Shown piece after piece: positions 1 to 36,263 of a stretch of 36,263 nucleotides of DNA. The number at the start of each line of letters is the position of its first letter. Position 1 is the stretch's first letter. A program made the position numbers and the translations under genes. The DNA is from a bacterium (GTDB lineage Bacteria; Patescibacteriota; CG2-30-54-11), in NCBI GenBank assembly GCA_029573015.1, contig JAKQHK010000050.1:1-36263 (forward strand). The letters run 5' to 3'. The notes beneath the pieces are model-generated. The model made no database searches. It had not been told where the DNA came from and worked only from the letters and a program-made list of their open reading frames with translations.

Positions 1-1
1 C

Positions 2-943
2 GAACGCCCCAAAGCAGACGAGAAGCTAAGCATGAAAGAGCTGGAGGATATTGTCCAGAAAGTGCAGTGGAAGGCGAGCGAAGATGTAAGACGCATCCTG
101 GCTCAGGAGACCGGCTATCAGGAAATCGAAGTCAAGCTTGTGAATGCTGCCGTGGTCGACGTCCAGATCGACGGCTACAAAATCAACAATCCCATTGGTT
201 TCCAGGGACGCAAGGTAAGCATCGGCATCTACAATTCCTTTGCCCCGCTTGTCCACCTCGGCGCCCTGCAGACCATCGCCGAGGAGCTCGATCTCGACCT
301 GCTCGGTATAGCTACAGAACCCTATGCGGTCGCCGTTTCCGTCGGCAATGACGAAGCGGGCGAATTCAGCGCCATTTTCATTGATGTAGGCGGCGGTACA
401 AGTGACGTAGCCCTTGTGCGTAACGGCGGCGTCGCCGGAACTAAAATGTTCGCGCTCGGAGGAAGAGCCTTCACCAAACGCATTGCGTCTCATCTTAACA
501 TCGGCTTTGATAAAGCCGAACAGATGAAACTGGATTACAGCAACCAACAGCTAGACAGCGCCACAGCCCAGCTGATACGGAATATCCTCGAACCGGATGC
601 CCAGGTCTGGCTCTCGGGCATCGAGCTGATCCTGGACGAACTAGCCCAGTCTGAACACCTTCCACCACGCATTCTCCTCTGCGGAGGCGGCAGTGCCCTC
701 CCGGAAATCAAACATGCCCTCGAAACGTACAATTGGCAAAAAACCCTGCCATTTGCCCGCGACCCGCAGGTAAATTTCATCAAGCCTGCAGATGTCCTGA
801 ACATGAAGGATGAAACCGGCCTCATGATCTCGCCCCAGGATATCACTCCCATGGCGCTCGGCAATCTGGCGCTCGATCTCATGGGCGAGGAACGGATCGT
901 GGATTCCCTGCTCCGCAAAGTCGCCCGCGTTATGCAGCAATAG
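2..943 (+). CDS. FtsA/PilM-like actin-fold ATPase, 5' truncated by window edge
   Basis: Frame is open to the left edge (ERPKADEKLSMKELED...). Motifs DVGGGTSDVALV, ALGGRAFTKRIA and LLCGGGSALP match the FtsA/PilM/Hsp70 ATPase fold. Confidence 0.8.
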   Translation, partial: ERPKADEKLSMKELEDIVQKVQWKASEDVRRILAQETGYQEIEVKLVNAAVVDVQIDGYKINNPIGFQGRKVSIGIYNSFAPLVHLGALQTIAEELDLDLLGIATEPYAVAVSVGNDEAGEFSAIFIDVGGGTSDVALVRNGGVAGTKMFALGGRAFTKRIASHLNIGFDKAEQMKLDYSNQQLDSATAQLIRNILEPDAQVWLSGIELILDELAQSEHLPPRILLCGGGSALPEIKHALETYNWQKTLPFARDPQVNFIKPADVLNMKDETGLMISPQDITPMALGNLALDLMGEERIVDSLLRKVARVMQQ

Positions 944-1205
944 TCGTTAGTCTTGAGTTTTGAGTCCTTAGTCGTCAATATCTCGTCCCCAGTCTCTCAT
1001 TCCCTATCACGCAACCTATGAAGCATAACCCGTTAATCAATAATAATACGTAAATTATAATTTGTAACCTGTTTGGGTAGTAGTTCCTCTGATAAGGGTG
1101 TACCGTAATCAAAACTTGTAACCCGTAACCCGCCTGCCCACCGAAGTCCCGTCATTTGACGGGACGAAGGAGGGCCAACTCGCAATTAACTAACTCCATA
1201 TTCAT

Positions 1206-2936
1206 ATGAACCTCCCTCCCGCTGCTAAATTACATGCCATTTATCTCGAATCACATGACGAGATCACCTCGATCATCGATCAGATCCGTTCGGTTCCTGA
1301 TGAGGTCATTGCTATCGTAGCCGCAGAACGTTCGGGCCTGCTACAAAGCCTGGTAAATCTCAAGCTGCTCCAGCGCAACAGTACGCTCCAGAATAAGCAG
1401 ATCCTGCTGGTCTCGCCGGATCCGGTTGTCGCTGCACTTGCCAAACAGATCGGCATCCTGGTTTTCCCCAAGCTCGATGCCGCCAAACGCCATATTTCTC
1501 CGGAGAGTGCTACACCTGAGGAAGCGACTGAAAGCGTCACCGATGCTGCCCCGGCGGACGTTCCTGAAGCAACTGCCCCAGATCAAAATTATGAAAAACA
1601 GGAAATCAAACATGCGACCTTCGGCTTGGACCGGACCGCACACAAATTTACCGAGAAGATCGCCGAGACAACTAAAATCCTCCCCAATCTGTTTACCAGG
1701 CCGGACGCAGGCGAACAACCAAAAACCATGATCCAGTTCAACAGCCGGCCGCTGGCAATCGTAACGCTGGTGTTCATCCTGGTGTTCCTCGCTATTGGTC
1801 TCTATGCGGCTAATACCATCCTGCCCTATGCCCGTATAACCCTTGTCCCGAAGACTGAAGAGTTCTCGCTGGAAATCGAAGCACTGGCCTCAGAAAAAGT
1901 TACCGAGGTCAATTATTTTACAAAAGAACTTCCGGCCAGCTATTACGAAACCTCCGAAGAGCTTGAATCAGCTGCCAAGGCTACCGAGGAAGTCCAGATC
2001 GGAGCCCAGGCCCGGGGAATCGTGTCCATCTACAACAAGGGTTATTCCAAAGCTTTCTCCCTGCCTGCCGGTACAGAAGTCACCAGCTACAACGGCCAGG
2101 TTTTCCAGCTTGCCGTCGATATAACCGTACCCGGTCTGCTAGTCGAAGGAGGGCAGACCTACCCCGGGACAAAAAACCAGGTGGAAGTCATCGCGCGTGA
2201 GCCGGGCGAAGAATACAACATCGAAAAGGATAATTTTTCCATTGCCGGCTATGATACCAATCTTGTCTGGGGAGAAAGTTACGAAACATTTTCCGGAGGC
2301 GAAAAACATGATGCGATCGTCATCGGTCAGGCGGACATCGACACCCTGCGCACCAAATTGCTGACAGATCTCACCACAACGTCGCGTGAAAAACTACAGG
2401 CGCAGCTCCGGGAAGGCCAGCAATTCATCGATGGCAGCCTGCAAGATCGAATTATGGAAGAAATCATCACCTCCGGCGGCCAGCCGGTCAGCGTCGGCGC
2501 TGAAGTCTCCGAGTTCAGCATGAAGATCCGCATGCAAAGCCGTGGTATTGCTTTTGCCGAAAGCCAGCTGCGCGAAATGGTAGAAAAAGAACTTAACATG
2601 TCCATACCTGCCGAATTGGAACCCCTGACCGAACAGCAGTGGGAAATAACCTATACAGTGACTAATTTTGACTACGATATCAAACAGCTGGCTATCAAAT
2701 GCCAGGGCAAGGGATTTGTTGCGCACCGCATCTCCACTCCCACGCTCAAAGAGCAGCTGGCCGGCAAGAATAAAAACGACGCTGAGCTGATCCTCAGTTC
2801 GCTTGGAAACGATGTGGAAAAGTACGAAGTGGAAATCGGACCGTTTTATATTAAAAACATTCCCAGCAAAACAGACAAAATTACCATCGATAAAATTACT
2901 TGGGACCAGTACAACACTGCGCATCCCGCACAATGA
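1206..2936 (+). CDS. Single-TM envelope protein with baseplate J-like extracellular region
   Basis: 576 aa. N-terminal Rossmann-like part, TM segment (LAIVTLVFILVFLAIGLYAA), then a domain (YARITLVPKTEEFSLEIEALA...GIVSIYNKGYSKAFSLPAGTEV) resembling proteins often annotated as baseplate J-like in CPR genomes. Confidence 0.6.
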   Translation: MNLPPAAKLHAIYLESHDEITSIIDQIRSVPDEVIAIVAAERSGLLQSLVNLKLLQRNSTLQNKQILLVSPDPVVAALAKQIGILVFPKLDAAKRHISPESATPEEATESVTDAAPADVPEATAPDQNYEKQEIKHATFGLDRTAHKFTEKIAETTKILPNLFTRPDAGEQPKTMIQFNSRPLAIVTLVFILVFLAIGLYAANTILPYARITLVPKTEEFSLEIEALASEKVTEVNYFTKELPASYYETSEELESAAKATEEVQIGAQARGIVSIYNKGYSKAFSLPAGTEVTSYNGQVFQLAVDITVPGLLVEGGQTYPGTKNQVEVIAREPGEEYNIEKDNFSIAGYDTNLVWGESYETFSGGEKHDAIVIGQADIDTLRTKLLTDLTTTSREKLQAQLREGQQFIDGSLQDRIMEEIITSGGQPVSVGAEVSEFSMKIRMQSRGIAFAESQLREMVEKELNMSIPAELEPLTEQQWEITYTVTNFDYDIKQLAIKCQGKGFVAHRISTPTLKEQLAGKNKNDAELILSSLGNDVEKYEVEIGPFYIKNIPSKTDKITIDKITWDQYNTAHPAQ

Positions 2937-3009
2937 AAACAGTCAATAAATTCTTTCGTTCCTCGATTTATTAGTTCATAAGTTCTTATTTTTTCTTAAG
3001 TTTAAAAGT

Positions 3010-3414
3010 ATGCGCCTGCTCGCTCTGGATTATGGATCCAAGTACATCGGCGTCGCGCTCTCCGACGAGCTGCAGATCAGCTGTCGTGCCCTGCCTGCCA
3101 TCGTGAACTTGTCCCGTCCAAAACAATTGGATACAATACGCGAGTTGTGTGCGACCCACGAAGTGGAAGCAATCGTAATAGGGATACCATTAAGCCTCGA
3201 TAAGACCGAAGGACCCCAGGCAAAGCTGACAAAAAAATTTGCTGGGCAGGTCAGCAGAAAAACTGGTCTAGCCACAATCCTCTGGGATGAAACCCATACC
3301 TCGCAGGCTGCAGAGGAGCTGCTCACCCTGGGTAAAAGCAAGAACAGAAAAGACAAAGCGCGCCTCAACAGCGCCGCTGCTCAAATAATTTTATCCTCTT
3401 ACCTGAACCGCTAA
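3010..3414 (+). CDS. ruvX: Putative pre-16S rRNA nuclease / Holliday junction resolvase YqgF
   Basis: 134 aa; MRLLALDYGSKYIGVALSD, IVIGIPLSLD, WDETHTSQAAEELL, DKARLNSAAAQIIL are YqgF-family motifs. Confidence 0.93.
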   Translation: MRLLALDYGSKYIGVALSDELQISCRALPAIVNLSRPKQLDTIRELCATHEVEAIVIGIPLSLDKTEGPQAKLTKKFAGQVSRKTGLATILWDETHTSQAAEELLTLGKSKNRKDKARLNSAAAQIILSSYLNR

Positions 3415-3417
3415 ATA

Positions 3418-4494
3418 ATGGATGAATTACAGTTCGAAGAGCATGAACCTAAAAAGAAGCACCTGCTGAAAAAAATTCTGGTACTTTTTTTCTTCCTGCT
3501 GCTGCTGACCGGCGCTCTTGTGCTGGCAGCTGTTAATTATTATCAACATCTGCTCAGTACGCCTGCTGATCCGGATGGTGCTGCAGTAGCATTCGTCATC
3601 TATCCCGGTCAGACTGTCAAAGGCATAGCCAAAAATCTCGCTGATCAGGGAATTATTTCCAATGAACTTGTCTTTCGGCTTGCCCTGAAAATTCAAAACA
3701 AGGATTCCCTGATCCAAGCAGGAAATTATCAGCTTAGCCCTAGCCAGACCATGCAGGAAGTGATCGACAGCTTCAAAACCGGCAAGATCGATGAGCAGTG
3801 GATTACGATTCTGGAAGGCTGGCGCATTGAAAATATTGCTGATTATCTGGCGGGCAAAAGCTTAGTCGATCGTGATACCTTTATCTCTATGGCCTATGCC
3901 GGTAATTTCGATTATTCATTTTTAAAATCCCAACCACCCTCCTCCAAGCCCGCAGGCAGCAGCCTGGAAGGATTCCTTTTCCCTGATACCTATCTGATCC
4001 CCGAAGATGCCGGTACTGCGGAAATCATTGAAATACTACTTAATAATTTTGAGAAGAAGTATGTTGCCGATATCGAACCTGCCCTCAACGGACGCTCGCT
4101 TTTTGATATTATCACCCTAGCTGCGATCGTGGAACGGGAAGGACGTGATTTAGCAGAAATGCAGATGATTGCCGGTATATACTACAACCGGCTCGAACTG
4201 GGCATGACCCTCGGAGCTGATCCGACCGTCCTGTATGCGCTGGGGGACTGGTCCACAGTACTTACTGCTGATAATCTAGCGATTGATTCGCCCTACAATA
4301 CCCGCATCAATACTGGCCTCCCCCCGGGACCGATCTGCAATCCGGGTCTGGATGCCATCAAAGCCACGCTTGATCCTGCAGAGACTGATTATCTCTTCTT
4401 CCTCACTGATAAAGATGGTATAATGCGTTATGCGCGCACCAACGCCGAACATAATGCTAATAAAGCCACCTACGGCGTTAGTGGTGTCAATTAA
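3418..4494 (+). CDS. mltG: Endolytic transglycosylase MltG
   Basis: N-terminal TM; EGFLFPDTY, AAIVEREG, IAGIYYNRLELGMTLGADPTVLYALG, YNTRINTGLPPGPICNPGLDAIKA. Confidence 0.95.
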   Translation: MDELQFEEHEPKKKHLLKKILVLFFFLLLLTGALVLAAVNYYQHLLSTPADPDGAAVAFVIYPGQTVKGIAKNLADQGIISNELVFRLALKIQNKDSLIQAGNYQLSPSQTMQEVIDSFKTGKIDEQWITILEGWRIENIADYLAGKSLVDRDTFISMAYAGNFDYSFLKSQPPSSKPAGSSLEGFLFPDTYLIPEDAGTAEIIEILLNNFEKKYVADIEPALNGRSLFDIITLAAIVEREGRDLAEMQMIAGIYYNRLELGMTLGADPTVLYALGDWSTVLTADNLAIDSPYNTRINTGLPPGPICNPGLDAIKATLDPAETDYLFFLTDKDGIMRYARTNAEHNANKATYGVSGVN

Positions 4495-4567
4495 ATTGTG
4501 TTTGTTCGCACGTTTTCAAAAAGATAAAATAATTATCCAATTGGATACAGATTTGTTTTCTTTTAGG

Positions 4568-4597
4568 CAGTTTTTTCTTTTTAAAAAGAAAAAACTG
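4568..4597. repeat. Perfect 30-bp palindrome upstream of tRNA-Pro
   Basis: CAGTTTTTTCTTTTT|AAAAAGAAAAAACTG, exact reverse complement halves. Confidence 0.9.
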
Positions 4598-4605
4598 AAT
4601 TGTTT

Positions 4606-4681
4606 CGGGGCGTAGCGCAGTTGGAAGCGCGCATGCATGGGGTGCATGAGGTCGCAGGTTCGAATCCTGTCGCCCCGACCA
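4606..4681 (+). tRNA. tRNA-Pro(GGG), CCA encoded
   Basis: Cloverleaf: CGGGGCG/CGCCCCG acceptor; CATGC-ATGGGGT-GCATG anticodon arm (GGG); GCAGG-TTCGAAT-CCTGT T-arm; ACCA 3' end. Confidence 0.96.
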
Positions 4682-4689
4682 GATATTCC

Positions 4690-4714
4690 TTCACCTTTTC
4701 TTACCAAGAAAAGG
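4690..4714. repeat. Hairpin CACCTTTTCTT-acc-AAGAAAAGGTG
   Basis: Perfect 11-bp stem with 3-nt loop just 3' of tRNA-Pro. Confidence 0.8.
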
Positions 4715-4902
4715 TGACACCAAAAGAATTGTTTTGATATTACCCTAAAAATCCTGCGAAATCCGCCATAGTGAGCCAAAGGCGAACGAAGGCGGATCGC
4801 CCCGACCACAGAGATCTTAGCGAAGAGTACTGAAAGGATGATGAGCTTTAGAGCTCTGTGTACTAGATTTCGCGTTGCGAAATGTAGTGTTAACCTTCAT
4901 GG

Positions 4903-4935
4903 AAAGCACAAGCGACTTCAGCTGGTGCTTTTTTT
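4903..4935 (+). terminator. Rho-independent terminator
   Basis: AAAGCAC-A-AGC-(GACTTCA)-GCT-G-GTGCTTT followed by T-run. Confidence 0.85.
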
Positions 4936-5077
4936 AAATGCCAGCCTAGTTGCAAGGTGAAATCTCACGATTAACGATGAACGACGTCCAAATCCTGGTA
5001 TAGCTGGTTATTCATTGTTATGAATTGTTATTGCTTGCACCATACACCTATCCCCTAGCACCCGTCCCATGTCTTGT

Positions 5078-5110
5078 GACTCAGGACTAAAGACTCACGA
5101 CTCATGACTA
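5078..5110. repeat. Degenerate tandem repeat upstream of rlmD
   Basis: gactcaggactaaagactcacgactcatgacta (GACTMAB-like units). Confidence 0.75.
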
Positions 5111-5180
5111 TCAACCGATTGCACCGCACATCAGACCATAGTATGCTTGCTAAGTATTCATATTCTGATTACAAACATCT

Positions 5181-6527
5181 ATGCCCAACAAGCATAAAGT
5201 AAAGCAGACCGCGATTCTAACCATCGACAAGCTCGTCTTCGGCGGCGAAGCCATCGGTCGTCTCGATGGGAAAGTCTGCTTTGTCTGGAATGCGCTCCCC
5301 GGCGAGGAAGTTGAAGTCGAGCTGACCAGCAAGAAAAAAACGCACAATAACGGTATAGCAACCAAAATCATCAAGCCCTCACCTGATCGCATCCCTGCCT
5401 GCGAAGACCACTATCTCTCCTGCTCACCCTGGTCTATCATGACCTCGGCAGCTGAGCAGAAATGGAAGAAAAAGATTGCCTTGGAAGCGTATATCGGAAT
5501 CGGTAAACTTCCACCAGAGACTGATCTGGATATCGTTGATGCATCAGATTGTAACGGCAACAATGCCTATGGTTACCGAAATAAAATAGAATACAGCTTT
5601 TGGCATCATGATGCAGACAATCGCATTTCACTTGCTTTTTTCCAGAGAGGCAAGCACTTTCGTGCGCCCATCGAGACCTGCCTCCTGGCTGAACCATGTA
5701 TAAATCAAACTGCTGAACTGATTATCCAATGGTTGAACAATCATGCTATTAACCGTGGGGCGCTGAAAAGTCTGATCATCCGCAGCAATGGACAGGGAGA
5801 TACGATCGCTGCACTATTCATGCGAGAAGAAATCCCTTTTGCCTCGTATCCTAAACTTGGTGCACTGCCTCTGACTGGCACGCAAAGCCCTTCGCAATTC
5901 TGCGGATTTCAAGTATATTTTTCCAACCCTCTCAGTCCCGCTGCCCTGCCAACAAAGCTGCTCTATTCCGCAGGCGATGACTACCTGATCACGAAGCTCA
6001 ATGATGTAAGTCTTAAATTCGGCTCATTGAGTTTTTTCCAAATTAACGTACCTGTTTTTCAGCAGGCACTTGCTTTAATCAAAGAGTACCTCGATCCGTC
6101 CAAAGAAATCGTCGATTTTTACTCGGGCGTCGGCGCGATCAGCCTGCCACTGCACAGCAACTTCAAGCATGCGGTTCTGGTTGATAACAACGAAGAAGCG
6201 ATCGAGTATGCGAAGCAAAATATTACAGCCAACCAAATCACCAACTGCAAAGCAGTTCTTTCGGAATCAGAAAAAATAGTCGACCTGATAAAGCATGATA
6301 AAATCATCATTTTCGATCCACCACGTGCTGGTCTCCATGCTGATGTAGTTGCCAAAGTACTGCAAGAGCTGCCTGAACGGATTATCTATCTTTCCTGCAA
6401 CATCTCCACGCAAGCACGCGATATCCAATTGCTCAGTGATGCCTACAAAGTTTCCCACTTGAAGCTCTATAATTTCTTCCCCCGCACACCGCATATCGAA
6501 AGTCTCGGCGTTTTGGAAAGAAAGTAA
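5181..6527 (+). CDS. rlmD: 23S rRNA (uracil-C5)-methyltransferase, RlmD/TrmA family
   Basis: N-terminal TRAM-like domain (IDKLVFGGEAIGRLDGKVCFVWNALPGEEVEVEL); FFQIN, VVDFYSGVGAISLPL, DPPRAGLH, YLSCNISTQARDIQLL. Confidence 0.9.
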   Translation: MPNKHKVKQTAILTIDKLVFGGEAIGRLDGKVCFVWNALPGEEVEVELTSKKKTHNNGIATKIIKPSPDRIPACEDHYLSCSPWSIMTSAAEQKWKKKIALEAYIGIGKLPPETDLDIVDASDCNGNNAYGYRNKIEYSFWHHDADNRISLAFFQRGKHFRAPIETCLLAEPCINQTAELIIQWLNNHAINRGALKSLIIRSNGQGDTIAALFMREEIPFASYPKLGALPLTGTQSPSQFCGFQVYFSNPLSPAALPTKLLYSAGDDYLITKLNDVSLKFGSLSFFQINVPVFQQALALIKEYLDPSKEIVDFYSGVGAISLPLHSNFKHAVLVDNNEEAIEYAKQNITANQITNCKAVLSESEKIVDLIKHDKIIIFDPPRAGLHADVVAKVLQELPERIIYLSCNISTQARDIQLLSDAYKVSHLKLYNFFPRTPHIESLGVLERK

Positions 6528-6536
6528 AACTTACAC

Positions 6537-7370
6537 ATGAGCGCACGACTCACAGAACAACAAATACGGCAGCTGCAGGAAATGGTACTTTTGCATTACG
6601 AGCAGCACGGCCGTCATGCGCTCCCCTGGCGACAGACGCAGGATCCGTACTGTATTACCGTGTCAGAGCTGATGCTTCAGCAAACGCAAGTTGACCGGGT
6701 CCTCGCGAAATACCTGACCTGGCTCGACGTATTCCCCGACTGGCAGACGCTGGCGCATGCTCCATTCCGGCAGGTCCTGCAGCACTGGCAGGGACTCGGC
6801 TATAACCGCCGGGCGCAGTATCTCCAGCAGACAGCCCGGATTATTCAGAAAGAATACCAGGGCGCATTACCAGTTGAAAGACACCCGCTGCTCAAGCTGC
6901 CGGGCATCGGTCCGTATACTGCGGCTGCCATCCGCGTCTTTGCCTTTGAACAGCCTGATATTGTGATAGAAACAAATATACGCACCGTTTATCTGCATGC
7001 ATTTTACCCTGATGAACAACATATACATGACCAGCAACTGTTGCCCCTGATTGAACAAACCCTGCCCAAGGGCAATCTGCGTGAATGGTACTATGCGCTT
7101 ATGGATTATGGCGCGATGCTCAAAAAAGCCCATCCGAATCCAGGCCGGCGCAGTGCGCACCATACGAAGCAGAGCGCCTTCATCGGATCTGACCGCCAGG
7201 TACGCGGTCAGATCCTCAGATTGCTTACAGCCAAACCGTTACTTTCACGAAAAAAGATAGAACAGGAATTACACATAGATACAGACCGACTCGAACGCAT
7301 TCTTGTACGCCTGACTCAAGATCAACTGATCGCTAGATCAAAACAGCGCTACACCATCTACCAAGGCTGA
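6537..7370 (+). CDS. MutY-like HhH-GPD DNA glycosylase without Fe-S cluster
   Basis: LPWRQTQDPYCITVSELMLQQTQVDRV, LPGIGPYTAAAIRVFAF, ALMDYGAMLKK; the C-terminal C4 cluster is absent and replaced by a winged-helix-like tail. Confidence 0.85.
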   Translation: MSARLTEQQIRQLQEMVLLHYEQHGRHALPWRQTQDPYCITVSELMLQQTQVDRVLAKYLTWLDVFPDWQTLAHAPFRQVLQHWQGLGYNRRAQYLQQTARIIQKEYQGALPVERHPLLKLPGIGPYTAAAIRVFAFEQPDIVIETNIRTVYLHAFYPDEQHIHDQQLLPLIEQTLPKGNLREWYYALMDYGAMLKKAHPNPGRRSAHHTKQSAFIGSDRQVRGQILRLLTAKPLLSRKKIEQELHIDTDRLERILVRLTQDQLIARSKQRYTIYQG

Positions 7371-7446
7371 ATCAAGCCATGCAGTATTTTTGCTCAATTC
7401 ACGTTATAACAACCGAGTGTCTCATCAGCCTTAATACGAAACCTTA

Positions 7447-8016
7447 GTGGCAACCAATACCGAAACAGAACTGGTTCTCAAAGCAAAACAGGATTGCACT
7501 GCGTTCATTCTTCTCTACCGTGCTTATCTGCCGCGAGTATACCAGTATGTTTTTTTTCGAGTGAAAAACCGCGAAGAAGCAGAAGACATTACGAGCACGG
7601 TCTGGGAAAAAGTGTTGACACATCTACCTACATTTAATCCTGCGCACGAACACAGCTTCCCTGCTTGGCTGTTCCGCATTGCGCACAACCAGTTGACAGA
7701 CTTTTACCGCAAGAACTCAAATAACCGTGCACCGCTTCCTCTGGAATCACAAACCGAAACAGCAGACCCGCAGCCCCATCCGCTGGAAACCATTATGAAC
7801 AGAAACAGGGCCCAATCAATAAAGAAATTAGTTGACCGCCTACCTCCCCAGCAGGCCCAAACCATCGAACTACGTTTTTTTGCAGAACTCAAGAATCATG
7901 AAATTGCCCGCCTGCAGGGAATATCAGAAAAAACCGTAGCTTCCAACCTGTGCCGCGGCTTGCGCACCCTGCAGCAGCTCTGGACAGCATCAGGGGATGC
8001 AGTAAAACGTTCGTGA
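7447..8016 (+). CDS. ECF-type RNA polymerase sigma factor (GTG start)
   Basis: Sigma region 2 (LYRAYLPRVYQYVFFRVKNREEAEDITSTVWEKV) and region 4 (LPPQQAQTIELRFFAELKNHEIARLQGISEKTVASNLCRGLRTLQQL). Confidence 0.9.
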   Translation: MATNTETELVLKAKQDCTAFILLYRAYLPRVYQYVFFRVKNREEAEDITSTVWEKVLTHLPTFNPAHEHSFPAWLFRIAHNQLTDFYRKNSNNRAPLPLESQTETADPQPHPLETIMNRNRAQSIKKLVDRLPPQQAQTIELRFFAELKNHEIARLQGISEKTVASNLCRGLRTLQQLWTASGDAVKRS

Positions 8017-8068
8017 CCTCGTTTGTATACATGAAGGCCTTCATTCATGAATCAATAGTGAGCGTACC

Positions 8069-9619
8069 ATGTCCCAGCTAAGCGATGAGGAAATCCTGAA
8101 CCGCATAGAATCATCCGGTGCCAACGAGCACCAACCTGCAGACGCGCTGGCAGAAATTCTCCAGCAGTTCCGAAACGAACGTGCTGCACCCGACTCCCGT
8201 TTCCAACAGGAACTGGAAAAAAGCCTCCTCGCCCGGCAAACAGCCGAACCTGCCAAACAGAATTTATTCATGCTTGTATGGAGAAATGTAAACATGCGAA
8301 AAATTACCTATGCCGCTGTCCCCTCCCTTGCCTTGCTCGTTATCGCTGCCATCATCATCAACCCCTTTGCTAACCGCTTTAACAGTGAAGACTTCCTACA
8401 AAAAGCATACGCGAACAATGAACCGCAAGGTTCTGGCTCGATTCATTATCAAAAAACTCGTTATTTGCCTGGAGCAGATGAGGCAGCGTTCAACGAGATC
8501 ATGTTCGCTCAGGTGCCTGCAGCAGCTACCGTTGATGCCGGTGGCGAAGCATTGCCTGAAATAACCATCAGCGCTGGAGCAGGTATTGTCGGTATGCAGA
8601 CTCAGGATATGATTAATGAGATGTGGTCTGACGACGCTGGCAACTTCATGTATATTTCCACTGACCCTGAAAGCGGGGAAGTGCTGGATGGCCATCTCAG
8701 CCGTATGAACGCCGATGGCACCCCGGAAGCCTGGTTCCGTACCGACTCGCCTTTCGGTTACTCAGATGGCGGAGTCGCCACCAGCTATGTTGTAGGAGAT
8801 ACAAACCAATCGAATGAAGCAGGTATGGTATCCGCGGGCGTCATAGGTGGCACCGGTGAAATCGGATTGTCAGCCGGTGGCACACCTCCTGAGCTAACCG
8901 TGTCTACTGGTCCCGTGGTCGGTAGTGTGGGGATGATTAACGTAAGCGGCGTAACCACTAGCAACATGATCGTATCTTCGAGCGGAACCGTCTCCACAAC
9001 CCCCAATAGTGACCAGCCGATTGAAGAAGTAACAATCTGTATCGGTGCCACCCAGATGTCGGATCAGGATCAGGCAAGTCTTGAGGCATGGACACAAGCT
9101 ACAGATAAATTCTATCAACAGCTCGATCAACTCCACAGTGAAAAAAATGCCGGCACCATTCAGGCTATCCTGGAGGAACTCAAAGCCAATGATCAGCTTG
9201 CTTACGAGGGTACACAGCAGATAGACGGTATCGCCTATCACGTCTTCCGGGTACAGTATCCTGAAATGCCATTACCCCAAGGGATGATACCGTCTGACTT
9301 CACTATGGGCAGCAGACTGTATTTCGATCCAGACACCTATCGCCTGAGCCGCGAAGAACAGACTGCGGAATATGAGGAAAAAACCTACAGTCTCAGTCAA
9401 ACCGTGTTTCTCGAAGACAGCTGGCTGGATGCTGATCCGGATACGATCTTCAATCCTGATCGCTATGATCTCAAAAAAGCAGAAATCAACCTCGATGCCG
9501 GCAATATCGTGATGATCGATACAGCTGATCTGCCCGCTGATTCCGGTTGCTTTGAACTGCAGGGCGAAACCTGGGTACAGATTGACGAAGCACAAGCGTT
9601 GCCCCCAGAAAACGAATAG
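8069..9619 (+). CDS. Single-TM protein, candidate membrane anti-sigma/sensor partner of the ECF sigma factor
   Basis: 516 aa directly downstream of the sigma gene. Cytoplasmic N-terminus, TM ITYAAVPSLALLVIAAIIINPF, long extracytoplasmic Gly/Ser/Thr/Val-rich region. Confidence 0.55.
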   Translation: MSQLSDEEILNRIESSGANEHQPADALAEILQQFRNERAAPDSRFQQELEKSLLARQTAEPAKQNLFMLVWRNVNMRKITYAAVPSLALLVIAAIIINPFANRFNSEDFLQKAYANNEPQGSGSIHYQKTRYLPGADEAAFNEIMFAQVPAAATVDAGGEALPEITISAGAGIVGMQTQDMINEMWSDDAGNFMYISTDPESGEVLDGHLSRMNADGTPEAWFRTDSPFGYSDGGVATSYVVGDTNQSNEAGMVSAGVIGGTGEIGLSAGGTPPELTVSTGPVVGSVGMINVSGVTTSNMIVSSSGTVSTTPNSDQPIEEVTICIGATQMSDQDQASLEAWTQATDKFYQQLDQLHSEKNAGTIQAILEELKANDQLAYEGTQQIDGIAYHVFRVQYPEMPLPQGMIPSDFTMGSRLYFDPDTYRLSREEQTAEYEEKTYSLSQTVFLEDSWLDADPDTIFNPDRYDLKKAEINLDAGNIVMIDTADLPADSGCFELQGETWVQIDEAQALPPENE

Positions 9620-9645
9620 CTACTGTACACTTCTTTATTTAGCAT

Positions 9646-9674
9646 AAAAAACGGAGCTATGCTCCGTTTTTTTT
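9646..9674. terminator. Bidirectional rho-independent terminator
   Basis: AAAAAACGGAGC-TAT-GCTCCGTTTTTTTT between convergent genes. Confidence 0.93.
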
Positions 9675-9696
9675 ATCTGATAACAGTAACTACCCC

Positions 9697-10554
9697 CTAT
9701 CCCCTTCCCCCTATCCCCTCGTAGTACTCCTGCATCTTTAAAGCGTCCTCCTCCAGATTGGGACTTTCGCAGATAACCAGACCCTTGACCTTGAAATCTT
9801 TAAGCGCCTGCATCAAAGCCCGCCAGTCGATCTCAGCTTCCTCAAGCACCAGATGATTGCGTTCGCCTTTGGCAGTGAAATTAATTCCGGACATGTGAAT
9901 ATGCATATCTTCAAGGGTTGCCTTACCGAGCTCTGATTTTATCTGAGTAAGCATGCCAGCGAAATCGTCATAACCGTTGACCTGCCCGCCTGAGCGGGCC
10001 TGGGCATGCGCGAAATCAACACACAACGCTACCCCTTCGACCTCGTGCGCTAACCGAATCAGTTCCTCGAGGTTACCAAACTGGGTTGGCTTGCCAGTAA
10101 GCTCCGGTCTGATCTGCACTGCCGTGATTCCGTTCTCCAGCAGTGAAGTTCGCAATAGTTGCAACTGCTCTTTCACGATCGGATAAACTTCCTCCGAACT
10201 GCGCTGCTGATAAAACGCTGGATGGAAGGTAAAACGGTCCGCACCCATAGCCTGACATGCCTTGGCTGTCTGCAGAAGCATGGCGCGCGATGCCCCGATT
10301 TTTTGCTTTTCAAGCGAAGCAAGATTGATGTAATACGGCCCGTGCGCGCTCAGTTTGACATCCAGCGCTGCACTGCGCTCCCGGATCCTGGCAGCCTCTT
10401 CTGCGGACATTTTCACCCCATGCACAAACTCAACTTCCAGACACTCGAGCCCCAGTTCAGCGATGCGTTCAATACCAGAGAGTGTAGAACGCTTCTGGCT
10501 GCTGAACGGCGAACCACCAGTCCCAAAGCGTAACCTATCCATAGCAACTCCCAC
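9697..10554 (-). CDS. AP endonuclease family 2 / endonuclease IV-like TIM barrel
   Basis: RFGTGGSP, SAHGPYYINLAS, RFTFHPAFY, LCVDFAHAQARSGGQVNGYDDF, DMHIHMSGI, LVICESPNLEEDALKMQ. Confidence 0.85.
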   Translation of the reverse strand: MGVAMDRLRFGTGGSPFSSQKRSTLSGIERIAELGLECLEVEFVHGVKMSAEEAARIRERSAALDVKLSAHGPYYINLASLEKQKIGASRAMLLQTAKACQAMGADRFTFHPAFYQQRSSEEVYPIVKEQLQLLRTSLLENGITAVQIRPELTGKPTQFGNLEELIRLAHEVEGVALCVDFAHAQARSGGQVNGYDDFAGMLTQIKSELGKATLEDMHIHMSGINFTAKGERNHLVLEEAEIDWRALMQALKDFKVKGLVICESPNLEEDALKMQEYYEGIGGRG

Positions 10555-10561
10555 TAAACTG

Positions 10562-11209
10562 CTAATCTCGTTTCATGCGGAAATAAACCCGAAACACATA
10601 CTGACCGAATACAGCTCCGCTTCCACCCACACAGGCGAGCCAGATGAGAAATCCCTGCATGGTATTGAAATCCAAATCTTTGAGCAAAAGAAAACCGAGC
10701 ACGCCGGGTATCCAGGATAATCCGGCGGTATAGATAAAAAGCTTTCGGAAGCGCATAGCGGTTAAACCGCTCGCATAGCCGACCAGCTCGAAAATGCTGA
10801 ACCCAAACAAGCGAGCCATGATCAGGAGCTGGTCTTCGTGCGCCTGGGTGAGACGGTCAATCATTTCCATGGAGGCAGTGCCCATCAAGCGTTTAACCCA
10901 TTTTCGGCCATACCTGCGGGCTATGCAAAAAGAAATACTGGAGCTGATCAATCCTGCGCCATACAAATACACATTTGCCCAGCCAAGCCCATAAAGTTTG
11001 ATGGCTGCCACAACAAACGGCGCTCCTACAAGGGGCAGACAGACATGCCCAAAAGCTACAAGACCGATGATGGCCAGCGGTCCCCAGACGCCGAGCCGGC
11101 TAGTGATACCGGCGATTTCATCCGCCGATATACGGGTGGAAAAGTAGATACTGGTGATAACGATGCCCAAGGTAACGAAGGGCGTGACTATTTTTCTTAT
11201 CAAATTCAT
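10562..11209 (-). CDS. VTT/TVP38-DedA-like membrane protein
   Basis: Multiple TM segments; GHVCLPLVGAPFVVAAIKLYG, SSSISFCIARRYGRKWVKRLMG; start placed at MNLIRKIV. Confidence 0.65.
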   Translation of the reverse strand: MNLIRKIVTPFVTLGIVITSIYFSTRISADEIAGITSRLGVWGPLAIIGLVAFGHVCLPLVGAPFVVAAIKLYGLGWANVYLYGAGLISSSISFCIARRYGRKWVKRLMGTASMEMIDRLTQAHEDQLLIMARLFGFSIFELVGYASGLTAMRFRKLFIYTAGLSWIPGVLGFLLLKDLDFNTMQGFLIWLACVGGSGAVFGQYVFRVYFRMKRD

Positions 11210-11220
11210 TTTTTCAATGA

Positions 11221-11745
11221 TTAAATCAAAATAGCCCGTTCTCTCCGCAGCAGCCACTCTTTCACCGCCAAACCTCCTGAATACCCTCCCAGGTGGTGAT
11301 GACTTCCAACTACCCGGTGGCAGGGCACCATGATCGGTATCGGATTCGCGCCGCACGCAGCTCCTACTGCCCGGGCTGCCCGGCCCCGACCGATTTTTTC
11401 GGCAACCTGCTCATAGGAAAACATTTCTCCATAGGGTATGCGCAGCAACTGTTGCCAAACCTGCTTCTGAAAATCAGTGCCCCGTAGATCGAGCGGCACG
11501 GAAAACTGCTCAAGCTTTCCCCGCAGGTAGCGACGCAGCTCGACCTCTGCTTCCTTGATCACATAGTACGGACGCTCGATCACCTCGCGCGTATCAAGGT
11601 GGCGAAACAGCCAGCGATACAAACCTTCCCGATCATTAATGCTAATCGCACAGATACCCCGGCGCGTCGCGCCCATAGAGAGCGTACCGAACGGAGCCTC
11701 AAAGCTGGAAGCATACGCAGTCTCCATGTGCACCCCCATTACCAA
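11221..11745 (-). CDS. ogt: Methylated-DNA--protein-cysteine methyltransferase
   Basis: FQKQVWQQLLRIPYGEMFSYEQVAEKIGRGRAARAVGAACGANPIPIMVPCHRVVGSHHHLGGYSGG (PCHRV active site). Confidence 0.93.
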   Translation of the reverse strand: MVMGVHMETAYASSFEAPFGTLSMGATRRGICAISINDREGLYRWLFRHLDTREVIERPYYVIKEAEVELRRYLRGKLEQFSVPLDLRGTDFQKQVWQQLLRIPYGEMFSYEQVAEKIGRGRAARAVGAACGANPIPIMVPCHRVVGSHHHLGGYSGGLAVKEWLLRRERAILI

Positions 11746-11756
11746 TAGAGGAAGTC

Positions 11757-12374
11757 TTATTCGCTCCGGCAGACCGAACTGTCAAACGCTTCCACCCTGC
11801 CGGTACAGACCCCGATAAGCACTGCCGAGTCAGGATCGAAAACAAAACTCATATCCACCAGAATGGAGTAGAATATCGTATCGCTGATTTTTTCCAATGG
11901 ATAAAACGTGTTGCGTATAAACGCAACCGAATCCGCTGCGCCGATTTTCCCATATACCAGCTCCTTGGCTTGCTGCAGATCTTCTACCAGTCCCAGATCG
12001 CTTTTTTCATCTGCAGACTGGGCATCAGGCGGCAACTCCAGATCCGCAAGTGAATTCACGGTAGATTCAATGTCAGGAGTCTGCGGGATAGATGCATCTT
12101 CATCCGGCAATATCATGGGGTCATCATCAGTCTGCAGCTCGCCATACCCGTCGAGACCGGTATCATCGATAAGTACGGTCTCATCATTGGCTGCGATTTC
12201 GCCCTCTCCTGCCAGCAGCTTGCCGAGCACCAGCCCGCCGATGACGCTAATTGCAAAGAGGACCATGCCCGCCACTGCCCAGCGGCTTGGGTTTGCCTGA
12301 CTAGAACTACTGCTTTTTCTCGCCGACTTCCCTGACTCGGCTTTGTGGTGCTTCTTCTTCTTTTTCGCTGTCAT
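11757..12374 (-). CDS. Single-TM hypothetical protein
   Basis: MTAKKKKKHHKAESGKS basic N-terminus, TM WAVAGMVLFAISVIGGLVLG, acidic linker. Confidence 0.6.
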   Translation of the reverse strand: MTAKKKKKHHKAESGKSARKSSSSSQANPSRWAVAGMVLFAISVIGGLVLGKLLAGEGEIAANDETVLIDDTGLDGYGELQTDDDPMILPDEDASIPQTPDIESTVNSLADLELPPDAQSADEKSDLGLVEDLQQAKELVYGKIGAADSVAFIRNTFYPLEKISDTIFYSILVDMSFVFDPDSAVLIGVCTGRVEAFDSSVCRSE

Positions 12375-12427
12375 ACCTGTATCTCTTACAAATAAGCAGC
12401 AGTATTGTACCATGTTCTGGATAAAAA

Positions 12428-12462
12428 ATAAGGGCGTCCGGTCGAATGACCGGGCGCCCTTT
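12428..12462 (-). terminator. Rho-independent terminator of HU gene
   Basis: Minus strand: AGGGCGCCCGGTC-ATTC-GACCGGACGCCCT then TTATTTTTTAT. Confidence 0.85.
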
Positions 12463-12484
12463 GCGTACTCATGTACAACTACAC

Positions 12485-12757
12485 TTATTTGACAGCGTCC
12501 TTGAGGCCTTTGCCAACTACAAATGCCGGTACGGTTGAAGCGGCAATCTTGATGGTTGCGCCTGTACGGGGATTCCGGCCTTCTCTGGCTTTGCGTTTGC
12601 GGGTCATAAAGGTACCAAAACCAGTAATCTGAACTTTACCGCCTTTTTTCAAGGTTTTGCCGATGGCGCCAATGGTTGCAGCCAAAGCGTCTGAGGCGGC
12701 TTTTTTGGTCAAATTGGCTTCGTTTGCGATGTAGTCGATGAGTTCTGTTTTGTTCAT
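12485..12757 (-). CDS. HU-family DNA-binding protein
   Basis: [27 protein letters not shown]...[38 protein letters not shown]. Confidence 0.95.
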
Positions 12758-12821
12758 CGTGATCTACCTCCTTCTGTGTTGATGGATAAATAAATTTGGA
12801 TATTGTTCATATCCAGCGCGT

Positions 12822-12850
12822 ACTATACCCAATATTTACCGGCATTACAA
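12822..12850 (-). promoter_or_regulatory. Sigma70-type promoter for HU gene
   Basis: TTGTAA-17 bp-TATAGT on the minus strand; GGAGG upstream of the HU start. Confidence 0.65.
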
Positions 12851-12906
12851 GGGTTTTTTCCTGTTATCGTGCGGTAAACTCCGGATGAACATTTTCTCCT
12901 CCATAC

Positions 12907-12938
12907 AAAAAACCGGCCAGCAATTTACTGACCGGTTC
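12907..12938 (-). terminator. Rho-independent terminator downstream of rny
   Basis: Minus strand: AACCGGTCAG-TAAATTG-CTGGCCGGTT then TTTT. Confidence 0.75.
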
Positions 12939-12955
12939 TTGTGTAGCTTGGTATT

Positions 12956-13032
12956 GACGACCGACAACCGACAACTGATAACTGATAACTGTTGACTAAT
13001 AACTGATAACTAGAGACTCAGGACTAGAGACT
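12956..13032. repeat. Degenerate tandem repeat downstream of rny
   Basis: gacgaccgacaaccgacaactgataactgataactgttgactaataactgataactagagactcaggactagagacta. Confidence 0.8.
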
Positions 13033-14551
13033 ATTTAGCGTATTCCACCACGCGCGTCTCGCGGATAACATTAACCTTGATCTGGCCGGGATATTCCAAC
13101 CCCTGCTCGATCTGCCGGGCAGCATTAATGGCGATGGTCTTGGCCTGCAGGTCATCGACCTCCTCCGGATTGACCATAACCCGGATCTCGCGACCGGCCT
13201 GTACGGCAAAAGACTTGTGAACGCCGGGGATGTGATTGGTGATCTCTTCCAGTTTCTCCAGCCGTTCGATGTAGTTCTCCACGGTGTCATAGCGGGCTCC
13301 CGGCCGAGCTCCCGAGATGGCGTCCGCTGAAAGCACGATAAAATCCTCGGGCGATTTAAGCGGCACGTCCTCATGATGCGCCCGCACGGCGTATTCGACC
13401 CGCTCACCAAATCCGAGCTTTTTGAGCAGGTCAGCACCGATGGTGGCATGCCCGCCCTCGACTTTGTGGTCTATAGCTTTGCCGATGTCATGGAGCAGGG
13501 CGGCCTTGCGCACCAGCGCTGTATCCGCGCCGATTTCGGCTGCCATAAGCGCCCCTATATTGGAAGCTTCAATCGAGTGCTCCAGTACATTCTGCCCGTA
13601 GCTGAAACGGAATTTCAATGTCCCCAGCAGCTTGAGGACGTCGGACTTCAAGCCCGGCACCTTGGCGGCATTGGCGGCATTCTGACCGGCTTCCATGACG
13701 ACCTTATCGACTTCCTTCTGGGCTTTTTCCACGACTTCCTCGATGCGGGCTGGATGGATGCGACCGTCAGCCACAAGCTGGCTGAGCGAAACCCGGGCGA
13801 CTTCCCGGCGCACCGGGTCGAAGCTAGAAATAACAATTGTTTCTGGTGTGTCATCGACGATAAAATCCACCCCTGTGGCTTTCTCGAGTGCCCGGATGTT
13901 GCGGCCTTCCCGTCCGATGATCCGTCCCTTCATCTCGTCGCTCGGCAAAGAAACAGAACTGACGGTTACTTCATTGGTATGCTCGGTAGCGCAGCGCTGG
14001 ATGGCAGTGGCGATGATTTCCCGCGCCTTGCGGTCTGCTTCCTCCTTGGTCGCGGTTTCCACTTCCTTGATCAGACGCAGGGCGTCCTCTTTGATATCTT
14101 TTTCGACCCGAAGCAGGAGTTCGTCCTTGGCCTCCTCTGAGGTCATGTGGGCGACGCTCTCGAGCTTCTGGACGATCTGCTGTTTGCGATCCTCAAGTTC
14201 TTTCAGAAAATTCTCGGCTGTCTTGCGTTTTTCATCCAGTTCAGCATTTTTCTTTTCTACAACATCATAACGCTTGTCAATCGATTCCTCTTTCTGGTGC
14301 AGGCGTTTCTGCTCAACGACGATTTCCGCCCGCATCCGCGCTGCATCGGCTTCGGCTTTTTCCTTGATCTTCATGGCCTCGTCCTTGGCTTCCAGCACTA
14401 GCTCCTTCTGCTGTGCCTTGGCCGTGGAGAGCATCTGCTGCGCCTCTTCCCGCTCCTTCTCGATTTTGCCCTTGCTCAGGATCGGCTGCACAAAAAAACC
14501 TGCTGCAAAGGCAAGGCCTCCGACGAGCAGGGCGGTGATGACTATTTCCAT
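13031..14551 (-). CDS. rny: Ribonuclease Y
   Basis: N-terminal TM, coiled coil, KH domain (GRIIGREGRNIRALEKATGVDFIVDDTPETIVISSFDPVRREVAR), HD domain (LLHDIGKAIDHKVEGGHATIGADLL). Confidence 0.97.
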   Translation of the reverse strand: MEIVITALLVGGLAFAAGFFVQPILSKGKIEKEREEAQQMLSTAKAQQKELVLEAKDEAMKIKEKAEADAARMRAEIVVEQKRLHQKEESIDKRYDVVEKKNAELDEKRKTAENFLKELEDRKQQIVQKLESVAHMTSEEAKDELLLRVEKDIKEDALRLIKEVETATKEEADRKAREIIATAIQRCATEHTNEVTVSSVSLPSDEMKGRIIGREGRNIRALEKATGVDFIVDDTPETIVISSFDPVRREVARVSLSQLVADGRIHPARIEEVVEKAQKEVDKVVMEAGQNAANAAKVPGLKSDVLKLLGTLKFRFSYGQNVLEHSIEASNIGALMAAEIGADTALVRKAALLHDIGKAIDHKVEGGHATIGADLLKKLGFGERVEYAVRAHHEDVPLKSPEDFIVLSADAISGARPGARYDTVENYIERLEKLEEITNHIPGVHKSFAVQAGREIRVMVNPEEVDDLQAKTIAINAARQIEQGLEYPGQIKVNVIRETRVVEYAK

Positions 14552-14601
14552 GTTGTACCCCTTTTTACTAACGGGGGAGTGATGCCTGGTTTTGTTTTTG
14601 C

Positions 14602-14829
14602 TTAGTCGAGCTCACGCTCATAGTCATAGGTACCAGCCGGTGCCCGCCCCTGTACGACAGGCGGGGGACAGGGCAAATTTCCGGACAATACGCCATAATG
14701 ACTGAACAGTTTCATGATGAATGTTTCCAGAATGAGCAGAAAAAGGACAGAAACAGCACATATGAGCAAAATCACCAGGTCAACTCCCGCAAAATAAAAT
14801 AATTCGGTAAATGTGAACATACTAATCAT
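14602..14829 (-). CDS. Small single-TM protein (start uncertain)
   Basis: MISMFTFTELFYFAGVDLVILLICAVSVLFLLILETFIMKLF...; hydrophobic segment immediately upstream of rny; start codon not well supported. Confidence 0.4.
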   Translation of the reverse strand: MISMFTFTELFYFAGVDLVILLICAVSVLFLLILETFIMKLFSHYGVLSGNLPCPPPVVQGRAPAGTYDYERELD

Positions 14830-14864
14830 AGGATTACCTGCCATGCCTGTCAAGCAACAAATCA

Positions 14865-14893
14865 TTGCCAAAAATGCAAAATGGCGGTATAAT
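14865..14893 (+). promoter_or_regulatory. Sigma70-type promoter for the orphan gene pair
   Basis: TTGCCA-17 bp-TATAAT, then AAAGGAG upstream of ATG at 14936. Confidence 0.75.
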
Positions 14894-14935
14894 GTCATGA
14901 TATGGCAATAAAACAAAAATAAAAGGAGTTTCCCC

Positions 14936-15322
14936 ATGACAACCCATCCGCCGCTGCATTTCCAGACTGACGAACAGGAAACTGCCCGCCAGCTGCTCCA
15001 GCAGGTGATGACACAGGTCCAGACCGACACCCGCTGGCAAGAAGAGGTAAAAAACCTGCCGACAGAGGAAATGCTTACCAAAACCTGGGAAAAAATCATC
15101 ATAGCCGCCGAAGGCATGATCGATGCCACGCTTCCGGACACCTGGACCGAGTATGTCGACTGGCTCGATGACGCTGACCTGCGTTCCCGCTGCCAGGCGA
15201 TCCGTGCCAAACATACAACGTCAAAAAATGCCTGGTTTGCCCTCCCTCAGGAAGGACGCAATGCCATCGCGGTCATCCAGACCGAACGCATACTATCCAC
15301 GCTTTCCAGTCTGACAAATTAA
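14936..15322 (+). CDS. Hypothetical helical protein
   Basis: 128 aa ORF with promoter and RBS (AAAGGAGTTTCCCCATG). Confidence 0.65.
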   Translation: MTTHPPLHFQTDEQETARQLLQQVMTQVQTDTRWQEEVKNLPTEEMLTKTWEKIIIAAEGMIDATLPDTWTEYVDWLDDADLRSRCQAIRAKHTTSKNAWFALPQEGRNAIAVIQTERILSTLSSLTN

Positions 15323-15338
15323 TACCAAAGGGGAAATA

Positions 15339-15752
15339 ATGTCTCTTGATTTATTGACTAATCCGGAACTGATCCACGAGATATCACAGGCTGGAGTGCA
15401 ACTTAAAGAAGTTGTTGGTATAGTCATGCAACACATGGACGCGCAGTCCTTGCACACCATGCTGCAGGAAGCTCTCAGCCATGGGCAGGAATTCCTCCAG
15501 GCTGCGCAACAGGTAGCTGAAGCATTAGGCCAGCAGGCTGAAACAGCACTTCAACAACTTCAAAACTTATTACCAAATCTCCCGGCTGATGGGGGCGGTG
15601 GCGGTCTAGCGGAAACATTACAAGGGACCCCTCCCCCTCTTTTTAACTTTGATTTATCGTCGACTGAGGCAGCAGGAGTGGGAGTAGTTATTGCTGCAGC
15701 TCTTCTTTTATTTATCAAATATAAGACACGCATATCACCTAACGGAAGATAG
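15339..15752 (+). CDS. Hypothetical helical protein with C-terminal TM anchor
   Basis: 137 aa; 17 bp after the previous ORF with RBS AAAGGGGAAATAATG; Gln-rich helix, GGGGG linker, TM (GVGVVIAAALLLFI). Confidence 0.65.
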   Translation: MSLDLLTNPELIHEISQAGVQLKEVVGIVMQHMDAQSLHTMLQEALSHGQEFLQAAQQVAEALGQQAETALQQLQNLLPNLPADGGGGGLAETLQGTPPPLFNFDLSSTEAAGVGVVIAAALLLFIKYKTRISPNGR

Positions 15753-15771
15753 CATTCACTATAAAAAGATT

Positions 15772-17118
15772 TCAGATCAGCATATTATCAGTAGTGCTAT
15801 TTACCAAATTAGCTATCAGCTGATACCTTCTCTTTTTCTCCTCTTTCGGCACATCATCCGTATACTTCTTTGCCGCATACGTGCCCGGCCGGGGGGAATA
15901 CATAGCGACATATACATTGTCATAGCGGATTTCCCGGACCAGCTTGACGGTTTCCTCGAATTCAGCTTCGGTCTCGCCGGGAAATCCGACGATGATATCG
16001 GTTCCCAGCTCCATATCCGGCACGCGCGCCCGGATAGCAGCGATGAGCTTACAGTATTCCGCGATCGTATGCCGGCGGTTCATGCGTTGCAATACAGTAT
16101 CCGAACCTGACTGCACTGCCATATGCAGATAGCGGTCCAGTTTGGGCAGGGCAAGCGTTTCCACGAGGTCAAGAGTGAAGTCAAACGGGTTGGCAGTCAA
16201 GAAGGACAGCTTATCAAGGTCTTCCAGCTCATGCAGTTCTCTGAGCAACGATGCAAAAGGCAGTTCCGCCTCACTGTTGATGCGGATCTGCTTTTTCTGC
16301 TCAGCATCAGCTATTCCCCAGGAATTGACATTCTGCCCGAGCAGGGTGATGTGGTTGAAACCATTTTTGACCAAATCCTTCACCTCAGTGATTATTTCCT
16401 CCTGCGTCCGACTGACTTCCCTGCCCCTGCCGTAGGGCACGACGCAATAGGTGCAGAAGTTATCGCAGCCTTCGGAGATCTTCACATAGGCATGTTCGCC
16501 TTCGGCTCGTTTTGGTATGGGGAATTGAGTATTGGGTATTGTTTGAAAATTGCCTGTTGAAAATTGATTATTGGATGGTGAAAATTGGATATTGGATATT
16601 TGATGTAAAATCTCCGGCAGTCGCTCCTCCCACTCGTCCAGCTCGAGAACATAATCGACAAAACTAGCCCGGCGCCGCAGCTCTGCCTCGCTGAACCGTT
16701 GTCGCTCCCCGCGTACCGACCCGACCATGCAGCCGGTCAATACTACGAGCGGTGAGTTATGAGCTTTGAGCTTTAAGCTTTTTTCTGTATCACCCGTCGC
16801 CCCTCGCTCTACGCTCATAGTTAAACGCTCTTTTGTTTCTTCGCTTCGTTGATTATTGCTTCGTTGATTTTTGTTTTCTTGATCATTGTTTATTTGCATT
16901 TTCAATTTTTTGCCCCACCCGTACACCTTATCCTCAGCAGCCTGACGCACTGAACAGCTGTTGAGCACGATAATATCAGCCTCCTGCCAGCGTCCGGCTG
17001 GTTTCAAGCCATAACGCTCAAGCAGGCCAGCAAGCCGCTCGCTGTCCGCCGTGTTCATCTGACAACCAAAGGTTTGGATGAAGTAGTGTTTCTGCTCTTT
17101 GCTTTGTATGCTTGACAT
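15772..17118 (-). CDS. miaB: tRNA-2-methylthio-N6-dimethylallyladenosine synthase (MiaB-family radical SAM)
   Basis: YFIQTFGCQMNTADSERL, LNSCSVRQAAEDKVYGW, VVLTGCMVGS, ISEGCDNFCTYCVVPYGRGREVSR; two in-frame low-complexity insertions. Confidence 0.93.
   Translation of the reverse strand: MSSIQSKEQKHYFIQTFGCQMNTADSERLAGLLERYGLKPAGRWQEADIIVLNSCSVRQAAEDKVYGWGKKLKMQINNDQENKNQRSNNQRSEETKERLTMSVERGATGDTEKSLKLKAHNSPLVVLTGCMVGSVRGERQRFSEAELRRRASFVDYVLELDEWEERLPEILHQISNIQFSPSNNQFSTGNFQTIPNTQFPIPKRAEGEHAYVKISEGCDNFCTYCVVPYGRGREVSRTQEEIITEVKDLVKNGFNHITLLGQNVNSWGIADAEQKKQIRINSEAELPFASLLRELHELEDLDKLSFLTANPFDFTLDLVETLALPKLDRYLHMAVQSGSDTVLQRMNRRHTIAEYCKLIAAIRARVPDMELGTDIIVGFPGETEAEFEETVKLVREIRYDNVYVAMYSPRPGTYAAKKYTDDVPKEEKKRRYQLIANLVNSTTDNMLI
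16530..16612. repeat. Degenerate ~7-8 bp tandem repeat inside miaB
   Basis: gaattgagtattgggtattgtttgaaaattgcctgttgaaaattgattattggatggtgaaaattggatattggatatttgatg; encodes SNIQFSPSNNQFSTGNFQTIPNTQFPIPK. Confidence 0.8.
16842..16890. repeat. ~15-bp tandem repeat inside miaB
   Basis: cttcgttgattattg / cttcgttgatttttg / ttttcttgatcattg; encodes NNDQENKNQRSNNQRSEE in frame. Confidence 0.8.
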
Positions 17119-17143
17119 AGATAGATAGATAGATAGATAGATA
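17117..17143. repeat. (ATAG)6.75 tetranucleotide microsatellite
   Basis: ATAG x6 + ATA overlapping the miaB start codon; short (2.75-unit) sister locus at 17604-17614. Confidence 0.95.
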
Positions 17144-17189
17144 ATTAAGTAATAGGAAATCACAAGCTAATGTAGTAATCAAAGTCATC

Positions 17190-17573
17190 ATGACACACCA
17201 CCTATACCAACGATATCAAAAATTACTTGGACTGCAAACACGCCTGCGCGAATTAGCTTCACCAGTAGGAACAAGCAAACGCACCCCTGCGATCAAAGTC
17301 CAAGGGGAAACAGTCATCCCAAGCACTACGCATGAAACTGTCACCCAGAGAACTGGTCCTGAGTTCGTGCGGGCAGTTAAAGAATGCTATGCCGAGTATC
17401 TAGCCCTACAAAGAGAAATAGACCCAGAGGCTTCAACCCAAAACGGATTTACTATTGAAGATGAAGACTTTGCCCGCGCGATGCTGGGACAACTTCTCGA
17501 ACAGGTCGACAACGAAATTACCCGGATGGATGCTGAAGCACAAGAAGCGGGACCGGGTAACACACAATTATGA
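17190..17573 (+). CDS. Hypothetical helical protein
   Basis: 127 aa ORF MTHHLYQRYQKLLGLQTRLRELA...; no family recognised. Confidence 0.55.
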   Translation: MTHHLYQRYQKLLGLQTRLRELASPVGTSKRTPAIKVQGETVIPSTTHETVTQRTGPEFVRAVKECYAEYLALQREIDPEASTQNGFTIEDEDFARAMLGQLLEQVDNEITRMDAEAQEAGPGNTQL

Positions 17574-17576
17574 TTA

Positions 17577-17595
17577 CACCAGCTAGTAGCTGGTG
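17577..17595. repeat. Inverted repeat CACCAGCTA-G-TAGCTGGTG
   Basis: Perfect 9-bp arms immediately downstream of the ORF at 17190-17573. Confidence 0.8.
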
Positions 17596-17654
17596 GGCGT
17601 GACATAGATAGATAATTCAATGATAATTAGATTATTTAATCAGAAAGATTCTGC

Positions 17655-18089
17655 ATGGCTTCCCATATCCAAATCCCAGGCACGAGTCCAGGATCATCCC
17701 CTCTCTGTGGAATTGATTATACTGAAGCAAGACGCGAACCTCTTATGGCGTTACTAGCGGATGCGAAACAACTCCAAGAAACTATGCAGAACTCTGATAT
17801 ACCAGTAGCTATGTCCTACAATCCCGGGAACGGAGAAGTAACCTTTGCCACCTTCCAGTATCCGATTGCTGAACTAATCAAACAATATCGCGATCTCCCT
17901 GGAGCTGAACAACATCCTTTTCCTGAGCTGCCAGGATTACAAGAAAATGCCGATCTTCAATTACTAATTGAGACTTTACCGCAAGCACTCGAACAGCTTA
18001 TCGCTCAAATAGAACAAGAGCTCAATCCTCATGGATTCGAGCAGCAAACGTTTCCGCCACCCGATGCTCCCTCTGGAGAGCATTACTAA
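17655..18089 (+). CDS. Hypothetical protein
   Basis: 144 aa ORF MASHIQIPGTSPGSSPLCG...; no family recognised. Confidence 0.5.
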   Translation: MASHIQIPGTSPGSSPLCGIDYTEARREPLMALLADAKQLQETMQNSDIPVAMSYNPGNGEVTFATFQYPIAELIKQYRDLPGAEQHPFPELPGLQENADLQLLIETLPQALEQLIAQIEQELNPHGFEQQTFPPPDAPSGEHY

Positions 18090-18107
18090 TCCTGCACAAC
18101 CATCAGA

Positions 18108-19916
18108 TCATTCATTCCACTCCACCAGACTCTTCTCGCTGACCAGCGCTTTGACGCGCTCGATGAAGCTGTCTACCTTGACCATGCCTTTGTCTTCCTC
18201 GGTGCGTAAGCGTAACGCAATGGCATTAGATTCTTTTTCCTTGTCACCAACTACCAGCATGTAAGGAATCTTCAACAGCTGGGCGTCACGGATTTTCTGG
18301 TTCATGCGCTCGCTGCGCACATCGATATCCACCCGCAATCCTGCTTCCCAGCAGGCTTGGGCAACTTTTTCTGCATAGCCGATATGCCGGTCAGCAATCG
18401 GGATGATCACTGCCTGCACAGGCGCGAGCCAGACCGGAAACGCGCCGGCATAGTGTTCGATGAGGATACCGAGCGAGCGTTCGATGGAGCCGAGCAGCGC
18501 CCGATGCAGCATGATTGGCTGCTGCTCCACCCCTTCGGCATCGATGTAGGTCATGTTGAAGCGGTGGGGATTGTTAAAGTCAACCTGGATGGTGGAGCAT
18601 TGCCATTTCCGGCCGAGCGAATCGGAAAAGAGGAAATCAATCTTCGGCCCGTAGAATGCCGCTTCGCCCGGGAAACGCGTATAGACGATTTCCTCCTGCT
18701 TGAGTGCTTTCTCGAGGGCATTCTCTGCCAGCTCCCAGGATTCGCGGTCGCCGATGTACTTGCCCTGATTGGCTGGGTCGCCGACCGAGAGGCTCACTTC
18801 GAAATCCTTGAGCCCGAGCGTGCCCCAGATGTACTTCGTCAGATTGATCATGGCGATCAGTTCTTCATGCAACTGGTCTGGCCGGCAGAAGATATGGGCA
18901 TCATCCTGCGTGAACCCGCGTACCCGCGTCAGACCGGAAAGTTCACCGGTCTTCTCGTAACGGTATACGGTACCCATCTCGGTCCAGCGGAAAGGAAATT
19001 CGCGGTAACTATGCTTGCGGGCCTTGTACATTTTGATATGGAACGGACAGTTCATGGGCTTGAGCAGATACTCCTCGTCCTCGATGCCGAACGGCTGGTA
19101 CATGCTCTCCCGGTAAAAATTCCAGTGCCCGGAAGTCTCCCAGAGGGTCTTGCTCCCGATATGCGGACTGGCTACCGGCTCGTAGCCGCGGGCGAGGTAG
19201 GTATCCATGGCAAAATCCATGAGCAGCTTGCGTACCATGGCACCCTTGGGCATCCAAAGTGGCAATCCTTTGCCAACTTCATCATCGATGATGAACAGGT
19301 CGAGCTCCTGACCGAGCTTGCGGTGGTCACGCTTTTTAGCTTCTTCCATGCGCCAGAGGTACCGGTCAAGCTCGTCCTGTGTCGGAAAGCAGGTACCGTA
19401 GATACGGGTGAGCATTTTATTCTTTTCATCCCCGTGCCAGTAGGCACCCGCCATCTTGAGCAGCTTGAACGGTCCGATCTGCCCAGTGGAGTCGACATGC
19501 GGTCCGCGGCAGAGATCAACAAAGTCCTTGCCGGTCCAGTAGACCGAGACTACCGTCTCCCCCCGCTGCTGGAAGATATCAAGCCACTCCTGCTTGTAGG
19601 GGTTGTCCTTGAACAATTCCTTGGCGCGGTCAAACGTTACTTCCTCACGCCGGATCTCCATATCCTCAGCAATAATTTTGGCCATCTCCTTCTCGATGCG
19701 TTCAAAATCATCCGGGGTGATCCGCACGCCCTCGTACACCGCCTCGAAATCAAAGTAAAATCCGTCTTCGGTCGAAGGTCCCATGGCGGCCTTGATATTC
19801 GTTTCGCCGTACAAACGGTAGACTGCCTGGTGCAGCACATGTTCACAGGAATGCCGCATGGCAGCGAGATCTGCTGCCTGACGTTCGTCGAATGACAATT
19901 CTTTTTTTTCTGACAT
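18108..19916 (-). CDS. thrS: Threonyl-tRNA synthetase (no TGS domain)
   Basis: MRHSCEHVLHQAV, VDLCRGPHVDSTGQIGPFKL, MNCPFHIKMYK, RVRGFTQDDAHIFC, WQCSTIQVDFN, MLHRALLGSIERSLGILIEHYAGAFPVWLAPVQ. Confidence 0.97.
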   Translation of the reverse strand: MSEKKELSFDERQAADLAAMRHSCEHVLHQAVYRLYGETNIKAAMGPSTEDGFYFDFEAVYEGVRITPDDFERIEKEMAKIIAEDMEIRREEVTFDRAKELFKDNPYKQEWLDIFQQRGETVVSVYWTGKDFVDLCRGPHVDSTGQIGPFKLLKMAGAYWHGDEKNKMLTRIYGTCFPTQDELDRYLWRMEEAKKRDHRKLGQELDLFIIDDEVGKGLPLWMPKGAMVRKLLMDFAMDTYLARGYEPVASPHIGSKTLWETSGHWNFYRESMYQPFGIEDEEYLLKPMNCPFHIKMYKARKHSYREFPFRWTEMGTVYRYEKTGELSGLTRVRGFTQDDAHIFCRPDQLHEELIAMINLTKYIWGTLGLKDFEVSLSVGDPANQGKYIGDRESWELAENALEKALKQEEIVYTRFPGEAAFYGPKIDFLFSDSLGRKWQCSTIQVDFNNPHRFNMTYIDAEGVEQQPIMLHRALLGSIERSLGILIEHYAGAFPVWLAPVQAVIIPIADRHIGYAEKVAQACWEAGLRVDIDVRSERMNQKIRDAQLLKIPYMLVVGDKEKESNAIALRLRTEEDKGMVKVDSFIERVKALVSEKSLVEWNE

Positions 19917-20118
19917 ATCTGTTTCTCCTTTTAGGCTATAGGCTGTAAGCGACAGGCTATATGCTCATGGCTCAAAGCTAATTGCTAACAGATGATCAGG
20001 CAGAAACCTTTGGTTAACGTATATCCACCTTCGCTTTGCCACGGTGGATTGTTCGCTGGCACACCCTAGCTACTTCTCTCGATGAACATCCAAACCATTT
20101 TTATCATCCGCATTCGTC

Positions 20119-20140
20119 CAGCCCGATGTACATCGGGCTG
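20119..20140. repeat. Perfect 22-bp palindrome in thrS leader
   Basis: CAGCCCGATGT|ACATCGGGCTG. Confidence 0.9.
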
Positions 20141-20159
20141 ATCCTCAGCGCAGGCTCAC

Positions 20160-20312
20160 AAAAAAACTCTCACCCCAAGGTTATCCTTGAGACGAGAGCT
20201 ATACTCGTGGTTCCACTCAATCATTTGTTCGAATTATTCGAACCTTTAATGTTTGTCACGAGGGTTGTCTCCCCCGGTTTGTTAACCAGGTTGGTGAATC
20301 CTGATCAAACCG
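20160..20312 (-). ncRNA. T-box riboswitch (leader of thrS) with transcription attenuator
   Basis: Minus strand: Stem I CGGTTTG...CAAACCG with inner CAGG-ATTCACCAA-CCTG; hairpin GTTCGAA-TAA-TTCGAAC; antiterminator TTGAG-TGGAACC-ACGAG-TATAGCT-CTCGT-CTCAA; terminator CTCTC..CTCAAGG-ATAA-CCTTGGG..GAGAG-TTTTTTT. Confidence 0.92.
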
Positions 20313-20317
20313 CGCTT

Positions 20318-20345
20318 ATTGTACCGCAACCCGTTTGGAATGCAA
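20318..20345 (-). promoter_or_regulatory. Sigma70-type promoter of the thrS T-box leader
   Basis: TTGCAT-16 bp-TACAAT on the minus strand just upstream of Stem I. Confidence 0.7.
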
Positions 20346-20370
20346 GCACTATCTTGGAGACAGAAGAGAA

Positions 20371-20405
20371 GGGGTTAGGGGTTAGGGGTTAGGGGTTAGG
20401 GGTTA
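20371..20405. repeat. (GGGGTTA)5 heptanucleotide repeat
   Basis: Five exact head-to-tail copies. Confidence 0.97.
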
Positions 20406-20481
20406 GGTATATGGTACAAGCAACAACAATTCGTAACAATGATTAACCAGCCATAACTGCACGTTCAATTGATTCGTATGA

Positions 20482-21240
20482 CTATAGCGGACAGGGAATG
20501 TCGATGAACTGATGCTCTATGCCGAACTGGCCGGCAAGCTTGTGGCCGAGCGCCTGGATACCGAGCTTTTCGCTGTTATAGTGATGCGCGTAAATCAGGT
20601 TGATGCCCGCTTCTTTGGCAAGATGATAGGTAGATTCTTTGGATTCGCCAGTCACAAACGCATCTAATCCTCTATCTATGGCTTCTGCCAGATCACCCGC
20701 TCCCCCGCCGCTCACAAAACCGACTGTTTTAAGGGTATCCGGACCAAAGGGGAAAACGAGCGCTTCGGTAGCGAGAATCTTTTCCAGACTGCTGACCAGC
20801 TCTCCTAGCGGCAAACCTGTATGAACTCCCAGTGCTCCTATCTCCATCCCTTCGTACAGGCCAAACTGTTCTTTACCAACCTGCATGCCAACCGCCTGTA
20901 CCAAAAGGACATTGTTGCCGATCTCCCGGTGGGCATCGAGGGGCAGATGGTAGCCAAGCAATGTCATGTCATGCTCAAATAGGATTATTAGGCGCTGCTT
21001 GCGCACCCGATCCACCCGCTGAGACATGTTATTCCAGAACTCACCGTGGTGCACGAGGATCATGTCAGCCTGCGCTTCGGCAGCAGCAGCAAACAGTTCC
21101 CGCGATACACTCACCCCGGTCACGATCTTATTTACTTCCGCCTTACCCAAAAATTGCAGACCTTTTGGGCCGTAATCGCTAAAAGCATCAATGTTTAAAT
21201 ATTCGTTGCAGAACTGAATGATAGCGTCGCGCTTAACCAT
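20482..21240 (-). CDS. Nif3-like dinuclear metal center hexameric protein
   Basis: MILVHHGEFW, YHLPLDAHREIGNNVLL, TGESKESTYHLAKEAGINLIYAHHYNSEKLGIQAL. Confidence 0.9.
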   Translation of the reverse strand: MVKRDAIIQFCNEYLNIDAFSDYGPKGLQFLGKAEVNKIVTGVSVSRELFAAAAEAQADMILVHHGEFWNNMSQRVDRVRKQRLIILFEHDMTLLGYHLPLDAHREIGNNVLLVQAVGMQVGKEQFGLYEGMEIGALGVHTGLPLGELVSSLEKILATEALVFPFGPDTLKTVGFVSGGGAGDLAEAIDRGLDAFVTGESKESTYHLAKEAGINLIYAHHYNSEKLGIQALGHKLAGQFGIEHQFIDIPCPL

Positions 21241-21273
21241 AAGAACTCCAGTTGATGATTGAGATTATTGCTG

Positions 21274-21288
21274 GTTCAGGGTTCTAGG
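21274..21288. repeat. Left 15-bp inverted repeat flanking four-helix-bundle gene
   Basis: GTTCAGGGTTCTAGG; exact reverse complement at 21670-21684. Confidence 0.9.
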
Positions 21289-21655
21289 ATGCTTTTTCTT
21301 TCAAATGATTAATCAACCCGCTCAGCTTGCTTAATATCGTGCTTGATTCTTGTTCTAACAAACTTTTTTTCTCCGACGTAATATAGTCCAATTCATATGC
21401 CAGAATAATAAGTGTTAATGTTTCATACAAAGAACCACGAGCAATAAACAAAAAATGTACAAATTCTTTCTTACTCCAACGTCCTTTTCCTTCTGCTACG
21501 TTAAGAGGAACAGAAGTTGCCGCTCTCCGCATCTGACTTGTCAAACCGAATTTTTCCTCATCTGGGAAACCAACCGTTACCTCATAAATAGTCTTAACCA
21601 ACCCCATACTCAGCTTCCATACTTCCAACTCTTCAAATGGGAACGAACTCTTCAT
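21284..21655 (-). CDS. Four helix bundle protein (23S rRNA intervening-sequence protein family)
   Basis: FEELEVWKLSMGLVKTIYEVTVGFPDEEKFGLTSQMRRAATSVPLNVAEGKGRWSKKEFVHFLFIARGSLYETLTLIILAYELDYI is diagnostic. Confidence 0.93.
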   Translation of the reverse strand: MKSSFPFEELEVWKLSMGLVKTIYEVTVGFPDEEKFGLTSQMRRAATSVPLNVAEGKGRWSKKEFVHFLFIARGSLYETLTLIILAYELDYITSEKKSLLEQESSTILSKLSGLINHLKEKAS

Positions 21656-21669
21656 TGTACCTCCCTCAA

Positions 21670-21684
21670 CCTAGAACCCTGAAC
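21670..21684. repeat. Right 15-bp inverted repeat flanking four-helix-bundle gene
   Basis: CCTAGAACCCTGAAC. Confidence 0.9.
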
Positions 21685-21701
21685 TATTTCTTTTCTCTTC
21701 G

Positions 21702-22277
21702 TCACCTCATCTCTCCCTCCTCAACCCGTTTTAGATAGTTCTTGAGCTTTGAAAGTGCCACTGCCCGGTGGGAAATAGTATTTTTCTCCTCCGCGCTCAT
21801 TTCTCCATAGGTTCTTTCCTGACCGTCCGGGATGAATATAGTGTCAAAGCCAAAACCACTTTCGCCCCGCGGTTCCTCTGCTACCCTGCCAGTAACTTCG
21901 CCATAAAACAGGCGGTGCTCGGTACCGTCATACAAATCGATGATTTCCCGGGCTGCAACTGACCGGTCTGCTTCGCTGCGCATGAGGCGGGCGATGCCTG
22001 CCGGAGTAAGCGTCTGGTTGAACCACTTGATAAACGGACCGGGCAGTCCATGCCAAGCTGTGATTTCAAAGGAAACATCCTCGACGAGCACCGGCTTACC
22101 GACAGCTGTATACGCTGCTGCGGCTTTGGCACGGACGACTTCTTCCAGATCAAGGGACTGTATTTCAGGCAGATCCAGCGCCAGACGTTCGATCGGGAAC
22201 GGCACGATGGCACAGAACTCGCGGTATTTGTGTTCGTTTCCCGTAACAAGATATAATTTTTTTTTCATCAAGATCAT
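21702..22277 (-). CDS. rdgB: Non-canonical purine NTP pyrophosphatase, RdgB/HAM1 family
   Basis: LYLVTGNEHKYREF, VRAKAAAAYTAVGKPVLVEDVSFEI, GPFIKWF, GFGFDTIFIPDGQERTYGEMSAEEKNTISHRAVALSKL. Confidence 0.92.
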   Translation of the reverse strand: MILMKKKLYLVTGNEHKYREFCAIVPFPIERLALDLPEIQSLDLEEVVRAKAAAAYTAVGKPVLVEDVSFEITAWHGLPGPFIKWFNQTLTPAGIARLMRSEADRSVAAREIIDLYDGTEHRLFYGEVTGRVAEEPRGESGFGFDTIFIPDGQERTYGEMSAEEKNTISHRAVALSKLKNYLKRVEEGEMR

Positions 22278-22286
22278 ACCCTTTGG

Positions 22287-22721
22287 TTAATTCCCCGTAC
22301 GCCAGGCGATCCACCACTGAAACCACATCCAGGTTACGAGCAAACTCATGAAATAGGTATAAAAAATCAGTTGCCGGTCCAGATAGACTACCGCGATGAC
22401 AAACAGGAGACAGGCAAGCATCTTCGCCGGCTTGCCCCAGACAGTCGAGCGCCGTATTTCTTCCCGATACACCTGATAATCCTCCTGCAAAAGCTGTGCT
22501 TCCTGCTCGGTCCGCTCCTGCGGTGCAGTCTGGATAGCATGTGCGGCAAACGGCTCTCCCTCTTTGGATATCCAGAAAAGAACGATTCTGAGAATGCCGG
22601 TACCTATCCCCAGTCCGCAGGCGATGAACTGCTCAGCCCACCAGAGGAGAAATATGATGAAAAGCGTATAACTGATGCTGAAAAATAAAAGCTTGCCGGA
22701 GGATTTACTCTTTTGCGTCAT
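22287..22721 (-). CDS. Small membrane protein, hypothetical
   Basis: Hydrophobic segments FFSISYTLFIIFLLWWAEQFIACGLGIG and MLACLLFVIAVVYL; overlaps the 3' end of the upstream gene. Confidence 0.6.
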   Translation of the reverse strand: MTQKSKSSGKLLFFSISYTLFIIFLLWWAEQFIACGLGIGTGILRIVLFWISKEGEPFAAHAIQTAPQERTEQEAQLLQEDYQVYREEIRRSTVWGKPAKMLACLLFVIAVVYLDRQLIFYTYFMSLLVTWMWFQWWIAWRTGN

Positions 22722-24231
22722 GTATGTCCTTGTTTTCAAAGGCTAACCGCTGCAACGCCACCCCATACCCGATCATCCACCAGATGTGCATGATATAAAG
22801 GGTGGAAAACGTCATGTACTGCAGGGCGATCCCTGCCATGCTCGCAAGCGATCCGATAAGCAACGTCCGCACAATCTGATCCTGTGCCCTCCCCTGGGCT
22901 GCGAGATTGCGAATGGTCCAGAGTAGCAGAGCAACAACCAGAGTGATGAATCCAAACAAGCCAACCTCAGCCAGGAGTTCCAGATATTCATTATTGGCAA
23001 TGCCCCAGCCTTCATCCGGACTACCGCTGTACTGGTCAACCCGGTAAGCGCCGTAGTTCCCCGGACCGTACCCAAACCACGGCGATAGTGTGAATGCCTC
23101 GTAGGCTGCCTCGTATGCTTCCAGGCGTTCCCAGTCAGAAGTTGTTTCCACGAAATGGGTGGCCCGGTAAAGCATGTACTCCAAATTTAATTTAGAGGAG
23201 CTGATGCCGATAACGCCGCCTACTAAAAGTAGCGCGCCCGCGCCGATGACTCCCAAGGCAAGGATACGCGGAGTAAAAAACTGTTTGAAGCTGAAAATAA
23301 ACAGGACCAGGCAGCTCATTGCCAGAGCCAGATAGCCCCCACGCGAAATGGTGAGCAGAAAAGCCAGACCTATAACCATGGAGCCGATCAGCATAACTGC
23401 ATAGGGTACGGGAGTGACGGTCGCATGGTCTTGTTTCACCCGGCGGATAACATGATGCAGCAGCAGCGACAGCGCCGGCGGCAGCACGACCAGCAGGTAA
23501 TTGGCGAAATACAGCGGTTCGAGCGCCGTGGAGTGCAGGCGTGTCATGCCGATCACCCCTTTGTTGTACCAGCCGACCCGGATCTGGGTAATGCTGGGCG
23601 GCAGTCCGATTTCATCGCCGATCCACTGGAACAATCCGAACAAGCTCACAAGCACAGCCGAAAAGAACAGCACACGGAAAACGCGCACGGCTTTATCACG
23701 TGTGTCCACCAGTTCGGCAATCATGAATGACGTGATGATGACAAAAATAGTAAAAGCTGTCACGAACAAGCCGCGAGTCAGGTTAATGGCATTGAGCAGG
23801 GAGGCAAAATTACCAAGGATGAACAGAAACAGCGGCCAGAACAGCGGATTAGCCCGGAAACGCAGCTCCCCACGAATGATTTTCTGGCCGATCCAGCTCG
23901 CCAGGGTCAGCAGCGCCCAGACCTGATGCAGACGGATCGTCATGCCGCCGATGTCAAACCCGCCAACACGCTCAAAAGGAAGAAAAAACGTGATGAGCAA
24001 TACCCCGAAAAAAGGATCACCCAGAACACGATAGAGCAGCCACAGTCCGACACAACCGCCGATAAGCACCACTATGCCGAGCGGGTACAGAACAGCGAGG
24101 GTGCCGATGAGCAAGCCGGCTATCCCGGCAGTTATGGCCGTACGCCTGTTGGCAGACGAAGAAGATAACAGATTGCGGGAAAAAGAAATCATACCCGTTC
24201 CTGTTGGGTGTATCTGTTGGAAGTATAGCAT
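22705..24231 (-). CDS. O-antigen ligase/polymerase-like multi-pass membrane protein
   Basis: Multi-TM with WFGYGPGNYGAYRVDQYSGSPDEGWGIANNEYLELLAEVGLFGFI (Wzy_C signature). Confidence 0.85.
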   Translation of the reverse strand: MLYFQQIHPTGTGMISFSRNLLSSSSANRRTAITAGIAGLLIGTLAVLYPLGIVVLIGGCVGLWLLYRVLGDPFFGVLLITFFLPFERVGGFDIGGMTIRLHQVWALLTLASWIGQKIIRGELRFRANPLFWPLFLFILGNFASLLNAINLTRGLFVTAFTIFVIITSFMIAELVDTRDKAVRVFRVLFFSAVLVSLFGLFQWIGDEIGLPPSITQIRVGWYNKGVIGMTRLHSTALEPLYFANYLLVVLPPALSLLLHHVIRRVKQDHATVTPVPYAVMLIGSMVIGLAFLLTISRGGYLALAMSCLVLFIFSFKQFFTPRILALGVIGAGALLLVGGVIGISSSKLNLEYMLYRATHFVETTSDWERLEAYEAAYEAFTLSPWFGYGPGNYGAYRVDQYSGSPDEGWGIANNEYLELLAEVGLFGFITLVVALLLWTIRNLAAQGRAQDQIVRTLLIGSLASMAGIALQYMTFSTLYIMHIWWMIGYGVALQRLAFENKDIHDAKE

Positions 24232-24266
24232 AGCCTGCCGGGAAACTGATCAGAAGAGAAAAAACG

Positions 24267-26567
24267 CTATTTTTTCTTCCGTCCCCGCTTCTTGCGATCT
24301 GGGGCAGCGGCGAGCAGGGCTTCGCACTCAGGCAGGGTCAAGGCAATCGGATCCGACCCTTTGGGGATCTTGGCATTCTTTTTTCCGTCCGTGACATAGT
24401 GGCCATACCGGCCGCTGCGGATTTCTATGTCTACACCATCGAAACGCTTGACCAGTGCCTTAGCCTGCTTTTCCTGCGCTGCCGCGATCAGCTCCTGAGC
24501 GCGAGCTATGTCGATCGTGTACGGATCCTCGTCTTTGATGGAATAAAACTTCCCCGCGTGTTTTACGTACGGCCCGAAACGCCCGATATTGGCTTCAACG
24601 GGAGACCCGTTTATCTCTCCGACAACCCGGGGCAGATCAAACAGCTGCAGCGCCTGTTCCAGGGTGATCTCCTGAGGAACGATAGTTTTGGGAATAGAAG
24701 CAAAGCGCGGCTTGTCCGCATCATCCTTGTCCCCGATCTGCACGTATGGACCATAGCGTCCAATTTTTACCGTCATGGGTTTACCGCTATCCGGATGCGA
24801 TCCCAAATCTTTAATGATTGCCTGACGTTCGACAGAATCTTCCTTTTCCTCCACCTGCTTGGCAAACGGAACATAAAACTCGCGCACCACTGGTACCCAA
24901 GTCAGCTCTCCTGCAGCTATAGCGTCAAGATTTTCTTCCATTTCAGCAGTAAAATCGCTGTCAACAATGTCAGGGAAATGTTCCACCAGCAAATCATTGA
25001 CGATGTAACCGACATCCTCGGGAACAAAACGCCGCTGCTCCAGACGTACATACCCCCGATGGACAATGGTGCTCAGGATCGGTGCATAGGTCGACGGTCT
25101 GCCAATGCCGTGACTCTCAAGTGTTTTAACGAGGGTTGCTTCAGAAAACCGCGGCGGCGGCTGGGTAAAGTGCTGCTCAGCCTCAAGTTTTTTCAGTTCG
25201 GCAGCTTCCTGCTCGCGAACCTGCGGCAAGCGGCGATCCTCCCCGTTGGTCGACTGCTCGTCATCACTGCCCTCCTCGTACACCCGGAGAAAGCCATCGA
25301 ATCGTAAAACCTGTCCGGTAGCCCGGAACGTAACCGAGGCTACGCTATCTGTGATATCAATACCTGTCTGGTCATACACCGCTTTCTGCATCTGGCAGCT
25401 GAGGCTGCGTTTATAAATCAAATCATATAACTGGTACTGGTCCGCATTCAGATACGCTTTTAATGATTCCGGCTCCCGATGAAAAGAGGTGGGGCGGATA
25501 GCTTCGTGAGCTTCCTGAGCGCCCTTGGTTTTTGTTTTATAAAAAATGGGTTTAGCCGGAAGATACTTTTCTCCGAACTTGCGGCTGATGTGCTCACGCG
25601 CTTCCTCTACCGCCGTCTGCGCTAAATTGAGTGAATCAGTACGCATATAGGTAATCAAACCGGTGCGCTCCCCACCACTGATTTCTATACCTTCATACAG
25701 CTGCTGGGCGATCAGCATGGTCTTGTTCGCAGAAAAACGTAGCTTCCGGGCTGCCTCCATCTGCAGCGTGCTCGTAGTAAAGGGTGGATAGGCAGCCCTC
25801 TGACGTTCTTTCTTTTCCACGCTGCCGACTTGGTAGCTGCAGGCCTGCAGCCGTTCCTTGAGCGCCTGCGCCTGACTGGCTGAATTGATTAGCAAATCCT
25901 GCGGCTGGTCGCCCTGGCCGATTTTCCGACCATCAACTGCATGCAAACCTGCCCGGATCATCCCTGCTTCCAGCTGAAAGTCTCCGGCAATGCTCCAGTA
26001 CTCGACTGGATGAAAAGCATCCCGCTCGCGTTCCCGCTCCACGACAAACCGTAACGCTACTGACTGTACCCGACCGGCAGACAGCCCCCTGACAACTTTT
26101 TTCCAGAGAAAGGGACTGAGGGTGTAGCCGACGAGGCGATCTAGCACGCGACGAGCTTGCTGCGCATCCACGCGGTGCATATCAACGGTACGGGGTGCTG
26201 CCAACGCCTGCAGGATAGCTTCTTTGGTTACTTCGTGAAACACGACCCGCTTGGTTTCCTCATGCTGCACCCCGATTGCCTGCAGCAGGTGCCAGGCAAT
26301 CGCTTCTCCCTCCCGGTCTTCGTCAGTCGCCAGGATGATCTCATCAGCCTTTTTTGCCGCATCTTTCAATTCGCGCACTACTTTCTGTTTGTCCCGGGGG
26401 ATAATGTACTGGGGAGCAAAATCATGCTCAATGTCGACCCCCAGCTTGCTTTTGGGCAAGTCGCGCATGTGCCCCATAGAAGCTTTAACTGTATACTCAT
26501 CAGGTAAAAAACGCTCGATCGTACGCGCTTTAGCCGGTGATTCCACGATTACCAACCGCTTGGACAT
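24267..26567 (-). CDS. topA: DNA topoisomerase I
   Basis: LVIVESPAKARTIERFL, ATDEDREGEAIAWHL, SAGRVQSVALRFVVERERE, GLITYMRTDSLNLA; C-terminal repeats, no zinc fingers. Confidence 0.97.
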   Translation of the reverse strand: MSKRLVIVESPAKARTIERFLPDEYTVKASMGHMRDLPKSKLGVDIEHDFAPQYIIPRDKQKVVRELKDAAKKADEIILATDEDREGEAIAWHLLQAIGVQHEETKRVVFHEVTKEAILQALAAPRTVDMHRVDAQQARRVLDRLVGYTLSPFLWKKVVRGLSAGRVQSVALRFVVERERERDAFHPVEYWSIAGDFQLEAGMIRAGLHAVDGRKIGQGDQPQDLLINSASQAQALKERLQACSYQVGSVEKKERQRAAYPPFTTSTLQMEAARKLRFSANKTMLIAQQLYEGIEISGGERTGLITYMRTDSLNLAQTAVEEAREHISRKFGEKYLPAKPIFYKTKTKGAQEAHEAIRPTSFHREPESLKAYLNADQYQLYDLIYKRSLSCQMQKAVYDQTGIDITDSVASVTFRATGQVLRFDGFLRVYEEGSDDEQSTNGEDRRLPQVREQEAAELKKLEAEQHFTQPPPRFSEATLVKTLESHGIGRPSTYAPILSTIVHRGYVRLEQRRFVPEDVGYIVNDLLVEHFPDIVDSDFTAEMEENLDAIAAGELTWVPVVREFYVPFAKQVEEKEDSVERQAIIKDLGSHPDSGKPMTVKIGRYGPYVQIGDKDDADKPRFASIPKTIVPQEITLEQALQLFDLPRVVGEINGSPVEANIGRFGPYVKHAGKFYSIKDEDPYTIDIARAQELIAAAQEKQAKALVKRFDGVDIEIRSGRYGHYVTDGKKNAKIPKGSDPIALTLPECEALLAAAPDRKKRGRKKK

Positions 26568-26757
26568 GAATGCTCCTTGTATGTTTCCTTGTTGTTGTGC
26601 CGTGCGTAAGGATAAGAAGGTATGCCCCCTCTGTCAAGGATCGGCGCATATATTACCCGAAAACCCGTAGCTAACCGGATAATAATGTGCTACTATTTGA
26701 ACGCGAAAAAAGTCCGAACCTCTGCCAGATTACTGTTATTCAACAGGAGTTATTGGT

Positions 26758-28023
26758 ATGTCTGAAATCATCGAGATCAAAGCCCGCCAGATCATTGATT
26801 CCCGCGCTACCCCGACCGTCGAAGTTGACGTCAGGCTTACTGACGGCAGCAGCGGCAGGGCAGCCGTACCGAGTGGCGCCTCCACCGGCGCCCACGAAGC
26901 GCTGGAGTTGCGCGACAACGACCCGGCACATTTTCTAGGCAAAGGAGTGCTCCAGGCCATCCACAACATTGACTCGATCATTGCCCCAGCGCTCAAGGGT
27001 ATGGATGCCAAACAACAGAAAGAAATTGACGAGACCATGCTTGCTCTGGACAACACGCCCAATAAAAGCAAACTCGGCGCCAATGCCATCCTTGGTGTTT
27101 CTATGGCAGCCCTGCATGCCGCCGCCCAAAGTAAGGGCTTGCACCTCTACGAGCATGTCGCCGAGCTGTTCGGCACGCCCAAACCAATCATGCCCCAGGT
27201 GCTCTTCAATGTGCTCAACGGTGGCAAACATGCCAACTGGGCAACCGATGTACAAGAATATTTCATCATCCCCCTGTCAGCCGCGATACCAGACTACCAT
27301 GAACGTCTTCGCGCCGGCGTGGAAGTCTACCATCATCTCGGAAAAATCCTGAAAGAAAAAAAATATACCACCTCGGTAGGAGACGAAGGAGGCTTTGCCC
27401 CCAAGGAAATGACTTCCAATACCGAACCGATCGATATCCTGCTCCAGGCTATCGAAAAAGCCGGCTATAAAGCTGGCACCGACATTGTGCTCGGATTTGA
27501 TGCGGCAGCTTCCGAATTTTACCGCGACGGTCGCTATGAACTGAAGAAGGAGAACAAAACTCTCACCTCCGGAGAATGGACCGAGGTGATCAAGGGATGG
27601 TGCGAACGCTATCCGATCTACTCGCTCGAAGACATGCATGCCGAGGATGACTGGGACGGCTGGAAACAGCTTATGGACGAAATCGGCTCGACGCACCAGA
27701 TCGTCGGCGATGACCTGCTCGTCACCAATCCCGAACGCATAGAAAAAGCCATCGCTGCTCAGGCTGCCAACAGCCTGCTGGTGAAGGTAAACCAGATCGG
27801 TTCTATAACTGAAACCTTCACTGCCATTCATCTGACTCAGAAAAACAACTGGACCAACGTCTTTTCCCACCGATCCGGAGAGACTGAGGACACGACCATC
27901 GCTGACCTCGTCGTCGGCACCGCTGCCGGCCAGATCAAGACCGGCGCCCCGGCGCGCGGAGAACGGACCGCCAAGTACAATCAGCTTCTCCGCATCGAAG
28001 AGTATCTTGCTTCAAACTCATAA
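26758..28023 (+). CDS. eno: Enolase
   Basis: IKARQIIDSRATPTVEVDV, SGASTGAHEALELRD, VGDEGGFAP, YSLEDMHAEDDWDGW, LVKVNQIGSITET, SHRSGETEDTTIADL. Confidence 0.98.
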   Translation: MSEIIEIKARQIIDSRATPTVEVDVRLTDGSSGRAAVPSGASTGAHEALELRDNDPAHFLGKGVLQAIHNIDSIIAPALKGMDAKQQKEIDETMLALDNTPNKSKLGANAILGVSMAALHAAAQSKGLHLYEHVAELFGTPKPIMPQVLFNVLNGGKHANWATDVQEYFIIPLSAAIPDYHERLRAGVEVYHHLGKILKEKKYTTSVGDEGGFAPKEMTSNTEPIDILLQAIEKAGYKAGTDIVLGFDAAASEFYRDGRYELKKENKTLTSGEWTEVIKGWCERYPIYSLEDMHAEDDWDGWKQLMDEIGSTHQIVGDDLLVTNPERIEKAIAAQAANSLLVKVNQIGSITETFTAIHLTQKNNWTNVFSHRSGETEDTTIADLVVGTAAGQIKTGAPARGERTAKYNQLLRIEEYLASNS

Positions 28024-28034
28024 ATCTAGTAACC

Positions 28035-29465
28035 GTGCCACCTATGCATGATGAAAAAAAACAAAAGTCCAACCTCGGGAAGCTCTTCTTCCAGTCTGAT
28101 GCGCATGACCCGGCAACACACCTGACACCACCCGCCGTGCCTCCGGTGACGCTCTCCCCGCCACCGGCTGATGAAACAGCACTTGCTTCTGAGGTAATCG
28201 CCAAACTCAGGACTGTTCCGGGGATTGGTCCCAAGCTTGCGCAAAAAATTTCTGTCGCATTCCCTACCGAAGCAGCGTTAAACAAGACTACTGTAGACGA
28301 TCTCTCTGAAATCCGGGGTGTTTCCCTGAAAATCGCCCGAGATATCAAAAAAAGATTCTATCTCACCCCTGGACTACCCTCTGCGATTACCGCCAGTATT
28401 CCCAGTAAACCGCTGATTCCGCCTGAGGTTATCGAAGAATTATCCCTTTCCCCCCGTTCCCTCAATCTGATCGAAGAACTGCCGGAAGAACCGGAAAACG
28501 CTGATCCCAATCTCATATCGCTCTCACCTGCTCAGACAGAAGACATGCTTGTTCCTGCTTCCCCCGCATCTGATACCTTGCCTGTAACTGCCCCGCCTGA
28601 CGACGATACTGAACCCGAACCGCTGCCCGATGCAGACATGCAGGCAGAAACAGCTGCAGAACCGGTGCAGGTACCCGAGCCGCCGCTTCCCCGTATTGAA
28701 CCGATTGAACCGGCTGTTCCGGCCAGTTATACTGCTGAACCGCTGATACCGCCACTCCCTGAAAAACCAGCGCGGGAAGATACGGTCACCCAATTTAAAA
28801 CATTCTCCAAACCGGAAGTGCATCTCAGCTTCCAGCAGGGACAGAAGGGTAAAAGAAATCGATCCCTGCCACTCGTCAGAATATTCCTCTGGTGTATTGC
28901 CTGGGCTGGACTGTCCCTGGTCATCTATCTCGTACTCCTCCTGATCGCAAACAAGCCTGCGGAGACTTCCCTCCCTCCGCAGCAGCAGACAGATGTACCG
29001 GGACAGACTAATAATACGTATCTGCAATTGCTCACCTTCAGCGGCATCACTGATGAGACGCTGGCTGATCTGGCTTCCGGATGGGAATCCATCTGGTCAC
29101 AGGATCCTGAACCCACACCTGACAACCCCGATGTGCCTGCTGTACCGGATGAACCCAACGTGACCCCGACCGAACCGCCGCTTATCACCAGCGAAATATC
29201 AGTTGCGGTTTTAAACGGCAGCGGCATACGCGGAGCAGCCAATTCTGCCGCGGACCTGCTGCGGACTGCGAACTTCACCGTCGCTGCCACCGGCAATGCC
29301 AATGTGTTTTCCTATACCACCACCGAGATCTATGCGAGCGCAGATAATCTCCGAAAAGCCGAAGCTGTGCAAAGTGCGCTGGAGACGGCTTACCAACCGA
29401 TCATCAAAACAGAACTCTATCAAAATCAAACAACAGATATTGTCGTGATTATCGGTTCTAGATAA
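28035..29465 (+). CDS. HhH domain - Pro/Glu-rich linker - TM - LytR C-terminal-like domain protein
   Basis: HhH (LRTVPGIGPKLAQKISVAFPTEAALNKTTVDDLSEIRGVSLKIARDIKKRF), TM (IFLWCIAWAGLSLVIYLVLLLI), LytR_C (SVAVLNGSGIRGAANSAADLLRTANFTV...IVVIIGSR). Confidence 0.8.
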   Translation: MPPMHDEKKQKSNLGKLFFQSDAHDPATHLTPPAVPPVTLSPPPADETALASEVIAKLRTVPGIGPKLAQKISVAFPTEAALNKTTVDDLSEIRGVSLKIARDIKKRFYLTPGLPSAITASIPSKPLIPPEVIEELSLSPRSLNLIEELPEEPENADPNLISLSPAQTEDMLVPASPASDTLPVTAPPDDDTEPEPLPDADMQAETAAEPVQVPEPPLPRIEPIEPAVPASYTAEPLIPPLPEKPAREDTVTQFKTFSKPEVHLSFQQGQKGKRNRSLPLVRIFLWCIAWAGLSLVIYLVLLLIANKPAETSLPPQQQTDVPGQTNNTYLQLLTFSGITDETLADLASGWESIWSQDPEPTPDNPDVPAVPDEPNVTPTEPPLITSEISVAVLNGSGIRGAANSAADLLRTANFTVAATGNANVFSYTTTEIYASADNLRKAEAVQSALETAYQPIIKTELYQNQTTDIVVIIGSR

Positions 29466-29474
29466 ACGCAACGT

Positions 29475-30302
29475 ATGTGGTCATACCTGTATTCCTTTCC
29501 GCTGTTCCGCATCCTGCTGCTGGAAATCTCGCTCTACGCAGGCCTGCGCCTCCAGATACACGCCTTTGATCTGACGGCGCTGCTCCTGGCTGCCTGCGTT
29601 CTGCTTTTCCCGGTGCTTAACCGCATGCTCATCGAACTCGTGCTCATCCTGATCAGCCCGGTCATGTTCTACCGGCATCCCCAGCTTTCAGTCGCAAGCA
29701 TTATCCCTCTGCTCTATCTCTTCTGCGTTATAGCTGCGGGCAAAGCCCGTCTGACATTTGTCCATAGGCAATCGCTCACCGGCAGAATCATCATTGCTTC
29801 GCGCGAAGAACCATCCACACATCGACCGGTAGAACCGGACCAAACCGGAAAAGCATCCATGCAGCCGGTGCTGAATCTGAAAACCAATCCGGCATATAAT
29901 CCGGCGATTGTACACCAACATCAGGTGATCCGAGCAGCAACTCCACACTTAAGCCATAAAAGAAATTTCGCCCCAGTATTACTCATATTGATCATTGGCT
30001 TCAGCATCGGGTTAGTCTGGAAGCCAGCAGCACTCACCGGTTTATCTTTTACCAGCGATCGTGAACAGAGCTATCACAGCTACCTGCGGACCCTCAGCCT
30101 GCCCCGCCAACCTAATGACAGCCAGACACTGTCTAACGGAGAATATGTACACAACACACAGTCTGTAGCCAGCGGACCTGCAACACCTAATTCCCTTCTT
30201 TTTCAATTGATCACGTTTCAATTTTTTCCTGAGCATGCAGCATTAGTTGAATCAATCACTCAGCTCACTGATACATTTGCATCCCCTGCACCCACCGAAT
30301 AA
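29475..30302 (+). CDS. Membrane protein, hypothetical
   Basis: 275 aa; several N-terminal TM segments plus one central TM (FAPVLLILIIGFSIGLVW). Confidence 0.65.
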   Translation: MWSYLYSFPLFRILLLEISLYAGLRLQIHAFDLTALLLAACVLLFPVLNRMLIELVLILISPVMFYRHPQLSVASIIPLLYLFCVIAAGKARLTFVHRQSLTGRIIIASREEPSTHRPVEPDQTGKASMQPVLNLKTNPAYNPAIVHQHQVIRAATPHLSHKRNFAPVLLILIIGFSIGLVWKPAALTGLSFTSDREQSYHSYLRTLSLPRQPNDSQTLSNGEYVHNTQSVASGPATPNSLLFQLITFQFFPEHAALVESITQLTDTFASPAPTE

Positions 30303-30323
30303 TCTAAACAGGAAGCACCAGTT

Positions 30324-31397
30324 ATGTATGCACTTATTCCTGCCGGCGGCAGCGGCAGCCGCCTGTGGCCGCTAAGCCGCAGCTCTTTTCCGAAGCATCT
30401 CCTCGACCTCTCGGGTCAAGGCTCCATGATTCAGGAAACCGTCCAGAGAGTGTCTCCCCTTATAGCCGCAGATGAGACCATCGTCCTGACTGCCCATAAT
30501 CACGCGGCAGCCATTATCGAACAGCTCCCCGGTCTGCCGCCACAGAACATCGTCATCGAACCAGCAAGGCGCGATACCGCCCCGGTCATTGGTCTCGGCG
30601 CCTTTCATGTTTACCATCGTGACCCGAAAGCAATTCTCGCCTCGCTCCATTCCGATCATGTGATTCTGCAAAATGAAACATTCTTGAAGCTGCTAAAAGT
30701 CGCGGAAGACATCGCTGCAAAACATGACGTTATCGTGACGCTCGGCATATCTCCTGACCATCCAGCAACCGGTTATGGGTATATAGCCTCTGGCAAGGAA
30801 TTCTGCAAAATCAACGGGGTGGAAGTGTTCCGGGTCCAGAATTTTACGGAAAAACCAAATCTTCCAACGGCTAAAGCATTTCTCTCTGCAGGCAACTATT
30901 TCTGGAATGCAGGCATGTTCATTGCCCGCGCCGAAGTACTGCTCGCAGCCTACAAACAACATACTCCTCAGACATACCAGTTTCTCTCGACAATAGCTGC
31001 CGCGATCGGCACTGATCGTGAGCAAGCTACCCTGGAAAAAATCTATCCGACCATACCCAAGGAACCCATCGATACGGCTATCATGGAAAAATTAAACAAT
31101 ATCGTCGTCATTCCAGCTGATATTGGTTGGAGTGATATCGGCAGCTGGAAAGCCGTCAAAGAAATTTTGCCCAAAAACGCCGAAACCAATTTTGTCTTCG
31201 GACAGCATGTGGGGATAGATACGGAAAATTCACTTGTCTATTCCTCCGGTTCCCGCCTCATCGCTACGATCGGTCTTAAGGACATGGTCATCGTGGAAAG
31301 CGAAGATGCGATTCTCATCTGCCCCGTCAGCGCGGCAGAAAAAGTCAAAGAGCTTGTCAGTATGATCAAAGCTGAAAAGAGGGACTCGTATCTGTAA
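30324..31397 (+). CDS. Mannose-1-phosphate guanylyltransferase
   Basis: MYALIPAGGSGSRLWPLSRSSFPKHLLDL, EPARRDTAPVIGLGAFH, HSDHVI, FTEKPNLPTAKAFLSAGNYFWNAGMFI, DIGWSDIGSWKAV. Confidence 0.95.
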   Translation: MYALIPAGGSGSRLWPLSRSSFPKHLLDLSGQGSMIQETVQRVSPLIAADETIVLTAHNHAAAIIEQLPGLPPQNIVIEPARRDTAPVIGLGAFHVYHRDPKAILASLHSDHVILQNETFLKLLKVAEDIAAKHDVIVTLGISPDHPATGYGYIASGKEFCKINGVEVFRVQNFTEKPNLPTAKAFLSAGNYFWNAGMFIARAEVLLAAYKQHTPQTYQFLSTIAAAIGTDREQATLEKIYPTIPKEPIDTAIMEKLNNIVVIPADIGWSDIGSWKAVKEILPKNAETNFVFGQHVGIDTENSLVYSSGSRLIATIGLKDMVIVESEDAILICPVSAAEKVKELVSMIKAEKRDSYL

Positions 31398-31398
31398 C

Positions 31399-32478
31399 AT
31401 GCACACCGATACCAAATACATTCTTGCCCTGAACAGGGTAGAAGGTATCGGACCCGCAACTATAGCCAAACTGATGGCAGTGTTCTTTTCTGCCCAACAG
31501 GCATGGGAGGCGACGGCCGACGACCTGCGTGCTGCCCGTTTTCCGGAAAACATCTGCGCTCATTGGCAGGATCGGCTCACGGTTGATCCGGATGCGGAAC
31601 TGGAAAAATGCCGCAGATCGGGTATACGTCTGCTTACCCTGGCTGACCCTGAATATCCGGAATTGCTCAAACAGATCCATCTCCCCCCGCGTCTCTTGTA
31701 CGTTCGCGGTAATCTCTCCACCTTCAGCGCGCTCGCATTGGCTATTGTCGGCTCGCGCAAGTGTACGAGTTATGGCAAACAGGTAACCAGAGAGCTTACC
31801 CGCGAGATCGTAGAGAACGGACTGGCGATCGTCAGCGGTCTGGCACTCGGCATCGACGCGGTGGCTCACGCTGCAACGCTTGACTGCGGCGGTACTGCCA
31901 TCGCCGTGCTCGGCTCCGGCGTGGATCGCATCTATCCGAGATCCAATCTTGCTCTTGCTAAACGCATCATGGAGCAGGGCACCCTTATCTCGGAATTCCC
32001 GCCCGGCACAGAACCCAAGCCAATACACTTCCCGATCCGTAACCGCATCATCAGCGGGATGGCACTGGGGACGCTCGTGGTGGAGGCAGGAGAAACAAGC
32101 GGTTCGCTTATAACCGCGCAAACAGCGCTCGAACAAAACAGGGAAGTATTTGCCATCCCCGGCAATATTACGAATAAGCAGAGCCAGGGCACCAATGCCC
32201 TTATCCAGCGGGGAGCCAAGCTGGTTAGCACGGCTGCGGACATATTCGACGAACTCAATCTGCAGATGACCCGCCAGCATGTGGAAGCACGTGCCGCACT
32301 GCCGGCTGATCCGGCCGAAGCGGCGATCATCTCGCTCTTAGAGGCAGAACCCCTGCAGGTAGATGAGATCGTCCGGCGCAGCGGACAAACCGCCTCCCAG
32401 ATCATTCCATTATTAACCATGATGGAGATCAAAGGGCTAATCCGCAACCAAGGGGGCGGTGTGTATTCCACTGGTTAA
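31399..32478 (+). CDS. dprA: DNA processing protein DprA
   Basis: LAIVGSRKCTSYGKQVTRELTREIVENGLAIVSGLALGIDAVAHAATLDCGGTAIAVLGSGVDRIYP, FPIRNRIISGMALGTLVVEAGETSGSLITAQTALEQNREVFAIPG. Confidence 0.97.
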   Translation: MHTDTKYILALNRVEGIGPATIAKLMAVFFSAQQAWEATADDLRAARFPENICAHWQDRLTVDPDAELEKCRRSGIRLLTLADPEYPELLKQIHLPPRLLYVRGNLSTFSALALAIVGSRKCTSYGKQVTRELTREIVENGLAIVSGLALGIDAVAHAATLDCGGTAIAVLGSGVDRIYPRSNLALAKRIMEQGTLISEFPPGTEPKPIHFPIRNRIISGMALGTLVVEAGETSGSLITAQTALEQNREVFAIPGNITNKQSQGTNALIQRGAKLVSTAADIFDELNLQMTRQHVEARAALPADPAEAAIISLLEAEPLQVDEIVRRSGQTASQIIPLLTMMEIKGLIRNQGGGVYSTG

Positions 32479-32694
32479 TGGCTATCCTGCGAAGGCACGC
32501 AGATATATCGTTGCTCGCTCGCACCTGCCCGAATCCGCTCAATTGCTGCATGAGCTGACGAGAACGGCATTTCCTGCACAGAGGCCTTGATTGCAGTAAC
32601 GTCATGCTATCATGTTTACCTGCCGACAGTTGTCGCCAGCAAAAAGTTTTGCTAGGTTGTGCCTGATGGATATAAAGCTGACACTGTCTATCGT

Positions 32695-33132
32695 TTACCT
32701 TTCCATTCCGCCTTGATTAGGATATATCGGATCCTCTGGTTTTTCTTCTTTATGTTCGAACCGTGCAACCAAATCATTGAAAACATTGGCACATAAAAAG
32801 CCTATTTCACTAATATTAGGCTTAGGATCGCGTGAAAAAAAACCTGTTAGACGTGTCATCATTCCATCTATCACTTCTTGGCCGACTTGGTCGAACGAGC
32901 CATCCTCCCGGGGATAGGGCGGAATTGCTGCAAGTTCTGCTCTAATTTTCTCTACCAGATCTGATCCTGCATCAATACTTCCTCTATACCATATACCTTC
33001 TAGTGATGATGCTATGGATGTAAAAATCCCGTGTACTGTTATTTTCCAGCTTCGAAGTACCTCAGAATCAGTAGCAGGTGGTGAATATACATGCCATGTT
33101 CTCCCTGTTCTCGAATCATACCCCATTGGCAT
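32695..33132 (-). CDS. Orphan hypothetical protein
   Basis: MPMGYDSRTGRTWHVYSPPATDSEVLRSWKITVHG...; RBS AAGGAGAAGCATATG; no family recognised. Confidence 0.6.
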   Translation of the reverse strand: MPMGYDSRTGRTWHVYSPPATDSEVLRSWKITVHGIFTSIASSLEGIWYRGSIDAGSDLVEKIRAELAAIPPYPREDGSFDQVGQEVIDGMMTRLTGFFSRDPKPNISEIGFLCANVFNDLVARFEHKEEKPEDPIYPNQGGMER

Positions 33133-33180
33133 ATGCTTCTCCTTGTAGTAATAATTTATTGATAATCTACATAGTATTAA

Positions 33181-33210
33181 ATTATAATTGTTTTTTTTGT
33201 TACATGACAA
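33181..33210 (-). promoter_or_regulatory. Sigma70-type promoter for orphan gene
   Basis: TTGTCA-18 bp-TATAAT on the minus strand. Confidence 0.6.
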
Positions 33211-33295
33211 TCATGATTACTGGGATATCATTAGCTGGCATTTGTCGAGAAAGCAAAGATTTGTTAGTCTGATGCCGGTCAATAGAGGATAACCT

Positions 33296-34078
33296 ATGTC
33301 GCACTTTGCGTTTATCGACACCCACTCTCACCTGACCTACCCGCCGCTCAGCGATAATCCGGAAGCGGTTATCCAGCGTGCCGTACAGCAGCAGGTCGAG
33401 ACGATACTGACGATCGGCACGGACATCGCTGACAATGAGCGCGTCCTGTCTCTAGCCGAAAAGTTTCCGTCAGTATGGGCGGCAGTTGGTTTGCATCCCA
33501 ACGATACACATGCGCTCGATGCGACGCAGTGGGAATTTTTTGAAGAACAAGTCCAACACGAACGCGTTGTTGCCATCGGTGAATGCGGACTTGATTATCT
33601 GAAAGGTCCGGCTGACCACGAACTGCAGAAGCAGATCTGCATCAAGCAGATAAAAACAGCACAAAAACACGATCTCCCGCTTATCATCCATACCCGGGAA
33701 TCAATGGAAGACATGTTGAAGATACTAACAAACTGCCAACCAGTTCGCGGTGTGCTCCACTGCTTCAGCGGAACCGTAGAACAGGCACACCAGGCGATCA
33801 CTCTCGGCTTTCTTATCGGCTTCAATGGCATCGTAACCTTCCCTAACGCCAAGGATATACAAAAAGTAGCGCAGGAAATACCGCTCTCATCCATCCTGCT
33901 GGAAACCGATTGTCCTTACCTCGCCCCCCAGCCAGTCCGCGGCAAAACTAATGAACCGCAGTACATCCCCATGATCGCTGACCACATCGCCCGGCTCAAA
34001 CGCATTACCAGAGATGAAGTCGCAGAACAAACCAGCATCAATGCGAAAAACCTGTTCAAACTGATAATTCGTAATTAG
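33296..34078 (+). CDS. tatD: TatD-family metal-dependent hydrolase
   Basis: FIDTHSHLTYPP, AAVGLHPNDTH, VAIGECGLDYLKGP, PLIIHTRES, GVLHCFSGT, LLETDCPYLAPQPVRGKTNEPQYIP. Confidence 0.95.
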   Translation: MSHFAFIDTHSHLTYPPLSDNPEAVIQRAVQQQVETILTIGTDIADNERVLSLAEKFPSVWAAVGLHPNDTHALDATQWEFFEEQVQHERVVAIGECGLDYLKGPADHELQKQICIKQIKTAQKHDLPLIIHTRESMEDMLKILTNCQPVRGVLHCFSGTVEQAHQAITLGFLIGFNGIVTFPNAKDIQKVAQEIPLSSILLETDCPYLAPQPVRGKTNEPQYIPMIADHIARLKRITRDEVAEQTSINAKNLFKLIIRN

Positions 34079-34166
34079 TAATTTATTAATCGTAAGCAAA
34101 AAAGCACTCCGCTGACAGCTGAACGCTCATAACTCGTAACCCGCTAACCCGTTAATAAAAAAATCT

Positions 34167-35354
34167 ATGGCTACTATCGGCATTGACGCCCGCATGATCT
34201 TTTATACCGGCATCGGTCGACATGTTCTCAATCTGGTAACGCGTATCCCCCGGCTCGATCCGGACAATGATTATCGTCTCTTCGTCAGACCAGAAGATGA
34301 AAAACGCATCGCAGAACTGATCGGAGACGAAAATCCTCGAGTAACCTGTGTGCCGACCGTATCCTCTATCTATAATCTCAGAGAGCAGACAACGCACCTG
34401 CGCATCCTGCAGCAGGCCAGGCTGGATTTGCTGCATGTGCCCCATTTCAACATCCCCATTCTCTACCGCGGCAAGCTCATCGTCACCATCCACGACCTCA
34501 TCCAGGCGCATTTCCCCAGCCAGGAGACTGCCAATGCCGGTCTGAAACGGCTGGCGTACAAGCTGGTTATCTCCCTGGCGCTGCGCAAAGCTCAACGGAT
34601 CTCAGTTGTATCCAAGTATACCCGCGATGATATTATCCGCACGTTCCATACGCCAGCAGAAAAAATCGAGGTGATTTATAACGGAATAGATGAATGCTGG
34701 GAAAAGACAACCTATGATGCGGGTCTGGCAGAACATGTGCTGGCACGGTACGGGGTGAAAAAGCCCTTCCTCCTCTATGTCGGACTCTCCAGTCTGCACA
34801 AGAATCTCCTCAGGCTTATCGAAGCCATGCAGTTCGTCCGCAAGCACAGCGCCCACGACATCCAGCTGGCGATCGCCGGCAAAAAGGACCCGCGCTACCT
34901 GCCGCAACTGGAAGCAAAAATCAAAGAGCTGCACCTCGAGCAGGCAGTAGTATTCACTGATTTTCTCGGAGATGCAGACCTGAAAATCATGTACAACAGC
35001 GCCGAAGCATTTGTTTTTCCCTCGCTCTACGAAGGCTTCGGCTTACCGCCGCTAGAAGCGTTGCAGTCCGGCCTGCCGGTCGTCAGCTCCAATGCGACTT
35101 CCCTGCCTGAAGTGCTCGGCGATGCAGCCACCTATTTTGACCCCACCTCCGTGCTCGACATGGCCAAAGCCATCACTTCGGTACTCAAGGACAAAAAAAA
35201 CATCCCTGTATATACCAAACGTTTCTCGTGGGATGTCTTTGCCAGACAGACATTAGAGCTGTACAAATCGGTGCTGGCTACCGACGGGCAAACAGACGCT
35301 CCAGCTCCTCCTGCGTCAAACGCAGCATCGTCGGACGGCCATGCGGACAGGTAA
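34167..35354 (+). CDS. GT4-family glycosyltransferase
   Basis: YTGIGRHVLNLV, VTIHDLIQAHFP, SVVSKYTRDDIIRTFHTPAEKIEVIYNGID, FVFPSLYEGFGLPPLEALQSGLPVVSSNATSLPEVLGDAATYFDP. Confidence 0.93.
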   Translation: MATIGIDARMIFYTGIGRHVLNLVTRIPRLDPDNDYRLFVRPEDEKRIAELIGDENPRVTCVPTVSSIYNLREQTTHLRILQQARLDLLHVPHFNIPILYRGKLIVTIHDLIQAHFPSQETANAGLKRLAYKLVISLALRKAQRISVVSKYTRDDIIRTFHTPAEKIEVIYNGIDECWEKTTYDAGLAEHVLARYGVKKPFLLYVGLSSLHKNLLRLIEAMQFVRKHSAHDIQLAIAGKKDPRYLPQLEAKIKELHLEQAVVFTDFLGDADLKIMYNSAEAFVFPSLYEGFGLPPLEALQSGLPVVSSNATSLPEVLGDAATYFDPTSVLDMAKAITSVLKDKKNIPVYTKRFSWDVFARQTLELYKSVLATDGQTDAPAPPASNAASSDGHADR

Positions 35355-36263
35355 ACGGCTGCTCACACGCAAATAAGTCAGAAATAATTTTCTGCATCTG
35401 AGGCTGCGTTAACACTTCATGTGCTTTCACGCTCATCCTGCAAGCCCTTTGGATGAGTTTTTTTTCAATTTCCTTTTCTGGCGTCTTGCCCTTCTTTTCC
35501 TCGAGCAATTCATCCACCAGACCGCGAATCACAGCTCCGAGATTTACGTGTGCTAACACTACAGGCACAGCACGTACGATAAATTCCCGCTCACCGAACA
35601 CGGCAATGTCAATCCCCATGTTTTGTAACAGATGCATATTGTCTTGCAGTACTTCCACCTCCTGCCAACCAAGTTCAATAGTCTCAGGCAGCAACAGACT
35701 TTGAATGGCAGCTGATCGCTGACTGCTGATTGCGGACAGCTTCTCGAACATCATCCGCTCCTGAGCTGCGTGCTGATCGATGAGCATGATGCCTTCCTCA
35801 TCCTGTGCCAGAATATAGGTTGCATAGAGCTGAGCTAACGGTGCAGCCTGTTTTTCGAGCGGCAGACGTATTTCTTCCTTGAGCGAAAAAGTCTGCGATG
35901 TCCCCCGCTCATTCATCACAGCCCTGTCTCCTGACGCACTGATCCCTGACGCACTGACTCCTGCCTTCTGATTCCCCAGTTCTGCCCGTGGTACGAGATT
36001 CACCTCGTTCAGCGCGAGCATCACTGCCTCCTCAACCACGCGATACACTTCCTGAGGCCGCTGGAATTTCACCTCTGCCTTGCGCGGATGTACATTTACA
36101 TCTACGAGATCGAACGGCAGAGAAATGTTAAGCAAGAAAATCGGTTTTTCTTTGTGATCAAGCAGGGTGTGAAATGCTTCCCGCACCCGGTAGTCGACCA
36201 AGTAATCATTGACCCGCCGACCGTTTATATACACATACTGATGCTTGCGGCTCTGACGCGCTT
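35278..36263 (-). CDS. mutL: DNA mismatch repair protein MutL, 5' part outside window
   Basis: Frame open at right edge (...RQSRKHQYVYINGRRV); VDVNVHPRKAEVKF, endonuclease motif DQHAAQERMMFE, ACRMSVKAHEVL, CPHGRPT. Confidence 0.95.
   Translation of the reverse strand, partial: ARQSRKHQYVYINGRRVNDYLVDYRVREAFHTLLDHKEKPIFLLNISLPFDLVDVNVHPRKAEVKFQRPQEVYRVVEEAVMLALNEVNLVPRAELGNQKAGVSASGISASGDRAVMNERGTSQTFSLKEEIRLPLEKQAAPLAQLYATYILAQDEEGIMLIDQHAAQERMMFEKLSAISSQRSAAIQSLLLPETIELGWQEVEVLQDNMHLLQNMGIDIAVFGEREFIVRAVPVVLAHVNLGAVIRGLVDELLEEKKGKTPEKEIEKKLIQRACRMSVKAHEVLTQPQMQKIISDLFACEQPFTCPHGRPTMLRLTQEELERLFARR
35930..35957. repeat. 13-bp direct repeat (15-bp period) inside mutL linker
   Basis: CCTGACGCACTGA at 35930-35942 and 35945-35957; encodes VSASGISASGD. 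Confidence 0.85.

Follow-up and report, generated by a model that had tools for sequence, protein, structure and literature searches.

In T-box riboswitches, of which four classes are distinguished, tRNA binding is augmented by the IDTM, Stem II or the two together (PMC10482949). Class I combines both modules, Class II has only the IDTM, and the IDTM is missing from Classes III and IV (PMC10482949). Class III requires Stem II, and the Classes III and IV are mostly translational (PMC10482949). Speed is the reason given for the general dependence of transcriptional T-boxes on the IDTM, and a short Stem I is said to need Stem II (PMC10482949, PMC7583486). A truncated Stem I barely binds tRNA without Stem II according to a review (PMC7583486), and this, like the dependence on the IDTM, counts against the reading that we give here of a thrS leader found in the window, the whole stretch of 36,263 nucleotides that was analysed.

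With Class III, as known from Nocardia farcinica and from Mycobacterium ileS (PMC10482949, PMC7583486), the window element has in common a short Stem I without the IDTM, an apical-loop specifier with a purine after it, and the discriminator. However, Class III is mostly translational, with a loop of 5-6 nt and a needed Stem II, whereas the window element has a terminator, a 9-nt apical loop and no Stem II. The initial annotation had likened the leader to this actinobacterial ultrashort class. The likeness holds for the ultrashort Stem I, but Stem II is also absent, so the element is more than that class with a terminator added.

With Class II, exemplified by Bacillus glyQS (PMC10482949), it shares the lack of Stem II, the transcriptional mode, the strong codon-anticodon pairing and the discriminator. 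The glyQS element has a long Stem I with an elbow-binding IDTM and responds to glycine, whereas the window has a 38-nt Stem I from which the IDTM is absent and a codon for threonine. With Class I, exemplified by Bacillus tyrS and modelled by RF00230, it shares the specifier, Stem III, the UGGN bulge and the antiterminator/terminator logic, but not the long Stem I, the IDTM, the internal specifier loop or Stem II. Its end-to-end match to RF00230 in a local search reaches 35.8 bits (E 2.7e-6) against the Rfam gathering cut-off of 93 bits, which is a detection threshold and no biological feature. An Rfam scan of the window at the gathering threshold missed the T-box and found a tRNA alone.

Because the window element has neither the IDTM nor Stem II and yet is of the transcriptional kind, it fits none of the four published classes. 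We think it likely that it represents a fifth T-box architecture, with a short Stem I, an apical specifier, no IDTM and no Stem II, that attenuates transcription in Patescibacteria for the G-C-rich codons of Thr (ACC), Gly (GGC) and Pro (CCC) and holds tRNA by codon-anticodon pairing and the 3′ end only. The main text of the TBDB paper (PMC7778990) mentions Class I matches with truncated Stem I, leaves CPR unnamed and describes no class without both the IDTM and Stem II. No paper joining T-box riboswitches with CPR or Patescibacteria was found in the open PMC literature, which is weak evidence, with most subscription papers and the TBDB contents outside this scope. With an element that has a terminator but neither module, a construct of ~130 nt allows a direct test of how small a tRNA-sensing RNA can be.

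Leader anatomy and match to the host tRNAs

The features of the leader are collected in Table 1. Every sequence element named in the initial annotation, from Stem I and the spacer hairpin to the antiterminator and the terminator ending in seven Ts, is present on the minus strand, and the covariance match that it had called for was obtained, albeit below the gathering score. Read from its sequence, the element is a T-box by every defining feature checked, namely the discriminator, the specifier stem, the bulge match and the exclusive terminator.

Table 1. Features of the thrS leader and gene, in positions of the window
Feature	Position	Strand	Basis or remark
Whole leader, promoter to T-run	20345-20160	minus	Upstream of thrS
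Weak -35-like TTGCAT	20340..20345	(-)	Sequence; 3/6 consensus positions
-10-like TACAAT	20318..20323	(-)	Sequence; 16-nt spacing from TTGCAT
Ultrashort Stem I hairpin, 38 nt, CGGTTTG/CAAACCG around CAGG-ATTCACCAA-CCTG	20275..20312	(-)	Fold; upper stem covaries across six leaders
Specifier ACC (Thr), then AA, in apical loop ATTCACCAA	20293..20295	(-)	ACY-AA invariant in six thrS-associated leaders
Small hairpin at Stem IIA/B position	20260..20275	(-)	Fold; RF00230 alignment puts IIA/B columns there
Stem III hairpin GTTCGAA-TAA-TTCGAAC	20227..20243	(-)	RF00230 alignment, fold
Antiterminator, A1 TTGAG/CTCAA and A2 ACGAG/CTCGT	20187..20220	(-)	RF00230 alignment; constrained fold
T-box bulge TGGAACC	20209..20215	(-)	7-nt UGGNACC type between helices A1 and A2
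Intrinsic terminator, 16-bp stem, ATAA loop, seven Ts	20160..20200	(-)	Terminator scan (hairpin 20200-20165), fold
thrS, threonine-tRNA ligase, 602 aa	18108..19916	(-)	Pfam: tRNA_SAD, class II core and anticodon-binding domains

Stem I and Stem III are separated by a gap of ~30 nt, in which the S-turn motif was not found and Stem II is absent. Nor is any IIA/B pseudoknot visible in the window leader. The spacing from the specifier to the bulge is 77 nt, compared with 90-126 nt in the form with Stem II. An A-rich string precedes Stem III, and AA follows it.

The promoter is the weak point of the leader reading. The proposed TTGCAT-16-TACAAT is present as sequence, and G001, a sister genome, has TTGCAA-16-TACAAT in the equivalent place before Stem I (read by eye, L066/L098), but the -35 box is weak and went unreported by a promoter scan of the window. 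TACAAT also occurs near the start of a glyS T-box in G002, another genome of the window's family.

The 5′ arm of the terminator includes both 3′ strands of the antiterminator, so the two structures are mutually exclusive. The whole leader folds with a z of -4.2, and none of 200 shuffles was equally stable. The best fold, with the terminator, is calculated at -53.0 kcal/mol versus -39.0 kcal/mol for the constrained antiterminator fold, a difference of 14. Hence, the default state without tRNA would be OFF, as expected of a transcriptional T-box.

A strong terminator with an alternative pairing in the leader would suit attenuation by a leader peptide, in which ribosomes stall at Thr codons. We give this reading next to no credence: the sequence read by eye has no Thr-rich reading frame before the terminator, and the UGGAACC, Stem III and the conserved hairpin loop would go unexplained.

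The T-box reading is in accord with the tRNAs of the host. Three tRNA-Thr genes were found in the genome (GGU, UGU and CGU) and all three end in UCCA, with the U73 that had been predicted from the TGGA bulge. Among the tRNAs found in the genome, U73 occurs otherwise in tRNA-Gly and tRNA-Cys only. The UGGA bulge is complementary to the UCCA end of all three tRNA-Thr, and ACC makes full Watson-Crick pairing with the GGU anticodon only. Thus, the codon and the bulge jointly specify tRNA-Thr(GGU). By pattern search, the corresponding tRNAs of the two sister genomes, G001 and G002, have U73 too.

From these features we infer that the leader binds tRNA-Thr, senses its charging and makes thrS expression respond. 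The nascent leader would fold the 38-nt hairpin, the loop of which would offer ACC to the GGU anticodon of tRNA-Thr. When this tRNA is uncharged, its UCCA end would pair with the UGGA bulge and stabilise the antiterminator, and RNA polymerase would read into thrS. With charged or no tRNA, the more stable terminator would form and transcription would stop. Because the leader has neither the elbow-binding IDTM nor Stem II, its only recognisable tRNA contacts would be the codon-anticodon pairing and the 3′ end, and the G-C-rich codon pairing probably makes these two contacts sufficient.

In E. coli, thrS is autoregulated by the binding of ThrS to an operator resembling the anticodon arm of tRNA-Thr. 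As a hairpin leader preceding the same gene, the window element could act likewise, with the enzyme repressing its own message. However, the loop here has the codon ACC and no anticodon (GGU, UGU or CGU), and the E. coli mechanism works on translation at the ribosome site, whereas the AAGGAG ribosome site of the window lies ~230 nt past the terminator. Such an operator, which would leave the T-box discriminator and the U73 match unexplained, is very unlikely. The window element is instead very probably a transcription-attenuating T-box of minimal build controlling thrS; the covariance match, the terminator, the relatives and the tRNAs all support this reading, first put forward in the initial annotation.

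Conservation and covariation of the thrS leaders

The same leader stands immediately before thrS in G001. Equivalent hairpins with the ACC specifier occur in thrS leaders of three other families (G054, G236 and G339), and one with ACU precedes an operon of G017 that has thrS as its third gene. The ACC specifier and the UGGA bulge are found again in the thrS leaders of relatives. In the G339 leader, an additional hairpin that lacks the S-turn motif stands where Stem II would be. Weighing against our reading, G002 of the same family carries a T-box of another build before thrS (L068), and a strict pattern, too strict for a census, matched only G000 and G001 among 389 genomes.

The six Stem I hairpins are CAGG-ATTCACCAA-CCTG in the window and, in the others, TGTCAG-TCCTCACCAAC-CTGACA, GCGG-ACTCACCAA-CCGC, TTGTGT-TCACCAA-ACACAA, AAGCG-AGTACCAAC-CGCTT and GGAG-ACTAACTAA-CTCC. 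In these six thrS-associated leaders from five families, the ACY-AA loop is invariant and the stems differ in sequence yet pair. Across the alignment of the six (A2), 81% of the stem cells are paired, and each of the six stem pairs tested changes on both sides somewhere. The covariation score was reached by 0/500 shuffles, and the pairing falls to 19-38% in slid versions of the alignment. This covariation, for which a search of related genomes had been proposed, appears strong but not exhaustive, as seen in six sequences and one alignment.

The window element has a low RF00230 score, and its Stem I, Stem II and IIA/B pseudoknot are each either reduced or missing, as could be the case in a decaying T-box of which the discriminator and the terminator persist. 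A degenerate Stem I would then have lost its selection of tRNA, and the terminator would be leaky or unregulated. Against such decay, covarying stems surround an invariant codon in the six leaders, the bulge base and the codon agree with the tRNA, and equally short glyS T-boxes occur in other genomes (L267 and L269). We therefore hold decay to be improbable and keep to a working T-box as the preferred reading.

That the leader controls thrS was part of the initial annotation. In its favour, thrS lies downstream, and the G001 leader is adjacent to its gene, ending ~25 nt before thrS, with the 72% identical ThrS orthologue encoded directly after the T-box. Unlike in G001, the start codon in the window is ~244 nt past the T-run. 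Since G001 has no such gap, the stretch 19935-20150 between the terminator and thrS is probably an insertion.

This stretch carries a hairpin, AATCCACC...GGTGGAT, a similar form of which is found in other genomes of the phylum, together with a series of TATAGCCT-like words. At 20370-20407, immediately upstream of the leader, a 7-mer (AGGGGTT on the plus strand) is repeated perfectly in tandem, in 5.4 copies. For the window ThrS, Pfam reported no TGS domain.

Short T-boxes across the phylum

The phylum sample comprises 389 genomes of at least 156 families, with genome sizes of 0.4-2 Mb. RF00230 at E <= 1e-4 has matches in 126 of these genomes, and matches above the gathering cut-off in 13; the standard Rfam cut-off misses most such elements in CPR. 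By our own count, roughly 71 of the ~150 RF00230 matches listed for the phylum span 175 nt or less. The same holds for 2/88 matches in a non-CPR comparison set of 15 genomes, mostly Chloroflexota with two Clostridia, and one of these two is clipped by a contig end.

The short T-boxes were read individually, with their downstream genes identified by NCBIfam. The codon in the apical loop corresponds to the gene as AUC/ileS, GUC/valS, GAC/aspS, AAC/AspRS-type, UAC/tyrS, CCC/proS, GGC/glyS and ACC/thrS, and is mostly followed by A or AA. Under a fixed rule, the codon agrees with the downstream synthetase in 27/37 short T-boxes, a count that is not blind as the loops were seen before the rule was set. 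Over 20,000 relabellings of the genes, the matches averaged 6.1 and never exceeded 14; the same rule applied to shuffled leaders gave a mean of 2.2.

Moreover, in 35/37 of them the fourth base of the bulge agrees with the expected discriminator base, compared with a mean of 15.7 and a maximum of 26 when relabelled. A T run follows downstream in 34/37 by a permissive test. Predicted ultrashort-Stem-I T-boxes with terminators are recurrent across the sampled Patescibacteria. The ultrashort transcriptional form is widespread in the phylum and no single case, a point that the initial annotation had missed. Charging-sensitive control of synthetase genes would thereby extend to many CPR bacteria.

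The Ile, Val, Asp, Asn and Tyr T-boxes of other CPR genomes resemble Class III with a terminator, and a positional search found the S-turn motif of Stem II in all 25 of them. Among the Thr, Gly and Pro T-boxes it was found in 1/12, the single match (L091) sitting in the IIA/B hairpin loop. The split has a p of 1.4e-8, with shared ancestry not corrected for. The lack of the S-turn in the Thr, Gly and Pro group thus fits the published idea that glycine T-boxes spare Stem II through strong codon-anticodon pairing (PMC7583486). The smallest element of this group is that of glyS at L267, where Stem I through antiterminator takes up 108 nt.

AspRS-type genes stand under AAC (Asn) at L229, L260 and L265 and under GAC (Asp) at L046, L272 and L275. 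The genes at L229 and L265 have matches to the non-discriminating AspRS family, in keeping with a sensing of tRNA-Asn made through Asp-tRNA(Asn). At L226 and L247, and also at L230 and L248, a small unknown ORF follows a short T-box whose loop contains an Arg-like CGC; at L226 and L247, a DNA polymerase IV-type gene is next, an odd target for a T-box. A tandem pair of T-boxes stands upstream of glyS in G192 (L233).

An apparent reciprocal truncation was also seen. At L064 (glyS of G002), L068, L225, L241, L245 and L251 (aspS), the transcript seems to start at a hairpin of elbow-binding type (AGCGA...UGNRA); the specifier lies further downstream, and the 5′ basal strand of Stem I seems to be lacking. 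The aspS cases have -10-like boxes ~8-11 nt upstream. L064 and L068 had been considered as Cys-specific ultrashort T-boxes (TGC-AA), but this was rejected, as L064 precedes glyS. Their TGCAA is better read as half of the elbow-binding T-loop motif, and both were left out.

The CPR setting suggested in the initial annotation is consistent with a phylum of very many families and small genomes. Ribosomal protein L30 is encoded in G001 and G002 of the window's family and absent in G003. To our knowledge, this protein is unusual for CPR, and given its presence the family may be an atypical CPR branch. Other contigs of the window's genome carry four more T-boxes with a longer Stem I (L001-L004), upstream of genes for a 2-oxoacid:ferredoxin oxidoreductase-type subunit and a GNAT acetyltransferase and of trpE-like and proC-like genes.
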